Below, in pieces: positions 1-64,000 of a stretch of 64,000 nucleotides of DNA. The translations under genes and the position numbers were made by a program. Position 1 is the first letter of the stretch. The number at the start of each line of letters is the position of its first letter. Below the pieces are notes generated by a model. It did not search any database and had not been told where the DNA came from. It was given only the letters and a program-made list of their open reading frames with translations. Location: contig NZ_RBVY01000003.1 in NCBI RefSeq assembly GCF_004000215.1, positions 478,970 to 542,969 on the forward strand, in the 5' to 3' direction. The DNA is from Nitratireductor alexandrii (GTDB lineage Bacteria > Pseudomonadota > Alphaproteobacteria > Rhizobiales > Rhizobiaceae).

Positions 1-1689
<1,689 letters not shown>

Positions 1690-2715
1690 TTACTGGGGCA
1701 CGATCATGCGCATCTCGTCGCGACGCTCGGCATAGGCCGCTTCCTCATAGGCCGGCTGGGCTTCCAGCTCTTCCTGGGTGAAGGCGGTGTAGAGATAGTG
1801 GTTGCCGTCGCCGTCGCTCATGAACTCGAGATTGTCCATGCCGATGGCGACTTCCTTTTCGCCGATCCCGAGGAACCCGCCGACATCGACGATGATCGCG
1901 TCGACACCGCCATCCTGCGACAGCACGACGTCGCCGATCTCGCCGATATTTTCGTCATCGACGCCGTAGACCGTGGTGCCGATCAGTTCCTCGGCCCTGA
2001 TCTGGTCGCTGGCGAGCGGCTGCAGGCTCGAGCGGTCGATCGCCGCGGTTTCGGTCCGGTCGGTCGCGTCGGCCGGAGCCTCGAGCGGCGAAGCGGCGGT
2101 GTTCTCGCCATCGGTGACCCGATCCTCGGTCTTGGCCGTCTCGTCCTTCGGCGCCATAGCCATGTCCTGGTCGGCCGGAGCCTCCGCGGCCTTGTCCTCG
2201 ACGGGCATCGCCTCGGCGGGCTCGGCGGTGTCGGCCGTGGCCAGGTCGTCGGCGGTGGCGGGCTTGGTTTCCGCTACCTCGGCATCGGCCGGAACAGGCT
2301 GATAGGCCATGCGGTCGAATTCGGGCTGCGCCTTCAGCGCCTCGGCGGTCGTTTCGACCACGAGCCAGCGATCGCCATCGCGCTCGGCCCATTTCACCAG
2401 ATCGTATTCGATCGCCACGTGTTTTTCGCCGAGGCCGAGAAAGCCGCCGACGCCGATCACCACGGCCTCGATATTGCCGTCGGCATCGAAGACGATGTCG
2501 TTCACGTCGCCGATATTTTCGGCCTCGTCGCCGGCGCCGTTATAGACCGATTCGCCGATAATGTTGCTGGCGAGCTGGCCGTCGGCCTTGACGACCATGG
2601 GAACCTCGGCGGTCTGCTGGGCCGGGTCCGCGGGGACGGTGGTGCTGGTCTGGGCGATCGCGCCGCTCGATACCAGCAAGGCAAGGGCGGATGTCGCCAT
2701 AAGCTTGCGGATCAT
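1690..2715 (-). CDS. Exported protein with two PRC-barrel domains
   Basis: This 341-residue protein starts MIRKLMATSALALLVSSG, a clear signal peptide with a likely cut after AIAQ. The ATG at 2715 was chosen because AGGAGG lies just upstream, although the frame stays open much further. Two PRC-barrel repeats of about 90 residues each carry the same core (GVGGFLGLGEKHVAI and DVGGFLGIGEKEVAI). Between them lies a low-complexity linker of roughly 100 residues rich in Ala, Glu, Asp and Thr. PRC-barrels occur in photosynthetic reaction centre H subunits and in RNA-processing proteins. Exported two-barrel forms like this are common in Rhizobiales, often linked to stress, but no reaction is known. 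It is monocistronic with its own terminator. Confidence 0.85.
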   Translation of the reverse strand: MIRKLMATSALALLVSSGAIAQTSTTVPADPAQQTAEVPMVVKADGQLASNIIGESVYNGAGDEAENIGDVNDIVFDADGNIEAVVIGVGGFLGLGEKHVAIEYDLVKWAERDGDRWLVVETTAEALKAQPEFDRMAYQPVPADAEVAETKPATADDLATADTAEPAEAMPVEDKAAEAPADQDMAMAPKDETAKTEDRVTDGENTAASPLEAPADATDRTETAAIDRSSLQPLASDQIRAEELIGTTVYGVDDENIGEIGDVVLSQDGGVDAIIVDVGGFLGIGEKEVAIGMDNLEFMSDGDGNHYLYTAFTQEELEAQPAYEEAAYAERRDEMRMIVPQ

Positions 2716-2948
2716 GATAAAACCTCCTTGTGCATCATTCGTATGCACGGCCGCGCCTTTTCCGATCGTGGCAGAGAGGCAGGGGCGCGGCCGCTCGACA
2801 TGCACAAAACGCGGCATGTGCGCACTTGTTCCCGCACGCGGACGATCAAAGCCGATTTCGTTGGAGATTGCGCGCGATCCCGCCACCGGCCCGCCGCATG
2901 GCGCGGCCCGGCGTTTGCTGCGTTGGACGGCTGCGGAAGCGGGCGGCG

Positions 2949-3503
2949 CTAGCGCGGCGCGCGCTTGGCCAGAATGCGCTGCAGGGTGCGGCGGTGCATG
3001 TTGAGCCGGCGCGCGGTTTCGGAGACATTGCGGTCGCACATCTCGTAGACCCGCTGGATATGTTCCCAACGCACCCGGTCGGCCGACATCGGATTTTCCG
3101 GCGGCGCGACCTTCTCCCCCGTCGTGCTCGTCAGCGCCGCGTAGACGTCGTCGGCGTCGGCGGGCTTGGCGAGATAGTCGATCGCGCCGAGCTTGACCGC
3201 GGTCACCGCGGTGGCGATGTTGCCGTAGCCGGTGAGAATGACGGCGCGCGCCTCCGCGCGTTTCTCGCGGATCGCCGACACCACGTCGAGGCCGTTGCCG
3301 TCGCCGAGCCGCATGTCGACCACCGCGTAGGCGGGCGGCGCACCCCTGGCCTTGGCCAGCGCTTCCTCCACGCTCTCCGCCGTCTCGACCACGAAGCCGC
3401 GCAATTCCATCGCCCGTGCCAGGCGGGTCAGGAACGGGCGGTCGTCGTCGACGATGAGCAGCGAGCGATCCTCGCCGAGCGTATCTTGATTTTCGGTGGT
3501 CAT
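2949..3503 (-). CDS. actR: Redox response regulator, ActR/RegA/PrrA family
   Basis: Response regulator of the global redox two-component system that controls respiration, carbon fixation, nitrogen fixation and acid tolerance in alphaproteobacteria. The 184 residues contain a receiver domain (LLIVDDD near residue 16, phosphoacceptor Asp63 in VVDMRLGDGNG, conserved Lys in YLAKPADA), a proline-containing linker, and a C-terminal Fis-type helix-turn-helix (ETARRLNMHRRTLQRIL). The length and the HTH sequence are typical of RegA/ActR. It lies 68 bases downstream of its sensor actS on the same strand, so the pair is probably cotranscribed, as in rhizobia. The classical photosynthetic arrangement has the two genes divergent. 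Confidence 0.95.
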   Translation of the reverse strand: MTTENQDTLGEDRSLLIVDDDRPFLTRLARAMELRGFVVETAESVEEALAKARGAPPAYAVVDMRLGDGNGLDVVSAIREKRAEARAVILTGYGNIATAVTAVKLGAIDYLAKPADADDVYAALTSTTGEKVAPPENPMSADRVRWEHIQRVYEMCDRNVSETARRLNMHRRTLQRILAKRAPR

Positions 3504-3571
3504 GAATTCGATTCCGAACGCTATCCGGCCCCTATTTATTCAAAAAAGCCGCCAAGTCCAATTTCGCCGGC

Positions 3572-4894
3572 TCAGCCGATCGCATGTTCGCTGACCGGAT
3601 CGCGCAGGAACAGCTCGCGCGGCCAGCTCACCCGGGCGATCGCGCCCTGTCCGGGGGCGCTGGCATTGCCGAACGAAACCGTGGCGCCGGAGCGCTCGAG
3701 CAGGGTCTTGGCGATGAACAGTCCGAGCCCCAACCCGCCGCCGCCTTCGGTCTGCCGGCCCGAGCGCGTGGTCATGTAGGGTTCGCCGATCCGGTCGATC
3801 ACTTCCGGCGGAAACCCCGACCCGTCATCGGTGACCTGGATCGAGACATGGTCGGTGTCCCAGCTCCAGCGCACGGTGACGCTTTCGCGCGCGAAGTCGA
3901 CGGCGTTTTCGACCAGATTGCCGAGCCCGTAAATGACGCCGGGATTGCGCCGTCCCGCCGGTTCGCGGCCTTCGAGCGTGCCCGGTTCGAGATGGATGTC
4001 GATGCCGAAATCGCGATGCGGCGCGATCACGTCCTCGATCATCGCCGTCAGCGTCATCCGCGCCATGTGCTCCTCGCCCTGCGAGGACAGGCTGGTCAGC
4101 CGCTGCAGGATCTCCTTGCAGCGCTCGCTCTGCGACCTGAGCAGCGTGACGTCCTCGCGAAAGCGCGGTTCGCCCTCCAGGGCCCGCTCCATCTCGCGCG
4201 CCACCAGGGCGATGGTGGCGAGCGGCGTGCCGAGTTCGTGGGCGGCCGCCGCCGCCAGCCCGTCGAGGGCCGACAGATGTTGTTCGCGCTGTAGGACCAG
4301 CTCGGTGGCGGCGAGCGCGGTGGCGAGCTGGCGCGCTTCCTCGGCGACCCGCCAGGCATAGATCGCGGTAAAGGCGGTGGTCGACAGGATCGCCATCCAC
4401 ATGCCGATGACGTAGAGGAACGGCATCGCCAGATTGCTGCCGCCATACCAGGGCAGCGGCAGGTGGAAACTCACCAGCAACGAGGCGGTGACGGCGACCA
4501 CCAGGCCGAGCACGGCGGTCAGCGCCAGCGGCAGCGATGTCGCCGAGACCACCACCGGAACCGACATCAGGATCGCGAAGGGATTGGTCAGTCCGCCGGT
4601 CAGGTAAAGCAATCCGGCGAGTTGCAGGACGTCGAGGAACAAGACGCAGAAGGCGGCGCCCGGCGTCAGCCTGTGGGTGGCGGGGTAGCGGAAGGCCAGA
4701 AACAGGTTCACCCAGGCCGAACAGGCGATCAGCGCGAAGCAAAGCCCGACCGGCAGCGGAAACATGAACCAATAGGCCACGACCAGAACCGCCGCGCTCT
4801 GGCCGATGATGGCCAGCCAGCGCAGACGGATGAGCGTGTTGAGCCGCAATTGCCGGCTCTGTTGATGGTCGGGCGTGCGAAGGTCCTGCAGCAT
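3572..4894 (-). CDS. actS: Redox sensor histidine kinase, ActS/RegB/PrrB family
   Basis: This membrane histidine kinase phosphorylates ActR according to quinone pool and redox state. It has 440 residues with about six N-terminal membrane helices (roughly 25-185). The conserved quinone-sensing heptapeptide GGLTNPF is at 100-106. The phosphoacceptor H219 lies in AAAHELGTPLA, and the redox-active cysteine of the family is present as C259 in SERCKEIL. The N box, G1 and G2 motifs of the ATPase domain follow (LGNLVENAVDFA, DDGSGFP, GGLGLGLFIAKTL). All signature residues are intact, so it should be functional. It is followed directly by actR. Confidence 0.95.
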   Translation of the reverse strand: MLQDLRTPDHQQSRQLRLNTLIRLRWLAIIGQSAAVLVVAYWFMFPLPVGLCFALIACSAWVNLFLAFRYPATHRLTPGAAFCVLFLDVLQLAGLLYLTGGLTNPFAILMSVPVVVSATSLPLALTAVLGLVVAVTASLLVSFHLPLPWYGGSNLAMPFLYVIGMWMAILSTTAFTAIYAWRVAEEARQLATALAATELVLQREQHLSALDGLAAAAAHELGTPLATIALVAREMERALEGEPRFREDVTLLRSQSERCKEILQRLTSLSSQGEEHMARMTLTAMIEDVIAPHRDFGIDIHLEPGTLEGREPAGRRNPGVIYGLGNLVENAVDFARESVTVRWSWDTDHVSIQVTDDGSGFPPEVIDRIGEPYMTTRSGRQTEGGGGLGLGLFIAKTLLERSGATVSFGNASAPGQGAIARVSWPRELFLRDPVSEHAIG

Positions 4895-4993
4895 CGCCCT
4901 CCTATAGGCCGGACGGCCGATCGCGCCAAAGGGAATCTGTCGTCCGCTGTGCCGCTCTCCTGGCCATCGCGCGCGGCGCCGGCATGCGCCGGC

Positions 4994-7471
4994 TCAGTGG
5001 CCGCGCGGCTTGGCGCGCGCCGTCGGCGTGGCCCGCAGCGGCTCCTCCGGCCAGGGATGTTTGGGATAGCGCCCGCGCATGGCCGCGCGCACCTCGGCCC
5101 ACGAGCCGCGCCAGAAGCCGGGCAGATCGCGCGTGGTCTGGATCGGGCGCTGCGCCGGCGACAGCAATTCGAGCGTCAGCGGCACGGTGCCCGCCGCGAT
5201 GGCGGGATGACGGTCGAGGCCGAACAGTTCCTGCACGCGCACCGCCAGTACCGGCGCGTCGTCGCGATAGTCGATCGGGATGCGGTTGCCCGATGGCGCG
5301 TCGAAATGGGTCGGTGCCAGCGCCGCCACCCGCCTCTGGTCTTCGTGGCCGACCCGCGCCAGCAGGGCTTCGGCCAGCGTGGAGTCTGAAATGTCGGCGA
5401 TCGCCGCGCTGCCGGTCAGAAACGGTGCCAGCCAGTCCTGAACAGTATCGCGCAGCGCCGCATCGTCCATTTCGGGCCAAGGCTCGCCGAGCCCGCGCCG
5501 CAGCCAGGCGAGCCTGCGCCTGAGGCCGGCGGCCTTTTTGCCCCAGGGCAGGATCGCCACGCCATGGACGTGCACGGCCTCCAGGAGGGCGCGGTCGGCC
5601 TCGGCTCCGCTCGGCGCCGGCAGCGGACGCTCGGCGAGGGTGATCGCGCCCAGGCGGCTTCGTTCGCGTGCCCGCACCGTTCCGCTGTCGCGGTCGAACC
5701 CGGTTTCGGTGCCGGTCTCGATGCGGTCGGCGAGCACGGCGCGCAGATCGCTTTCCGCGACCGGCGCGGCAGCGACGATGCGGGCATTGCGCGCCTTGCC
5801 CTGCAGGTCGGCGACGACCAGAAAATCATGCGCGGCCAGCGGATCGGCCGGATCGATCTCGCCGCCGCGCCCATTGGCCAGGACGTAGCGGCCCGGCCCG
5901 CCGCGCGCCATCGCCACCCGGTCGGGCCAGGCATGCAAAAGCAGCCGGCCCGCGCCGGTCGCCCCTGTTTCCGGTCGTGCCGCCGCTGCCCTGCGAAGGC
6001 CGGCGCCGGCGGCTGCGGCGAGCCGTTTGGCCAGCGCCCGTGCGTTGCCGGCCCGCGCACCGCGATCGCGGCGAAACCGCGCGAGCCGCGCGTCGAGGTC
6101 GATCTGCTGGCCGCCAAGGCCGCGCTCGGTCAAAAGCACGGCCAGGTCGGCGGCCTGCAGCGCGGCGCCGTCCTGCGCGGCCCTGGCGACCATATGAGCG
6201 AGGCGCGCCGGCAGGGCGAGACGGCGCATCGCCACGCCGTCGGCCGTCAGGCGCCCGGTTTCGTCGATCGCCTCGAGGTCGCGCAGCAGCGCGCGCGCCG
6301 CGGCGAGCGCGCCGGCAGGCGGCGGATCGAGGAAGGCGAGACGCGTCGGATCGACGACCCCGAAAGCGGCGCAGTCGAGCACCAGGCCGGCGAGGTCCGC
6401 TTCCACGATCTCCGGCGGCGTGAAGGCGGGCAAAGACGCAGTCTGTTCGGCGCGCCACAGCCGGATCGCCACGCCCGGCGCCGTGCGCCCGGCGCGTCCG
6501 GCGCGCTGCTCGGCCGAGGCGCGCGACACCCGCACGGTTTCGAGCCGGGTCAGCCCGGTCGCCGGCTCGAATTTCGGCAGGCGCTGATAGCCTGAATCGA
6601 TCGCCACCCGAACGCCGTCGATGGTGATCGAGGTTTCCGCGATCGCGGTGGCCAGCACGATCTTGCGGCGGCCATCCGGCGCCGGGCGGATCGCCGCGTC
6701 CTGGGCCTTGCCGTCCATGGCGCCGAAAAGCGCGATCAGATCCGCATTCGCCGGCAGCCGGCCGGCAAGCCGTTCGGCCGTGCGCTCGATTTCGCGCTGG
6801 CCGGGCAGGAAGGCGAGGATGCCGCCGTCCTCCTCGGCAAGCGCGGCACGCACGGCGGCCGCCACGGCGTCCTCGAGCGTTTCGCCGCCGGTGCGTTCGC
6901 GGTGGCGGATGTCGACCGGAAAGCTTCGGCCATGGCTTTCGATCACCGGCGCGTCACCGAGCAGCCGGGCGACCCGCGCACCGTCCAGGGTTGCCGACAT
7001 CACCACCAGCCGCAGATCGGGCCGCAGCCCCTGCTTGACGTCGAGCGCCAGCGCCAGGCCGAAATCGCCGTCGAGCGAGCGCTCGTGGAACTCGTCGAAA
7101 ACGACACACGCAATGCCGGCAAGTTCCGGATCGTCGAGGATCATGCGCGCCAGCACGCCTTCGGTGACGACGAGAATGCGGGTTGCCGCCGAGACCTGCC
7201 TGTCCATGCGCATGGCGTAGCCGACCGTGGCGCCGACCTCTTCGCCGAGGAGGGCGGCCATGCGCCGCGCGGCGGCGCGCGCGGCCAGCCGGCGTGGTTC
7301 CAGAAGCAGGATCGTGCCGCCGCCGCGCCAGTCCTCGCCTAGAAGCGCGAGCGGCACCAGCGTGGTCTTGCCGGCGCCGGGGGGCGCGACCAGGACGGCG
7401 TGTCCCGGGCCGGCGAGCGCGGCGCGCAGGTCGGGCAGGATCCGGGTGACGGGAAGGTCGGGCAGGGTCAT
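4994..7471 (-). CDS. hrpB: ATP-dependent helicase HrpB
   Basis: DExH-box RNA helicase-like protein of the DEAH/HrpB family. The 825 residues match the usual length. Walker A is at about 29-37 (PPGAGKTTL), the DEAH-type box is DEFHERS, followed by the SAT motif (VMSATLDG) and motif VI (QRAGRAGRTAPG). The HrpB-specific C-terminal region ends with FWRGSWAEVRAAMRGRYPKHPWPE, a strong family mark. The cellular role of HrpB is poorly known; links to outer-membrane or RNA processes are reported only in some bacteria. It is a single gene, transcribed away from the riboflavin import locus. Confidence 0.94.
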   Translation of the reverse strand: MTLPDLPVTRILPDLRAALAGPGHAVLVAPPGAGKTTLVPLALLGEDWRGGGTILLLEPRRLAARAAARRMAALLGEEVGATVGYAMRMDRQVSAATRILVVTEGVLARMILDDPELAGIACVVFDEFHERSLDGDFGLALALDVKQGLRPDLRLVVMSATLDGARVARLLGDAPVIESHGRSFPVDIRHRERTGGETLEDAVAAAVRAALAEEDGGILAFLPGQREIERTAERLAGRLPANADLIALFGAMDGKAQDAAIRPAPDGRRKIVLATAIAETSITIDGVRVAIDSGYQRLPKFEPATGLTRLETVRVSRASAEQRAGRAGRTAPGVAIRLWRAEQTASLPAFTPPEIVEADLAGLVLDCAAFGVVDPTRLAFLDPPPAGALAAARALLRDLEAIDETGRLTADGVAMRRLALPARLAHMVARAAQDGAALQAADLAVLLTERGLGGQQIDLDARLARFRRDRGARAGNARALAKRLAAAAGAGLRRAAAARPETGATGAGRLLLHAWPDRVAMARGGPGRYVLANGRGGEIDPADPLAAHDFLVVADLQGKARNARIVAAAPVAESDLRAVLADRIETGTETGFDRDSGTVRARERSRLGAITLAERPLPAPSGAEADRALLEAVHVHGVAILPWGKKAAGLRRRLAWLRRGLGEPWPEMDDAALRDTVQDWLAPFLTGSAAIADISDSTLAEALLARVGHEDQRRVAALAPTHFDAPSGNRIPIDYRDDAPVLAVRVQELFGLDRHPAIAAGTVPLTLELLSPAQRPIQTTRDLPGFWRGSWAEVRAAMRGRYPKHPWPEEPLRATPTARAKPRGH

Positions 7472-7649
7472 GACGGGCTAGCCGATACGTTTGGACCGGG
7501 CCGCGACGGCATATCAGCGCCGACGCCGCGCTGGCAATCCGCAAAGCCTCCGGCCGGCGACCGGCGTGCCGGAAAGGCGCGCCATTGCCGGCTTGATCCC
7601 ACCGCCGCGGGTGCTAGGTTGCGTCCGGCGGCGTCAAAATGCCGTCGAC

Positions 7650-7793
7650 GTTCTCAGGGCGGGGTGAAAGTCCCCACCGGCGGTAAGGGGATCTCCCCAA
7701 GCCCGCGAGCGCCGGGGCGGCGACAGGCCGGTCCGGGTCAGCAGATTCGGTGCGAATCCGAAGCCGACGGTTACAGTCCGGATGGAAGAGAAC
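7650..7793 (+). ncRNA. FMN riboswitch (RFN element)
   Basis: Conserved FMN aptamer: the closing stem GTTCTC (7650-7655) pairs with GAGAAC (7788-7793). The hallmark blocks GGGTGAAAGTCCCCACCGGC, AGCCCGCGAG, TCGGTGCGAATCCG, AGCCGAC and CAGTCCGGATG occur in the right order. The variable arm between them is somewhat extended. It lies 106 bases before ribN and should reduce its expression when FMN is plentiful. Confidence 0.97.
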
Positions 7794-7846
7794 GGGTCAG
7801 ATCGCCGAGCGTGTCCTTTGGCTCTTCGCCCGAGGCTGCGCGCGGT

Positions 7847-7896
7847 GTCCGATCCCGCATCCCTGAGGTCTCTGGGTCAATGCGAAAGGATCGGAC
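7847..7896 (+). promoter_or_regulatory. Ribosome-site sequestering hairpin of the FMN riboswitch
   Basis: A perfect 9-bp stem, GTCCGATCC (7847-7855) with GGATCGGAC (7888-7896), covers the Shine-Dalgarno AAGGA of ribN directly before its ATG at 7900. No U-tract follows, which suggests that the switch acts on translation rather than by termination. The anti-sequestering partner was not resolved. Confidence 0.7.
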
Positions 7897-7899
7897 CGA

Positions 7900-8790
7900 A
7901 TGAGCCAGATAGCCTCGATCGAAACCACCCCGGCCGCGCTGCGCGGCGCCGCGATCATGGTGGCGGCCGGCCTCGCCTTTGCCGGCCTCAACGTCGCCGT
8001 GCAATGGGCGAGCGTCAATGCCGGCGCCTCCGCGCCCGCGATCGCATTCTGGCAATATGCCATCGCGCTGGCGCTCGCCGCGCCCCTGGTCTGGCGCGGC
8101 GGCATACACATCCTGCACACGCGGCATGTCTTCCTGCATCTGGCGCGGGTGCTTCTGGCCGCGGCCGGCATCCAGCTTTGGGTCTACGGCCTGTCGGTCG
8201 TACCGATCTGGCAGGCAATCGCGCTCGCTATGACCTCGCCGTTCTTCGTCATGGCGGGGGCGGGCCTGGTTCTGCGCGAGCGGGTCGATTTCGCCCGCAT
8301 CGCGGCCACGGCGGGCGGTTTCGCCGGCGCCATGATCATCATCGCGCCCTGGTCGGAAAGCTTCACCTATCACGCTTTCCTGCCGGTGCTGGCGGCGGCG
8401 TGCTGGGCCGGCACGTCGCTGATCACCAAATATCTGACGCGGCTGGAGCCCACGGCCGGCATCACCGTCTATCTGCTTTTGCTACTGACCCCGATCAATG
8501 CCGCGATCTGGCTCGGCTCGGGTTTCGAGATCCCGCCGCAGGCCGCCTGGTGGGCGCTGTTTGCCGCCGGTGCCCTGACCGGGCTCGCGCAATATCTTTT
8601 GACCTGGGCCTATGCCAGCGCCGATGCCGCCTATCTGCAGCCGTTCGACGATCTGAAGCTGCCGTTCAACATCGTCGCCGGCTGGGTGGTGTTCGGTGCT
8701 GCGCCGACGCCGGGCTTCTGGCCGGGCGCGGCGCTGATCGTTGCGGCCTCGCTATATCTGATGCGGCGTGAACGAACCCTCCCGGATTGA
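7900..8790 (+). CDS. ribN: Riboflavin importer RibN (EamA/DMT family)
   Basis: The 296-residue membrane protein has about ten predicted helices arranged as two EamA repeats (first half from GAAIMVAAGLAFAGLNVA, second from FLPVLAAACWAGTSLITKYL). It belongs to the drug/metabolite transporter superfamily. Family members under FMN-riboswitch control in Rhizobium, Ochrobactrum and Vibrio are riboflavin importers (RibN), and that context gives the substrate here. The sequence alone would only say EamA transporter. The start at 7900 has AAGGA upstream, inside the regulatory hairpin. Confidence 0.88.
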   Translation: MSQIASIETTPAALRGAAIMVAAGLAFAGLNVAVQWASVNAGASAPAIAFWQYAIALALAAPLVWRGGIHILHTRHVFLHLARVLLAAAGIQLWVYGLSVVPIWQAIALAMTSPFFVMAGAGLVLRERVDFARIAATAGGFAGAMIIIAPWSESFTYHAFLPVLAAACWAGTSLITKYLTRLEPTAGITVYLLLLLTPINAAIWLGSGFEIPPQAAWWALFAAGALTGLAQYLLTWAYASADAAYLQPFDDLKLPFNIVAGWVVFGAAPTPGFWPGAALIVAASLYLMRRERTLPD

Positions 8791-8922
8791 GCCTGGCATC
8801 GTGTCCGCAGCGCGCATCGCTGCTTGATCGCGGGCCGGGATGATGCATTTTTCGGGGCGAAACGGGAGATCGGCAATGGGTCTGATTGCGCGGGATGTTT
8901 TCCTCCAGCCGGAGCGGGCGGC

Positions 8923-9144
8923 ATGAGCGGACAGTCCGGTTCGGTGTTCGATCCCCTGTGGCGGCGGCTGGCGATCATCGCCGCATGCGCCGGCTGGGCG
9001 GCGCTGGAATGGCTGAACGGCCAGACCGGCTGGGCGCTGCTTGCCGCCGCGGCCACCGCCTACGGGGTCTGGAGCCTGCTCATCGCCTGGGCGCCGCCCC
9101 AAGGGCCCGCCGGCCCGGACGGACGGGAGGGGGAGAGCGACTAG
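8923..9144 (+). CDS. Small two-helix membrane protein, unknown function
   Basis: The 73-residue protein starts MSGQSGSVFDPLWRRL. The ATG at 8923 has GGAG eight bases upstream and was preferred over an earlier in-frame start at 8824 that lacks a site. Two hydrophobic stretches (LAIIAACAGWAALEWL and WALLAAAATAYGVWSLLIAW) suggest a hairpin in the membrane with a short charged tail. It lies 132 bases after ribN and could be the second gene of that unit. I do not recognise a family. Confidence 0.65.
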   Translation: MSGQSGSVFDPLWRRLAIIAACAGWAALEWLNGQTGWALLAAAATAYGVWSLLIAWAPPQGPAGPDGREGESD

Positions 9145-9157
9145 CCGCGCGGCCTCG

Positions 9158-9904
9158 TCAGGCCGTGACCGACAACTCGACCCTGTCGGCGGCGAAACGC
9201 GTTTCGGCGAATTGGATCGGCCGACCCTCAGTGTCGATATTGACGGCCACCGCCACCAGCACGATCGCGCCCGCCGACAGGCGCAGATCGTCGAGGTCGC
9301 CGTCGTCGGCATGGCGGGCCGACACCAGCGTCGACGCCCGGAAATAGTCGGCTACGCCGTAACGCTGGAACGCCAGCGTGATCGAACCGAGTTCGCGATA
9401 GGCCTCGGCGAAGCCGGCGAAGCGGTCGGCATCGAACCAGCTCGTCGCGCGCGACACCGGGCGGCCGTCGGCTTCCGACACCGTGTCCATGCGAATCACC
9501 CGCGCATCGGGCGCCAGAGCGAGCGCCTCGGCCGTACGCTGGTCGGCGGCCTCCAGGCGATGGTCGAGCAGATGGCCGCGCCTGTCGCGGGCCTGGTCGC
9601 GCAGTCCCTCGGAAAACCGGGTGCGCACGCCGATCGGATAGGTCAGGCGCCGGCGCCGTTCGACAAAGGTGCCGCGCCCCTGCTCGGCGCGCAAGACGCC
9701 CTCCTCGACCAGCGCGGCGATCGCGCTGCGTAGGGTGTGGCGGTTGACGCCGAAATGCGCCGCGAGCGCGGTCTCGGGCGGCAGGCGCCCGTTCGCGCCC
9801 AACCGGTTCTGGCCGATATCGCGCCTGATCTGGTCGGCGATCTGGCGCCACAGCGATATGCCGCTGCGCCGTTCCATGGTCTTGTCGGTTTTTTTCATCG
9901 CCAT
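9158..9904 (-). CDS. phnF: Phosphonate operon GntR-type regulator PhnF
   Basis: Transcriptional repressor of the HutC subfamily of GntR regulators. The 248 residues hold an N-terminal winged helix (SLWRQIADQIRRDIGQN, then GRLPPETALAAHFGVNRHT, ending with the wing GRGTFVERR) and a C-terminal UTRA effector domain (TRFSEGLRDQARDRRGHLL and later PIQFAETRFAADRVEL). It is divergent from phnG and separated from it by 103 bases holding a PHO box, a -10 element and a palindrome. PhnF would bind that palindrome and respond to a phosphonate or a C-P lyase intermediate. Family and context are clear; the ligand is not known from sequence. Confidence 0.93.
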   Translation of the reverse strand: MAMKKTDKTMERRSGISLWRQIADQIRRDIGQNRLGANGRLPPETALAAHFGVNRHTLRSAIAALVEEGVLRAEQGRGTFVERRRRLTYPIGVRTRFSEGLRDQARDRRGHLLDHRLEAADQRTAEALALAPDARVIRMDTVSEADGRPVSRATSWFDADRFAGFAEAYRELGSITLAFQRYGVADYFRASTLVSARHADDGDLDDLRLSAGAIVLVAVAVNIDTEGRPIQFAETRFAADRVELSVTA

Positions 9905-9910
9905 TTCGCC

Positions 9911-9928
9911 CTGTCACGCGAACGTCAT
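9911..9928 (+). promoter_or_regulatory. PHO box before phnG
   Basis: Two direct half-sites, CTGTCAC (9911-9917) and ACGTCAT (9922-9928), have the 4-base spacer and 11-base period expected for PhoB. They match CTGTCAT at 6/7 and 5/7 positions. The box lies about 20 bases before a TATAAT, where PhoB would replace the -35 element. Confidence 0.7.
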
Positions 9929-9948
9929 GGACACGCGCTAGAACAAGG

Positions 9949-9954
9949 TATAAT
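9949..9954 (+). promoter_or_regulatory. -10 element of the phnG promoter
   Basis: A perfect TATAAT at 9949-9954 lies between the PHO box and the PhnF-like palindrome. No good -35 hexamer sits at 17 bases, as expected for a PhoB-dependent promoter. Confidence 0.65.
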
Positions 9955-9962
9955 TTGTATGC

Positions 9963-9982
9963 TTGTCTATATCAATAGACAA
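9963..9982 (+). promoter_or_regulatory. Putative PhnF operator
   Basis: A perfect 8-bp inverted repeat, TTGTCTAT (9963-9970) and ATAGACAA (9975-9982), with a 4-base centre. It starts 8 bases after the TATAAT, so a bound repressor would cover the transcription start. The GTCTAT/ATAGAC arms resemble published PhnF/HutC-type sites. Its place between phnF and phnG makes PhnF the likely binder. Confidence 0.75.
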
Positions 9983-10007
9983 ATAATCACAGCAACGGTC
10001 GAATCGG

Positions 10008-10478
10008 ATGACAAAGCAAGACAGGCAGGACGAGGCAGGCCGGCCAGCGCGTCGGGACGCCATGGCCGTGGTCGCGCGGGCTGGCGGCGATACGCTGCGC
10101 CGGCTCTGGGCAGAGGCCAATTTCGACGAAGGCGCCGAACTGGTGCGCGGCCCCGAGATCGGGCTGGTGATGCTGCGGGGGCGCATGGGCGGCGGCGGCG
10201 CGGCCTTCAATCTCGGCGAGGCGACGGTGACGCGCGCCACGGTGCGGCTGGCGACCGGCGAGGTCGGTCATGCCTACGCGCTCGGTCGCGATCGCGACAA
10301 GGTGCGGATCGCGGCGACGGTCGACGCGCTGTGGCAGCGCCCGCAAAGCCGTGCATGGGTCGAGGACAGGATCGTCGCGCCGCTGCGCGACGCCGGGGCG
10401 GTTGCCGACAGCGAGCGCCGACGCGAGACGGCGGCCACCAAGGTCGACTTTTTCACCATGGTGCGCGGAGAGGATTGA
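10008..10478 (+). CDS. phnG: C-P lyase core subunit PhnG
   Basis: Subunit of the PhnGHIJK core complex. With PhnI it supports transfer of methylphosphonate to the ribose of ATP. It has 156 residues, near the usual 150. Typical segments are AVVARAGGDTLRRLWAEA, PEIGLVMLRGRMGGGGAAFNLGEATVTRATVRL and VGHAYALGRDRDKVRIAA, all close to PhnG families, and it ends TKVDFFTMVRGED. First gene of the phnGHIJKL operon. Its stop overlaps the phnH start (TGATG), suggesting coupled translation. Confidence 0.96.
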   Translation: MTKQDRQDEAGRPARRDAMAVVARAGGDTLRRLWAEANFDEGAELVRGPEIGLVMLRGRMGGGGAAFNLGEATVTRATVRLATGEVGHAYALGRDRDKVRIAATVDALWQRPQSRAWVEDRIVAPLRDAGAVADSERRRETAATKVDFFTMVRGED

Positions 10479-11089
10479 TGGCGTTTTCCACCCGATCGAT
10501 CGATGGCGGCTTCGCCGAACCGGTGATTGCCGCGCAAGGCGTCTTCCGCGCGCTGATGGAGGCCATGGCCCGGCCGGGCACCGCCCAGGCCCTGCCGCCG
10601 CTGGCTGCTCCGCCCGCGCCGCTGACCGCCGAGGCCGGTGCCGTGGCGCTGACCTTGTGCGACCACGACACGCCGGTCTGGCTCGATCCCGAGCTGCAGG
10701 GCTCCGGCGAAATCCGCGACTGGCTCGGCTTCCACACCGGCGCGCCGTTCGCCTTCACGCCGGCCGAGGCTCATTTCGCCCTGGTCTCGCGGCCGGGCGA
10801 GCTGATGGCGCTGGAAAATTTCGCCCAGGGCTCGCAGGACTACCCGGATCGTTCGGCCACCATCATCCTTCAGCTCGACACCCTGACGGCCGGCGAGACG
10901 CTGGTTCTGGAAGGGCCGGGCATCGAGAGCCGCGCGCGGCTGGCGCCGGCGCCGCTGCCGCGTCATCTGGCCGCGCAGTGGCGGCAGAACAATGGGCGTT
11001 TCCCGCGCGGCGTCGACCTCGTCCTGACGGCGCCCGGTGCGCTCGCCTGTCTGCCGCGCACCACCCGCATCGTCGAAACGGAGGGCTAG
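10478..11089 (+). CDS. phnH: C-P lyase core subunit PhnH
   Basis: Structural subunit of the C-P lyase core, a PLP-transferase-like fold without the cofactor. The 203 residues start MAFSTRSIDGGF at the ATG that overlaps the phnG stop. Recognisable family segments are FRALMEAMARPGTAQALP, LTLCDHDTPVWLDPEL and FAQGSQDYPDRSATIILQL, and it ends LPRTTRIVETEG. The open frame continues far upstream, but the overlap and the N-terminus of homologues decide this start. phnI follows 5 bases later. Confidence 0.95.
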   Translation: MAFSTRSIDGGFAEPVIAAQGVFRALMEAMARPGTAQALPPLAAPPAPLTAEAGAVALTLCDHDTPVWLDPELQGSGEIRDWLGFHTGAPFAFTPAEAHFALVSRPGELMALENFAQGSQDYPDRSATIILQLDTLTAGETLVLEGPGIESRARLAPAPLPRHLAAQWRQNNGRFPRGVDLVLTAPGALACLPRTTRIVETEG

Positions 11090-11094
11090 GAGCC

Positions 11095-12204
11095 ATGTAT
11101 GTTGCCGTGAAGGGCGGCGAGGCCGCCATCGACAACGCGCACCGCCTGCTCGCCGATCGGCGCCGCGGCGACCGCGACGTGCCGGCGCTCGGCCTCGACC
11201 AGATCGTCGAACAGCTCGCCCTCGCCGTCGACCGGGTGATGGCCGAAGGCTCGCTTTACGACCGGGAACTCGCCGCGCTCGCCATCCGCCAGGCGCGCGG
11301 CGACATGATCGAGGCGATCTTTCTGGTGCGCGCCTACCGCACCACCCTGCCGCGGTTCGGCTATGCGAGGCCGGCCGACACCGGCGCGATGCTGATCGAA
11401 CGCCGGGTATCGGCCACCTACAAGGATCTGCCGGGCGGCCAGCTTCTGGGCCCGACCTTCGACTACACCCACCGGCTGCTCGATCCCGAACTGGCCGGCG
11501 ATGCGCCCGTCGCCGCGCCGGCCACGCGCGACGCGGACACCGAGGCCATGCCGCGCGTTTCGCAGATCCTGGCCCGCGACGGACTGATCGAGGGCGACGG
11601 GGCACTGCCCGACGACCGCGAACCCGGCGACATCACCCGCGAACCGCCGGAATTTCCGATGGAGCGCGACCTGCGCCTGCAGGCGCTGGCGCGCGGCGAC
11701 GAGGGTTTTCTGCTGGCGCTCGCCTATTCGACCCAGCGCGGATACGCCCGCTCGCACCCCTTCGTCGGCGAGATCAGGATCGGCGAACTCGACATCGAGC
11801 TCGAGGTGCCCGAGCTCCCGTTCCCGGTGCCGCTCGGCCGCATCCAGGTCACCGAATGCCAGATGGTCAACCAGTTCCAGGGTTCGGCCAAGGCGCCGCC
11901 GCAATTCACCCGCGGCTACGGCCTGGTTTTCGGCCAGTCCGAGCGCAAGGCGATGGCGATGGCGCTGTGCGACCGGGCATTGCGCGCCGGCGAGTTCGGG
12001 GAAGACGTCACCGCCCCGGCCCAGGACGAGGAATTCGTGATCGCGCATTCCGACAATGTCCAGGCGACCGGATTCGTCGAGCATCTGAAGCTGCCGCATT
12101 ATGTCGACTTCCAGGCCGAGCTCGACCTGGTCCGCCGCCTGCGCGCGGAAGCCGAGGCGCGCATGAATGCCGCCGTCGAGGCGCCGGGAAAGGCTGCCGA
12201 ATGA
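11095..12204 (+). CDS. phnI: C-P lyase core subunit PhnI (nucleosidase-like)
   Basis: Subunit that displaces adenine from ATP by the phosphonate and forms ribose 1-phosphonate 5-triphosphate, together with PhnG, H and L. It has 369 residues and begins MYVAVKGGEAAIDNAHRLL with AGGAG before the ATG. Family segments include FLVRAYRTTLPRFGYARP, TYKDLPGGQLLGPTFDYTHR, FLLALAYSTQRGYARSHPF and ITECQMVNQF-like (VTECQMVNQFQGSAKAPPQF). It is complete. Downstream lies an unusual 147-base gap before phnJ that holds an opposite-strand micro-ORF. Confidence 0.96.
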   Translation: MYVAVKGGEAAIDNAHRLLADRRRGDRDVPALGLDQIVEQLALAVDRVMAEGSLYDRELAALAIRQARGDMIEAIFLVRAYRTTLPRFGYARPADTGAMLIERRVSATYKDLPGGQLLGPTFDYTHRLLDPELAGDAPVAAPATRDADTEAMPRVSQILARDGLIEGDGALPDDREPGDITREPPEFPMERDLRLQALARGDEGFLLALAYSTQRGYARSHPFVGEIRIGELDIELEVPELPFPVPLGRIQVTECQMVNQFQGSAKAPPQFTRGYGLVFGQSERKAMAMALCDRALRAGEFGEDVTAPAQDEEFVIAHSDNVQATGFVEHLKLPHYVDFQAELDLVRRLRAEAEARMNAAVEAPGKAAE

Positions 12205-12209
12205 GCCGG

Positions 12210-12323
12210 CTAATTCTCCTGGTCGGGGGTTCGTCGGCCCCGGGCCCTCGCCCGGTAGCCGCGATGGATGAGATAGGCGGTCAGCACCAGCGCCAGAATG
12301 ATCGGCAGGATGAGAAGGTCCAT
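12210..12323 (-). CDS. Antisense 37-residue single-helix micro-protein candidate
   Basis: This small frame lies on the opposite strand between phnI and phnJ. It encodes MDLLILPIILALVLTAYLIH followed by a strongly basic tail (RGYRARARGRR) and ends at a TAG. An AAAGGAG ribosome site lies six to seven bases before its ATG, which is better than many known genes here. The pattern (one hydrophobic helix, then an Arg-rich tail) is that of a membrane micro-protein with a cytoplasmic C-terminus. Its 3' end lies 6 bases from the phnI stop on the other strand. No family was recognised, and it could still be chance. The near-palindrome that supplies both its SD and that of phnJ lies at 12330-12344. Confidence 0.45.
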   Translation of the reverse strand: MDLLILPIILALVLTAYLIHRGYRARARGRRTPDQEN

Positions 12324-12351
12324 GTCGGTCTCCTTTCGAAGGAAACGCGTC

Positions 12352-13245
12352 ATGTCCGATAGTGTTGCAGAAACGCTTCCCCAAGCGCCGTCCTACAATT
12401 TCGCCTATCTGGACGAACAGACCAAGCGCATGATCCGGCGCGCGATCCTCAAGGGCATCGCCATTCCCGGCTACCAGGTGCCGTTCGCCAGCCGCGAGAT
12501 GCCGATGCCGTATGGCTGGGGCACGGGCGGCGTGCAGGTGACGGCGTCGGTGATCGGTCCGGACGACGTCCTGAAGGTCATCGACCAGGGCGCCGACGAC
12601 ACCACCAATGCGGTGTCGATCCGCGCCTTCTTCCAGAAGGTGGCGCGCGTCGCTGTGACGACGGAAACGGCGCGCGCGACCATCATCCAGACCCGCCACC
12701 GCATTCCCGAGCACCCGCTGGCCGAGGGTCAGGTGCTGGTCTACCAGGTGCCGATCCCCGAGCCGTTGCGCTTTCTCGAGCCGCGCGAGACCGAGACCCG
12801 CAAGATGCATGCGCTCGAGGAATACGGCCTCATGCATGTCAAGCTCTACGAGGACATCGCCCGGCACGGCCATATCGCCACCACCTACGCCTATCCGGTC
12901 AAGGTCGAGGGACGCTATGTGATGGACCCCTCGCCGACGCCGAAATTCGACAATCCGAAGATGCACCGCTCGCCGGCCCTGCAATTGTTCGGCGCCGGGC
13001 GCGAGAAGCGCATCTATGCCATTCCGCCCTATTGCGACGTGGTCAGCCTCGATTTCGAGGACCACCCGTTCAAGGTGCAGGAATTCGACAAGCCGTGCGC
13101 GCTGTGCGGGGCCGAGAACGTCTATCTCGACGAGGTGATCCTGGACGATCGCGGCGGCCACATGTTCGTCTGCTCCGACACCGATTTCTGCGAAAAGCGG
13201 CGCGCGGCCGGCCATGTCGGCGAGATGGCGCAGGCCGCCGAATGA
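12352..13245 (+). CDS. phnJ: C-P lyase radical SAM subunit PhnJ
   Basis: Catalytic subunit. A 4Fe-4S cluster and SAM generate the radical that breaks the C-P bond of ribose 1-phosphonate 5-phosphate. It has 297 residues. The diagnostic Cys pattern CX2CX21CX5C is intact at C249, C252, C274 and C280 (KPCALCG, then MFVCSDTDFC). The conserved GYQVPFASREMPMPYGWGTGG block is near the N-terminus. The ATG at 12352 has GAAGGAA upstream. The missing overlap with phnI is odd for this operon, where the other core genes are tightly packed. Confidence 0.97.
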   Translation: MSDSVAETLPQAPSYNFAYLDEQTKRMIRRAILKGIAIPGYQVPFASREMPMPYGWGTGGVQVTASVIGPDDVLKVIDQGADDTTNAVSIRAFFQKVARVAVTTETARATIIQTRHRIPEHPLAEGQVLVYQVPIPEPLRFLEPRETETRKMHALEEYGLMHVKLYEDIARHGHIATTYAYPVKVEGRYVMDPSPTPKFDNPKMHRSPALQLFGAGREKRIYAIPPYCDVVSLDFEDHPFKVQEFDKPCALCGAENVYLDEVILDDRGGHMFVCSDTDFCEKRRAAGHVGEMAQAAE

Positions 13246-13276
13246 CCCGCCGCGTTCCGTTACGAAAGGTGTCGCC

Positions 13277-14068
13277 ATGACCAGCCAGACCATGTCCGCC
13301 GAGCCCCTGCTGCGTGTCGCGGGCCTGTCCAAATCCTATGGCGCGCGCATCGGCTGCGACGATGTCTCGTTCGATTTGTGGCCGGGCGAGGTGCTGGCCG
13401 TCGTCGGCGAGTCGGGCTCGGGCAAGACCACGTTGCTCAACTGCGTTTCGACCCGGCTGTTGCCGACCTCCGGTACGGTCAGCTACCGCATGCGCGACGA
13501 CAGCTGGCGCGAGCTCTACCGCATGGGCGAGGCCGAGCGCCGTTTCCTGATGCGCACCGATTGGGGGTTCGTCCATCAGAACCCGGCCGACGGTCTCAGG
13601 ATGACGGTCTCGGCCGGCGCCAATGTCGGGGAGCGCCTGATGGCGGTCGGCGATCGCCACTACGGCAATATTCGCGCCACCGCCGTCGACTGGCTGGGCC
13701 GCGTCGAGATCGCCGAGGACCGCGTCGACGACCAGCCGCGCGCCTTTTCGGGCGGCATGCGCCAACGCCTGCAGATCGCGCGCAACCTCGTCACCCATCC
13801 GCGGCTGATCTTCATGGACGAACCGACCGGCGGGCTCGACGTGTCGGTGCAGGCGCGCCTGCTCGATCTTGTGCGCGGCCTCGTCAGCGAGCTCGGCCTG
13901 GCCGCGATCGTCGTCACGCACGATCTCGCCGTCGCCCGGCTTCTGTCGCATCGCATGATGGTGATGAAGGACGGTCACGTCGTCGAGCACGGCCTGACCG
14001 ACCGGGTGCTCGACGACCCGCAGGCGCCCTACACCCAGCTTCTCGTCTCCTCGATCCTGCAGGTGTGA
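13277..14068 (+). CDS. phnK: C-P lyase ABC-type ATPase PhnK
   Basis: ABC ATPase that docks on the PhnGHIJ core and drives its turnover rather than transport. It has 263 residues, Walker A GESGSGKTT, signature SGGMRQRLQIARNL, and Walker B with D-loop LIFMDEPTGGLDVSVQA. The start at 13277 follows GAAAGG and matches PhnK N-termini. An earlier in-frame ATG at 13214 lies inside phnJ and was rejected. Followed at once by phnL. Confidence 0.95.
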   Translation: MTSQTMSAEPLLRVAGLSKSYGARIGCDDVSFDLWPGEVLAVVGESGSGKTTLLNCVSTRLLPTSGTVSYRMRDDSWRELYRMGEAERRFLMRTDWGFVHQNPADGLRMTVSAGANVGERLMAVGDRHYGNIRATAVDWLGRVEIAEDRVDDQPRAFSGGMRQRLQIARNLVTHPRLIFMDEPTGGLDVSVQARLLDLVRGLVSELGLAAIVVTHDLAVARLLSHRMMVMKDGHVVEHGLTDRVLDDPQAPYTQLLVSSILQV

Positions 14069-14132
14069 GGACATGAGCGCGAACCCCGGGAGCCGAGGCT
14101 CGGACACGACCGTGCGAAAGGGAGAAAACCGA

Positions 14133-14837
14133 ATGGCAACGCCGCTTGTCGTTTCCGAGCTCTGCAAGAGCTTCACCATGCATCTGCGCGACGGCATCCG
14201 CCTGCCGGTGGTCGACAATGCGCGCTTTGCGCTCCAGGCCGGCGAATGTGCCGTGCTCGGCGGGCCGTCCGGTGCCGGCAAGAGCTCGATCCTGAAGATG
14301 CTCTACGGCAACTACGCCGTCGATTCCGGCCAGATCATCATCGATCATCACGGCACGCTGACCGACATGGCCGCGGCCAGTCCCCGCGAGGTGCTGGCGA
14401 TCCGCCGCGACACGCTCGGTTATGTCAGCCAGTTCCTGCGCGTCGTGCCGCGCGTGTCGGCGCTCGACATCGTCGCCGAGCCGCTTCTGGCGCGCGGCCG
14501 CGACAGAACCGAAGCCCTGGCGCGCAGCCGCGATCTGTTGAGCCGGCTTAATCTGCCTGAACGATTGTGGGACCTGCCGCCGGCGACCTTTTCCGGCGGC
14601 GAGCAGCAGCGCGTCAATATCGCGCGGGGCTTCATCACCCGCCATCCGATCCTCTTGCTCGACGAGCCGACCGCCTCGCTCGACGCCACCAATCGCGCCG
14701 TGGTGATCGACATGATCGCCGAGAAGAAGGCGGCCGGCGTTGCCCTGCTCGGCATTTTTCACGATCAGGACGTGCGCGAAGCGGTCGCCGACCAGATCAT
14801 CGACGTGACCGATTTCGCTCCCGCAAAGGCCGCCTGA
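14133..14837 (+). CDS. phnL: C-P lyase ABC-type ATPase PhnL
   Basis: Second ABC ATPase of the C-P lyase system; acts with PhnI and PhnK. It has 234 residues, Walker A GGPSGAGKSS, signature FSGGEQQRVNIARGFI, and Walker B ILLLDEPTASLDATNRA. Family-specific text such as GYVSQFLRVVPRVSALDIV marks PhnL. The ATG at 14133 has GGGAG nearby and fits E. coli PhnL. An ATG 60 bases earlier (14073) is in frame and also possible. The stop overlaps the next start. Confidence 0.95.
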   Translation: MATPLVVSELCKSFTMHLRDGIRLPVVDNARFALQAGECAVLGGPSGAGKSSILKMLYGNYAVDSGQIIIDHHGTLTDMAAASPREVLAIRRDTLGYVSQFLRVVPRVSALDIVAEPLLARGRDRTEALARSRDLLSRLNLPERLWDLPPATFSGGEQQRVNIARGFITRHPILLLDEPTASLDATNRAVVIDMIAEKKAAGVALLGIFHDQDVREAVADQIIDVTDFAPAKAA

Positions 14838-15451
14838 TGCCGAAACTTTCCGAAACCCCGTTCATTCATCCGACCGCCGAGGCAAGCGGCTCGACGCTCG
14901 GCCGCTATACCGAAATCGCCGAGCGTACCCGTTTCCAGGATTCCGTCCTGGGCGACTATTCCTACGTGATGCAGGATTGCGGCGTCTGGTGCGCCGAAAT
15001 CGGCAAATTCGCCAATATCGCCGCCGCCGTGCGCATCAACGCCACCAACCACCCGACCTGGCGGCCGACGCTGCACCATTTCACCTATCGCGCGTCCGAC
15101 TATTGGGAGGATGCCGAGCACGAGGAGGCGTTTTTCGACTGGCGCCGCCAGAACAAGGTCACGATCGGTCACGATACCTGGTTCGGCCACGGCTCGACCG
15201 TCCTGCCCGGGGTCAGCATCGGCGACGGCGCCGTCATCGGGGCCGGCGCGGTGGTGTCCAAGGATGTCGCGCCCTACACGATCGTCGGCGGCGTTCCGGC
15301 CAAACCGATCCGCGAGCGTTTCGATCGCGCGACCGCGGCGCGGTTTCAGGAACTGGCCTGGTGGGACTGGGATCACCAGCGCCTGCGCGGTGCGCTCGAC
15401 GATTTCCGCACCCTCGACGCCGCCGCCTTCCTGGAAAAATACCAGGGCTGA
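14837..15451 (+). CDS. Phosphonate-operon hexapeptide acyltransferase
   Basis: Left-handed beta-helix transferase of the type found at the end of many phn operons, distinct from the GNAT enzyme PhnO. The 204 residues contain hexapeptide turns from about residue 9 to 60 and again at 115-155 (VSIGDGAVIGAGAVVSKDVAPYTI), the loop insert TNHPTWRPTLHHFTYR, and the xylose/chloramphenicol acetyltransferase-like GGVPAKPIRERF. It may acetylate an aminophosphonate or a ribose-phosphonate intermediate; the substrate is inferred only from context. Its start overlaps the phnL stop, so it is part of the operon. The frame after it is decayed. Confidence 0.9.
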   Translation: MPKLSETPFIHPTAEASGSTLGRYTEIAERTRFQDSVLGDYSYVMQDCGVWCAEIGKFANIAAAVRINATNHPTWRPTLHHFTYRASDYWEDAEHEEAFFDWRRQNKVTIGHDTWFGHGSTVLPGVSIGDGAVIGAGAVVSKDVAPYTIVGGVPAKPIRERFDRATAARFQELAWWDWDHQRLRGALDDFRTLDAAAFLEKYQG

Positions 15452-15600
15452 TCCGAAGCCTGCCCGGCGAAGCGCTGTGCCACGGTCACGAGCTCGGGCG
15501 GTCGATCGAGGAGCGGGGATTGCGCGAGGGGACCGAAATCGGTTTCTCGTCGATCTACTGCCTGCTCGACAAGCTGCTAAAGTCCGGGCCGGTCGAGCCG
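15451..15600 (+). pseudogene. Fragment of a PadR-family regulator
   Basis: About 50 codons in a frame different from the neighbouring gene read SLPGEALCHGHELGRSIEER followed by GLREGTEIGFSSIYCLLDKL, which matches the N-terminal winged helix of PadR regulators. There is no start codon or ribosome site, and the rest of the protein is missing. It is fused almost directly to the GyrI-like remnant that follows, so an internal deletion probably joined two genes. Confidence 0.65.
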
Positions 15601-15601
15601 C

Positions 15602-15915
15602 TTGCCGGACATGGCGCCGGACTTCGTCGACGAGGGCCTGTTCGACGGCGCGGTCGCCAAGGCGTCGCGAAAATTGGACGCGCCCCTCCAACACCTTAGT
15701 CTGGCGCCCTTGGAAGAGGGGCCTTGCCCGCAGACGATGCATATCGGCTCTCACGATGACGAAGGGCCGGCGCTGGCCTGGTTTGACGGCGAGCTGATGC
15801 CGTCGCGCGGCTACGAATTTTCCGGTCCGCACCACGAGATCTATCTCGGCGATCCGCGAAGGTCGAACCGTCGAAGTTGAAGACGATCCTACGTCAGCCG
15901 GTACGGCGGGCCTGA
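15602..15915 (+). pseudogene. C-terminal remnant of a GyrI-like domain protein
   Basis: The segment MAPDFVDEGLFDGAVAKA, then CPQTMHIGSHDDEGPALA, then GPHHEIYLGDPRR corresponds to the C-terminal half of the GyrI-like small-molecule binding proteins that often accompany PadR/MerR regulators. Near 15861 one base seems lost: reading on in the next frame restores the family ending (VEPSKLKTILRQPVRRA) and its stop at 15913-15915. With the missing N-terminal half this is a decayed gene. Confidence 0.65.
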
Positions 15916-15966
15916 CGCGTTCCCGCCGCCTGCTTTAGGAGAGTTCCCGGAACCGCTGCGGACCGA

Positions 15967-17121
15967 CTATTGCGCCGCGCCGAAATATTGTTCGCGCAAT
16001 GCCTCGACCCGACCGTTTTCATGCATGCCGAGAAGTTGGATGGTTACCGGGCGCGTCAACGCGCTGCCATGGGCGAGCCCGAAACCGTATTTGTCCGGTT
16101 CGAAGATTGGCCCCACCACCTCGAAAGTCTCCTTCGGGTGGCTATGCGTGAAATATTCAAGCACCGGTGCGTCGCCGACGATAGCGGCGACCCGGTCGCC
16201 TCGCAAAGCTTCCGCGGCGGCGTCCAAATCGTCGAACGAACTGTGAGCGATCGCGGTTTCGCGCACGAATTCCTCGGCCACGCTGCCGGTGAAAACACCG
16301 ACGCGCTTGCCGGGAAGATCCTCAAGACTGTTGATCTGGCTGGTGAGTGAAAGCGTGGTCATCACGCTTGTCACCGAGGAGGTGACATAAGCAAGCACCG
16401 CAATGCCGCAGACCAGCCACAGCGCCTGCCACATGCGGCCGATCCAACCGAACAGGTTCTTGCGTGACGGCATTTTCCCCGACGTTGCCACCGACATGAC
16501 CGAGTAGAAGCTTTCGGCCAGACCGTCGCGCCACCGGCGCGGAAAGTTCGCGTCGAAGCGCCGGTCGAAAAACGTCAGAAGGATGGTGGCCGCCACGATG
16601 ACCAGCGCCAACCATCCATAGGCGCGCAGATGGCCCGAATTGTGCAGCCCGGCGACCACGTCGCCGAATCCGGCGCTTCGGTTTTCGGCGACCATGATCC
16701 GCAGTCCGGCGTCGAACCATGGATGGGTGAAGTCTATGCGCTCGGCGCGCTTGCGCGTGATGGTGAGGTTGGTGACCGCCACATCGACCGACCCGTCCGC
16801 GATCGCGTCGACGAGGGTACGAAGGGACGGGTAGGGTTTGTAGCTGAAGTCCAATTCGAGCTGTTCGGCGATCTCTTCCCACAGATCTATCGCCATGCCT
16901 TCGTAACCGTTCTCCGCGGCGATGACGAACGGCGGGCTGGCATAGACCCCGACACTGAGCCGGTCCGCCGGCGTGTTCCCCTCCTGCACGGACGCTGTCG
17001 TGACCGTGCCAAGCAGAAGCAGCATGGCAAGTGTGCCACGCGCGAGAAGTACGCGAAGGATCGTGGTTTTACGTCTCGCCGCGTATCTGCGGCAGGGTTG
17101 TGATGTCGACAGGAGAGCCAT
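15967..17121 (-). CDS. Prokaryotic ionotropic glutamate receptor-like channel
   Basis: The 384-residue protein has the layout of bacterial glutamate-gated channels of the GluR0 type: signal sequence, first half of a periplasmic amino-acid binding domain ([20 protein letters not shown] to about residue 150), membrane helix at about 168-185 ([19 protein letters not shown]), re-entrant pore segment at about 201-218 ([17 protein letters not shown]), second helix at about 228-254, and the second half of the binding domain. The pore lacks the TVGYG potassium filter, having SVATSGK instead. [13 protein letters not shown] occupies the place of the eukaryotic SYTANLAAF gate. The ATG at 17121 was preferred to an upstream TTG. 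It is divergent from phnC, and the PHO boxes lie between the two. The ligand is unknown. Confidence 0.82.
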
Positions 17122-17259
17122 GGCGCGGTGCAATAAACGAACCGTATCGGCATCTCAACTCTTTCGTCATCGAACAGCCAGTCGGCGAAAATTTTCTCGG
17201 ACCGACGATGGCAACAAGCAACGACGGGGAGCCGCCCATCCGTGTGCGGCGTTACAGAA

Positions 17260-17288
17260 CTGTCATCATCCTGACATTCCACTTTCAC
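17260..17288 (+). promoter_or_regulatory. Triple PHO box before phnC
   Basis: Three direct half-sites in exact 11-base register: CTGTCAT (17260-17266), CTGACAT (17271-17277) and CTTTCAC (17282-17288), matching the consensus at 7, 6 and 5 of 7 positions. They lie 57 bases before phnC and about 139 bases before the divergent channel gene, so PhoB could control one or both. Confidence 0.85.
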
Positions 17289-17345
17289 GCGGCTTCGGTA
17301 GCGCAAGTCTCAAGACAGGCGAAAAACCGCCGTGGGAAAGCAAGC

Positions 17346-18167
17346 ATGCTGAAAATCCAGAAGGTCACGCGACGCTTCGGCAACAAGACCGCGGTCGACG
17401 CTGTCGACGTGGAGATCGGCGACGGCCAGATGGTCGGCATCATCGGCCGCTCCGGGGCGGGGAAATCGACCCTGTTGCGCATGATCAACCGGCTGGTCGA
17501 CCCCTCGGAAGGGGCGATCTCGTTCGCCGATCGCGAAGTCTCCGCCTTGCGCGGCGTCGCCTTGCGGGCCTGGCAGCGCGACTGCGCGATGATCTTCCAG
17601 CAGTTCAATCTCGTGCCCAGGCTCGACGTGGTTTCCAACGTGCTGCACGGCGTGCTCAATCGCCGCTCGACGCTGGCGACGGTGTTCAGTCTCTATCCGA
17701 CCGAGGATATTCACACCGCGATCGACATTCTCGACCGGCTCGGCATCGCCGATCACGCGGCCAAGCGCGTCGAGGCGCTCTCCGGCGGCCAGCAGCAGCG
17801 CGTGGCGATCGCGCGGGCCCTGATGCAGGACCCGAAGGTCATCCTCGCCGACGAGCCGATCGCCTCGCTCGATCCGATGAACGCCCAGATCGTCATGGAT
17901 ACGCTGCGCCGGATCCACGACGAGGACGGCCGCATGATCGTGTGCAATCTGCACACGCTCGACACGGCCCGCCGCTATTGCGACCGGGTCATCGGCATGC
18001 GCGACGGAGCGGTGGTTTTCGACGGCGCTCCGGACGAGCTGACGACCTCGGTCGCGCGCCAGATCTACGGCGCGGATGAAAGCTTCTCGGAAGCGTCCAC
18101 CTCGACGTCGATCGAAGCCCTCGAGCCGGAACGTCTGCCGGTCCGCGAGCCGGCTTACGCCGTCTGA
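17346..18167 (+). CDS. phnC: Phosphonate ABC transporter ATPase PhnC
   Basis: ATP-binding subunit of the phosphonate importer. It has 273 residues, Walker [10 protein letters not shown], signature [15 protein letters not shown], Walker [14 protein letters not shown] and the H-loop in CNLHTLDT. The insert [15 protein letters not shown] and the [14 protein letters not shown] region are characteristic of PhnC. The ATG at 17346 follows GGGAAAG and is where homology starts; the open frame extends 315 bases upstream without support. First gene of phnCDE1E2-DUF1045-phnMN, behind the triple PHO box. Confidence 0.95.
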
Positions 18168-18227
18168 TCCGAATCGTCTGCGCGAAAACCCAGGCTGATT
18201 TCCACCCCACATCAAGGAGTAACGAGC

Positions 18228-19133
18228 ATGAAAAAATTGATCGCAGCCCTGCTTACCTCGGCCGCGCTTGCAGCGCCGGCGCTTGCCCAGGACCAGGTCA
18301 CCGAATTCCGCATCGGCATTCTCGGCGGTGAAAATGCCCAGGACCGCATGACGTCGAACGAATGCGTCCGTGCCTATGTCGAGGAACTCCTCGGCGTCGA
18401 GACCAAGCTGTTCACCCCGGCCGACTATGACGGCGTCATTCAGGGCCTGCTCGGCGGCACGATCGATATGGCCTGGCTCGGTGCGTCGGGCTACGCCAAG
18501 ACCTATCTGACCGACCCCGAGGCGGTCGAGCCGGTGCTGGTGAAGACCAATCTCGACGGTTCGTTCTCCTATCACTCCGTGGGTTTTGCGCGGAAGGATT
18601 CCGGCATCACCTCGCTCGCCGACATGAAGGGCAAGAAGTTCGGCTTCGGCGATCCGAACTCGACCTCCGGCTATCTGATCCCGTCGATCGAAATTCCCGA
18701 AGAGATCGGCGCGACGATGGAAGACGGCGTCTATTTCGACGAGGTGGTGTTCACGGGCGGTCATGAGCAGACGATCGTCGCGGTCGTCAACGGCGACGTC
18801 GATGCGGGCGTGACCTGGGCCGACGGCCAGGGCGCCTGGGAAGACGGCTACAATTCGGGCGCTTTGCGCAAGGCTGCCGATTCCGGCATCGTCGACATGA
18901 ACGACATCGTGGAAATCTGGAAGTCGAAGCCGATCCCGGAAGGCCCGATCGTGCTGCGCAAGGCCCTGCCGGCCGACGTCAAGGAGAAGGTGACGGCGTT
19001 CCTGAACGGCCTCCACGCCAAGGACGAACAATGCGCCTACAACATGGCTGCGGGCGAAACCGCCGGTTTCGAGCCCATCGGGCATGACGCCTACGAATCG
19101 ATCATCGCCGTGCGCCGCGCCAAGACAAATTGA
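18228..19133 (+). CDS. phnD: Phosphonate-binding periplasmic protein PhnD
   Basis: Periplasmic substrate-binding protein of the phosphonate importer. It has 301 residues with a Sec signal peptide (MKKLIAALLTSAALAAPALA). The mature part has the PhnD pattern: RIGILGGENAQDRM, DMAWLGASGYAKTYL, FGFGDPNSTSGYLIPS and GGHEQTIVAVVNGDVDAGVT. AAGGAG precedes the start. A strong terminator-like hairpin directly after the gene probably gives a shorter, more abundant phnCD transcript. Confidence 0.96.
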   Translation: MKKLIAALLTSAALAAPALAQDQVTEFRIGILGGENAQDRMTSNECVRAYVEELLGVETKLFTPADYDGVIQGLLGGTIDMAWLGASGYAKTYLTDPEAVEPVLVKTNLDGSFSYHSVGFARKDSGITSLADMKGKKFGFGDPNSTSGYLIPSIEIPEEIGATMEDGVYFDEVVFTGGHEQTIVAVVNGDVDAGVTWADGQGAWEDGYNSGALRKAADSGIVDMNDIVEIWKSKPIPEGPIVLRKALPADVKEKVTAFLNGLHAKDEQCAYNMAAGETAGFEPIGHDAYESIIAVRRAKTN

Positions 19134-19148
19134 TTATCCAAGGTTTGA

Positions 19149-19181
19149 GGACGGGCCCTGTCGGGGCCCGTCCGCTTTTTT
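19149..19181 (+). terminator. Intrinsic terminator/attenuator between phnD and phnE1
   Basis: A perfect 10-bp stem, GGACGGGCCC (19149-19158) with GGGCCCGTCC (19164-19173), a 5-base loop, and TTTTTT at 19176-19181. Since phnE1 follows 15 bases later on the same strand, partial termination here would raise binding protein over permease, a common tactic in ABC operons. Confidence 0.88.
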
Positions 19182-19195
19182 GAAAGATTGCAGTG

Positions 19196-20053
19196 ATGAC
19201 CGACATCGCGCTCCGCGGCGTTGACGGCCTCAAGGTGGACTATCTGGCGCTGGTGCGCCGCCGCCGCTTGTATTCCGCTCTTCTGCTCGTCTTATTCGTT
19301 GCGCTGATTGCCGGCGGCTTCGATCTCGCCGACAGCCGCAACGCCGGCGGCTTCTGGAGCGGCCTGTCGCAGATTTTCGACTTTCCCGTCGAACTGGTGC
19401 GGGAGGCGATAAACAAGGGCGCCGCGCTGCCGGGCAATCTGTGGCGTTACCTGCCGGCGATGATCGAGACGATCAACATCGCCGCGGTTTCGACCCTGCT
19501 TGGCGCTGTTCTGGCGGTTTTTCTTTCCCTGCTTTCGACACGCGGCCTGGCGCGCTGGCCGCGGCTCATGCCGCTGTTCCGGCGGGTGATGGACACGATG
19601 CGCGCCATTCCCGAAATCGTGATTGCCCTGGTGCTGATCTTCGTTCTGGGCGGCGGCCCGGTGCCGGCCATGATCGCCATCGCCTTCCACACCGCCGGCG
19701 CGCTCGGCAAGCTGTTTTCGGAAGTCAACGAGAACGCCGACCTCAAGCCGATCGAAGGCCTGTCGTCGGTCGGCGCGTCGTGGTTTCAGCGCATGTGGCT
19801 CGGTGTTCTGCCGCAGGTCATGCCCAACTATCTCTCCTATGCGCTGTTGCGGTTCGAGATAAACGTGCGTGCTTCCGCCATTCTCGGCTTCGTCGGCGCC
19901 GGCGGCATCGGCGCCGAGCTGCGCGTGGCGATATCCTGGGGCACCGGCCGCTACGACGCGGCCGCGGCGATCTTTCTGCTCCTGTTTCTGACCATCGTCG
20001 CCATCGACCAGCTCTCGAGCCATGTCCGCAACCGTCTCGTCGGGGGGCACTGA
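19196..20053 (+). CDS. phnE: Phosphonate ABC transporter permease PhnE (first)
   Basis: Inner-membrane permease, 285 residues with about six helices. The N-terminal segment holds RRRRLYSALLLVLFVALIAGG. The permease domain starts at YLPAMIETINIAAVSTLLGA and carries the EAA-type loop (LFSEVNENADLKPIEGLSSVGASWFQRM) that contacts PhnC. The ATG at 19196 was preferred to a GTG three bases earlier. It pairs with the second permease, whose start overlaps this stop, so the importer is probably a heterodimer in the membrane. Confidence 0.93.
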   Translation: MTDIALRGVDGLKVDYLALVRRRRLYSALLLVLFVALIAGGFDLADSRNAGGFWSGLSQIFDFPVELVREAINKGAALPGNLWRYLPAMIETINIAAVSTLLGAVLAVFLSLLSTRGLARWPRLMPLFRRVMDTMRAIPEIVIALVLIFVLGGGPVPAMIAIAFHTAGALGKLFSEVNENADLKPIEGLSSVGASWFQRMWLGVLPQVMPNYLSYALLRFEINVRASAILGFVGAGGIGAELRVAISWGTGRYDAAAAIFLLLFLTIVAIDQLSSHVRNRLVGGH

Positions 20054-21390
20054 TGACCACGCTGGATGCCGGTTTCGATCTGGCTGCCGCCAAGCGCGAC
20101 GCGGAGCGACGCGCCTTCCGCAAGCGCATGCTCACCTTCGGGATTCCCGCGGCGGTGCTCGCCTATCTCGTCTATGTCGCCATTGCCTTCGACATTGCCG
20201 GGCTGGCGGCGCGTGCGCGCATGGACAATGCCCGTATTCTGCTCGCCGACATGGTCAGTCACAAGGTCCACGTGACGCGCGACAATCGTTTCGACAAGAC
20301 GACGGTGGCCATCGAGGGCGAGAACAAGGGAACCTATGCCGACGATCAATGGCCGGCCTGGGTCGTGCGCGAGGGGGCGTCGACCGTCGTCGCGCTGGAA
20401 GCCGGCAATGTGGTCCGTTTCGACCCAGACGCGGTCCGCTTCGACATCCCGGATTACGGCGTTCTGGAGATCGTCCAGAACCGGACCGGCATCACGATGA
20501 CGATGCCTGCCGGCGCGACCCCCGAATGGATCAACGCCTCGTCCTCGCGCGTGACCGTCACGCGACCCGAGGGGCGCCTGACCGTCACCAAGACGCGGGC
20601 GGAAGTGTTCCGCTATTTCGGCGGCTGGGAGCTGTTCTTCTTCACCTTGGACAGCCCGTTTCACGGCAAGGACTGGGCACAACTCGCCGCGCTCGCCGTG
20701 TCCGGTGAGCGGGTGCGCGCGGGCGAATCGAACCTTGCCGCGATGGCGTCCGACGTCTGGAACAACGCGATGTGGCGCCACAAGGACGTCGCCTGGGCGA
20801 TTTTCGAGACCGTGCTGATGGCTTTTCTGGGCACGATGGGCGCGGCGATCCTGGCGGTACCGCTTGCCTTCGCCGCCGCGAAGAACTTTGCCCCCGCTTT
20901 TCCGGTTCGCTTCGGCATGCGGCGTGTTTTCGACTTTCTGCGAGGCGTCGACGGGTTGATCTGGACGATCATCCTGTCGCGCGCTTTCGGACCCGGACCG
21001 CTGACGGGATCGCTGGCGATCCTGTTTACCGATACCGGAACGTTCGGAAAGCTTTTCTCCGAGGCGCTCGAAAACGTGGACAGAAAGCAGATCGACGGCT
21101 TGCGCTCGACGGGCGCCAACGTGGTGCAACGCAACCGGTTTGGCGTCATCCCGCAGCTTGCCCCGGTGATCGTCAGCCAGGTGCTCTATTATCTAGAATC
21201 CAATATGCGCAGCGCCACGGTGATCGGGGCTATCGTTGGCGGCGGCATCGGATTGTTGTTGACCCAGGCGATCCAGACGCAGAAGGACTGGGAAGAGGTC
21301 ACCTATTATATCGTGCTCACCCTTATGATGGTTTCGGCAACCGACATGCTGTCGGGCTGGCTTCGCTCGAAGCTGATCGGGGGACGTTGA
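20053..21390 (+). CDS. phnE: Phosphonate ABC transporter permease PhnE (second, long form)
   Basis: The second permease has 445 residues, much longer than the usual 260-290. After a first helix (FGIPAAVLAYLVYVAIAFDI, about 30-50) comes an extra soluble region to about residue 230 (MVSHKVHVTRDNRFDKTTVA to YFGGWELFFFTLDSPFH). It has repeating beta-like Thr/Val-rich segments and should face the periplasm. The standard permease domain then follows, with the EAA-type loop KLFSEALENVDRKQIDGLRS. The long form is known in alphaproteobacterial phn operons, but the role of the insert is not. It may help dock PhnD. Translation is coupled to the first phnE by TGATG. Confidence 0.92.
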   Translation: MTTLDAGFDLAAAKRDAERRAFRKRMLTFGIPAAVLAYLVYVAIAFDIAGLAARARMDNARILLADMVSHKVHVTRDNRFDKTTVAIEGENKGTYADDQWPAWVVREGASTVVALEAGNVVRFDPDAVRFDIPDYGVLEIVQNRTGITMTMPAGATPEWINASSSRVTVTRPEGRLTVTKTRAEVFRYFGGWELFFFTLDSPFHGKDWAQLAALAVSGERVRAGESNLAAMASDVWNNAMWRHKDVAWAIFETVLMAFLGTMGAAILAVPLAFAAAKNFAPAFPVRFGMRRVFDFLRGVDGLIWTIILSRAFGPGPLTGSLAILFTDTGTFGKLFSEALENVDRKQIDGLRSTGANVVQRNRFGVIPQLAPVIVSQVLYYLESNMRSATVIGAIVGGGIGLLLTQAIQTQKDWEEVTYYIVLTLMMVSATDMLSGWLRSKLIGGR

Positions 21391-21643
21391 CGTATTTCCA
21401 GGCGAAGCCGGAACGCGGTGTCGGAGCCGATCCGCGATCCGGCGCCATGCAAAAGCGCCGCCGCGCCGCGGGCTCGTCCGGTTGTCGGCCGATGCATTCG
21501 CGCATCGACACTTGATCGCGTCCGACGCGGCGGGCTAGGGTTCCGGCCGACGGCGGCCGCGTTCCCGCGTCGCGGACAAACCGGCCCTTCGTCAAACTGT
21601 CACGCAAATCACCTATTGGATCGCGCCTGGCAAGGATTCATGC

Positions 21644-22351
21644 ATGCGTTACGCTGTTTATTTCACGCCGCCGCAGGACGCGGCGCTGACCCGCGCGGCG
21701 TCGTCCTGGCTCGGACGTGACGCCTTTTCCGGCGCGCCGGTCGCCCCGGCGCGTTCCGGCGCGCTGTCGGCGGCCGAACTTGCCTTTCACACCGCCTCGG
21801 CGCGGCGTTACGGTTTCCATGCAACGCTGAAGGCGCCGTTCGTGCTCGCTCCCGGCAAAACCGAGGCCGAACTTGTCGACGCCGCTGCCGCCTTTGCCGG
21901 CGAATGCGCGCCGGTGCGGTTGCCGCGTCTGGTCGCGCGCCAGCTCGACGGGTTCTTCGCCCTCGTGCCGGCCGAACGTCACCCGCCGCTCGACGCGCTG
22001 GCCGGCGCCGTCGTGCGCGCCTTCGAGCCGTTCCGCGCGCCCTTGGCCGACGGGGATATCGCCAGGCGCAATCCGGCCGCCATGACGCCGGCCCAGGTCA
22101 AGAACCTGCACCAGTGGGGATATCCCTATGTGTTCGAGGAATTTCGCTTCCACATGACGCTGACCGGCCGGGCCACGGGACGCGAGGCCGAGCGCCTGGC
22201 ATCGGCGATCGACGACCATTTTGCGCCGTTTTTGTCCGCGCCCCTCGAAATCGCCTCGATTGCGCTGTTTGTCGAGCCCGAGCCCGGCGCGCCCTTCACC
22301 GTGCGCGCCTTCCACCCCATAGGCCGCCACGACCAAAGAAAGACCGCCTGA
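21644..22351 (+). CDS. DUF1045 phosphonate-operon protein, 2H phosphoesterase family
   Basis: The 235-residue protein belongs to the DUF1045 family seen in phn operons. Both catalytic H-x-T motifs of the 2H phosphoesterase superfamily are present: HAT at H59 (FHATLKAPF) and HMT at H170 (FHMTLTGR), about 110 residues apart as expected. These enzymes open cyclic phosphodiesters. The C-P lyase pathway makes a ribose 1,2-cyclic phosphate that PhnP normally opens, and no phnP is present in this window. A PhnP-like step is therefore a good guess but unproven from sequence. It starts 253 bases after phnE2 and abuts phnM with a 1-base gap. Confidence 0.85.
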   Translation: MRYAVYFTPPQDAALTRAASSWLGRDAFSGAPVAPARSGALSAAELAFHTASARRYGFHATLKAPFVLAPGKTEAELVDAAAAFAGECAPVRLPRLVARQLDGFFALVPAERHPPLDALAGAVVRAFEPFRAPLADGDIARRNPAAMTPAQVKNLHQWGYPYVFEEFRFHMTLTGRATGREAERLASAIDDHFAPFLSAPLEIASIALFVEPEPGAPFTVRAFHPIGRHDQRKTA

Positions 22352-22352
22352 G

Positions 22353-23492
22353 ATGAGTGCCGAAACCATTCTGTCCAATGCCCGCATCGTTCTGGCCGAC
22401 GAGATCGTCCACGGCGCAGTGGCGATTCGCGACGGCAAGATCGCCGACATCCGCACCGGCGGCACGGCGCACGGCGAGGATTTCGGCGGCGACTATCTCA
22501 TCCCCGGGCTGGTCGAGCTGCACACCGACCATCTCGAGGGCCACTACGCGCCGCGGCCGAAAGTGCGCTGGAACCCGCTCGCCGCCGTGCTGGCGCACGA
22601 CGCCCAGGTCGCGACCTCGGGCATCACCACGGTCTTCGACGCGTTGCGGATCGGGCTCGACGAGGATTCCGACATCGCCGCCAAGGACATGCGCAAGCTG
22701 GCCGACGCGATCGAGGACGGCGTGCGCGGCGACCGGCTGCGCGCCGACCATTTCATTCATCTGCGCTGCGAGGTCTCCTCGGACGATTGCGTCGACAGTT
22801 TCGGTCTTTATGACGGCGACGACCGCGTGCGGCTGGTGTCGCTGATGGACCACGCGCCGGGCCAGCGCCAGTTCGTCGACCTGGAGACCTATGCCAATTA
22901 TTACAAACGCAAGCTCAATCTGTCCGATGAGGCGTTCCGCGAATTCTGCGAGAAACGCATGGAGCAGTCGCAGCGCAATTCGCGCCGTCAGCGCGAGGCG
23001 ATCGCCGCCGCCTGCCGCGACCGCGGCATCGTGCTTGCCAGCCACGACGACGCCACCGAGGCCCATGTCGGCGAGGCCGTCGAGCAGGGCATCCGCGTCG
23101 CCGAGTTTCCGACCACGATGACGGCGGCCGCTGCGTCGAAAAAGGCCGGAATGGGTGTGTTGATGGGCGCGCCCAACGTCGTGCGCGGCGGCTCGCATTC
23201 GGGCAACGTATCGGCGCGCCAGTTGGCCGAGAACGACTGCCTCGACATCCTGTCGTCCGATTACATCCCGTTCAGCCTGATCCAGTCGGCCTTTTTCCTC
23301 GGCGAGGTCGTCGACGGCATCTCGCTGCCGCGCGCCGTCGCCATGGTGTCGAAAAATCCGGCCGATGCCACCGGTCTGACCGACCGCGGCGAGATCGCCG
23401 TCGGCAAACGCGCCGATCTGGTGCGCGTGCGCGTCGACGAGCACATTCCCGTCGTCCGCTCGGTGTGGCGCGAAGGCCGCCGCGTGGCATGA
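22353..23492 (+). CDS. phnM: Alpha-D-ribose 1-methylphosphonate 5-triphosphate diphosphatase PhnM
   Basis: Amidohydrolase-fold enzyme that removes pyrophosphate from the triphosphate intermediate of the C-P lyase pathway. It has 379 residues. The first metal motif is atypical for amidohydrolases, as usual in PhnM (GLVELHTDHLEGHYAPRP). Later ligands lie in FIHLRCEV, LASHDDATEAHV and LSSDYIPFSL. Typical text: ITTVFDALRIGLDEDS and MGAPNVVRGGSHSGNVSA. Complete; its last codon overlaps the phnN start (ATGA). Confidence 0.96.
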   Translation: MSAETILSNARIVLADEIVHGAVAIRDGKIADIRTGGTAHGEDFGGDYLIPGLVELHTDHLEGHYAPRPKVRWNPLAAVLAHDAQVATSGITTVFDALRIGLDEDSDIAAKDMRKLADAIEDGVRGDRLRADHFIHLRCEVSSDDCVDSFGLYDGDDRVRLVSLMDHAPGQRQFVDLETYANYYKRKLNLSDEAFREFCEKRMEQSQRNSRRQREAIAAACRDRGIVLASHDDATEAHVGEAVEQGIRVAEFPTTMTAAAASKKAGMGVLMGAPNVVRGGSHSGNVSARQLAENDCLDILSSDYIPFSLIQSAFFLGEVVDGISLPRAVAMVSKNPADATGLTDRGEIAVGKRADLVRVRVDEHIPVVRSVWREGRRVA

Positions 23493-24121
23493 CCGACGCC
23501 TCTACAGTACTTCGTGCACGTCCCGATCCGCGCGCGCGCCAGGGTGCCTTCGTTGCCGTGGTCGGACCCAGCGGCGCCGGCAAGGACACGCTGATGTCTT
23601 ATGCGCGCGGCCGTTTGTCCGGCGAGGACGGGCATGCGGTCCATTTCGTGCGCCGGGTGATCACCCGCGCGCCGGACGGCGGCACGGAGGACCACGACGT
23701 TCTGTCCGTAGAGGCCTTTGTGGAGGCCGAGGCCAACGGCGCCTTCGCCCTGTCCTGGAGCGCCCATGGCCTGCATTACGGCCTGCCGGCCGTCGTCGAC
23801 GACAAGATCGCCGCCGGCGCCACGGTCGTCGCCAATCTGTCGCGCACCGCGATTCCGGCGCTCAGGGCGCGTTATCGCAACGTCAGCGTCGTTTTCGTCA
23901 CCGCCGCGCCCGCGACCCGCGCCGCCAGGCTCGCCGCGCGGGGCCGCGAGACGCAGGAAGAAATCCTGGCGCGTCTGGCCCGCGCGGCGGCCGGCGAGGA
24001 CGAAATCCCCGCGCCGGTGACCGTCATTCAAAACGACGACACGCTCGAGGCCGGCGGCGCGGCGCTTATGGCGGCGATCCGCATGGCCGGCGAGCTGGCG
24101 CGCGCGCCGCTGGATTTGTAG
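23489..24121 (+). CDS. phnN: Ribose 1,5-bisphosphokinase PhnN
   Basis: Kinase that turns ribose 1,5-bisphosphate into PRPP, closing the C-P lyase route to nucleotide metabolism. It has 210 residues with a guanylate kinase-like fold: P-loop GPSGAGKDTLMSY, the acceptor region RVITRAPDGGTEDHDVLS, and SWSAHGLHYGLP. The start at 23489 overlaps the phnM stop; a TTG/GTG-type start 24 bases earlier seems unlikely. It is the last gene of the operon. The next gene converges on it from the minus strand 43 bases away, without an obvious terminator. Confidence 0.94.
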   Translation: MTDASTVLRARPDPRARQGAFVAVVGPSGAGKDTLMSYARGRLSGEDGHAVHFVRRVITRAPDGGTEDHDVLSVEAFVEAEANGAFALSWSAHGLHYGLPAVVDDKIAAGATVVANLSRTAIPALRARYRNVSVVFVTAAPATRAARLAARGRETQEEILARLARAAAGEDEIPAPVTVIQNDDTLEAGGAALMAAIRMAGELARAPLDL

Positions 24122-24164
24122 CCGCCATTTGCGGTCGCGCGGCGGCGCCGGCCTTTGCGAAAAC

Positions 24165-25259
24165 TCAGCCGTCGAGACGAAGGACGTGATTGTCCCAGAC
24201 GAGATCGGCATGTTCCGGCTTGCCGTTTGCCGGGCGGATGGCGCCGGTGCCGGTGGTGGCGAAAAACCCGTCCGCCTGCGCGGCGAGCCCGCACACTTCC
24301 TCGAGGCGCTGTCGCCTCACGAGCCGGCCGCTGGCGGCATCGAATGTCGCCAGTAGATTGCCACGTGGCGAGGTGACGGCGACGCTGTCGGCGGTCGGGT
24401 TGCAGGCGACCGAGCCGACATAATTGCCGAACCCCGCCCAGGACTCGCCCGGCAGATCGAGCAGCCTGATCGCATCGCCCGGCCTGGCGAGGCCGACCAG
24501 CGGCGGCACGTCGCCGCGCGGGCCCTCATACTGGCAGCCGAACCAGCACCGCCCGCTACCGTCGACCGCCATGTGGCGGATTGAAAGCTGGTACAGATCT
24601 GCGGCAAGGCGATGGGTTTCGACCAGCGTGCCGTGAAGCCGGTCGAGGAAGACCAGCGAAGGCCGCATGGTCGCCAGATTGAGCTTGGCGCGGCCGAAAT
24701 CGGGATGGGTCTCGATGCCGCCATTGGCGACCGCCAGCGTGCGCCCGTCCGGCATCAGGAGCAGTTCGTGCGGATCCATGCCGTGCGTGTCGAATTCGCC
24801 GACGCGACGGAAGCCGTCGGTCGCATCGTAGACGCCGATCAGACCGCGCGCGGCCTCGAAATCGTTCTCGGTCGCGTAAAGAAGCCTTCCGTCCGGGGAA
24901 AAGACGCCATGGCCGAAAAAATGTCGCCCGGGTGCGGCCTGGAGGGTCACCGGTTCGGCGCGGCGGTCGAGGTCGAACACGACGGCGAAGTACCCCGGCC
25001 GCCGCGCGAAGGCGACCGCGCGCCGCGCCGCCCCGTCGCAGGCGATGTCGTGGCCGCGATCGGGCAAGGCGATGCGCGCGTGAATCGCGCCGTCGCCGCT
25101 GATGAGCGCGATCCCGAACCGGCCGTCGCGGTCCTTGTAGGCCGCCGCGAAGGCGGTCTTTCGGCCTGGCCTGGCAAGCGCACGCGGCGCGCCGATCCAG
25201 GCCAGGAGCCCGGTGCCGGCCGCCGCCAGCAGGGCGCGGCGGTTGAGCAGGGCCGCCAT
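24165..25259 (-). CDS. DUF1513 beta-propeller protein of the iron operon
   Basis: The 364-residue protein starts with a Tat/Sec-like leader (MAALLNRRALLAAAGTGLLA). It has repeats of WD/propeller type (HGVFSPDGRLLYATENDFEA, GMDPHELLLMPDGRTLAVAN, GNYVGSVACNPTADSVAVTS) and belongs to DUF1513 (COG3490). Such genes travel with the imelysin and di-heme oxidoreductase genes upstream, and the start here overlaps the stop of the second imelysin (ATGA). It is thought to be part of a periplasmic iron-handling system, but no reaction is known. An upstream extension of the frame was rejected because of the leader peptide and the overlap. Confidence 0.88.
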   Translation of the reverse strand: MAALLNRRALLAAAGTGLLAWIGAPRALARPGRKTAFAAAYKDRDGRFGIALISGDGAIHARIALPDRGHDIACDGAARRAVAFARRPGYFAVVFDLDRRAEPVTLQAAPGRHFFGHGVFSPDGRLLYATENDFEAARGLIGVYDATDGFRRVGEFDTHGMDPHELLLMPDGRTLAVANGGIETHPDFGRAKLNLATMRPSLVFLDRLHGTLVETHRLAADLYQLSIRHMAVDGSGRCWFGCQYEGPRGDVPPLVGLARPGDAIRLLDLPGESWAGFGNYVGSVACNPTADSVAVTSPRGNLLATFDAASGRLVRRQRLEEVCGLAAQADGFFATTGTGAIRPANGKPEHADLVWDNHVLRLDG

Positions 25260-26335
25260 CAGTCGCCGTCGAGCGAGGAAAACCCGGCCGTCAGCCCGTA
25301 GGCGGCGGCCAGATGCTCGCCAACGAGTTGCGACAGGCTGGAGGAAACGACGCGCACGAAGGCGAGCTTCTCGCGGGCTTGCGGGTCGGCCAGCGTATCG
25401 GCGATGCGCGCCGGCAGGACCGAGAGGGCGTCGTCGGCCTGCGCGAACTCGAACCGGATCGAGGCGGCGATCCAGCGATCCTCTTCCGCCAGATGATCGG
25501 CGAACCCGGCCTTGTCGAACAGATCTCGAAGCCCGTCGAGATTGGCCTTGACGGTCGCGACCGTCAGCCCGGCGCGCCACAGCAGTGCCCGCTTCGGCCG
25601 ATCCTTTTCGGGCGTCTCGCCCAAAAACCCGTTCAGGCGCACCGCGCGCAGCTGTTCCAGGCCGTGGATCAGAATGTCGGTGACCTCGCCCAGCGCCTCG
25701 TCCTGGTCGCGAAACAGCGCGTTGTCGGGCCCGGGTCGGGCGAGTTGGCCGGCAATGCCGTCATCGCCGGCCCAGGCGGCAGCGATCCGGGCGGCGATTT
25801 TTGCCAGGTTCGTGCCGATCGCCGCGCCGTAGCGGCAGCGAAACGCGTCGGCCTCGGCAAGCGTTGCGGCGCCGGTTCCGAAAAGCACGTACTCGAGCGC
25901 GCCGAGCCCCTGCACGGCCACGCTCTTTTGCGCCAGCGTGGCGGTGTCGGTCGCCGTGTCGTCTTCGGTCGCCAGGATCGCCTGAACCTGTTTGAGGCCG
26001 ATACCGCGCCGGTCGGGCCAGAACAGGATGCGCTCCAGGCGGTTTTGCGCCCGCACCGGACCGAAGCCGACGATTTCGATCGATGCCCAGGCGAGCGCGG
26101 TGTCGCGAAAGGCCGCGCGCGCCGTTTCCAGTTGCGCCGGACCGGGGGCCTCGCACAACGCGCGCACGTCTTTTTCCAGCGTTTCGGCCGCCGCCCGGAA
26201 GCGCGCGTAGCCCGGACGGATCACCGCGTCGATCGCCGCGCGGGTGATCGCGGCCGCCGGTGCGGGCTCGGCGTGGCCGCTGGCCGGCAGGGACAAGCCG
26301 AGACAGAGCGCGAGGGCGAGAAGGCGCATCATCAC
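25259..26335 (-). CDS. Imelysin-like periplasmic protein (second of two)
   Basis: The 358-residue exported protein starts MMMRLLALALCLGLSLPASG and has an imelysin fold (COG3489 type). Segments such as FRDTALAWASIEIVGFGPVR, RILFWPDRRGIG and GLGALEYVLFG mark the family. In the usual GxHxxE motif the histidine is replaced: the site reads GLGALE, whereas the first imelysin of the operon reads GYHAIE. It may therefore bind metal differently or be a partner subunit. It is translationally overlapped with the di-heme oxidoreductase gene before it and the DUF1513 gene after it. Confidence 0.88.
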   Translation of the reverse strand: MMMRLLALALCLGLSLPASGHAEPAPAAAITRAAIDAVIRPGYARFRAAAETLEKDVRALCEAPGPAQLETARAAFRDTALAWASIEIVGFGPVRAQNRLERILFWPDRRGIGLKQVQAILATEDDTATDTATLAQKSVAVQGLGALEYVLFGTGAATLAEADAFRCRYGAAIGTNLAKIAARIAAAWAGDDGIAGQLARPGPDNALFRDQDEALGEVTDILIHGLEQLRAVRLNGFLGETPEKDRPKRALLWRAGLTVATVKANLDGLRDLFDKAGFADHLAEEDRWIAASIRFEFAQADDALSVLPARIADTLADPQAREKLAFVRVVSSSLSQLVGEHLAAAYGLTAGFSSLDGD

Positions 26336-27888
26336 AGCGATTCCAGAAACCGCATCAACGCGGCGCGGTCGTCGGCGTCAAGGGCGGCGAAGCCGTCGCG
26401 GGCGGTTTCGCCCTCGCCGCCATGCCACAGGATCGCCTCGGTCAGGTTTCGGGCGCGCCCGTCATGCAAAAAGAAGGTGTGGCCGTTGACGGTTTCCGTC
26501 AGCCCGATCCCCCACAGCGGCGGGGTGCGCCATTCGCCGCCGCGCGCGTCGCCGACGACCTGCCAGTCCGCCATGCGCGGTCCCATGTCGTGCAGCAGGA
26601 AATCCGAATAGGGCCAGATCAGCTGGAAGGCGTGCGTCTTATTGGGTGCGTCGCGCCGGGTGACGAATTTCGGCCGGTGGCAGGCGGCGCAGCCGAGGTC
26701 GTAGAAGATCCGCTTGCCGTTCAGCACCTGCGGGTCGTCGACGTCGCGGCGGGCCGGCACGGCGAGGTTCTGCGAATAAAACGTCACCAGGTCGAGCACC
26801 GGATCGGGCGCCTCGCTGTCGCCGAGGCGCGGCTGAACGCCGGTCGCGGCCGCCAGGCAGTCGGCCTGGCTGGGGGTGCAGTCGCCCCAATGGTTGGGCA
26901 GGTCGGGCGAGGAAATGCCGATATCGCCGGCAAAAGCTTCCGCCGACTGGCGACGGATCGAGTGTGTCTGCGCCTTCCAGCCGAAGCGGCCGAGCACAAG
27001 CGCGCCGCTTGCCGGGTCGCGCACGATATTGGGTTTTCCCGAAATCCCGTCGCCGTCGGCATCGTCCGGATCGGCAAGGCCGAGAATGTCGGCCGGATGG
27101 ATCTGCTCGATCAGGCCGAGGCCGATCATCGGCGGCGTCACCCGCGGCGACAAGGTGGTGCTGACATCCATCGGCCCGTAGGCGAGATCGCTGACCGCGT
27201 AGTCGGGCCGGCGCATCGCGACCTCGGTGCCGTCGCCAAGCGTGACGGTAAACTCCTCATAGGTGACGACCATGCGGCCCTCGCCTTTCAGGCCCGGTAC
27301 GGCCAGGTCCTGGAGCTGGCCGCCATAGACCGGGTCGGGCAGGTTGAGCAGGGTTTTATCCTTCAAGAGCGCCTGCTCGTCGGGCGTGCGCGGCGCACGC
27401 GACAGGCGCAGGAACATCGAGGTCGCGTCGCGGTCGCCCTCCGGCGGATGGCCGCGCCCGTCCTTCAGATGACAGCTCTGGCAGGCGCGGGCGTTGAACA
27501 GCGGCCCGAGGCCGTCGGAGGCCTGGGTGGAGGAGGGCGAGGACACCCACAATTTGCGAAACAGCGCGTTGCCGAGCTTGAACGTGCCCTCTTCCTCGAA
27601 GCTGAGATTGGCCGAGGGGTGGGAAAACGCGTCCTGATTGACGCGCTTGCGCGAGGTCGCGGCCCCGCCGGGCAGCGCCTCGTATGTCTCGGCCGCGGAA
27701 AAATCCGTCGTCGGCCGGGTGACGGCCTCGACGCGCTCGCGGTCGGCTGCGGTGAGGTCGTCGCGGCTCGTGGCCGGGCCGGTCTCGTCGGCCGCGAGGC
27801 CCGGCAGAGCCAGAGCGCCGAGCGCGGCAACAAGGAGCGCCGGGCGGATCGGACGCATGCGACGGGACAGAAGGGTCAGCGGTCGCAT
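26332..27888 (-). CDS. Di-heme c-type oxidoreductase (DHOR family)
   Basis: The 518-residue periplasmic protein of the DHOR family was formerly called predicted thiol oxidoreductase (COG3488). A signal segment (LLVAALGALALPGLAADE) is followed by two heme c sites, CQSCH (in NARACQSCHLKDGRGHPP) and CAACH (in LGCAACHRPKFVTR). The wide spacing and C-terminal GHTFFLHDGRARNLTEAIL are typical. In this conserved cluster it probably oxidises or reduces iron, or passes electrons for iron uptake with the imelysins. The start at 27888 lies just past the bfr stop; an internal ATG ten codons later is also possible. Confidence 0.9.
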   Translation of the reverse strand: MRPLTLLSRRMRPIRPALLVAALGALALPGLAADETGPATSRDDLTAADRERVEAVTRPTTDFSAAETYEALPGGAATSRKRVNQDAFSHPSANLSFEEEGTFKLGNALFRKLWVSSPSSTQASDGLGPLFNARACQSCHLKDGRGHPPEGDRDATSMFLRLSRAPRTPDEQALLKDKTLLNLPDPVYGGQLQDLAVPGLKGEGRMVVTYEEFTVTLGDGTEVAMRRPDYAVSDLAYGPMDVSTTLSPRVTPPMIGLGLIEQIHPADILGLADPDDADGDGISGKPNIVRDPASGALVLGRFGWKAQTHSIRRQSAEAFAGDIGISSPDLPNHWGDCTPSQADCLAAATGVQPRLGDSEAPDPVLDLVTFYSQNLAVPARRDVDDPQVLNGKRIFYDLGCAACHRPKFVTRRDAPNKTHAFQLIWPYSDFLLHDMGPRMADWQVVGDARGGEWRTPPLWGIGLTETVNGHTFFLHDGRARNLTEAILWHGGEGETARDGFAALDADDRAALMRFLESL

Positions 27889-27900
27889 GCGTCCATGATC

Positions 27901-28386
27901 CTATTCCTCCTTGTCGGCGGACGCCGCGTTGAGCAGCCCGTAATTCTTCTCGCCGATCGTGTTCAGCAGTTCGAGCTGGGTTTCGAGGAAGTCGATATGG
28001 CCTTCCTCGTCGGCAAGCAGTTCCTCAAACAGCGCCATCGACACGTAGTCGCCGTGCTCGTGGCAGATGTCGCGCGACTTCTTGTAGGAGCTGCGCGCCT
28101 CGTGTTCGCCGGCCAGGTCGGCTTCCAGAACTTCCTTGACGTTCTGGCCGATCTTGAGCGGCGCCACCGACTGCAGGTTGGGATGGCCCTCGAGGAAAAT
28201 GATGCGCTCGACCAGCTTGTCGGCGTGGTGCATTTCCTCGATCGATTCCTCGCGCTCCTTCTGCGCGAGCTTGGCGTAGCCCCAATCCTGGAGCAGCCGG
28301 TAGTGCAGCCAGTACTGGTTGACTGCGCCGAGTTCCAGAAACAGCGCCTCGTTAAGCCGCTCGATGACTTGTTTTTCGCCCTTCAT
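27901..28386 (-). CDS. bfr: Bacterioferritin
   Basis: Iron-storage protein that forms 24-subunit shells with heme. It has 161 residues, the normal length. The N-terminus is [15 protein letters not shown]. Ferroxidase ligands are in place (Glu in [12 protein letters not shown], Glu and His in [12 protein letters not shown], Glu/His in [12 protein letters not shown]), and the heme-ligand Met lies in IEEMHH. The ATG at 28386 has GGGAGC upstream and overlaps the end of bfd by 35 bases in another frame. It sits inside an operon of iron-uptake genes with an Irr-type box, which fits Irr control of bfr in Rhizobiales. Confidence 0.96.
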
Positions 28387-28663
28387 GGCGCCTGCTCCCA
28401 AACTGACCACGCAGTCCGCGGACGCGGTCGAGATGTGAAAGGATATCCGGCTCGGCCGCGGCCGAACGGGCGTGATACGCCTCGGTGACCCGGATGATCG
28501 TTTCCACCACATTTGGGAAGCAGCCGCAACAGCGTCCGCGTTTGGCCATGGCGTGATAGACTTTCGCCGGCACGATCAGCTGCCAGGGATCGGCATCCAG
28601 CAGGCCGGCAATCGTGTCCTCGATTTCCCTCTGCGTGATCAAATTGCAGTGACAAACCAGCAT
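28352..28663 (-). CDS. bfd: Bacterioferritin-associated ferredoxin Bfd
   Basis: 2Fe-2S protein that reduces the iron core of Bfr to release iron. The first 65 residues carry the BFD-like fold: Cys pair in LVCHCNLIT and the second pair in [14 protein letters not shown]. The total length of 103 exceeds the usual 65-75 because of a 35-40 residue tail ([15 protein letters not shown] onward), whose DNA overlaps the start of bfr. GGAAG lies before the ATG. It is upstream of bfr in the same operon, as expected for the pair. Confidence 0.92.
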
Positions 28664-28732
28664 TGTCGTTCTTCCAGGCTCGCGGCGCTGTGGCCGCTGG
28701 CTTACTCTAGCACATTCGGCGTCCCGTGCCGC

Positions 28733-30010
28733 TCACTGAAACACCGCCTCGGGATCGTCGAGACTGTCGGAGCCCTCGAACCCGATCGCGTCGAGTTCGA
28801 GCCCGGCGACGACCCGTTCGATGGATCGGGTCTGGTCGATCAGCGCATCGATCGCCGCCTGCACGAGGGCGTTGCCGGCGCTGTTGGCCTCGCCGATCAT
28901 CTGGTCGTAGGCCTCGCCGGCCTGCGCCTTGTCCGCGATCGCCTGCATGGCGGCAACCGTGGCGTCGAGCTTGGCCGTCAGCTCCGCGTCCAGGGCCGCG
29001 TCGCTCTCGCGCACCAGCGCCGACAGCGATGGACCGTCCACCACCGAGCCGTCGATCCGCTCGTAGCGGCCAGCATAGACGTTGCGAATGCCGACGGCGT
29101 CGTAAAGATGCGAGATGTGGGTGTTGTCGGAAAAGCAGTCATGCTCCTCCTCGGGGTCATGCAACAGCAGTCCGAGCTTCATGCGCTCGCCGGCCAGTTC
29201 GCCGTAGGATAGCGAGCCGATGCCGGTCAGCATCGCAGCCAGCCCGGCTTCCGCCGAGCCTTCGGCCAGCGCCCGGCGCGCCGCGCCGTTCTCGGCCCAG
29301 TTGGCGACCATTTCCTCCAGGTCGAGAACCAGCAGATCGGTGGCGGCGGCCAGATAAAGCGCCCGGCGCTCGCAATTGCCGCCGGTGCAGTTTTGCGGGT
29401 CGTAATCCGTGTGGGCGCGCGCGCCGGCGCCCGGCCCGGTGCCGTTCAGATCCTGCCCCCACAGCAGGAACTCGATCGCGTGATAGCCGGTGGCGACATT
29501 GGCCTCGATCTCGCCGGCCTCGTGCAGCGTGTCGGCCAGAAATCTTGGCGTGATCTCGGACGCGTCGACTTCGCTGCCATTGATCATCAGGGTCGTGTTG
29601 GCAACCACGTTGGCGGTGTAGAGCCCGTTATCGTCGGACTCCACGCCGTAGCGCGCGTCGACGTAATCGATCAGCCCCTCATCGAGCGGCCAGGCGTTCA
29701 CCCGGCCCTCCCATTCATCGACGATCGGGTTGCCGAACCGGTAGGCTTCGCTTTGCTGGTAGGGAATGCGGGCTGCCCGCCAGGCCGCTTTCGCCGCCGC
29801 CATGGTTTCGGCCGAGGGCGCGGCAATCAGCGCGTCGACGGCCTCGTCGAGGCGCATGGCGGTCGACAGCGCGTCCTCGTAGGTGGCGTGCGCGATGTCG
29901 GCATAGGTGCTCAGCACGGCCCGCGTATCGGTCGAGGCAAGCGCCTGACCCGTCAGGGTCGTTGCGATCAGCGCCGTCGTGGCGGCTGCGGTCAAAAAAA
30001 TCTTCGGCAA
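28733..30010 (-). CDS. irpA: Imelysin family iron-regulated protein IrpA
   Basis: The 425-residue periplasmic protein belongs to the M75/imelysin family (COG3487). The family motif GxHxxE is intact (ATGYHAIEFLLWGQDLNG). Further marks are WPLDEGLIDYVDARYG, HTDYDPQNCTGGNCERRA and EEEHDCFSDNTHISHLYDAV. I chose a TTG start at 30010 because it gives a signal peptide (MPKIFLTAAATTALIATTL) and has AAGGA eight bases before it; the longer open frame lacks both. Cyanobacterial IrpA is needed for growth under iron limitation. First gene of the iron operon, with the Irr/ICE palindrome about 246 bases upstream. Confidence 0.9.
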   Translation of the reverse strand: MPKIFLTAAATTALIATTLTGQALASTDTRAVLSTYADIAHATYEDALSTAMRLDEAVDALIAAPSAETMAAAKAAWRAARIPYQQSEAYRFGNPIVDEWEGRVNAWPLDEGLIDYVDARYGVESDDNGLYTANVVANTTLMINGSEVDASEITPRFLADTLHEAGEIEANVATGYHAIEFLLWGQDLNGTGPGAGARAHTDYDPQNCTGGNCERRALYLAAATDLLVLDLEEMVANWAENGAARRALAEGSAEAGLAAMLTGIGSLSYGELAGERMKLGLLLHDPEEEHDCFSDNTHISHLYDAVGIRNVYAGRYERIDGSVVDGPSLSALVRESDAALDAELTAKLDATVAAMQAIADKAQAGEAYDQMIGEANSAGNALVQAAIDALIDQTRSIERVVAGLELDAIGFEGSDSLDDPEAVFQ

Positions 30011-30330
30011 GGCTTTGTCCTTCGGCTCGAACTGCAGCGCAAAACCGCATGGGTCCGGTTGGAGCCTGGCTGTCGGAGACGGGCGCGGCCCGGTCGGCAA
30101 GGGCGCGCTGGCCATTGCGGCGGGTCCGATCCTCTCCAAACGGCCGGGTTCAAGGCCCGACAGTCGAAAGTCGCTTCAGCTTTCAGCCGAAGACATGACT
30201 CCCAGAAATCCGGATGTCAAACGGATTCACATTAAAAAGGATGAAAAATCAATAGTTTAGAATAATTCTAAACTGACTTGACAGTTATAGTCATGTTTTC
30301 CGTCACAGCGCGCCGGTCGATCCGCGCGCA
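30011..30330. other. Intergenic region holding the iron operon control site
   Basis: This AT-rich stretch (from about 30200) lies between the irpA start and the stop of the MaoC-like gene on the same strand. It contains the Irr/ICE palindrome and presumably the irpA promoter, reading leftward. No gene or clear terminator was seen in it. Confidence 0.6.
30256..30272 (-). promoter_or_regulatory. Irr box / iron control element (ICE)
   Basis: A perfect palindrome TTTAGAA-TAA-TTCTAAA at 30256-30272 equals the ICE consensus for the iron response regulator Irr of Rhizobiales. It lies upstream of irpA-bfd-bfr-DHOR-imelysin-DUF1513. Irr acts when heme/iron is low and either represses storage or activates uptake, depending on the site position. 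Confidence 0.9.
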
Positions 30331-30810
30331 TCACGCGGCGTCCGGCGCGGCCACCAGCAGCGCCAGCGTGTCGGCGACCAGCGCGGCCTGTTCCTCGCCC
30401 TCGATCTCGACCACGTTGTGGCATTTCATCAGATAGCGTCGTTCGCCCTTGTTTTCGAACGAGATCAGTTTGGAGCGCATGCGAATGTTCGCGCCGGCCC
30501 GTACCGGCGCCAGGAAGCGCACCCTGTCGAGCCCGTAATTGACCGCCGCCACCGTGCCGTCCGGCGCGGCACCGATCTCGTAGCTCATCGCCGCGACCAG
30601 CGAGAGCGTCAGGTAGCCATGCGCGACCGGCGCCTTGTACGGGCTTTCGCGCTGTGCCCGTTCGACATCGATATGGATCCATTGCCGGTCGCGCGTGGTC
30701 TCGGCAAACTGGTCGATCATGGATTGGTCGACGCAAATCCACGACGACACGCCGAGCTCGGTGCCGGCCATGCGCGTCAACTCGTCGAAGCTCGGCTTTC
30801 GTCCCGCCAT
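30331..30810 (-). CDS. MaoC/NodN-like (R)-hydratase
   Basis: The 159-residue protein has the hot-dog fold of the MaoC dehydratase group, close to NodN. Key region: QFAETTRDRQWIHIDVERAQ with the catalytic Asp and His, then YKAPVAHGYLTLSLVAAM. It may hydrate trans-2-enoyl-CoA and so link fatty acid oxidation to polyhydroxyalkanoate, which would suit the phasin genes nearby (inference). The ATG at 30810 starts where homologues start (MAGRKPSFDELTRMAG); an ATG at 30849 overlapping the upstream stop is the alternative. Downstream of the hydroxyacid dehydrogenase on the same strand. Confidence 0.87.
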   Translation of the reverse strand: MAGRKPSFDELTRMAGTELGVSSWICVDQSMIDQFAETTRDRQWIHIDVERAQRESPYKAPVAHGYLTLSLVAAMSYEIGAAPDGTVAAVNYGLDRVRFLAPVRAGANIRMRSKLISFENKGERRYLMKCHNVVEIEGEEQAALVADTLALLVAAPDAA

Positions 30811-30845
30811 CACGCCCCTGTCCTCATGCCTGATCCTCTCCTCCG

Positions 30846-32138
30846 TCATATCGGTTCGGGGCCGCCCGTCGGCGCGTCCGCGGCAAGACAGCCGGGTTCG
30901 AGGGCCGCGATGTTGTCGAGGCCGCACAGTGCCAGCGTCAGGTCGAGCTCGGCCAGGATGTTGCCGATCACCTCGCGAACCCCGGTCTCGCCCGCAAGCG
31001 CCAGGCCGTAGACATAGGGCCGACCCAAAAGCACCGCCCGCGCGCCGAGCGCGAGCGCCTTGGCGACGTCGGCGCCGGTGCGGATGCCCGAATCGAGCAG
31101 CACCGGCAGGTCTCCCGCCGCCGCCGCCACCCCGGGCAGGGCGTCGAGCGTCGCCGTCTCGCCATCGACCTGCCGGCCGCCATGATTGGACACCACGATG
31201 CCGTCGACGCCGTGTTCGCGCGCCAGCCTGGCATCGTCGGCGTGGCGAACGCCTTTCAGGACGATCGGCAGGTTGGTCATGGCGCGCAGGCGCGCAATGT
31301 CGGCCCAGTTGAGGTCGGGCCTGGAATAGGTCGCGGTGAAATAGGCTGCTGCGGCGCGCATCCCGGTCATCGAAAGCCCGAACTGGCGTCCCTTGCGGTG
31401 CAGGCCGTAGGCGGTGGCGAGCAGTTTCGCACCGCGCGGCCTAATGCCGGTATCGGGCGGACTGGCGGGAATATTGGCGCGGAAGACGGGATCGGACAGA
31501 TATTGCGCCAGCCCCATGCCGCGCAGAAACGGCAGGTAGCCGAGATCGAGATCCCGCGGCCGCCAGCCGAGAAGCGTGGTGTCGAGCGTGACCACGATCG
31601 CCTCGCAGCCGGCCTTTTCGGCGCGGGCCAGCAGCGAGCGCACGAACGCGTCGTCGCGCGACCAGTAAAGCTGGAACCATCGCGGCGCGGTCCCCATCGC
31701 GGCGGCACAGTCCTCCATGGCAACCGAGGCCTGGTTGGAAAACACCATGCCGATCTGCGTGGCGGCGGCCGCGCGCGCCACGGCGAGGTCGGCTTGGCGA
31801 TGAACGAGCTCCAGAACGCCGATCGGCGCCAGAAGCAATGGCGCGCGGTGACGGCGCCCGAAAAGATCGACACCGAGATCGCGCACCGAGACGTCGCGCA
31901 GCACGCGGGGCACGAAACGATGGCGCCCGAAAGCGGCGCGATTGGCCGCCATCGAGGCCTCGAGCCCGGCACCGCCGATCACGTAGGCGGCGGCTTGCCG
32001 CGTCATGGCCCGCGCGGCCCGCGCCTCCAGAAGCGTTGCGGAAACCGGAACGGTCGGGCGCGCGCCGCCGGCGCCGGTGACGTAAACCTCCATCTGGCGC
32101 CGACGCCCGGGAGCCGCAGCGCCGGTGTCTTGCGTCAT
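30846..32138 (-). CDS. FMN-dependent alpha-hydroxy acid dehydrogenase/oxidase
   Basis: Flavoenzyme of the L-lactate dehydrogenase, glycolate oxidase and lactate 2-monooxygenase family. It has 430 residues. The active-site signature SNHGGRQ contains catalytic His319. FMN-binding pieces are [54 protein letters not shown] and [17 protein letters not shown]. The extended N-terminus and the segment [21 protein letters not shown] point to the lactate monooxygenase-like branch rather than LldD proper. The exact substrate cannot be told. Its stop overlaps the alternative start of the hydratase gene. Confidence 0.88.
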
Positions 32139-32166
32139 GGGCGTTGGCGCGCCGGCGCCGCTGCGA

Positions 32167-32598
32167 TCATGTCCGCGACCCGCTGTCGTTGCGCATGTCG
32201 GCCATCGCCTCGCGAATCCGCTCGCGCAGGATCTCGACCGATTCGCTGGAGGATTTGCGCATCACCTCGCCGATCTCGCTGGCATTGCGGACGGCGGCCT
32301 CGAAGGAGCGCCGGGCGAAATCGGCCTGTTTGGCGAGCAGGTCCTGCGGGTTTCCCGGCGCCTGGAAGCCGCGCGCCATCTCGCTGGCCTCGCGCAGGGT
32401 CTCCTCCAGGGCGGCGCGCTGCTTGCCGAAAACGTCACCGGCGCCGGCGGCTGCCGTTTTTGTCGCCTTCTCGAACGCCTCGAGGTTCTTGCGATGGTGC
32501 TCGATGATCCGTTCGATATCCATGTTCGGCATTTTCAGATCCTCGCCGAATTTCGCGAACAGGTCGATGATCGAATCCGAGTGCGGTTTCTTCGCCAT
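32167..32598 (-). CDS. Phasin family protein
   Basis: The 143-residue, highly charged alpha-helical protein of the phasin type coats polyhydroxyalkanoate granules. The pattern [20 protein letters not shown], then [20 protein letters not shown] and [20 protein letters not shown], matches the family. No signal or membrane helix. It lies just upstream of the hydroxyacid dehydrogenase gene (28 bases between them). A second, different phasin gene is at 34179, so the strain has at least two. Confidence 0.85.
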
Positions 32599-32670
32599 GA
32601 ATTCCTCCCATCTCCAACAGGGGCGACGGCGTTTCCGTCGGCTTTCAGATTAGGCGATGTGCCCGCGCCG

Positions 32671-34029
32671 TCAATTGCCGAACACCAGCACCTCGCCGAG
32701 ATGCAGCGCCAGGCCGGCCAGGCCGCCGACGATCATGCCGTTGAAACGGATATATTGCAGGTCGCGGCCGATATTGAGTTCGACCAGCCGTGTGAGCTGG
32801 GCAAGGTCCCAGCGCTTGACCTGGTCGGCGATGAAGGCCGAAACGCCGCTCTTCTGCGTCTCGACGAATCCGGCCAGCATGGTCACGAACCCCTGGTTCA
32901 TGTCGGCGCGGATGGCGTCGTCCTGGGCGAGCTGGCGCCCGATATCGGTCAAAAGCCGGGTCAAATGCCGGCGGGTGGCGGAATCGTCCGCGCCGGCATC
33001 CGCAAGCAGGAAGCGACGCAGGCCGGCCCACAGATCGGCGACAAGGTTGCGCAGCTCGGGTCGCGCCAGCACTTCGCGCTTCAGCCGCTCCGCCTGGGCG
33101 GCATAGGCCGGCGACGTGGCGAGCTGGGCGACGAAATCGGCGGCGAAACGGTCGAATTCGTGCCGCAGTCCGTGGTCGGGATCGGCGCGGACCTCATCGA
33201 GCAGCGTGCCGGCGGCGGCGACGATCTTGTGCAGCAGATAGGCGTCGGCGCGGAAATAGCGGGCCAGCGTCGGCAGTTCGGCGCGGATCTTGTCGCGCAG
33301 CGCGGCGAGCGCGGCCTCGTCGTTCAAGAACCGGCCGAGCGCGGCGATCAGTTCGTCGAAGAGTTTCTGATGGCGCCTGTCGGCGACGAAGGCCGACAGC
33401 AGCCCGGCCGCCAGCGGCGCGAATTCGACCGTTTCGATCCGTGCGCGCGCCCGGCTGGCGAGAAAGCGCGGCAGGCCGGATTCCTCCAGCGCGTCCAGCG
33501 TCTGCGGCACCATGCGGGTCATGAACCGCGCCAGCCCGTCCGCCCGCCTGCGGTCGGAGAGCCAGTCGGCCACATGCGCGGCGAAGTCGATCGCGCCGAG
33601 CTTGGCGCGCACCGGCGCCGGCGCCAAAAAATTCGCCTCGATGAAGCCGCCGAGATTGTCGGCGATGCGGGTCTGGTTGGCCGGAATGATCGCGGTGTGC
33701 GGGATCGGCAGGCCGAGCGGACGGCGAAATAGCGCCACCACCGCATACCAGTCGGCAATGCCGCCGATCGCGGCGGCTTCCGCGAAGGCGGCAAGCCAGA
33801 CCAGACCCGGCGCGTGCGGCTCAAGCAGGCGCGCACCGACAAAAAGTGCGATGCACATCAACAAGGTAAGGGTTGCCGCGCGCTTGATGCGTTTCAGCGC
33901 GCGTTCCTTCTCGGCGTCCTGGTCCTGCGCTGCGGCGGCGGGCTGGGGGGAGCGGCTCTCGGCCATCGGCTGTCCTTCGGCGGCATGGGCGGCCCTCTCA
34001 ATATCGGTTTTCGTCATGTGCATTGCCAC
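32671..34029 (-). CDS. DUF445 membrane protein (YjiN-like)
   Basis: The 452-residue protein is of the DUF445 family. One or two membrane helices near the N-terminus (LTLLMCIALFVGARLL and the GLVWLAAFAEAAAIGGIADW segment) are followed by the conserved WYAVVALFRRPLGLPIPHTA and IIPANQTRIADNLGGFIEAN. A long helical soluble part follows, and the C-terminus is again hydrophobic (NGMIVGGLAGLALHL). The function is unknown; it is often near envelope or storage genes. It is divergent from the phaP-like gene, with the PhaR-type boxes between them. The N-terminal start is uncertain by about 20 residues. Confidence 0.85.
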   Translation of the reverse strand: MAMHMTKTDIERAAHAAEGQPMAESRSPQPAAAAQDQDAEKERALKRIKRAATLTLLMCIALFVGARLLEPHAPGLVWLAAFAEAAAIGGIADWYAVVALFRRPLGLPIPHTAIIPANQTRIADNLGGFIEANFLAPAPVRAKLGAIDFAAHVADWLSDRRRADGLARFMTRMVPQTLDALEESGLPRFLASRARARIETVEFAPLAAGLLSAFVADRRHQKLFDELIAALGRFLNDEAALAALRDKIRAELPTLARYFRADAYLLHKIVAAAGTLLDEVRADPDHGLRHEFDRFAADFVAQLATSPAYAAQAERLKREVLARPELRNLVADLWAGLRRFLLADAGADDSATRRHLTRLLTDIGRQLAQDDAIRADMNQGFVTMLAGFVETQKSGVSAFIADQVKRWDLAQLTRLVELNIGRDLQYIRFNGMIVGGLAGLALHLGEVLVFGN

Positions 34030-34068
34030 CGCCGCCGGGACGGCTCCGGGCCGTCGAACGGACTATTG

Positions 34069-34099
34069 TGCAATGCACAAAATATGTTGCAATGCACAA
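34069..34099 (+). promoter_or_regulatory. Tandem PhaR-type boxes
   Basis: The 12-base sequence TGCAATGCACAA occurs twice, at 34069-34080 and 34088-34099, with a 19-base period. Each copy fits the PhaR motif TGCRNYGCASMA reported for Bradyrhizobium. They lie 80-110 bases before the phasin gene, where PhaR, the regulator released from PHA granules, would repress phasin expression. Confidence 0.78.
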
Positions 34100-34178
34100 T
34101 ATGCGGACCTATATGAAGACCACGCCCCGGGCCTGAGAGACGGGGCGCCCATGGCTTTTGCAAAGAATGGAGACGAAA

Positions 34179-34649
34179 ATGACCCGCAAGACCAACACCG
34201 CCCACACCGAGACCGCCGCCTATTTCGATCAGTTCCGCCAGGCTTTCGAAGGCCTTTACGGCAAGATGGACGTTCCGGCCGCCGCGCGCGATTTCGCGCA
34301 GCGCGGCGCGGTTTCGGCCAGGGAGCGCGCCGAGCAGGCGCATCTCGGCGTTCGCGATGCCGTCGCCTCGGCCGAGAAGCTGACCGAGACCGTTGTCGGC
34401 CATTCCGTCAGTGCCGCCCGTGACGTCGTCGAAGCCGGCTTCGCCAATCTTCGGCACGCGCTGGCCACGGCCGAGAAACTGGCCGGCGCCAAGAGCGTCG
34501 GCGAAACGTTCGAAATCCAGGCCGAGTTCCTGCGCGAAAACGCCAAGGCCAATGTCGAGCGCGTCCGCGCCGCCGGTGAAGCGGCCGGCAAGGCGGCCGC
34601 CGACAGCGCCGCCGAGCTTCGCGCCGGCATGGCAAAATTTGCCGCCTGA
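34179..34649 (+). CDS. Phasin, PHA granule protein (PhaP-like)
   Basis: The 156-residue Ala-rich helical protein carries the phasin_2 domain (TAAYFDQFRQAFEGLYGKMD, AEKLTETVVGHSVSAARDVV, EIQAEFLRENAKANVERVRA). The ATG at 34179 has GGAG eight bases upstream; an ATG 21 bases earlier is poorer. It is preceded by two PhaR-type boxes and followed by its own terminator, hence a single-gene unit under storage control. The symbol phaP is likely, but the phasin paralogues differ. Confidence 0.9.
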   Translation: MTRKTNTAHTETAAYFDQFRQAFEGLYGKMDVPAAARDFAQRGAVSARERAEQAHLGVRDAVASAEKLTETVVGHSVSAARDVVEAGFANLRHALATAEKLAGAKSVGETFEIQAEFLRENAKANVERVRAAGEAAGKAAADSAAELRAGMAKFAA

Positions 34650-35009
34650 CGCCTGGCCTTCCGGTCCGCGGGCCGGAAGATGGCAGCGCCGTCCAGGCGG
34701 CTCGAAAACCGCCGATAAGCCCCGACAAGCCCCGCCGATCCCCGGCGGGGCTTTTGCGTTCGCCGGCGTGCGGCGGGTCATGTCGTGGCGCGGCCGGCCG
34801 GGCGGGAATAGCGGCCCCACGCACGCCACGCCCCTTCCCTGAGGCTCCCGCGTGCGGCCGCCTTCCGCTGCGCGGTTCCGGACGGGTTTTGCTCGCGCCG
34901 GGCCCAGTGCGGGGTGCGGCGCCTTCCGGCCGCGACAAAAACCCAGCCATGACGCGCCGATATCCGATTGACACGGCACGGCGGCCCGCATAAACGGGGC
35001 CGCACACCT
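34650..35009. other. Gap between phasin gene and tRNA-Leu
   Basis: It holds the phasin terminator and, presumably near its right end, the tRNA promoter. All open frames here are GC shadows; a long minus-strand frame runs through the tRNA and is spurious. Confidence 0.6.
34728..34755 (+). terminator. Intrinsic terminator of the phasin gene
   Basis: A 10-bp stem AGCCCCGCCG (34728-34737) with CGGCGGGGCT (34743-34752), a 5-base loop, and a short T run. It lies about 80 bases past the phasin stop. Confidence 0.82.
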
Positions 35010-35094
35010 GCCCAGGTGGCGGAATTGGTAGACGCGCACGGTTCAGGTCCGTGTGCCGCAAGGCGTGGAGGTTCGAGTCCTCTCCTGGGCACCA
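35010..35094 (+). tRNA. tRNA-Leu (anticodon CAG)
   Basis: An 85-base class II tRNA. The acceptor stem GCCCAGG pairs with CCTGGGC and is followed by A73 and an encoded CCA. The D-arm region is TGGCGGAATTGGTAGACGCG, the anticodon arm ACGGTTCAGGTCCGT carries CAG, a long variable arm follows, and the T-loop is GGTTCGAGTCC. Confidence 0.97.
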
Positions 35095-35116
35095 TGGCTC
35101 TTTTGAGCCGTGGTTT
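35092..35116 (+). terminator. Possible tRNA-Leu terminator
   Basis: CCATGGCTC (35092-35100) pairs with GAGCCGTGG (35105-35113, one wobble) across TTTT and is followed by TTT. It begins at the CCA of the tRNA. The T run is short, so this is a moderate call. Confidence 0.45.
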
Positions 35117-35498
35117 GATCGCCGCATCGGCGACGTCGCGAACCTGGCCGCCCCACCCTTCGTCGATCAAGTTAGCAATTCACCAGGATCCCCCGCCTGG
35201 ACGGTGTTTTCGGCCGTCGTTCGGGCGACGGGACACACAATCGGCCCCCCTGATCGACATCCCGGCCGGCCCGTGCCGCCGTCGATCGTCCTTGGCGGGC
35301 AGCGCATTTCGGTTGTTCGAGCAGCGTCGGTCGCGGGGCGTGCGGCGGCAACGTGCCGGGAAAATTGTCATCCGCACCCTTTAGGAACCCATCGGCGGGA
35401 TCGTACCGACGTCACACGAGCGGGCGCGTCGTGACGGTCGATGCGCGCAGGGTGATCCAGGCCCGCGTGGCGTGGGCGCGGGCCTGGAGCCGGCGCGG
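35114..35498. other. Gap after tRNA-Leu, one hairpin, no gene
   Basis: No frame here has both a ribosome site and a recognisable product, and no copy of the tRNA 3' end was noticed that would suggest an attachment site. An 11-bp hairpin at 35457-35487 (CCAGGCCCGCG with CGCGGGCCTGG) lies just past the stop of the small basic protein gene. It lacks a U tract in either direction. Confidence 0.5.
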
Positions 35499-35633
35499 CT
35501 ATTTGCCGGCCTGCCTCTTGCCGGGCTGACGCGCCCTGCCCAGTTCGGCCACCGAGGACGCGGCCTCGGGCGCCTGCTTGGGTTGTTTGGGTTTTCTGGC
35601 TTCCCGGTTGCCCTTGCGGTTCTTCTTCGACAT
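35499..35633 (-). CDS. Small highly basic protein, unknown function
   Basis: The 44-residue protein starts MSKKNRKGNREARKPKQPKQ, is rich in Lys, Arg and Gln, and ends RARQPGKRQAGK. The ATG at 35633 has AAGGA eight to nine bases before it. Very small basic proteins with the same MSKK...KGNRE...KPK start are widespread in rhizobial genomes. They are uncharacterised; nucleic-acid binding is only a guess from charge. Confidence 0.7.
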   Translation of the reverse strand: MSKKNRKGNREARKPKQPKQAPEAASSVAELGRARQPGKRQAGK

Positions 35634-35831
35634 GTGCGGTTCCTTTGCACGGCATGCCGTATCCGCCTGGCGCGGCGTGCAGCGCACGCCGAGGCCCGAC
35701 GGACGGACAGGTCTGATTCGAGGTCGAGTGCCCGAGGCGCCGCCGCTGCGGTCTGGCCTGAGGGGCGCGAAGATCACCCTGGTTCGGTCGCGAAGGCTCC
35801 TGGCGAGCCTTGGACGCGTGGCGAACCAGGG

Positions 35832-35984
35832 CTAGCGGCGTGAGAGCCGGTAGGCGGTGCCGAAGACCCCGGCAGGAAGGACGATGCCAATCATGATCGG
35901 GCCAGCATCGGCCGCGCCGCCGGGAAAGTCAAACCGGACCGGCCGGCGGCGCGCGTCCTTGTATTTGCCCCAATTGGTGGCCAT
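35832..35984 (-). CDS. Possible 50-residue membrane protein
   Basis: This frame encodes MATNWGKYKDARRRPVRFDF and then a hydrophobic stretch (PIMIGIVLPAGVFGTAYRL) before SRR and the stop. The composition (soluble basic start, one helix, Arg end) is protein-like, and the frame has few rare codons. No good ribosome site is visible and no family was recognised, so it may be spurious. Confidence 0.4.
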   Translation of the reverse strand: MATNWGKYKDARRRPVRFDFPGGAADAGPIMIGIVLPAGVFGTAYRLSRR

Positions 35985-36168
35985 CTAGAAACCATGTGCA
36001 CGCGAACCCGCCATCTCCAACCTAGGCCATTCCGCAAGACGCCTGTCTTTGCCCGGAATGGGGTCGCGGCGGCCTAACCAACATCGCGATCGCTCCCGTT
36101 CCGGGTCCTCCACGCTAACCTTCATGACCATGTTGGCGCGCGCAGGACGCGCGCATAGGAGTTCGACC

Positions 36169-36369
36169 GTGACCACGCGTTTCGGGACGTTGTTCTGCGA
36201 TCATTGCAATCGTGCCGCGCCGCGTGCGGCCATTCGCTGCACCTGGTGTTTCAGACCCCTCAATACCCCTGCCGGCACCGATCGGGCGGGCGGGCAATCC
36301 GCATCTCTCAACCTTGGCGGCGCGGCCGCGCATGTGCGCCGCGGCAGCCGGCGCGCGGACCCGGCATGA
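36169..36369 (+). CDS. Small zinc-ribbon protein coupled to MscS
   Basis: The 66-residue protein starts at a GTG (36169) with AGGAG seven bases before it. Two Cys pairs (LFCDHCNRAAP and IRCTWCFRPL, 10-11 residues apart) look like a treble-clef or zinc-ribbon knuckle. The rest is short and Gly/Ala/Arg-rich. Its stop overlaps the ATG of the mechanosensitive channel gene (ATGA at 36366-36369), which argues for a real gene and for coupled translation. No named family was recognised. Confidence 0.6.
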   Translation: MTTRFGTLFCDHCNRAAPRAAIRCTWCFRPLNTPAGTDRAGGQSASLNLGGAAAHVRRGSRRADPA

Positions 36370-37283
36370 GCGCTGTCGGCGGCGCGCGGCGTACGCTCTG
36401 GCCGACACTCGCCCTGATCGTCAGCGTGGCGGTCTATCTCGTGCATCGGCGCGTGATCGATGCCGCGCGGCTGGAGATCGACGCCACCGCGCTCGGCCTG
36501 ATTGCCGGGGCCGCCAGCTATTTCGCGGCGGCCTGGCTTGGCGGTCGTCTGGTGGGCCTGGCGCTGGAACGTGTCGGCGCGCGCCGGCGCCGCGTACCCA
36601 AGCTGTTGGTCGAACTGGTTTCGGTCGCGCTTTTCATCGCGGCCACGGTCGCCACGATCATCCTGGTCTTCGGCCAGTCGTTGAGCGGGGCACTGGCGGG
36701 ATCGGGCCTGGTTCTCGCGGTTCTCGGCTTCGCCATCCGCAACGTGCTGGCCGATGTCCTGTCGGGCATCGCGCTCGGCCTGGAAGCGCCGTACCGGATC
36801 GGCGACTGGGTCGAGATCGACAATGCCGTGCGCGGGCGCATCGTCGAGATCGGCTGGCGCACGACGCGGCTTCTGACCCGCGACGACACCTACACCATCC
36901 TGCCCAACAGCCGGATCGCGCGCCAGCGCGTGACCAATTACAGCGCCCCGCGCCGGCACTACCGGACACATGTGCAGATCCTGCTCGACCACGAGGTTCC
37001 GGTCGCGCTCGCCAGAACCATCCTCGCCCAGGCGGCGGCGAAGCCGACGATCATCCAGAGAGCGCCCGAGCCCGATGTGCGCGTCGTCTCCTACGAAGCC
37101 GAGGGCATTCGCTATGCCGTGCGGTTCTGGGTGCCCAGTTTCGCCGAGGACATCGATTGTCGCGACGCGGTGCTTTCCACGATCGATGTCGCGGTCCGGG
37201 AATACGGCTTGCGTCCGCCGCAGACCCGCCTGCGGGTGAGCGCCGATAGCCGGCTCCCGAACGCTGCGCCCGCGCCGCACTGA
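36366..37283 (+). CDS. MscS-family mechanosensitive channel
   Basis: Small-conductance mechanosensitive channel, 305 residues. Membrane segments: LWPTLALIVSVAVYLV, LIAGAASYFAAAWLGG, LVELVSVALFIAATVATIIL, and the pore helix of Gly/Ala pattern SLSGALAGSGLVLAVLGFAI. The beta domain follows with EAPYRIGDWVEIDNAVRGRI, the region that lines MscS portals (LLTRDDTYTILPNSRIARQ), and the C-terminal alpha/beta part. It would release solutes on osmotic downshock. The start at 36366 overlaps the zinc-ribbon gene stop; upstream open frame is not used. Confidence 0.9.
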   Translation: MSAVGGARRTLWPTLALIVSVAVYLVHRRVIDAARLEIDATALGLIAGAASYFAAAWLGGRLVGLALERVGARRRRVPKLLVELVSVALFIAATVATIILVFGQSLSGALAGSGLVLAVLGFAIRNVLADVLSGIALGLEAPYRIGDWVEIDNAVRGRIVEIGWRTTRLLTRDDTYTILPNSRIARQRVTNYSAPRRHYRTHVQILLDHEVPVALARTILAQAAAKPTIIQRAPEPDVRVVSYEAEGIRYAVRFWVPSFAEDIDCRDAVLSTIDVAVREYGLRPPQTRLRVSADSRLPNAAPAPH

Positions 37284-37365
37284 CGGGCCGGTCTTGCGCG
37301 GCCGCCGGCTTCCGTGATCAAGTCGGCGCAAACGGCGCCGATGCCGGCGCGTTTGCGGAGGGCTC

Positions 37366-38397
37366 ATGAAAACCGTCTTTTCGCCGCGCCATGCCGGCCA
37401 TGCCGGTCAGACCGAACTGGTCGGCGGCGCGATCGTGCCCGGCTTCGAAAACCCGATGCGCGCCAGGCATATCCGCGAGCGCATCGAGGCGGTCGCGCTC
37501 GGGCCGGTGCTTGAGCCCGCCCCGCACGACATCGAGGCCGCCAAGCGCGTGCACGCCGCCGCCTATGTCGATTTCCTGCCGCGGGTCTGGCCGATGTGGC
37601 GCGACGCCGGCCACGACACGCCGGCAATGCCGTTCGTGTGGCCGGTGTGCGGCCTGCGCGCCGACGTGCCGCCGAAGACGGTCTAGGCGCTGCTCGGTTA
37701 TTATTCCTTCGACGGCGGCGCGAGTTTCGTGGCGGGAAGCTGGGAGGCGATCAAATCCTCCTTCGACACCGCGCTGACGGCGGCCGGTCTTGTCGCCGCA
37801 GGCGAGCGGGCCGCCTTCGCGCTTTGCCGCCCGCCCGGCCATCACGCCGGGACCGCCTTCATGGGCGGTTATTGCTATCTCAACAACGCCGCCATCGCCG
37901 CGCAATGGTTCCGCGACCGCGGCGCGGGGCGCGTCACCATCCTCGATATCGACTATCATCACGGCAACGGCACGCAGGAGATCTTTTATGCCCGCGCCGA
38001 CGTGCAGGTGATCAATCTGCACGGTGATCCGCTGACCGAATATCCGCATTTCCTGGGCCATCGCGACGAGCGCGGCGCGGGGCCGGGCGAGGGCTTCAAC
38101 CTCAACTACCCGCTGCCGGCCGGCACCGACTGGGCCGGCTGGAGTGCCGCGCTCGACGACGCACTGGCCCGGATCGCCGCCTACGCGCCCGACATACTGG
38201 TCGTCTCGCTCGGCGTCGACACGTTCGAAAAGGACCCGATCAGCGCCTTCCGGCTGCGCTCGCACGACTATCCGCACATCGGCGCGCGCATCGCCGGGCT
38301 CGACCTGCCGACCTTGTTCGTGATGGAGGGCGGTTATGCGGTCGCTGAGATCGGCGTCAACGCCGTCGGCGTTCTGACCGGTTTCGAGGGCGCATAG
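37366..38397 (+). pseudogene. Acetylpolyamine deacetylase-like gene split by an amber codon
   Basis: Histone deacetylase superfamily, closest in layout to bacterial acetylpolyamine amidohydrolases. The reading frame is continuous over 343 codons except for one TAG at 37684-37686 (codon 107, where homologues place a residue just before LLGYYSFDGG). Catalytic parts are all present after it: RPPGHHAG (H159, H160) and DIDYHHGNGTQ (D194, D196, H198). The GVDTFEKDP region near 38220 and VMEGGYAV follow. GGAGGG precedes the ATG. The stop divides the product into a 106-residue N-terminal piece and a C-terminal piece that lacks a good start. It could be a true nonsense mutation or a sequencing error; the undecayed remainder says it is recent. 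Confidence 0.8.
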
Positions 38398-38418
38398 GCG
38401 GCGGGCGCCCGGCCGCGC

Positions 38419-40326
38419 CTAGGCTCCGCCGAGCGCCTGGTGCAGCACGCGCGCCAGCCGTTCGGAAAAGCCGCGCGCGTCGCTGACCCGTTCGCCGTCG
38501 AGGATCAGCGCCTCGTCGTAAAGCAGCCGGACGGCGTCCTCGCGCAGCGCCGCGTCGGCCGATGCGGCCGCAAGCGCCTTCACCAGGGCGTGGCGCGGAT
38601 TGATTTCCAGCACCGGTTTGGCCGCCTCGCCGGCCTGGCCCGCACCCTTGAGGATACGCTCGAGCTGACGGTCGGGCCCGCCTTCCGGTGCGACCAGGCA
38701 GACCGCGCTTTCGGTCAGGCGCTCGGAGGCGCGCACGTCGCAGACCGCGTCCTCCAGCACCGTCTTGGCAAAGGCGATCAGCGTCGCGGTGGCGGGGTCC
38801 GCCTCCGGTGCCGCGTCCTGGTCCTTTTCGGCGTCGAGACGCGGGATGTCGGCCAGGTCCGCCGCGCCCTGGGTGACGGAGCGGAACGGCTTGCCCTCGA
38901 ACCCCTGCGCGGTGGCGGCCCAGAAACTGTCGACCGGATCCGACAGCAACAGCACCTCCAGCCCGCGGGCGCGGAACCCTTCGAGCTGCGGCGAGGTCCT
39001 GAGCCGCTCCAGATCGTCGCCGGCGAGGAAATAGATCGCCTGCTGGGTGTCCTTCATGGCCGCGACATAGTCTTTCAGCGCGCGCCACTCGGCGCCCGTT
39101 TCGGTGGTGCGGAACCGCGCCAGGCCGAGCAATTGCTCCTGGCGTTCGAAATCCTCGTAGATGCCTTCCTTCAGGACGCCGCCGAAATCGCGCCACACGG
39201 CGGCGAATGTGTCCGGCTCGCTTTCGGCCAGCTTTTCCAGCGCGGTCAGGATGCGGTTGGTCAGGCCCTTGCGGATCGCGGCCAGGATCGGGCTTTCCTG
39301 GATCATCTCGCGCGAGACGTTGAGCGGCAGGTCGGCCGTGTCGACCAGCCCGCGCACGAAGCGCAGATAGCGCGGCAGGAGCTCGGCATCGTCGGTGATG
39401 AAGACGCGCTTGACGTAGAGCTTGACGCGGCCCTTGCGGTCGGGATCGAACAGGTCGAACGGGCGCGCGCCCGGCACGAAGGCGAGCGCCGAATATTCGT
39501 GCCGGCCCTCGGCGCGGAAATGCACCGTCAGTGCCGGCTCGTCATATTGGCCCGACAGACCGCGATAGAAATCGGCATAGTCCTCCGGCGTGATCTCCGT
39601 TTTCGGCTTCGCCCACAGCGCCGAGCCGTCGGTCACCGGTTCCGCCTCCGCGTCAGGCTTTTCGGCGATCAGGATCGGCACCGGCACGTGGCCGGACTGG
39701 GCCTTGACGATCCGTTCCACCGTGGCGCGCTCGGCGAAGCTTTTGGCGTCGTCCTTGAGAGTCAGCACGACACGCGTGCCGCGTGCGGGCGCGTCTTCGA
39801 GCGCGGCCGGCGCGATCTCGTAGCTGCCGCTGCCGTCCGACGACCAGCGCCAGGCCTCTTCGGAGCCGGCGCGACGCGAAAACACGTCGACCCTACCCGC
39901 GACCATGAAGGCGGAGTAGAAGCCGATGCCGAACTGGCCGATCAGCCGATCGCCGTCGAGGCCGTTGTCGCCGCCTTGCGCCGCGACGCGCTCCAGGAAC
40001 GCCTTGGTGCCGGAGCGGGCGATGGTGCCGAGCGCCTCGGTCAGCTCGTTGCGGCTCATGCCGATGCCGTTATCGACAACGCTGAGCGTGCCGCCTTCGG
40101 GGTCGGCGATAAGCGTGATCTGCGCCTGCGGGTCGTCGCCGAGCAAGGCCGGCTCCGCAATCGCCTCGTAACGCAGCTTCTCGCAGGCATCGGCCGCGTT
40201 GGAAATCAGCTCGCGCAGGAACACGTCGCGCTCGGAATAGACCGAATGCACCATCAGCGTGAGCAGGCGCGCGACATCGGCCTCGAAGACATGGTTTTCG
40301 GCGGGTGCGGAAGAAGTGTCGGTCAT
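38419..40326 (-). CDS. htpG: Molecular chaperone HtpG (Hsp90)
   Basis: ATP-dependent chaperone of 635 residues. The N-terminal GHKL ATPase domain has FLRELISNAADACEKLRYEA, DNGIGMSRNELTEALGTIA and GQFGIGFYSAFMVA. The middle domain has YVKRVFITDDAELLPRYLRF and RGLVDTADLPLNVSREMIQE. The C-terminal dimerisation part is complete. The ATG at 40326 (MTDTSSAPAENHVFEADV) matches bacterial HtpG starts; the upstream open frame is not coding. A single gene. Confidence 0.97.
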   Translation of the reverse strand: MTDTSSAPAENHVFEADVARLLTLMVHSVYSERDVFLRELISNAADACEKLRYEAIAEPALLGDDPQAQITLIADPEGGTLSVVDNGIGMSRNELTEALGTIARSGTKAFLERVAAQGGDNGLDGDRLIGQFGIGFYSAFMVAGRVDVFSRRAGSEEAWRWSSDGSGSYEIAPAALEDAPARGTRVVLTLKDDAKSFAERATVERIVKAQSGHVPVPILIAEKPDAEAEPVTDGSALWAKPKTEITPEDYADFYRGLSGQYDEPALTVHFRAEGRHEYSALAFVPGARPFDLFDPDRKGRVKLYVKRVFITDDAELLPRYLRFVRGLVDTADLPLNVSREMIQESPILAAIRKGLTNRILTALEKLAESEPDTFAAVWRDFGGVLKEGIYEDFERQEQLLGLARFRTTETGAEWRALKDYVAAMKDTQQAIYFLAGDDLERLRTSPQLEGFRARGLEVLLLSDPVDSFWAATAQGFEGKPFRSVTQGAADLADIPRLDAEKDQDAAPEADPATATLIAFAKTVLEDAVCDVRASERLTESAVCLVAPEGGPDRQLERILKGAGQAGEAAKPVLEINPRHALVKALAAASADAALREDAVRLLYDEALILDGERVSDARGFSERLARVLHQALGGA

Positions 40327-40531
40327 GGGCTTGTCCGTCAGGTCGTATGGTTGAGGGCTGCGCGAACGCCACGCGGCGATGGCGCGCCGCGCGCGGGCAG
40401 TCCGGCAGCGAACCGATCTAGCATTGTCGTGGATCGCCGGCCAAAGGGTTTTTGCGGCCGCGCGAAGGGTGCCAGCCTGCAATGCGGGTATCACCAAGCC
40501 GGACGGACGCCCATGCCGCCATCGCCGGCGC

Positions 40532-40873
40532 TCAATCGCCAAGGCCGGGCAGTAGCGCGGCAAGCAGCGCCGCGATCTTTTTGCCGGCTATCCGTGCATG
40601 GGCGAGCACGTCCTCGATCGTGTCCGGCTGCTGGTCGGGCCCTCCGGTCGCCTTGTTGGTGATCGCCGAAAGTCCGATCGTCTTCAGGCCGACATGAGCG
40701 GCGGCGATGACCTCGTGCACGGTCGACATGCCAACCGCGTCGGCGCCGGCCGAGCGCAAAAATCGTCGCTCGGCCGAGGTTTCCAGCGACGGCCCGGCAA
40801 TGCCGGCATAGATGCCGGCATGGGCCGCGACCCCGGCGCGTGCGGCCGCGGCAAGTGCCGCATCGAGCCTGTC
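40532..40873 (-). pseudogene. 5'-truncated purine nucleoside phosphorylase remnant
   Basis: About 113 codons give the C-terminal 40 percent of a class I purine nucleoside phosphorylase: GIYAGIAGPSLETSAERRFL, then SAGADAVGMSTVHEVIAAAH and GLKTIGLSAITNKATG. The family motif with Glu of SLET, the Met of VGMS and the Asn of ITN is intact. The first 160 or so residues with the phosphate-binding loop are missing, and similarity fades just after the stop of the deaminase gene. A deletion probably removed the 5' part. The pairing with an amidohydrolase deaminase suggests a former purine salvage operon. Confidence 0.75.
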
Positions 40874-40916
40874 GCGCTGGCGGCAGCCATGCCGTCCCTG
40901 TCCTTTTGGCGGGCGC

Positions 40917-42245
40917 TCACGCGATGCTCGCCGCGATTGTCGGGGTCAGCGCCCGGACCGCAGCCAGCGTTTCGCCGAGATCGAGGCGGACAAGCCGCCC
41001 GTCGGCCACGACCTGCTCGCCGGCCAGGAAGACGTGGCGCACATCCGATTTGCCGGCGGAATAGACCAGATGGGTGACCGGGTCGAACATCGGCACGGCG
41101 TGTGGCCGGCTGGCGTCGAGCAAAACCATGTCGGCGAACTTGCCCGTTTCCAGACTTCCGATCTTTTCTCCCGCGCCGAGCGCGTCGGCGGCCTCGCGCG
41201 TCAGCATGTCGAGCGCCTGGTGCGTGGCGACGGCGTCGGCCTTTTCGTTGGCGCCCTTGTGCAGCATGGCCGCCAGCCGCAGCGCCAGCCACATGTCGAG
41301 ATCGTTGCCGCTGATGGCGCCGTCGGTGCCCAGCGTGACCCGCACGCCGGCCGCCAGCATGTCGGGAATGCGGGCGATGCCCGAACCGAGCTTCAGGTTG
41401 GAGACCGGATTGTGGGAGACGACGGCGCGGGTTCGGGCCAGGATGGCGATCTCCTCGTCGTCGAGATGGACGCAATGCGCCAGCACGGTGCGCTCGTCGA
41501 GCAGCCCGTGCGCGTCGAGATGGCGGATGACGGAGCGCCCGTAGCGCGTCTGAATGTCGGCCTGCTCGGCCCGGGTTTCGGCCGCATGGATGGAATAGAG
41601 CCCGCCATGGCTGTCGGCGATCTGGCGCGCGCGCTTGAGACTTTCGGGCGAAACCGTGTAGGCGCCGTGCGGCATCGCCGCCGCGAACACGTCGTCTGCA
41701 GCGGAGAAATCGGCGAAGAACCGTTCGGCTTCCGCAATCCGCCTGTCCGGCGTGTGGCCGTTGACGCCGGGCGGGTCGAAGAAGATCCCGCCGGTCGACA
41801 CCCGCATGCCGAGCGTGCGTGCCGCGCGCACCGTCTCGTGCGGAAACCAGAACATGTCCATCACCGTGGTCACGCCGGTCAAGAGCTGTTCGGCAAAGCC
41901 CAGCACCGTGCCCAGATAGGATGTCTCTGCATTGAGGATCGCGCCCTCGGCCTTCCACACCGTCTGCAGCCAGGCCTCCAGCGGCAGATCCTCGACCAGG
42001 CCGCGAAACAGGCTGTCGCCGGCATGGCAATGGGTGTTGATCAGGCCGGGCATCAAGATCATGCCGGAGGCGTCGATCACCCGCGCCGCACCGGCTTGCC
42101 ATGGCGCCAGCTCGGCAGCGGTGCCCACGGCGACGATCCGGCCTTGCGATACCGCCACGCCGCCATCCGCAATCACGCGGCGATCCTGGTCTGCGGTGAC
42201 CACGGTTGCGTTTCGGATCACCAGATCCGAGGCGTCCTTGTTCAT
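40917..42245 (-). CDS. Amidohydrolase, SAH/MTA or guanine-type deaminase
   Basis: Metal-dependent deaminase of the TrzN/ATZ/SAH deaminase subgroup (442 residues). Ligands: GLINTHCHAGDS, then YSIHAAETRAE, LAHCVHLDDEEI, and the catalytic Asp in TLGTDGAISGND. The C-terminal part of the composite domain is GSLETGKFADMVLLDAS. AAGGGGGGA lies before the ATG at 42245. Homologues deaminate S-adenosylhomocysteine, methylthioadenosine or 8-oxoguanine. The purine phosphorylase remnant downstream points to a purine substrate, but the sequence does not settle which. Confidence 0.85.
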   Translation of the reverse strand: MNKDASDLVIRNATVVTADQDRRVIADGGVAVSQGRIVAVGTAAELAPWQAGAARVIDASGMILMPGLINTHCHAGDSLFRGLVEDLPLEAWLQTVWKAEGAILNAETSYLGTVLGFAEQLLTGVTTVMDMFWFPHETVRAARTLGMRVSTGGIFFDPPGVNGHTPDRRIAEAERFFADFSAADDVFAAAMPHGAYTVSPESLKRARQIADSHGGLYSIHAAETRAEQADIQTRYGRSVIRHLDAHGLLDERTVLAHCVHLDDEEIAILARTRAVVSHNPVSNLKLGSGIARIPDMLAAGVRVTLGTDGAISGNDLDMWLALRLAAMLHKGANEKADAVATHQALDMLTREAADALGAGEKIGSLETGKFADMVLLDASRPHAVPMFDPVTHLVYSAGKSDVRHVFLAGEQVVADGRLVRLDLGETLAAVRALTPTIAASIA

Positions 42246-42433
42246 CCGATCCCCCCTTGATCCGTCTCGTCCTGTCGTAGCGGGCACTCGCGGCAATCGC
42301 TCCAATCAAGAGCCGGCTGCGGCCGGTCCTGTCAACCGCCGCCAAGAACGTGTCTGCGCCGGTTGCGGTTCGCCGGCATCCTGCGGCGCGGCTTTGATCC
42401 GTGCGGCGCGATTTCTGACAAAAAGCAATCAAA

Positions 42434-42447
42434 TTGACAATTGTCAA
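42434..42447. promoter_or_regulatory. Operator-like palindrome in a divergent promoter
   Basis: A perfect 14-base palindrome TTGACAA/TTGTCAA, in an AT-rich patch between the deaminase (minus) and the cupin gene (plus), 49 bases before the cupin ATG. Its left half contains a -35-like TTGACA. A repressor site is likely; the regulator is not in the window. Confidence 0.55.
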
Positions 42448-42495
42448 AGACATGCTAGACAGCGGGCGGGAGCGGCAACGGTGCGAGGATACGGC

Positions 42496-42876
42496 ATGCG
42501 GCCGGAATGGTTCATCGCGGGCGAGACGGGATCGGAAGTCTTCACCGGCGAGCGTTGCTTCATCACCGAACTGCTGAACTCGGAAAAATCGCCCGAAGTC
42601 TCGCTGGCGCTCGCCCGCGTGGCGCCGGGCGTGACGACGCAGCTTCACCGGCTCGACGGGGTGGCGGAGCGCTATGTCGTGCGCAAGGGACGGGCCACGG
42701 TCGAGATCGACGGCCGCCGCCAGCCGCTCGGCCCGGGCGACCAGGTGCTGATCGCCGCCGGCGCCGCGCAACGCATCGCCAATGACGGGCCCGACGACCT
42801 GGAATTTTATTGCCTGTGCACGCCGCGCTTCACGCCGGCCTGCTATGTCGATCTGGAAGACGGCGGTGAAGGCTGA
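42496..42876 (+). CDS. Single-domain cupin protein
   Basis: The 126-residue beta-barrel protein has cupin motif 1 in VAPGVTTQLHRLDGVAERYV and motif 2 in RQPLGPGDQVLIAAGAAQRI. The metal ligands are incomplete compared with classical cupins (one His in QLH, Glu in AERY). The ATG at 42496 has GAGG nearby; a GTG 15 bases earlier is possible. Tandem with the aldolase/dehydrogenase gene 93 bases downstream, perhaps a sugar-related unit. No specific reaction can be assigned. Confidence 0.78.
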   Translation: MRPEWFIAGETGSEVFTGERCFITELLNSEKSPEVSLALARVAPGVTTQLHRLDGVAERYVVRKGRATVEIDGRRQPLGPGDQVLIAAGAAQRIANDGPDDLEFYCLCTPRFTPACYVDLEDGGEG

Positions 42877-42969
42877 CACGATGGCCGCATCGACCGCGCC
42901 GTACTCGAACCCACTCCTTTCCGAATGGTGCCCGCCGTGCCGCGCGCGCCGAGCAGACCGAGGTTAGTC

Positions 42970-45024
42970 ATGCATAGCCGCTGGAACGACGCCGACGCCG
43001 CCAAGATCGTCGCCGACTATGCCGCCAAAGGGGTGGAGGAGGAGATGGCGCTGCGCGTCTACACCACCCGGCTGCTGGGCAACGATCCCAGCCTTGTGCT
43101 GCATGGCGGCGGCAACACGTCCTACAAGACCCGCCGCACCGACCTGATCGGCGACACGCACGAGGTGCTGTGCGTGAAGGGCTCGGGCTGGGACATGGCG
43201 GTGATCGAGCCAGCCGGCCTGCCGGCGGTGAAACTCGCGCCGCTTCTGCGCGCCCGCGCCCTCGACGCGCTCGCCGACGAGGACATGGTGGCGCTGCAGC
43301 GCCTCAACCTGCTCGACCCGAAATCGCCCAATCCCTCCGTCGAGACGCTGCTGCATGCTTTTCTGCCGCATCGTTTCGTCGACCACACCCATTCAACCGC
43401 TATCCTGGCGCTGGTCGACCAGGACCAGAGCCGCGCGATCTGCGATACCGTGTTCGGCAACAAGCTCGGCTTCGTGCCCTATATCATGCCGGGGTTCGAT
43501 CTCGCCAAGGTCGCGGCGGAGGTCTACGAGGCCGATCCGTCGGTCGAGGGCCTGATCCTCGACAAGCACGGCATCTTCACCTTCGGCGACACGGCCAGGC
43601 AGGCCTATGAGCGCATGATCCGCTTCGTCAGCCTCGCCGAGGCGCATGTCGAGACAAACGCAAAAGAGCTTTTTGCGCCGGCTAAACTGCCGAGCGAAAT
43701 CGCCGGGGTCGAGGAGATCGCGCCGATTCTGCGCGGCGCGGTCGCCCAGGCGCTGGGCGAAGGCCGCTTCACCCGCTTCGTCGCCGATTTCCGGGGCTCG
43801 CATGCCGTGCGCGCCTTCGTCGACGGCGCCGATCTGGAAGATTACGGCACGCGCGGCGTCTCGACGCCCGATCTCACCATCCGCATCAAGAACCGGCCCG
43901 TGATCCTGCCGGCCCCGGATCCTGCCGATCTCGACGGTTGGGCGCGCAGGGCTCGTGAACGCGTCGCCGATTTCGTCGGGTATTATTCGGCCTATTTCGC
44001 CCGGTGCGACGCGCTCGACGACGTCGCGCGCACCATGCTCGACCCGATGCCGCGTCTGGCGCTGGTGCCGGGTCTCGGCCTGTTCGGCTTCGGCCGCACC
44101 GCCAAGGACGCGCGCATTTCGGCCGATGTCGGCGAAATCTGGATCGAGGCCGTCACCGGGGCCGAGCGACTCGGCCGTTTTACCCCGCTGCCGGAGGACG
44201 AGTTGTTTCGGCTCGAATATTGGTCGCTGGAGCAGGCCAAGCTCGCTGGCGCGACATATTTGCCGCTGACCGGCCAGGTGGCGGTCATCACCGGGGGCGG
44301 CGGCGCCATCGGCGCGGCGACCGCCAGGCTCTTCGCCGAAAACGGCGCCCATGTCGTGGTCGCCGATCTCGATCCGGCCCGCGCCGGGAGCGCGGCCAAG
44401 GCGGCCGGCAACGCCGCGATCGGCCATGCCTGCGACGTGACCGACGCCGACAGCGTGGCGGCGCTGTTCAGGACGGCGGTGGAACGTTTCGGCGGCATCG
44501 ACATTCTCGTTTCAAATGCCGGGGCGGCAACGGAGGGCGAGATCGGCACGGTGTCGGAAAAGGCGCTGCGCGACAGTTTCGAACTCAATTTCTTCGCCCA
44601 TCAACGCGTCGCCCAACAGGCGGTCCGGGTGATGAAACAGCAGCAGACCGGCGGCGTGCTTTTGTTCAACGTGTCCAAACAGGCGGTGAATCCGGGCGCC
44701 AGATTCGGCGCCTACGGCCTGCCGAAGGCGGCGACGCTGTTTTTGTCGCGCCAATACGCGCTCGAATATGGCGCGATCGGCATCCGTTCCAACGCGGTCA
44801 ATGCCGACCGCATCCGCTCCGGCCTGCTGACCGACCAGATGATCGCCAGTCGCGCGCAGGCGCGCCAGCTTTCGGAAAAGGATTATCTGTCGGGCAATCT
44901 GCTCGGCCAGGAGGTCACCGCCCGCGACGTCGCCCGGGCCTTTCTCGACCAGGCGCTCGCCGACCGCACCACCGCCGGCGTAACCACGGTCGATGGCGGC
45001 AACATCGCCGCCGCGCTGCGTTAG
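42970..45024 (+). CDS. Bifunctional class II aldolase / short-chain dehydrogenase
   Basis: The 684-residue fusion has an N-terminal class II aldolase domain (about 1-270: LVLHGGGNTSYKTRRTDLIG, HRFVDHTHSTAILALVDQDQ, LILDKHGIFTFGDTARQAYE) and a C-terminal short-chain dehydrogenase (about 430-684: VAVITGGGGAIGAATARLFA, SNAGAAT, and YGLPKAA as the YxxxK). This layout is that of the rhamnulose-1-phosphate aldolase/alcohol dehydrogenase family (RhaD/YuxG type), which gives lactate from rhamnose or related deoxy sugars. No other rhamnose genes are near, so the true sugar is open. The start at 42970 follows GAGG. Confidence 0.9.
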   Translation: MHSRWNDADAAKIVADYAAKGVEEEMALRVYTTRLLGNDPSLVLHGGGNTSYKTRRTDLIGDTHEVLCVKGSGWDMAVIEPAGLPAVKLAPLLRARALDALADEDMVALQRLNLLDPKSPNPSVETLLHAFLPHRFVDHTHSTAILALVDQDQSRAICDTVFGNKLGFVPYIMPGFDLAKVAAEVYEADPSVEGLILDKHGIFTFGDTARQAYERMIRFVSLAEAHVETNAKELFAPAKLPSEIAGVEEIAPILRGAVAQALGEGRFTRFVADFRGSHAVRAFVDGADLEDYGTRGVSTPDLTIRIKNRPVILPAPDPADLDGWARRARERVADFVGYYSAYFARCDALDDVARTMLDPMPRLALVPGLGLFGFGRTAKDARISADVGEIWIEAVTGAERLGRFTPLPEDELFRLEYWSLEQAKLAGATYLPLTGQVAVITGGGGAIGAATARLFAENGAHVVVADLDPARAGSAAKAAGNAAIGHACDVTDADSVAALFRTAVERFGGIDILVSNAGAATEGEIGTVSEKALRDSFELNFFAHQRVAQQAVRVMKQQQTGGVLLFNVSKQAVNPGARFGAYGLPKAATLFLSRQYALEYGAIGIRSNAVNADRIRSGLLTDQMIASRAQARQLSEKDYLSGNLLGQEVTARDVARAFLDQALADRTTAGVTTVDGGNIAAALR

Positions 45025-45112
45025 CGCTTGTCGGCGGTCGGGGCGGGACACCGGCCCGTCGCGCTCCGGCCATCGCTTGAGCCCCGCGCGATCACAAAAT
45101 CCTTGACGGGCC

Positions 45113-45142
45113 ATTCGTTATATTCAATGAAATATATCGAAT
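45113..45142 (+). promoter_or_regulatory. ModE-type operator before modA
   Basis: An inverted repeat: ATTCGTTATATT (45113-45124), a 6-base centre, and AATATATCGAAT (45131-45142). It is symmetric except at one or two base pairs and close to the ModE pattern (CG-TATAT arms). A -35-like TTGACG lies just before it at 45103-45108. Molybdate-bound ModE should repress modABC from here. Confidence 0.8.
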
Positions 45143-45195
45143 GACGGGATCCGGACGGTCGTTCCGCGCGTCCCGGTGATCGCTGGAGGGAATTC

Positions 45196-46005
45196 ATGTC
45201 GCATCCGTCTCGCTTTTATGTTGCCGTCAGTGCCTTGCTCCTTCTGGCATTTGCGAGCCTGTCGGCGCTTCCGGCGCCGGCCCGGGCTGCCGACAGGGTG
45301 CTGGTCTTCGCCGCTGCCAGCCTGCGCGACGCCCTCGACGAAATCGGCGCGGCCTGGGCTGACAAGGCCGGCGCGACGGTGGCGGTCTCCTATGCCGGCA
45401 GCTCGGCGCTGGCGCGCCAGATCGAGCAGGGCGCGCCGGCCGACCTGTTCGTGTCGGCCAATCTCGACTGGGTGGATTATCTGTCAGAGCGTGGGTTGAC
45501 CGACGCGGCGAGCGAACGACGGCTCCTGTCGAACCGGTTGGTGCTGATCGCGCCGAAGGGCAGCACGGCCGAGCTTGCCATCGAACCGGGCCTCGACCTT
45601 CGCACAGCCCTTGGCGAGGACGGCCGCCTTGCCATGGCCAATACCGACGCGGTTCCGGCCGGCCGCTACGGCAAGGCGGCGCTGCGGTCGCTCGGAGCCT
45701 GGGACGCCGTCGCGCCGCGCGTCGCGCAGGCCGAAAACGTGCGCGCCGCGCTGGCCATTGTCTCGACCGGCGAGGCGCCGCTCGGCATCGTCTACCAGAC
45801 CGACGCCGCCGCCGATGCCGACGTGCGCGTGGTCGGTCTTTTCCCGGAAGAGACCCACCCGCCGATCGTCTACGCCGCCGCGTTGATGGCCGGGGTCGAC
45901 AAGGACGCGGCGCGCGCCTTCCTCGCCTTCCTGGAGTCGCCGGCGGCCGCGGCGATCTTTGCCGAGCACGGCTTCGTGCCGCTCGCCGGCACGACGACCA
46001 ACTGA
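45196..46005 (+). CDS. modA: Molybdate-binding periplasmic protein ModA
   Basis: The 269-residue substrate-binding protein has a signal peptide (FYVAVSALLLLAFASLSALP, cut after ARA). The mature part has the ModA text: VLVFAAASLRDALDEIGAAW, VSYAGSSALARQIEQGAPAD, LFVSANLDWVDYL and MANTDAVPAGRYGKAALRSL. GGAGGGAA precedes the ATG. Binds molybdate and tungstate for modBC. Confidence 0.96.
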   Translation: MSHPSRFYVAVSALLLLAFASLSALPAPARAADRVLVFAAASLRDALDEIGAAWADKAGATVAVSYAGSSALARQIEQGAPADLFVSANLDWVDYLSERGLTDAASERRLLSNRLVLIAPKGSTAELAIEPGLDLRTALGEDGRLAMANTDAVPAGRYGKAALRSLGAWDAVAPRVAQAENVRAALAIVSTGEAPLGIVYQTDAAADADVRVVGLFPEETHPPIVYAAALMAGVDKDAARAFLAFLESPAAAAIFAEHGFVPLAGTTTN

Positions 46006-46019
46006 ACGCCGCCGCGACG

Positions 46020-46724
46020 ATGATGGACTGGCTCGGCCTCGGCCCGCAGGAATGGACGGCGGTGCGCCTCTCGCTCAAGGTGGCGCTGTGGGCCGTGGCG
46101 GTCAGCCTGCCGTTCGGCGTCGCGGTGGCGCTGCTTCTGGCGCGCGGCCGCTTCTGGGGCAAGGCGCTGCTCAACGGCGCGGTGCATCTGCCGCTGATCC
46201 TGCCGCCGGTCGTCACCGGCTACGCGCTTCTGCTGGGCTTCGGCCGACAGGGTCCGCTCGGCTCCTTTCTCGCCGAGCAGTTCGGCATCGTCTTCGCGTT
46301 TCGCTGGACGGGCGCGGCGCTGGCGGCAGCGGTGATGGGGTTTCCGCTGATGGTCAGGGCCATCCGCCTGTCGATCGAGGCCGTCGACCGACGGCTCGAG
46401 CAGGCGGCCGGGACGCTGGGCGCCAACCCGCTGCAGGTGTTTTTGACCGTGACCCTGCCGCTGATTTTGCCGGGCATCCTTGCCGGCACGGTGCTCGCCT
46501 TCGCCAAGGCAATGGGCGAATTCGGCGCCACCATCACCTTCGTCTCCAACATTCCCGGCGAGACCCAGACGCTGCCGTCGGCGATCTACACCTTCCTGCA
46601 GGTGCCGGGCGGCGAGGGCGGCGCGCTGCGGCTCACCGCGGTGTCGGTGGCGATCGCCATGGCGGCGCTGGTCGTCTCCGAATTCCTGGCCCGGCGGGCC
46701 GGGCGAGGCGCGGGTGCTGGGTGA
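46020..46724 (+). CDS. modB: Molybdate ABC transporter permease ModB
   Basis: The 234-residue inner-membrane permease has about five helices (VALWAVAVSLPFGVAVALLL, HLPLILPPVVTGYALLLGFG, AALAAAVMGFPLMVRAI). The EAA loop RRLEQAAGTLGANPLQVFLT contacts ModC. Two ATG codons are adjacent (46020, 46023); either may be used. It begins 14 bases after modA, and its stop overlaps the modC start. Confidence 0.95.
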   Translation: MMDWLGLGPQEWTAVRLSLKVALWAVAVSLPFGVAVALLLARGRFWGKALLNGAVHLPLILPPVVTGYALLLGFGRQGPLGSFLAEQFGIVFAFRWTGAALAAAVMGFPLMVRAIRLSIEAVDRRLEQAAGTLGANPLQVFLTVTLPLILPGILAGTVLAFAKAMGEFGATITFVSNIPGETQTLPSAIYTFLQVPGGEGGALRLTAVSVAIAMAALVVSEFLARRAGRGAGAG

Positions 46725-47821
46725 TGTTCTCGCTCGACGTCACCCATCGCCAGGGCGCCTTCACGCTCGATTGCCGCTTCGAGAGCGCCGGGCGCCTGAC
46801 GGCGCTGTTCGGCCCGTCCGGTTCCGGCAAGACGACGCTGGTCAACATCGTCGCCGGGCTGGTCCGCCCCGATCGCGGCCGCGTCGCGGTCGGCGAGCGC
46901 GTGCTTGTCGATACTGCGCGCCGCCTCGCCCTGCCCGTTCACCGCCGCCGCATCGGCTACGTGTTCCAGGACGCGCGATTGTTTCCGCATATGAGCGTCG
47001 CCCAGAATCTGCGTTACGGCGAGCGCCACATCCCGCATGCCGAACGCTATGCGCGGTTCGACCACGTCGTCGAGCTGCTGGGCATCGGCGCGCTTTTGGC
47101 GCGGCAGCCGGACGCGTTGTCGGGCGGCGAAAGACAGCGCGTGGCGATCGGCCGGGCGCTGCTGGCCAGCCCCCGGCTGTTGCTGATGGACGAACCGCTG
47201 GCCGCGCTCGACGAGGCGCGCAAGGCCGAGATCCTGCCCTATGTCGAGCGGCTGCGCGACGAGGCGGCGGTGCCGATCCTCTATGTCAGCCACGCGCTGG
47301 CGGAAGTGTCGCGCCTGGCGACCGACATGGTGGTGCTGGCCGGCGGCGCGGTGCGCGCGGCCGGTCCCACCGACGCCATCATGCAGCGCCTCGACCTGTT
47401 GCCGGAAGACGAGCAGGGCGAAGGCGGCGCCGTGCTCGACGGCGTGGTGGCCAGCCATGACGAGACGTTCGAATTGACGGTCATCGACACGGGCGCCGGC
47501 GCGCTGCGCCTGCCGCGCCTCGATGCCGAGCCGGGCAAGCGCGTCAGGATCCGCATTCGCGCCCGCGACGTGATGGTGGCGACCGAACGGCCGCGCGGCC
47601 TGTCGGCGCTCAACGTGATCGAGGGCACGATCAGGACGCTGGAGCCGCGCGCCGGCGCCGCCGTCGACGCCTTTATAGATTGCGGCGGCCACACGCTGGT
47701 GGCGCGCATCACGCGCCAGTCCGAACGCCTGCTCGCACTGTCGCCCGGCCGTCCGGTCTTCGCCGTCGTCAAGTCGGTCAGCTTCGATCGCGGCGGCCTG
47801 GCGACGTTTCGCACGACCTGA
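46724..47821 (+). CDS. modC: Molybdate ABC transporter ATPase ModC
   Basis: The 365-residue ATPase has Walker A GPSGSGKTT, signature LSGGERQRVAIGRALL and Walker B LLLMDEPLAALDEA. A C-terminal TOBE/molybdopterin-binding domain follows (from about 290: RIRIRARDVMVATERPRGLS, ALNVIEGTIRTLEPR), where molybdate can bind and trans-inhibit transport. The reading frame is open far upstream; the overlap with the modB stop (TGATG) fixes the start. Confidence 0.96.
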   Translation: MFSLDVTHRQGAFTLDCRFESAGRLTALFGPSGSGKTTLVNIVAGLVRPDRGRVAVGERVLVDTARRLALPVHRRRIGYVFQDARLFPHMSVAQNLRYGERHIPHAERYARFDHVVELLGIGALLARQPDALSGGERQRVAIGRALLASPRLLLMDEPLAALDEARKAEILPYVERLRDEAAVPILYVSHALAEVSRLATDMVVLAGGAVRAAGPTDAIMQRLDLLPEDEQGEGGAVLDGVVASHDETFELTVIDTGAGALRLPRLDAEPGKRVRIRIRARDVMVATERPRGLSALNVIEGTIRTLEPRAGAAVDAFIDCGGHTLVARITRQSERLLALSPGRPVFAVVKSVSFDRGGLATFRTT

Positions 47822-47904
47822 GAGGCCTCGGCGCAAGACGCATGGATTGCCCCGCCCGGCTCCATGGATTAGGACCGGGGCAACGCCGGTTTCGCGAGGC
47901 CCCC

Positions 47905-48246
47905 ATGCCGACCCTGAGTTTGCGGATCGACCTCGACCCCGACGGCCGCATCGGCCCGGGCAAGATCGCGCTCCTGGAACACATCGCCGCTTCCGGCTCG
48001 ATCTCGGCCGCCGCGCGCGACATGGCGATGTCCTACAAGCGCGCCTGGGATCTGGTCGAGGAGATGAACCGCATCTTCGGCAAGCCCCTGGTCGCCGCCC
48101 GCACCGGCGGCAAGCGCGGCGGCGGCGCCGAGCTGACCCCGGTCGGACTGGCGGTGGTCAAACGGTTTCGCGCCATCGAAGAAGCCGCCAGCAGCGCCGC
48201 CGCCGGCCATATCAGCGCGTTGCAGGCCGAAATCGACGCGGCGTGA
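47905..48246 (+). CDS. modE: ModE-type regulator, DNA-binding domain only
   Basis: The 113-residue winged-helix protein is equivalent to the N-terminal domain of ModE: LSLRIDLDPDGRIGPGKIAL, EHIAASGSISAAARDMAMSY and KRAWDLVEEMNRIFGKPLVA, then GGKRGGGAELTPVGLAVV. It lacks the two molybdate-binding TOBE repeats of full ModE. Such short forms exist in alphaproteobacteria; sensing then needs another way, perhaps ModC or another Mo-binding protein. It is 83 bases after modC and the likely binder of the modA operator. Confidence 0.88.
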   Translation: MPTLSLRIDLDPDGRIGPGKIALLEHIAASGSISAAARDMAMSYKRAWDLVEEMNRIFGKPLVAARTGGKRGGGAELTPVGLAVVKRFRAIEEAASSAAAGHISALQAEIDAA

Positions 48247-48341
48247 CGCCGTCCGGCCCGCCGGGCGGTTTCGAAGGCTTGACCTCGGCGCGGAAATGAC
48301 CGACCCAGATCGCAGCGTCGTGCCTCGGGGATCGTCCGGCC

Positions 48342-48986
48342 GTGAAACTCTACACCTATTTCCGTTCCTCCGCCGCCTACCGGGTGCGGATCGCGCTCGC
48401 GCTGAAGGGGCTGGCGTTCGAGCCGGCCTATGTCCATCTCGCCAGGAATGGCGGCGAACACCGTTCCTCGGCCTATCGCGCCGTCAATCCGCAGGGCCTG
48501 GTGCCCGCGCTCGAGGACGACGGCAGCGTCATCACCCAATCGATCGCGATCTGCGAATATCTCGAGGAAAAATATCCCGAACCGGCCCTGCTGCCCGAAG
48601 CGCCCCTGGACCGCGCCTATGTGCGCGCGCTGATGGCGGCGGTCGCCTGCGACATCCATCCGCTCAACAATCTGCGTGTCCTCAACCACCTGACCGGCGC
48701 GCTGCAGCTTGGCGACGACCTCCGGCTCGACTGGTATCGGCACTGGATCGCCGTCGGCTTCGAGGCGCTCGAAGCCCAACTGGTCGCCTCGGGGCTGGCC
48801 GGACGCTTCGCCTTCGCCGACACGCCGACACTGGCCGACGCCTTCCTCGTGCCGCAGGTCTACAATGCCAGGCGTTTCGAGTGCCCGCTCGACGCCTATC
48901 CCACCATCACGCGCATCGCCGATGCCTGCGATGCGCTCGACGCCTTCCGTGCTGCCCGCCCGGAGGCGCAGGGCGACGCCGGCTGA
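48342..48986 (+). CDS. maiA: Maleylacetoacetate isomerase (zeta-class GST)
   Basis: The 214-residue glutathione-dependent isomerase of tyrosine/homogentisate degradation has the zeta-class signature SSAAYRVRIALALKGL with the catalytic Ser pair, NPQGLVPALEDDG for glutathione binding, and AVACDIHPLNNLRVLNHLT. It starts at a GTG (48342), which matches the N-terminus of homologues (MKLYTYFRSSAAYRVR). No other genes of the homogentisate path are next to it. Confidence 0.92.
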   Translation: MKLYTYFRSSAAYRVRIALALKGLAFEPAYVHLARNGGEHRSSAYRAVNPQGLVPALEDDGSVITQSIAICEYLEEKYPEPALLPEAPLDRAYVRALMAAVACDIHPLNNLRVLNHLTGALQLGDDLRLDWYRHWIAVGFEALEAQLVASGLAGRFAFADTPTLADAFLVPQVYNARRFECPLDAYPTITRIADACDALDAFRAARPEAQGDAG

Positions 48987-49004
48987 CGGTCTCTCCGCCA
49001 AAGC

Positions 49005-52000
49005 TCACAAAAGCGGCGCCTTGCCGACGCTTTGCGAACGCGCGATCCACGGCGTCTGGCGTCCGCCCGTGGCCTCGACCACGCGGCGCTTGAGCGCGAG
49101 ATAAAGCTCGTCGAGTTCCAGTTCGCCCGAGCCGTCGCGGTCAATCCCGGGATCGCCGCGCGCCGCCATCACCGCCGCCAGCGCCTGGGTGTAATAGCCG
49201 CCGCCGGCGGCGGGGCTCTCGATGCTGAACTGCCGGCCCTTCGACGCGGCGATCACCGTGATCGAGCTCCCGCCCGCCTCCAGCAGGGCGTCGGCGGCGC
49301 CGTCATTGGTGGCCTGGCTGGCGCTACCCGAATGGCAGGCGTCGAGAAACACGAAAACGCGCGAGCGGATCGCGGCGAGCCGGTCGGCGATTTGCGACCA
49401 GGCCAGTCCGGTTTCGGCGAGCGCGTCGACCCGCGTCGCCGGCCCGGCCAGATAGAACCGTCCCTGTGCATCGCGCAGTCCGTGGCCGGCAAAGAACACA
49501 AAGACCGTATCGCCGGCGCTGGCGCGTGTGGCCAGATCGGCCAGCGCCGCATCCAGCGTGCGCGGCAATGTGGCGTCGTCGAGCAGCGGACCGACGATCT
49601 CGACCGTCTCGTAGCGGCTGCCGGCCGCCTGTCGTGCCGCTTCCGTAAAGCGCCGGGCGTCGGCGACGGCGTAGCCGAGCTGGGACAGGCCGCGCGTGTC
49701 TTCGTAACGGTCCGTTCCCACCGCGAGCACGAACAGGCGGCCGCGTGCGGCTTGGTCGACCGCGGGCAGTGAGATCGAGCGCGGCGCGCTTTCGAACCCG
49801 CGCGCATCGACGGCGACGACGCTGATCCAGCGCGTTTCGGGCGCTGTCGGCACCGCGACGCGACCGTCGTAGGCGGTGCCCTCGAGCGGCAGGGTCTCGA
49901 TCAGCGCGCCGTCGCGGTAGATGCGCAGCGCCTTCAGACCGGTGGCCGAACGCGCGTCGACCGCCACATTGACCGTGCCCGCCTGCGCCGGCTCATCGGC
50001 GACGGCGGCGCCAAGACGCGGCGGCGCGGCGAGGTCGAGAGCAGCCGCCGACCCGGCCTCGGCGCGAAGCGCCTGACGCACCGCGTCCGGCTGCTCCAGC
50101 ACCGCTGCCATCTGCGACAGGCTGTAGAGCGCGGGGCGGCCGACGAAGCGCATCTGGACGTAGCGTCCTCCTTCCGGTGTCGCGGTATAGCGGCCCTGGG
50201 CATCCCAGATCACGATCTCGTCGTCGACATAGCGCCCCTGCAGCACGGATGCTCCGGTTGCCAGCCGGTGCACGGCGAAGCCGCCGTCGGCGTTGACCTG
50301 CATGAAATGGGTGCGGTTCTGCGCCAGCGAAAAGCGCGCCCCGCGCGCATTGCCGGCGAGCGCCAGCGGCCCGGAGAGGCTTTCCCGCGCGAGGTCGACG
50401 ACATACATTTGCCGGCCGACCGGCAAAAGCAGATGGCGGTCGCCGAGCATGGCCGGCTCGAGGCTGTCGAACTCGATCAGCTGGTGGAAGTCCTGGCTCA
50501 TCTTGCCGCCGAGCGTGTCGCCGGGCGCCGGATCGCCGGCCGCGGCGAGCCTGCCGTAGCGCGTTTCCCGAGCCGATATGTCCAGGCCCGTTTCGAGATC
50601 GGCCTCGACGATCTCGCAATTCACGCCATTGCCGGCACAGTAGAAGCGGCGGTCGAACAGCAGATTGTAGTGGCGGCTGCCGCGGTCGTCGCGGACGAAC
50701 AGGTCGACCTGGCTGAGCGCCAGATTGCCGACAGTGCCGATGCCCTGGCAGCTCGCTTGGGTCAGCCACGCCACGCGGCCGGCCTGCTCGAAGCGCCACA
50801 GGCCGGCGAGATGCTCGCCGTAGGGCACGCCGCCGGAAGGCCAGCAGCCGAGCATCTGGGTGATGACCGTTTCGGCCTCCGGCATTTCCCGCAGCAATTG
50901 CTGCACGCGCGGCGCGACCTCCCGCGCCTCGACTGCGCCGAGCCGCGCGCGCTTTTCGTCGTCGGTCAGGGGCAGCCCGTCGATCCGCGTGATCGCCGCG
51001 CGCACCGCATCAAGCGGATTTTTGACCGGGGTCTGGGTCGTGAACGGCATGTCGAGACGTTCCGCCACCAACTCCTCGATGCTGCGTCCGGCGGTGCGGT
51101 CGAAGGAAAGCGGCGTCGCCCCGCGCAGCAGCGATGCGGTCAGCAACGGATCGTCGCCGACATCGGGCGTGCTTTCGACGGCGATCTCGGCATGCGCGAC
51201 GGCGCGTGCGGTGAGCGCGTCGACATTGTCGACGATGTCGCCGAACACCGCTTCGGGATCGTCGATATAACGCAGATGCGACGGCAGGACCGCCGCGTCC
51301 GCCGCCAGCGGCCTGGCGGCAAGGCGCCGCCCGCTGCGCCGGCGGATTTCCGCCGTCAGCGCCTCGACATGGGGTTCGGCGTCAGCGCGCCCATCCGCGC
51401 TTGCGCCGACGGGCCCCGCCGTGGTCAGCCCGTAGACTGCCTGGATCGCTTCGGGGTCGTCCGTGCCGGCCTGCGTGCGCAGGAGATAGCCATTGGCGAT
51501 ATCGAGGCCGACGGCATCGGTGTCCTGCAGTTCGATCAGCTTGACGGGAAGCCCGCCCCCGGGTCCGTCTCGCAGCAGGCTGATCACGTGGCCGGGCGGC
51601 TGCAGCATCTTCCACCATTTCGGCGGCACCACAAGCAGGGCGTCGCCATGGGCCCACAAAGCCGGTGGATCGGGCTCGGCCACAAGCTCGCCCGACACCA
51701 GGTCGACGACTTCGAATTTGGGCTTGTTCTTGCCTGCCGTGAAGAAGTGGCACGGTTCTCCCGGCGCCCCGCCGAGCGCGGCGACGAAGCGGCCGGTCGG
51801 CGAGAAATCGGGGCAATTGCCGCGCCGATCGACGATCTTGCCGCCGCTTTTGCGGTCGAACACCTGATAGTGGCCGTCGAAGACCCGCAATTCGTAGCGT
51901 CCGTCGCGGGACTGGATGACCCGGCGCGGGCGCGAATAGTCGTAAAGATCCTGCACGACGATCCGGTAGCGCTGCGCCTCGACCTCGAGCCTGTGCGTCC

Positions 52001-52481
52001 CGGTTTCCGTCAATTGCCATTCGCCGCATTCCGACATCGCGACCACCGCCCAGGACAGGCCGAACCGGCCTTCGCGGAACGGCTTGACCTCGAACCGGCC
52101 GGCTCGCGGTGCGTCGGGCGTTTGAAGCGGTACCATCGCGCGCGTCCATTTCCGCGCGAAGTCGACCCCGAGCGGACCCGGCGTTCCGCCCGGCAGCGGG
52201 ATCACGCCGTCGCCGCCGAAGCGCACATCGTCGATCGTGACGACGAAAAGCCAGGCGCTGGTTCCCCGCGGAAAGGCGCGCCCGTCGCGCGACCAGCGCA
52301 CCGTGACCGGATCGCCGGCCGCAATCACCGCGCCGGCCTCGATCTCCACCTTGATGCCGGCGGCGACGTCGCGTGCCTGGGCTTCGCGTTCGCCGCAGCG
52401 TTCCGCGGCCATGGCTGCCTGTCCGGCGAGCATCGCGGCCAGCGCCGCGGTCAGAAATCGAATGGGCCCCCGTGCGAGCAT
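49005..52481 (-). CDS. Exported caspase-like (C14) protein with EF-hand loop
   Basis: The 1158-residue protein has a signal peptide (MLARGPIRFLTAALAAMLAG). The first 900 residues are mainly beta-rich, with propeller-like text such as SRDGRYELRVFDGHYQVFDR and an internal conserved Cys-containing area. From about 935 a caspase/metacaspase p20-like domain follows: GRLFVLAVGTDRYEDTRGLS, VFVFFAGHGLRDAQGRFYL with His1000, and VFVFLDACHSGSAS with Cys1049. Near the end, residues 1114-1125 (DRDGSGELELDE) fit a canonical EF-hand calcium loop. Caspase-like proteins of this size in alphaproteobacteria are uncharacterised. The export signal means it would act outside the cytoplasm. It is a single gene, divergent from the BON-LysM gene. 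Confidence 0.88.
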   Translation of the reverse strand: MLARGPIRFLTAALAAMLAGQAAMAAERCGEREAQARDVAAGIKVEIEAGAVIAAGDPVTVRWSRDGRAFPRGTSAWLFVVTIDDVRFGGDGVIPLPGGTPGPLGVDFARKWTRAMVPLQTPDAPRAGRFEVKPFREGRFGLSWAVVAMSECGEWQLTETGTHRLEVEAQRYRIVVQDLYDYSRPRRVIQSRDGRYELRVFDGHYQVFDRKSGGKIVDRRGNCPDFSPTGRFVAALGGAPGEPCHFFTAGKNKPKFEVVDLVSGELVAEPDPPALWAHGDALLVVPPKWWKMLQPPGHVISLLRDGPGGGLPVKLIELQDTDAVGLDIANGYLLRTQAGTDDPEAIQAVYGLTTAGPVGASADGRADAEPHVEALTAEIRRRSGRRLAARPLAADAAVLPSHLRYIDDPEAVFGDIVDNVDALTARAVAHAEIAVESTPDVGDDPLLTASLLRGATPLSFDRTAGRSIEELVAERLDMPFTTQTPVKNPLDAVRAAITRIDGLPLTDDEKRARLGAVEAREVAPRVQQLLREMPEAETVITQMLGCWPSGGVPYGEHLAGLWRFEQAGRVAWLTQASCQGIGTVGNLALSQVDLFVRDDRGSRHYNLLFDRRFYCAGNGVNCEIVEADLETGLDISARETRYGRLAAAGDPAPGDTLGGKMSQDFHQLIEFDSLEPAMLGDRHLLLPVGRQMYVVDLARESLSGPLALAGNARGARFSLAQNRTHFMQVNADGGFAVHRLATGASVLQGRYVDDEIVIWDAQGRYTATPEGGRYVQMRFVGRPALYSLSQMAAVLEQPDAVRQALRAEAGSAAALDLAAPPRLGAAVADEPAQAGTVNVAVDARSATGLKALRIYRDGALIETLPLEGTAYDGRVAVPTAPETRWISVVAVDARGFESAPRSISLPAVDQAARGRLFVLAVGTDRYEDTRGLSQLGYAVADARRFTEAARQAAGSRYETVEIVGPLLDDATLPRTLDAALADLATRASAGDTVFVFFAGHGLRDAQGRFYLAGPATRVDALAETGLAWSQIADRLAAIRSRVFVFLDACHSGSASQATNDGAADALLEAGGSSITVIAASKGRQFSIESPAAGGGYYTQALAAVMAARGDPGIDRDGSGELELDELYLALKRRVVEATGGRQTPWIARSQSVGKAPLL

Positions 52482-52796
52482 TTCTCCCCCCTCTGCCTTC
52501 CGGCGGAAAATGGACCGATTTGCGCGTCCGGTTCAACCGTCCTGTCCGCACCGGGCCGGTTCCGCTCCGCCAGCGGTCAAGACCCGAGGATTAGATCGGG
52601 CGCGCGCCTTCGAGGCGAACGGGGTCGACGAGCAGCCGCCTGATGGCAGGTGTCACCGAAACCAGGGGCCGCGGAAAACGCATCGCTGCCGCCCCCGATC
52701 GCGAGAGAGTCGTTTCAAAACGCGCGCGAGGTCTTCCCTTTGTCGTCTCCAGATGCAAAATTTCCGGCTGGATCATCACACTGGAGCGAGACTGCC
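52482..52796. other. Divergent promoter region, caspase gene / LysM gene
   Basis: This 315-base region separates the starts of two divergent genes and must carry both promoters. I found no clear operator, RNA or additional gene; small frames in it lack ribosome sites. Confidence 0.5.
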
Positions 52797-53312
52797 ATGG
52801 GACTCTTCGACTTCGTCAAATCGGTCGGCAAGAAAATCGGCATCGGAGGCGACGACGAGGCGCCCGACGCCGGGTCGGTGAAAAAGGAGCTCGATTCCCA
52901 CGAGCTGGGCACCGAGAAGGTCGATGTCGAGGTCCAGGGTGACAAGGTGGTGCTGAAGGGCGTGGTTTCCGACCAGTCCGCCTTCGAAAAGGCGGTGATC
53001 GCGGTCGGCAACACGCTTGGCATCTCCAAGGTCGAGGCGAGCGAGCTCAAGGTGGTCGCGCCGGAGTCCGGGCTGAAGCTCGACAGTGTCGACATGACCG
53101 AGCTGGTGGCCGCCGCCGCGCCGGCCAAGGACCCGGTTTTCCACACCGTCGAGAAGGGCCAGAACCTGTGGAAGATCGCCGAGGCGCATTACGGCAAGGG
53201 CAAGGGCGCCAAATATACGGTGATCTTCGAGGCCAACCGGCCGATGTTGTCGGATCCCGACAAGATCTATCCCGGCCAGGTGTTGCGGATTCCGCATCTC
53301 GCCGAGGCCTGA
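52797..53312 (+). CDS. kbp: BON and LysM domain protein (Kbp/YgaU-like)
   Basis: The 171-residue cytoplasmic protein resembles E. coli Kbp (YgaU), a potassium-binding protein. It has an N-terminal BON domain (about 25-85: VDVEVQGDKVVLKGVVSDQS, AVIAVGNTLGISKVEA) and a C-terminal LysM domain (about 117-168: HTVEKGQNLWKIAEAHYGKG, PMLSDPDKIYPGQVLRIP). It begins MGLFDFVKSVGKKIG, as in E. coli YgaU. GGAG lies before the ATG; the open frame extends upstream unused. A terminator follows. Confidence 0.92.
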   Translation: MGLFDFVKSVGKKIGIGGDDEAPDAGSVKKELDSHELGTEKVDVEVQGDKVVLKGVVSDQSAFEKAVIAVGNTLGISKVEASELKVVAPESGLKLDSVDMTELVAAAAPAKDPVFHTVEKGQNLWKIAEAHYGKGKGAKYTVIFEANRPMLSDPDKIYPGQVLRIPHLAEA

Positions 53313-53348
53313 ACCGCCCGATCCGGTTTCGGGTTGCCAGTCGCGAAG

Positions 53349-53374
53349 CGGCGGAACACGGTTTCCGCCGTTTT
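53349..53374 (+). terminator. Intrinsic terminator after kbp
   Basis: CGGCGGAA (53349-53356) pairs with TTCCGCCG (53363-53370), 6-base loop, then TTTT. Located 36 bases past the kbp stop and 28 bases before alkB. Confidence 0.62.
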
Positions 53375-53402
53375 GCGTTTGGGAAAACCCGGGGAGGCCG
53401 CG

Positions 53403-54023
53403 ATGACGGAACTGCCGTCCGGCGTGCGCCACGTCGCCAATTATCTCACGCCCGCCGACCAGGCCGCGCTGGTGGACGATATTCGCGCCGTTGTCGCCGA
53501 GGCGCCGCTCTATACGCCCGCGATGCCGCGAACCGGCAAGCCGCTGAGCGTGCGCATGACCAATTGCGGCGCGCTTGGCTGGGTGACGGATCGCGACGGC
53601 GGCTATCGCTACCAGCCCACCCATCCCGCAACGGGTCGACCGTGGCCGTCGATCCCGCCGCTTCTCACCGCGATCTGGAACGCGCTTTCCGGCTACCCGC
53701 ATCCGCCCGAGGCCTGCCTGGTGAATTTTTACGCGCCCGGCGCCAGGATGGGACTGCATCAGGATCGCGACGAAGATGAATTCGCCGCGCCCGTGCTGTC
53801 GATCTCGCTCGGCGATGCCTGCCTGTTCCGGGTCGGCGGCACCCAACGCGGCGGGCGCACCGTTTCGATCAGGCTGGAAAGCGGCGATCTCGTCGTGCTC
53901 GGCGGCGCGGGACGGCTTTGCTATCACGGTGTCGACCGTATCTATCCCGGCACGTCGGACCTGCTGAGGCAGCCGGGGCGCATCAATTTGACCCTGCGCC
54001 GCGTGACCAGGCCGAAACCGTAG
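53403..54023 (+). CDS. alkB: Alkylated DNA repair dioxygenase AlkB
   Basis: Fe(II)/2-oxoglutarate dioxygenase that removes methyl groups from 1-methyladenine and 3-methylcytosine. It has 206 residues with all iron and cosubstrate ligands: H119 and D121 (GLHQDRDE), H175 (CYHGVDRI), R193 and R199 (GRINLTLRR). The nucleotide-recognition lid is in MTNCGALGWVTDRDGGYRYQ. The start at 53403 gives the usual N-terminus. It converges with the class II aldolase gene. Confidence 0.95.
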   Translation: MTELPSGVRHVANYLTPADQAALVDDIRAVVAEAPLYTPAMPRTGKPLSVRMTNCGALGWVTDRDGGYRYQPTHPATGRPWPSIPPLLTAIWNALSGYPHPPEACLVNFYAPGARMGLHQDRDEDEFAAPVLSISLGDACLFRVGGTQRGGRTVSIRLESGDLVVLGGAGRLCYHGVDRIYPGTSDLLRQPGRINLTLRRVTRPKP

Positions 54024-54071
54024 CGGCGTTGCACCGTGGACCGAAACGGCGGCGGGCGCCGTCGGGAGGGC

Positions 54072-54842
54072 TCAGTTCCGGTAGGTCGAGCCCTCCTCGT
54101 CGAGGATCGCCTTCAACTCGTCGAGATGGCGCCGGGCGGCGGCGACCGGATAGGCGTCCATCTGCGCGGCCACCTTGCGCGCCACCGTGTCGGGCAGCCG
54201 ACGCAGCGTCTTTCCGGTCCACAGCGCCTTGATGTAGGTTTCGCAGGCGCGTTCGAAATAATAGAGCCGGTCGAAGGTTTCCGCGACCGTGTCGCCGATC
54301 ACCAGCACCCCGTGATTGCCCATCACCATCACCTTGACCTTGGGATCGTCGAGAAGCGTGGCGCACCGTGCGCCCTCCTCGGCGAAGGCGAGCCCGCCAT
54401 ACTGCTCGTCCACCACCACGCGCTCGAAAAACATCGCCGAGGTCTGGTCGATCGGCGGCAGGGTCGAATCGGCGAGCGAGGCGAGCACGGTCGCATGGAC
54501 GGAGTGCACATGCATGACGCAGCGCGCGTGGGGGCAGTCGCGATGCAGCGCGCCGTGCAGGCCCCACGCCGTCGGGTCCGGCGCGTCCGGACGCCGCATC
54601 GTGTCGGGGTCCTCGGCGTCGAGCTCGATCAGGTCGCTCGCCTTGATACGGGAAAAATGCATCATGTTGGGATTGATCAGGAAACGACGGCCGGAAGGAT
54701 CGAGCGCCAGCGAGAAATGGTTTGCGACCGCCTCGTGCATGCCGAGCCGGGCCGTCCAGCGGAAGGCGGCGGCCAGATCGGCCCGTTCCTCGGCGAAGGG
54801 CAGGGTCGCGCCCGTCGATCGGGCGGTCGCGACGACGCTCAT
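54072..54842 (-). CDS. Class II aldolase/adducin domain protein
   Basis: The 256-residue protein has zinc-binding His residues in [18 protein letters not shown] and the later [20 protein letters not shown]. The N-terminal [20 protein letters not shown] is characteristic of the group with aldolase or decarboxylase roles on hydroxy acids. Its start overlaps the stop of ureG (ATGA), so it is the last gene of the urease cluster, though a link to urea is not evident. The open frame reads further upstream in ureG sequence but has no support there. Confidence 0.88.
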
Positions 54843-55501
54843 GGCGTGGCTCCCGTTCGGTCCGGCTCGGCCTGCGCGGGCGCTGCGCCGCGCAGGCCGC
54901 CGGTCTCGACGATGAAGTCGACAATCGCCGCGCCGCCGTCGCCGCGCGACAGATCGGTGAAACCATAGGGTTTGCCGCTGCGCATGCGCGCCGCGTCGGC
55001 CTCCATCGCGCCCAGATCGACATTGACGTGCGGCGCGAGGTCGGCCTTGTTGATGACGAGATAGTCCGAGCGCGTGATGCCCGGACCGCCCTTGCGCGGA
55101 ATGTCGCCGCCCTGGCACACCGAAATCACGTAGAGCGTGAGATCGGCGAGATCCGGCGAGAAGGTGGCAGCCAGGTTGTCGCCGCCCGATTCGATGAACA
55201 CGATGTCGAGATCGGGGAACTTGCGGCTCAGGCCGGCGATCGCCTGCAGATTGATCGAGGCGTCCTCGCGGATCGCGGTGTGCGGGCAGCCACCGGTTTC
55301 GACCCCGACGATCCGGTCTTCGGAGATCGCCTGCAGGCGCGCCAGCATCTGCGCGTCCTCGGTGGTGTAGATGTCGTTGGTAACCACGCCGATCGAGAAC
55401 TCCGCGCGCATCGCCTTGCACAATTTTTCCGTCAGCGTGGTCTTGCCGGCGCCGACCGGCCCGCCGATCCCCACGCGCAGCGGTCCATGCGTTTGTGTCA
55501 T
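54839..55501 (-). CDS. ureG: Urease accessory GTPase UreG
   Basis: The 220-residue SIMIBI GTPase delivers nickel to urease with UreD and UreF. P-loop [13 protein letters not shown], nickel-binding Cys-Pro-His in [14 protein letters not shown], Walker B-like [18 protein letters not shown] and guanine motif NKAD. Complete; stop and start overlap with both neighbours (ureF before, aldolase after). Confidence 0.97.
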
Positions 55502-56154
55502 GAGCGGAACAGCCTCGAATAATGCGTTTCGTGCCGCATCGCGGCGATCTCCGCCATGATCGTCAGCGAGCCGAGATCGTCAAGGCTCGATGTCGCGGCG
55601 CGGCGCGCCGTGTCGGTGACGGTCTCCTCCAGGTCGGCGAGTAGCGCCACGCCCGCCGTCTGGCCGATGACGCCGAGACGGATCGCCGCCTGCAGCAGGT
55701 TGGAGGCGAAGGCCTGCAGGAAGGCGGCGACGGCCGCTTGGCAGGCAATGTCGTGGTCGCGCGCCGCAGCGGCGACGGCGACGCAATAGGCGCAGGTTTC
55801 GGGCAAAGCGTCGAGCGCCGGACAGGACCAGGCGGTCACCGCATCGCGAAACGCCGCGCCCTGCAAGGTCGATTCCAGATGGCGTTCCTTGGAACCGGCC
55901 AGTGCCTCGGCGAGCGCGTTGATTTCGGCGAGGTCGCCGCCATCCCCGGTCCGCCGCCAGGCCTCGCAAAACAACACCGCGTCGTTCCAGCCCGACCCGC
56001 GTCGCAGGACCATCTCGATCCAGTCGCGCAACGCGTCCTTGTCGGCGGCCATCCCGGCCGCAACCGCGCTTTCGAGCCCATGGCTGTAGCTGAACGACCC
56101 GACCGGAAAGCTCGGCGACAGCCAGGCCTGCAGCCGCAGCAGATCGCGCGTCAC
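55498..56154 (-). CDS. ureF: Urease accessory protein UreF
   Basis: The 218-residue helical chaperone subunit links UreD and UreG. Family text: [60 protein letters not shown] and [21 protein letters not shown] use a GTG at 56154 as start because its first base overlaps the stop of the YrhK-like gene (GTGA) and similarity begins there ([13 protein letters not shown]). The longer frame runs through other coding sequence. Confidence 0.94.
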
Positions 56155-56432
56155 CGTTTCGCCGCCGCATCCAGATCGTCGAGGTCGCCGATCCTGAGAT
56201 AGTGGAGCTCGCGGACGAGCCGGATCGTCGGTTTCAGGCCGAAAAACGCCGATCCGACCACGAAGAACCAGATCGCGACGGTCTCCACGGAGGGATAGAA
56301 AAACAGCACCGACCCGACTAGGAAAAGCATCGCGGCCGAAAAGTCGACGCATGTGTAGCCGAGTTCGTAGGCGGCGTAGAGCCGGCGATGGCGTTCGGAG
56401 CGGCTTCGGTTGGCGGGGTCGAAAAGGGTCAC
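56151..56432 (-). CDS. YrhK-like small membrane protein inside the urease cluster
   Basis: The 93-residue protein has two helices in the YrhK pattern: YAAYELGYTCVDFSAAMLFL and VGSVLFFYPSVETVAIWFFV, then GSAFFGLKPTIRLVRELHYL. Charged N- and C-termini flank the hairpin. A GTG at 56432 with GGGAG ten bases upstream seems best; an ATG at 56456 is the alternative. It lies between ureE and ureF on the same strand, overlapping ureF, so it is probably made together with the nickel-insertion proteins. YrhK function is unknown. Confidence 0.8.
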   Translation of the reverse strand: MTLFDPANRSRSERHRRLYAAYELGYTCVDFSAAMLFLVGSVLFFYPSVETVAIWFFVVGSAFFGLKPTIRLVRELHYLRIGDLDDLDAAAKR

Positions 56433-56502
56433 GGCGTTCGGTTCTCCCTGTGGCATTCCTCGTGTCCCGTTGCCACCGTCAAACGCTGCCGCAACGAGGC
56501 GT

Positions 56503-57009
56503 TCAGCCATGGCCCTCTTCGTGCCGGCCAGGCCCGGCCGGTTCGTGCGCATGGCTGTGCCCGTGTCCCGAATAGGCGCCGCGCAGCGGGCTGAACGGCG
56601 CGGTGATCTCGGACACTTGGGCCCCCAGCCCTTCCAGCATCGCGCGGATGACATGGTCGCGCACAATGACGATCCTGTGCGCCTCGATCTGCGCGGCAAG
56701 GTGCCGGTTGCCGATATGCCAGGCAAGCTCGCTCAGATGCAGCCGGTCGCGGCCCCGGATATCGTAGAGCGCCTCCTCGGCGGCGATGATTTCGGCATGG
56801 CGGCCGTCGTCCAGCACCAGCACGTCGCGGTGCTCCAAAACGACCGTCTCGGGAAAGTCGACCAGTATCCTGTCGCCATGGGCGAGCACGACAGTCTTGC
56901 GGCGCAGGTGGCGCTCGTCATGCGCAAGCACCGCCAGGTCGAAGGGAACCGGCCGCGCCGGATCGGCGGCGATGTCGGCGGCGCGCCGGAAATGGCTCGC
57001 CCGAAGCAT
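56503..57009 (-). CDS. ureE: Urease nickel metallochaperone UreE
   Basis: The 168-residue nickel chaperone has an N-terminal peptide-binding domain ([11 protein letters not shown]-like: [20 protein letters not shown]), a metal-binding domain ([20 protein letters not shown], with the family His) and a His-rich C-terminal tail ([12 protein letters not shown] and RHEEGHG) that can bind several nickel ions. Its start overlaps the GST stop (TGATG), so the GST gene is co-transcribed with it. Confidence 0.95.
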
Positions 57010-57611
57010 CAGGATCCGCCGCCGGCGGCCTGGGCGCGCGCGCGCGCCGGCCGCGCCAGCACACGGTCGAGATAGGCGTTGACCCGGTCGGAGGCGATCG
57101 CGAATTTGGCGCCGCGGGCCCAGGCGCCGATATCGCCCAGCATCACGTCGACGGCGGAAAAACGGTCGCCGAGCGCGTAGTCGCGGTCCGCAAGACGCCG
57201 GTCGAGCGCCGCGATCTCGGCGGCGAAATCATGTGCCGTCGCCGGGCCGACATCGGCGCGCAGCGTCTCCGGCAGCAGGAAGCGGTGGCGCAGCTTGTTC
57301 CACAACGGCGCCTCGAGCTCCGATTGCAGAAAGAACATCCAGCCGTCCAGCTCGGCCCGGCCGGCCAGGCCCGGCTCCGGCCCCATGCCCTTGTCGGCGT
57401 GTTTTTCGGCGAGATAGCAGCAGATCGCCGCCGAATCCGTCACCACCGTCTCGCCGTCGACCAGCATCGGCACCTTGCCGGACGGGTTGAGCGCAAAGGC
57501 TTCGGGCGAGCGGATCTTGACCTCGACGAACTCGTAGGGCTGGCCGAGCTCTTCCAGCATCCACAACACGCGGCTGACCCGCGATCCGCGCGATCCGACG
57601 GCCTGATACAT
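57009..57611 (-). CDS. Glutathione S-transferase family protein
   Basis: The 200-residue GST has a thioredoxin-like N-terminus ([40 protein letters not shown]) and a helical C-terminal domain. The Ser-rich GSRGSRVSR puts it near the theta/beta-like groups. Substrate unknown. Located in the accessory part of the urease cluster, overlapping ureE, an unusual neighbour for it. Confidence 0.88.
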
Positions 57612-57665
57612 GATTTGTCGTCCTCCGCCGCGGCCCGGCCGCGTCTTGGTGTTCGGTGCGGTGCC

Positions 57666-58259
57666 CTATCCCGGTGTGTCGAACAGGCGCCAGATCCACG
57701 ATATCTGGTAGATCAGCGCAAACGCAACGAAGGCGGCGTGAAAGACGCGATTTCTCGTCGACACCGCCACGATGCACAGGATGACGAACAGCACCGTGCG
57801 CACCATGTACTCGTTGCCGAAACGGGCGAAATGCGCCGTACCCTTCAACAGCGTGTCGACAATGTCGAGCAGGTAGGTCGACGCCAGCAGGCCGAAGAAC
57901 CAGGCCCGGCGGGCCAGGAAGAACTCTTCGTAACTTTGGTAGTCCCACATCGAATCGGGAAACAGCAGCGCGCACAGCAAAAACAAAACGACCGCGTAGG
58001 ATATGATGAAGAGATAGACCCCGAAGGTCCAGCTCTCGACCTTGAACAGCCCGTATTCCCACCACCAGAAATGCACCAGCATCAACAGCAGCGATGCGAC
58101 CCAGGCCAGGTGGACGGGATAGAGCGGATATTGGCGCGGATGCTGGATGATGCGCGCCACGCCCGACAAAAGCCGCGCGACCGCCAGGCCCACGACCATG
58201 CCCATCACGATGCGGATATGCGGATAGATCTGGGTTGAAGAAACCGCGTCCGTTTCCAT
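57666..58259 (-). CDS. Multi-helix membrane protein, unknown
   Basis: The 197-residue protein has about six helices (IVMGMVVGLAVARLLSGVAR, LAWVASLLLMLVHFWWWEYG, LFIISYAVVLFLLCALLF, FGLLASTYLLDIVDTLL, MVRTVLFVILCIVAVS). No charged catalytic motif stands out. Start METDAVSSTQIYPHIR at 58259. I do not recognise a family. It lies between the peroxiredoxin and GST genes, on the strand of the urease genes. Confidence 0.8.
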   Translation of the reverse strand: METDAVSSTQIYPHIRIVMGMVVGLAVARLLSGVARIIQHPRQYPLYPVHLAWVASLLLMLVHFWWWEYGLFKVESWTFGVYLFIISYAVVLFLLCALLFPDSMWDYQSYEEFFLARRAWFFGLLASTYLLDIVDTLLKGTAHFARFGNEYMVRTVLFVILCIVAVSTRNRVFHAAFVAFALIYQISWIWRLFDTPG

Positions 58260-58407
58260 CGTCCTCGCGTCCGTTCGTCAAGGCGGCGGCCAACTCCCGC
58301 ATTCGATGGAACGGCCGGTCGCGCCACTATGCGCGGATTTTTCGCGCAAAAACAAACCCCGGCGCGCGCGGGCGGCCGGGGTTCGCTCGATCGACGATCG
58401 CGAAGGA

Positions 58408-58953
58408 TCAGGCCGCTTCGGCAACCTTGTCCTTTTTCAGCGCCTCGAGGATGGTCTGCGGCGAGGACGCGCCGTAGGGGTCGGTCTCGCAATTGTCGGA
58501 GAAGCCTTCCTCCTCGAACCATTTCTCGACAACGCCGTCATTGACGACGGCGCCGTAGCGCCAGGAACGCATGCCGAAGCCGAGATTGTCCTTGGCCACC
58601 AGCATGCCCATCTTGCGCGTGAACTCGCCCGAGCCGTCGGGAATGAGCTCGACATTCTTCAGCCCCTGCGTCTTGCCCCAGGCGTTCATGACGAAGGCGT
58701 CGTTGACGGAGATGCAGTAGATCGCGTCGATGCCGAGGGCCTTGAACTCGTCGTAGAGCTTCTCGAAATCGGGAAGCTGGTAGGTCGAGCAGGTCGGCGT
58801 GAAGGCGCCGGGCAGCGAGAACAGCACCACGCGCTTGCCGGCGAAATAGTCGGCGCTGGTCTTGTCTTCCCAGCGGAACGGGTTGGGACCCTCGATCGTC
58901 TCGTCGCGCACGCGGGTGCGGAAGGTGACATCGGGCACTTTTTTGACGGTCAT
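58408..58953 (-). CDS. Peroxiredoxin (Prx5 type)
   Basis: The 181-residue thiol peroxidase of the 1-Cys/atypical 2-Cys Prx5 group reduces hydroperoxides, usually with glutathione/glutaredoxin. Peroxidatic Cys55 lies in SLPGAFTPTCSTYQLPDFEK. The Prx5 segment DAIYCISVNDAFVMNAWGKT is intact. AAGGAG lies before the ATG at 58953; the longer frame is not coding. It is the first gene after the gap downstream of ureC. Confidence 0.94.
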   Translation of the reverse strand: MTVKKVPDVTFRTRVRDETIEGPNPFRWEDKTSADYFAGKRVVLFSLPGAFTPTCSTYQLPDFEKLYDEFKALGIDAIYCISVNDAFVMNAWGKTQGLKNVELIPDGSGEFTRKMGMLVAKDNLGFGMRSWRYGAVVNDGVVEKWFEEEGFSDNCETDPYGASSPQTILEALKKDKVAEAA

Positions 58954-59309
58954 CTGCAACTCCTTCAAGCAATGTCCGGCGGCGCCCGAGAGGAACCAGG
59001 CGGCATCGCACGGGACGTTTTGGGATTTCCGGCTGCCGGGAGGAGGGTGACCGGAAACTCTCGGGGATAGATCATGTTGCACCGGCGAAGTGAAGCCCTT
59101 CGCAGCGCGGCAAACCGTTGCAGCCAGTCGGGAGCGCAAGGGGCATCGTCATGGCGGAGACGATCGCGACGGGACCGCCCTGTCGGTCGAGTTGGGCCAG
59201 GACGCCCTCGGATTTCTGTATTTCACGGACAGTGCGCCAGCGCGCTGGCCGGCAGCGATCGGCCGCCTTCCTACGCCTCACAACGTCGCGCCGTGGGGCG
59301 CAAGCCGGT
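58954..59309. other. Gap between ureC and the peroxiredoxin gene
   Basis: The 356 bases downstream of ureC (minus strand) contain no recognised gene. A minus-strand frame of about 69 codons is open but has no ribosome site or family. The promoter of the peroxiredoxin-to-ureG block probably lies here, so the urease genes are in at least two transcription units. Confidence 0.5.
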
Positions 59310-61022
59310 CTAAAACAAAAAATAGCGCTGCGCCATCGGCAGCACGCTCGCCGGTTCGCAGGTCAGCAGCTCGCCGTCGGCGCGCACGTCGTAGGTTTCC
59401 GGATCGACCTCGACGGTCGGGGTCGCGTCGTTGAGCACCATCGCCTGCTTGCCGATCCCGCCGCGGGTATTGTCGACGGCGACCATCGCCTTGTCGACGC
59501 CGAGCGCGTCTTTGAGCCCCGCCGCCAGCGCGGCCTTTGAAACGAAGGTGACCGACGAGGCCGCCGGGGCGCGGCCGAAGGCGGCGAACATCGGCCGCAT
59601 ATGCACCGGCTGCGGGGTCGGGATCGAAGCGTTGGGGTCGCCCATCGGGGCGGCCGCGATCATGCCGCCAACCAGCACCATCTCCGGTTTGACGCCGAAA
59701 AAGGCCGGATTCCAGAGCACGAGATCGGCGCGCTTGCCGGCCGTCACCGAGCCGATTTCGGCCGCCATGCCCTGCGCGATCGCCGGGTTGATGGTGTATT
59801 TGGCGATGTAGCGGCGCACGCGCAGATTGTCGTTGTCGCCGGTTTCCTCGGCCAGCCGGCCGCGTTGGCGTTTCATCTTGTCGGCGGTCTGCCAGGTGCG
59901 GATCAGCACCTCGCCGACCCGGCCCATCGCCTGGCTGTCCGACGAGATGATCGAAAACGCGCCGAGATCGTGCAAGATGTCCTCCGCCGCGATGGTCTCC
60001 TTGCGGATGCGGCTTTCGGCGAAGGCGATATCTTCCGGAATCGTCGGCGACAGGTGATGACAGACCATCAGCATGTCGAGATGCTCGGCGATGGTGTTGA
60101 CGGTGTAGGGCCGGGTCGGATTGGTCGAAGACGGGATCACGTTGGCGAGCCCGCAGATCTTGATGATGTCGGGCGCGTGGCCGCCGCCGGCGCCTTCGGT
60201 GTGGTAGGCGTGGATCGTACGCCCCTTGAAGGCGTCGATCGTGGTTTCCACGAAGCCGGACTCGTTCAGCGTGTCGGTATGGATCATCACCTGAACATCA
60301 TGGTCGTCGGCCACCCGCAGGCAGGTGTCGATGGCGGCCGGCGTCGTGCCCCAATCCTCGTGCAGCTTCAGCGCGCAGGCGCCGCCCAGCACCATTTCGT
60401 GCAGCGCCGCGGGCAGAGATGCGTTGCCCTTGGCCGCCAGGCCGATATTCATCGGGAAGGCGTCGAAGGACTGGATCATGCGGCCGATATGCCAGGGGCC
60501 CGGCGTGCAGGTGGTGGCAAGCGTGCCGTGGGCGGGACCTGTCCCGCCGCCGAGCATGGTCGTCACGCCCGCCATCAGCGCTTCCTCGATCTGCTGCGGA
60601 CAGATGAAATGAATATGGGCGTCGAAACCGCCTGCCGTCACGATCCGGCCTTCGCCGGCGATCGCCTCGGTGCCGGGACCGATGACGATGTCGACGCCTG
60701 CCTGCGTGTCGGGATTGCCGGCCTTGCCGATTGCCGCGATGCGCCCGTTTCTCAGCCCGATATCGGCCTTGACGATGCCGCTCGCGTCGACGATCACCGC
60801 ATTGGTGATGACGGTGTCGACCGCACCCTCGGCGCGGCTCGCCTGGCTCTGGCCCATGCCGTCGCGCACCACCTTGCCGCCGCCGAACTTCACCTCCTCG
60901 CCATAGACGGTGAAATCCTTCTCGATCTCGATGAAAAGCTCCGTGTCGGCCAGCCTTATCCTGTCGCCGAGCGTGGGGCCGAACATCTGCGCATAGGCGG
61001 ACCGCGAGAGTCTTGCCGGCAT
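59310..61022 (-). CDS. ureC: Urease alpha subunit UreC
   Basis: Catalytic subunit of urease, 570 residues. Nickel ligands H136 and H138 ([12 protein letters not shown]), carbamylated K219 ([11 protein letters not shown]), H248 ([10 protein letters not shown]), H274 ([12 protein letters not shown]) and the Asp in SSDSQAMG. The mobile flap has C321/H322 in [11 protein letters not shown]. Length and residues are all normal, so the enzyme should be active. It is downstream of the DUF6980 gene with a 4-base gap and lies far from ureE-G because other genes come between. Confidence 0.98.
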
Positions 61023-61026
61023 TGTC

Positions 61027-61422
61027 TTATTCCTCCCCGTCCTGCCGCCAGGCGGCGCTCCGATAACGCGCGGGGATCGGGTCGACGAGCGGGTCGTCGA
61101 AGCCCAGCGCCTCGAGCGCGTCGAACCAGCGGTCGCGCTGGCTTTCGGGCAGTCTGGTCCCGCACCAGGGGCAGTGGCCGATCAGGACGGTGGAGGCGCC
61201 GCCGTCGTGCACGATCAGGCCGTATTCGTCGAAGACTGCGCTATAGGCGATCAGCATATCGGGACAGGCGAACGGATCGTCGGCGTGTTCGGCGCAGTCA
61301 TTCTCGAGGGCGTTTGTCATTTGCGTGCAGCAATGCCGCTCGGTCGGGGTGGCGAAATCAGGCGGAAGACCGCCGGGATCGAGCCACAAAACACGAAAAT
61401 CGGGAAAGAGCCGGCTCGACAT
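61027..61422 (-). CDS. DUF6980-like zinc-ribbon protein in the urease cluster
   Basis: The 131-residue protein begins [20 protein letters not shown]. Cysteines lie in [36 protein letters not shown] and [13 protein letters not shown]. The text [20 protein letters not shown] fits the DUF6980 family of small Cys-rich proteins. No function is known. The start at 61422 was taken from where family similarity begins; an upstream extension is open. It is just before ureC and could be translated with it. Confidence 0.78.
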
Positions 61423-61520
61423 CACATTCTCGACGGATTGGGAACGACAATGACGCGTGCCGCGTTCGGACAATCGGGTCGCGTGCGCGCCAGATTTGAG
61501 CGGTAAGGAGAGATCAGGTG

Positions 61521-62009
61521 ATGGTTGATACGATGGACGGCGAGGCGGGAGCACTTCACCTGGCTGTCGGCGCGCTGCTCATAGCCGCCGCGATGTCGGT
61601 AACGCCGCTGGCCGCCCAGGGGCTCGACAGCGAGAAGGCGATCGACTCGATTGTCGGCTCCGATGTCGTTGAAGAAGAACAACAGGCCGCCGCCGCGCCG
61701 GAGCGCATCGTCAAGGCGATCGAAAACACGGCGCAAAGCGCCCGGGAAGTGCGTCACAAGTTCAATCTGGAGCGCATCGACATCGTCTTTCTTCCCGATG
61801 CGGCCGACAACAAGGCGCCGGGCGAGATCGACAGCAAGCTTGAGGAATATGCCGAGGAGATTGCCGATCTGCGCCGCGAGATCGAAGGCAACGCCATGCT
61901 TTACCACGCGATCGATTCGCGCTCGGTAATGGTCAGGGACGTGCTTGCGGTCGAGTTCGACGACCAGAACGGCGCCACCGTCTTCGCCGCCGCGAAACCC
62001 GCCCGATAG
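61521..62009 (+). CDS. Secreted coiled-coil-like protein, opposite strand in urease cluster
   Basis: The 162-residue protein has a signal-like segment (LHLAVGALLIAAAMSVTPLA, cut after AQG) followed by an acidic helical part (DSIVGSDVVEEEQQAAAAPE, SKLEEYAEEIADLRREIEG) and a short beta-like end. AGGAG lies before the ATG at 61521. I do not know a family. It is transcribed against the urease genes, between ureB and the DUF6980 gene, and so breaks the operon. Confidence 0.75.
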   Translation: MVDTMDGEAGALHLAVGALLIAAAMSVTPLAAQGLDSEKAIDSIVGSDVVEEEQQAAAAPERIVKAIENTAQSAREVRHKFNLERIDIVFLPDAADNKAPGEIDSKLEEYAEEIADLRREIEGNAMLYHAIDSRSVMVRDVLAVEFDDQNGATVFAAAKPAR

Positions 62010-62049
62010 AGGCGGCGCGGCCGATCGGCGGGTTTTCGGGCCTGTCATC

Positions 62050-62355
62050 TCACAATTTTCCCATCACCATTTGCCGGAACCCGTAGACCCGGCGCGCGCC
62101 GCCGAGCGGGATCAGCGTCACGTCGCGCTCCTGGCCCGGCTCGAAGCGCACCGCGGTGCCGGCGGGAATGTCGAGGCGCATGCCGCGGGCGGCCTCGCGG
62201 TCGAACACCAGCCCGGCATTGGCCTCGAAAAAATGATAGTGGCTGCCGACCTGGACCGGACGGTCGCCACTATTGGCGACCTTGAGCGTCACGCTCGGGG
62301 CGCCCGCGTTGAGCTCGATCTCGCCTTCGACGGTGATGATCTGACCGGGAATCAT
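62050..62355 (-). CDS. ureB: Urease beta subunit UreB
   Basis: The 101-residue structural subunit of urease contains the family marks [40 protein letters not shown] and [20 protein letters not shown]. The ATG at 62355 is the usual start; the open frame upstream overlaps the ureJ gene. Last gene of the ureD-A-J-B block before the opposite-strand gene. Confidence 0.97.
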
Positions 62356-62359
62356 CGCG

Positions 62360-62944
62360 CTAGCCCGCCAGTGCCAGCCACAGACCGCCGAGCGCGGCGG
62401 CGGCTCCCGCGCCGCGCGCGATCGGGTGCGGCGCCCGACGAAGCAGACGCCCGCCCGCCTGGACGAGCGCGCTGCCCGCGGCCAGAAGCAGCGCGGTCGC
62501 CGCGACGAACCCCACGGCGTAACCGGCGGAACTGCCAAGCTCCGCGCCGTGCGCGTGGCCGTGAAACAGCGCGAACAACCCGACCAGGGCGGCGGCGCCG
62601 CGAACCGGTACCGGCAGCGCCAGCGCCGCAAGGAGGCCGATGGCAACGACGGATGCCAGGATGACGGGTTCCACGAAAGGCAGCGCCATTCCCGCGTGCG
62701 CCAGCAAGAACCCGGCGACCATGATGGTGATGAAAGCCAGTGGCAGTTGCCAGAGCGCCCGTCCGCCGAGCGAGGCCGCCCATACCCCGGTCGCGATCAT
62801 CGCCAACGCATGGTCCGCGCCCGAAAATGGGTGCGCGAACCCGGCGGCGAACGCGCCGTGCACATCCGGCCCGGAATGGGCAAGGGCGGGCGCTGCGGAG
62901 GCCGCGAGGATCGACGCGGCAATCATAACGGCGGTTCGCTTCAC
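62360..62944 (-). CDS. ureJ: HupE/UreJ family membrane protein, nickel or urea related
   Basis: The 194-residue protein has a signal-like first helix ([20 protein letters not shown]), the HupE/UreJ marks [20 protein letters not shown] and [16 protein letters not shown], and about six helices in total. His residues in both motifs may carry nickel. A GTG at 62944 with AAGGAAGG upstream overlaps the ureA stop (GTGA). HupE/UreJ proteins are permeases for nickel or cobalt. A urease operon position favours nickel. Confidence 0.88.
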
Positions 62945-63294
62945 GGGGACCTTCCTTCCTGCGGGGATGTCGGGGTTGCGTCGGGGGCGCGCGCGCGGAT
63001 CGGCTCGTGCACGGTGACCAGCTTCACGCCGTCGGGAAAGGTCGCCTCGACCTGCACGTCGTGGATCATGTCGGCCACGCCCTCCATCACCTGGTCGCGG
63101 GTCACGACATGCGCGCCGGCTTCCATCAGCTCGGCGACCGGGCGGCCGTCGCGGGCGCCTTCGACGAGGAAATCGCTGATCAGCGCGACTACTTCGGGAT
63201 GGTTGAGCTTGACGCCGCGTTCCAGGCGCCGCCGCGCCACCATGGCCGCCATGGCGATCATGAGCTTGTCCTTTTCCCGCGGCGTCAGATGCAT
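62941..63294 (-). CDS. ureA: Urease gamma subunit UreA
   Basis: The 117-residue subunit reads [20 protein letters not shown], then [20 protein letters not shown] and [20 protein letters not shown], as in all UreA proteins. It is slightly longer than the usual 100 residues because of a tail ([18 protein letters not shown]). The stop overlaps the ureJ GTG start. Confidence 0.97.
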
Positions 63295-63412
63295 GGGCGT
63301 CGTTCCGGGCAAGGTCGCTGCATGGCCGCCGCACCGATCGCCCCCGGTTGCCGGAATGGTCGCGCATCGGCCCCGACGCGGCGCCGGCCGGCCCATCGAT
63401 GGATTTCGCGCA

Positions 63413-64000
63413 TCAAAATGACCAAAATTTCGGCACTCCCGCTTCTTCGTTGAGCAAACCGATCAGCGGCACCAGCCGTTTTCTGAGCGCGTAGCCGTCC
63501 GCTGCGACAATCCTGGCAAGAAGCTTGCCAGTTCCGGCCACTTGCCAGGCGCTGACCCCGCCATCTTCGGCGACGATCGCGCGCGCGGCCGAGAGCGACC
63601 GCTGGGGCGCGCCGCCAATCTTGAGCACCGTCGCCATCGCCAGGCCGCCATTGAGCGCGCAAGGATGCGCGATCAGACTGCCAACCGCGCCGTCCAGCGC
63701 GAAATCCTCCGCATGGACGAGGCGGCCCTGGCTGCGGACGCGCCAGCGGTCCCGCATGAGCGCGCCGCCGATGCGCTCGCCCATCGCCAGGCGGCCGAAC
63801 AGCGTCGCTTCCACGAACAGGCCCTGCGCGTCGCCGTCGAGCTCGACATCGATTTCTCGCGTGAGCGCGGAGTGGTCGAACAGGATCGTCTCCTGCGGCA
63901 GCCATGCGATGCGGCTGCCTGTGCCGGCCCGGATCGTGCAGGCGATCCGGGCGACGTCGCCGCCGGTGCGGTAGATCTTTTCGCAGGCCTGGCTCGTCAC
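63413..64000 (-). CDS. ureD: Urease accessory protein UreD, 5' end cut by window edge
   Basis: The C-terminal 195 codons of UreD (also UreH), the scaffold that holds UreF and UreG on apo-urease. Typical text: [40 protein letters not shown] and [20 protein letters not shown]. The stop is at 63413-63415 (ending VPKFWSF). The first codons of the protein lie beyond the window, so no start is claimed. First gene of the urease set. Confidence 0.93.

Follow-up and report, generated by a model that had tools for sequence, protein, structure and literature searches.

We found that a gene of Nitratireductor alexandrii, transcribed divergently from phnC, encodes a protein built like the ionotropic glutamate receptors. 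This protein is probably a P-loop channel that opens on binding an amino acid and whose filter is not of the potassium type; its place beside phnC looks accidental, with the PHO box between the two genes serving phnC. The channel gene occupies positions 15967..17121 on the minus strand of the window, that is, of the whole 64,000-nucleotide stretch that was analysed, and was recognised from its ORF, Pfam matches, predicted fold and Foldseek comparisons.

Architecture of the channel protein

From its ATG start codon, the ORF encodes 384 amino acids; an upstream TTG would give 388. The product matches the Pfam families SBP_bac_3 (E-value 9.8e-22) and Lig_chan-Glu_bd (2.1e-12). A third match, to Lig_chan (PF00060), covers residues 172-270 at an E-value of 1e-5, and its 25.8 bits lie below the curated cut-off of 30.8. 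Each of the 51 aligned relatives matches these three families at E ≤ 0.01, the best Lig_chan match among them having an E-value of 5.2e-11. In plasmid records, such proteins bear the annotation “transporter substrate-binding domain-containing protein”. The dN/dS ratios to the two phnC-adjacent relatives, 0.12 (G001, Nitratireductor arenosus) and 0.23 (G002), show that the gene is under purifying selection.

We built an AlphaFold2 monomer model on 51 sequences (mean pLDDT 80.2, pTM 0.62). A helix at residues 18-37 precedes the S1 half of the ligand-binding domain (residues 55-145, positions 16687..16959, minus strand, as are all parts of the gene), which contains the conserved R125. The M1 helix follows (residues 164-189, positions 16555..16632), and then a pore helix (residues 197-214) that together with the pore loop spans residues 197-225 (positions 16447..16533). 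The M2 helix (residues 226-260, positions 16342..16446) contains a conserved, gate-like stretch, [12 protein letters not shown], and leads into the S2 half of the ligand-binding domain (residues 262-380, positions 15982..16338), with the conserved D317. Model confidence is lower in the transmembrane part (block means 60-79) than in the ligand lobes. The sequence-only reading had assigned the order S1, M1, pore loop, M2 and S2 to the 384-residue product and had proposed structure prediction as the check on this topology; the model contains M1, pore helix, loop and M2, in agreement with the ORF, Pfam and Foldseek results.

The best Foldseek matches (50 listed) include AMPA receptor chains comprising the ligand-binding and transmembrane domains, with E-values of about 2e-21 and TM-scores by query of 0.44-0.60, as well as the ligand core of Nostoc GluR0. 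A profile of the 51 relatives aligns across the pore region with plant GLR3.4 (E-value 7.8e-30) and GluN3A (2e-25). When the transmembrane part alone was compared with the PDB, the profile gave no solved structure at E ≤ 0.01, and the single sequence reached GLR3.4 at an E-value of 0.1. The likeness to plant GLR and to animal NMDA and AMPA receptors consists of the profile alignment across the pore and the Foldseek matches. Unlike these receptors, the window protein is bacterial, and it has neither an amino-terminal domain nor M4.

The ligand pocket is highly conserved: R125 is kept in 51 of 51 relatives and D317 in 49. R125 and D317 correspond in position to the Arg and Asp to which Ger et al. 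(2010, PMC2950845), in their account of conserved residues, assign glutamate binding. By comparison with that account, the pocket residues point to an alpha-amino acid as the likely ligand, rather than a phosphonate. The Phosphonate-bd family (PF12974) matches the channel protein with 20.4 bits over 39 residues, below its cut-off of 27, and the neighbouring phnD product with 185.4.

In the relevant part of their paper, Ger et al. describe 22 bacterial receptors with S1 and S2, two helices and a pore loop, of which 10 form a Group 2 that lacks the potassium filter. The window protein shares with Group 2 the S1 and S2 lobes around two helices and a pore loop, the absence of a potassium filter, the binding Arg and Asp, and the occurrence of members in proteobacteria. 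It therefore fits Group 2 as matched by published features rather than by a sequence tree, and this kind of channel is already recognised (PMC2950845, in its account of the groups). The passages on Group 2 in that paper give no tested function and name no permeant ion. What sets the window channel apart, when compared with the description of Group 2, is that it adjoins phnC and has an ATSG[K/R] filter. GluR0 of Synechocystis and other Group 1 receptors have the same domain order and ligand-binding fold, as seen in the PDB matches of the ligand-binding domain. By contrast, the window protein lacks the TVGYG sequence of Group 1, and the GYG forms that we found are less than 32% identical to it.

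The filter and its relatives

The filter region of the window protein is [13 protein letters not shown], with ATSGK at residues 212-216 and without GYG. A homologue search gave 129 loci with 106 distinct proteins, 96 of which are at least 45% identical to the window protein. Of these, 49 have ATSGK as their filter and 15 have ATSGR; the remainder carry close variants. None of the 96 has GYG, and the TxVGYG filter of the GluR0 type does not occur, so the earlier statement that the pore has no GYG holds for the window sequence and its relatives alike. Five GYG forms, which carry potassium filters, were found among homologues below 32% identity. The residue right after the filter glycine is basic in 94 of 96 relatives, and in 94 of 96 the loop between this glycine and the next helix has 2-4 basic and no acidic residues.

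These properties of the loop have to be weighed against the reading of the protein as a channel. The protein might be a non-conducting, membrane-anchored amino-acid receptor or binding protein, a reading to which we give little credence. It draws on the ATSG[K/R] sequence in place of a potassium filter and on the basic loop without acidic residues, which differ from the potassium filters of the distant relatives. However, few stretches of the protein are as strongly conserved as the pore loop and the M2 gate, as would be expected of a working pore: G215, G225, W226, G228, R229, T247, V253, M254 and T255 are invariant in the 51 relatives. Moreover, a Pfam scan of the window protein found no signalling domain attached.

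A bolder suggestion is that the ATSG[K/R] filter and the basic loop give this subfamily an amino-acid-gated pore that has weak selectivity or even lets anions pass. This is very improbable, and we know of no native P-loop channel that passes anions. The basic residues of the loop may instead only follow the positive-inside rule.

Most of the relatives belong to Hyphomicrobiales or Rhodobacterales; Synechococcus, Microbulbifer, Luteimonas and a sphingomonad contribute one or a few each. This patchy spread suggests transfer. The channel is present in 45 of 297 genomes of the window's family. A class-wide search found it in 1 of 385 genomes, namely the window's own, in a sample that misses Rhodobacterales and other relatives known from the separate homologue search. 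No match to the channel was found in the phage records searched.

Several individual homologues are worth recording. The cyanobacterium Synechococcus sp. SynAce01 (L034) has a homologue with 57% identity and the same ATSGK filter, which was likely acquired by transfer. The homologue in Paracoccus denitrificans also carries the same filter as the window protein. Plasmids of Salmonella enterica (H15-H18) encode homologues at 42-44% identity, outside the alphaproteobacterial core. Plasmid records of Vibrio, Kovacikia and Photobacterium (L149, L150, L155) contain proteins of 26-27% identity with other non-GYG filters, such as ITRGPFN and ITKGPFN.

The PHO box and the phosphonate genes

On one side, the channel gene adjoins the phosphonate transporter genes, all on the plus strand: phnC, encoding the ATPase (17346..18167; TIGR02315, 324.9 bits against a cut-off of 266.1), phnD, encoding the phosphonate-binding protein (18228..19133; TIGR03431 and PF12974 above cut-off), and phnE, encoding the permease (19193..20053; TIGR01097 above cut-off). 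On the other side, the upstream C-P lyase block ends with a phn-linked hexapeptide acetyltransferase gene (14834..15451, plus strand; TIGR03308 above cut-off). It is followed by the remnant of a PadR/GyrI-type regulator gene (15452..15966, plus strand), in which a GyrI-like piece is recognisable at 15602-15880.

The gap between the channel gene and phnC (17122-17345, 224 bp) contains a triple PHO box, CTGTCAT-N4-CTGACAT-N4-CTTTCAC, at 17260..17288 on the plus strand, 57 bp before the phnC start and 138 bp from the ATG of the channel. Both the divergent arrangement and the box within these 224 bases had been noted beforehand, and we confirmed them together with their coordinates. The box, which was identified by pattern searches and is conserved before phnC elsewhere, departs from the pattern at 2 of 21 positions. 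With as many as 3 mismatches allowed, it is the sole match in the window, with 0 matches in 100 shuffles, and the only such site in the 4.87-Mb genome. A two-repeat pattern gave 3 genomic sites with one mismatch, including that at 17260-17288, and 19 at up to 2 mismatches, with 4 in the backward control. A promoter scan of the gap found no sigma-70-like site.

A genuine box that is unique in the genome and lies in the shared gap is an argument for regarding the channel as a member of the Pho regulon that senses or responds to the supply of phosphate or phosphonate. In addition, the channel and phnC are kept together in three genomes, down to a channel identity of 71% (G002). Nonetheless, we consider membership in the Pho regulon unlikely on several grounds, the first of which is orientation. 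A passage in PMC4415409 describes PhoB as binding such repeats head-to-tail, and therefore the direction of a PHO box matters. The box faces phnC and not the channel, and its orientation is not that of a promoter of the channel's own. A promoter scan of the gap found no sigma-70-like site.

Further, the box recurs before phnC where there is no channel. Among 33 phnC loci from the genus and the family (5 plus 28 best matches), 3 have the channel and 30 do not. The 28 come from a search in which 82 of 151 genomes had phnC at E ≤ 1e-85, weaker matches having been left out. At least 15 of 21 positions of the triple repeat agree in 22 of the 30 channel-less loci, always in plus orientation and 54-91 bp before phnC. 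The other 8 score 12-14, near the shuffles (means 11.2-12.3, maxima 13-16; 20 shuffles per locus). The window's box thus has the same orientation and distance to phnC as in the Pho-regulated phnC promoters of Hyphomicrobiales. What differs is the channel gene across the gap, an arrangement seen in three genomes only.

The reverse comparison gives the opposite picture. We scored 90 channel upstream regions, with duplicates and seven distant homologues included; the 4 that score above 15 are all from the three phnC-adjacent genomes. The remaining 86 score 15 once and otherwise at most 14, like shuffles (at least 15 in 6 of 450 shuffles). When the gaps of the window, G001 and G002 are aligned, the box and the sequence toward phnC prove conserved, whereas the part next to the channel is poorly conserved in G002.

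Channel and phnC are also rarely neighbours. With phnC counted at E ≤ 1e-60 and at least 45% identity, it adjoins the channel in the window, in Nitratireductor arenosus (G001, L004) and in G002 only, among 129 channel loci; in many of these loci the flanks extend for only about 1.5 kb, and a few are close to a contig end, so that a looser proximity of phnC would be missed there. The three phnC-adjacent proteins form one clade (support 100/99 in a tree of 84 proteins), and a conserved phosphonate neighbourhood of the channel was rejected on this count. Both genes are present in all four genus genomes examined, on different contigs in G003. In Nitratireductor luteus, indicus and pacificus, the channel homologue has no phnC in the flanks examined. 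Conservation of the pair in related genomes, which had been suggested as a check, therefore speaks mostly against a link. In Devosia naphthalenivorans (L019), phnCDE lies 1.5-4.3 kb from the channel and runs toward its 3′ end; the two are thus convergent and have no shared promoter.

The position between the acetyltransferase gene and phnC varies among relatives. In G001 and G002, this gap holds the channel and an intact PadR/GyrI regulator gene convergent with it (L144:9036-10178 and L143:9360-10499, respectively). Four relatives with the same phn gene order have no channel there: the gap is about 131 bp in G028 and 478 bp in G035, about 784 bp with a DUF3016 gene in G003 (L145:1520-2029), and about 1060 bp in G034 with a gene divergent from phnC (L142:10655-11497) that is SDR-like as read from the sequence. 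Since unrelated genes occur in the same gap, this spot seems to take up different genes in different lineages.

On these comparisons, the PHO box appears to serve phnC. Shared regulation of the two genes was rejected in view of the phnC loci that lack the channel and the channel loci that lack phnC, and we infer that the channel is independent of PhoB. Some weak, divergent regulatory effect of the box on the channel may exist, because the box lies 138 bp from the channel in all three phnC-adjacent layouts and the pair persists to G002 (71%). The proposal that the channel is tied to phosphate or phosphonate stress is thus unsupported, given the direction of the box, its recurrence before channel-less phnC and its absence before other channel genes. 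The further proposal of a new type of nutrient sensing is not borne out either: the kind of channel is known from the description of Group 2 in PMC2950845, and phosphate sensing is unsupported, the binding domain fitting amino-acid binders. A literature search returned no link between phosphonate or the Pho regulon and an ionotropic glutamate receptor channel in Rhizobiales among the matches listed.

Other neighbours, proposed mechanism and significance

To look for a functional partner, Pfam families were assigned to 91 immediate neighbours at 46 channel loci, a set that leaves out L004, 21 Brucella-group loci, L011, L012, L075 and two others. No phosphonate family is among the 25 of 101 families listed, which are headed by MFS_1 and LprI with 4 each. 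An LprI-family (PF07007) gene occurs in 17 of 107 channel loci, or 14 after two repeated genomes and one repeated species are dropped. The neighbour in L154 served as the seed, so that its match is built in, and where flanks are short, more distant LprI-family genes would go unseen. In 12 of the 14 distinct loci, the LprI-family gene is within 1.2 kb of the channel, and in 2 it is 4-5 kb away. No LprI-family gene was found in 52 control loci (219 kb); only about 3 would be expected there at the overall density of the channel loci, and nearness is therefore the better evidence. A literature search on LprI or DUF1311 with channels returned nothing on either among the matches listed.

The loci with LprI near the channel are L009, L010, L012, L014, L024, L032, L033, L035, L037, L059, L071, L148 and L154, and those with LprI at 4-5 kb are L036 and L049. 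The LprI-family gene is often directly downstream of the channel on the same strand, in several families. In two Agrobacterium tumefaciens plasmids (L151, L154), the channel is followed by a 450-amino-acid protein without a Pfam match and then by an MFS transporter. Between the plasmids, these two proteins show 81% and 74% identity, and a search of 76 further loci gave no copy of either.

We infer the following mode of action from the predicted fold and the conserved residues. A periplasmic amino acid would be clamped between S1 and S2, with its carboxylate on R125 and its amino group on D317. Closure of this clamshell would pull on M1 and M2, the gate in M2 would open, and ions could then cross a pore without a potassium filter. 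As for its location, the channel gene, together with the PadR/GyrI regulator gene, would have reached the gap that separates phnC from the phn acetyltransferase gene in a single Nitratireductor lineage. The position of the channel at the C-P lyase locus would then be incidental, with the PHO box working for phnC.

The divergent neighbour of a PHO box need not be a member of the Pho regulon. For the non-potassium receptors, selectivity and ligand become testable through a set of some 100 close relatives that share a single conserved, odd filter, a set that is also relevant to the loss of the potassium filter in eukaryotic receptors.
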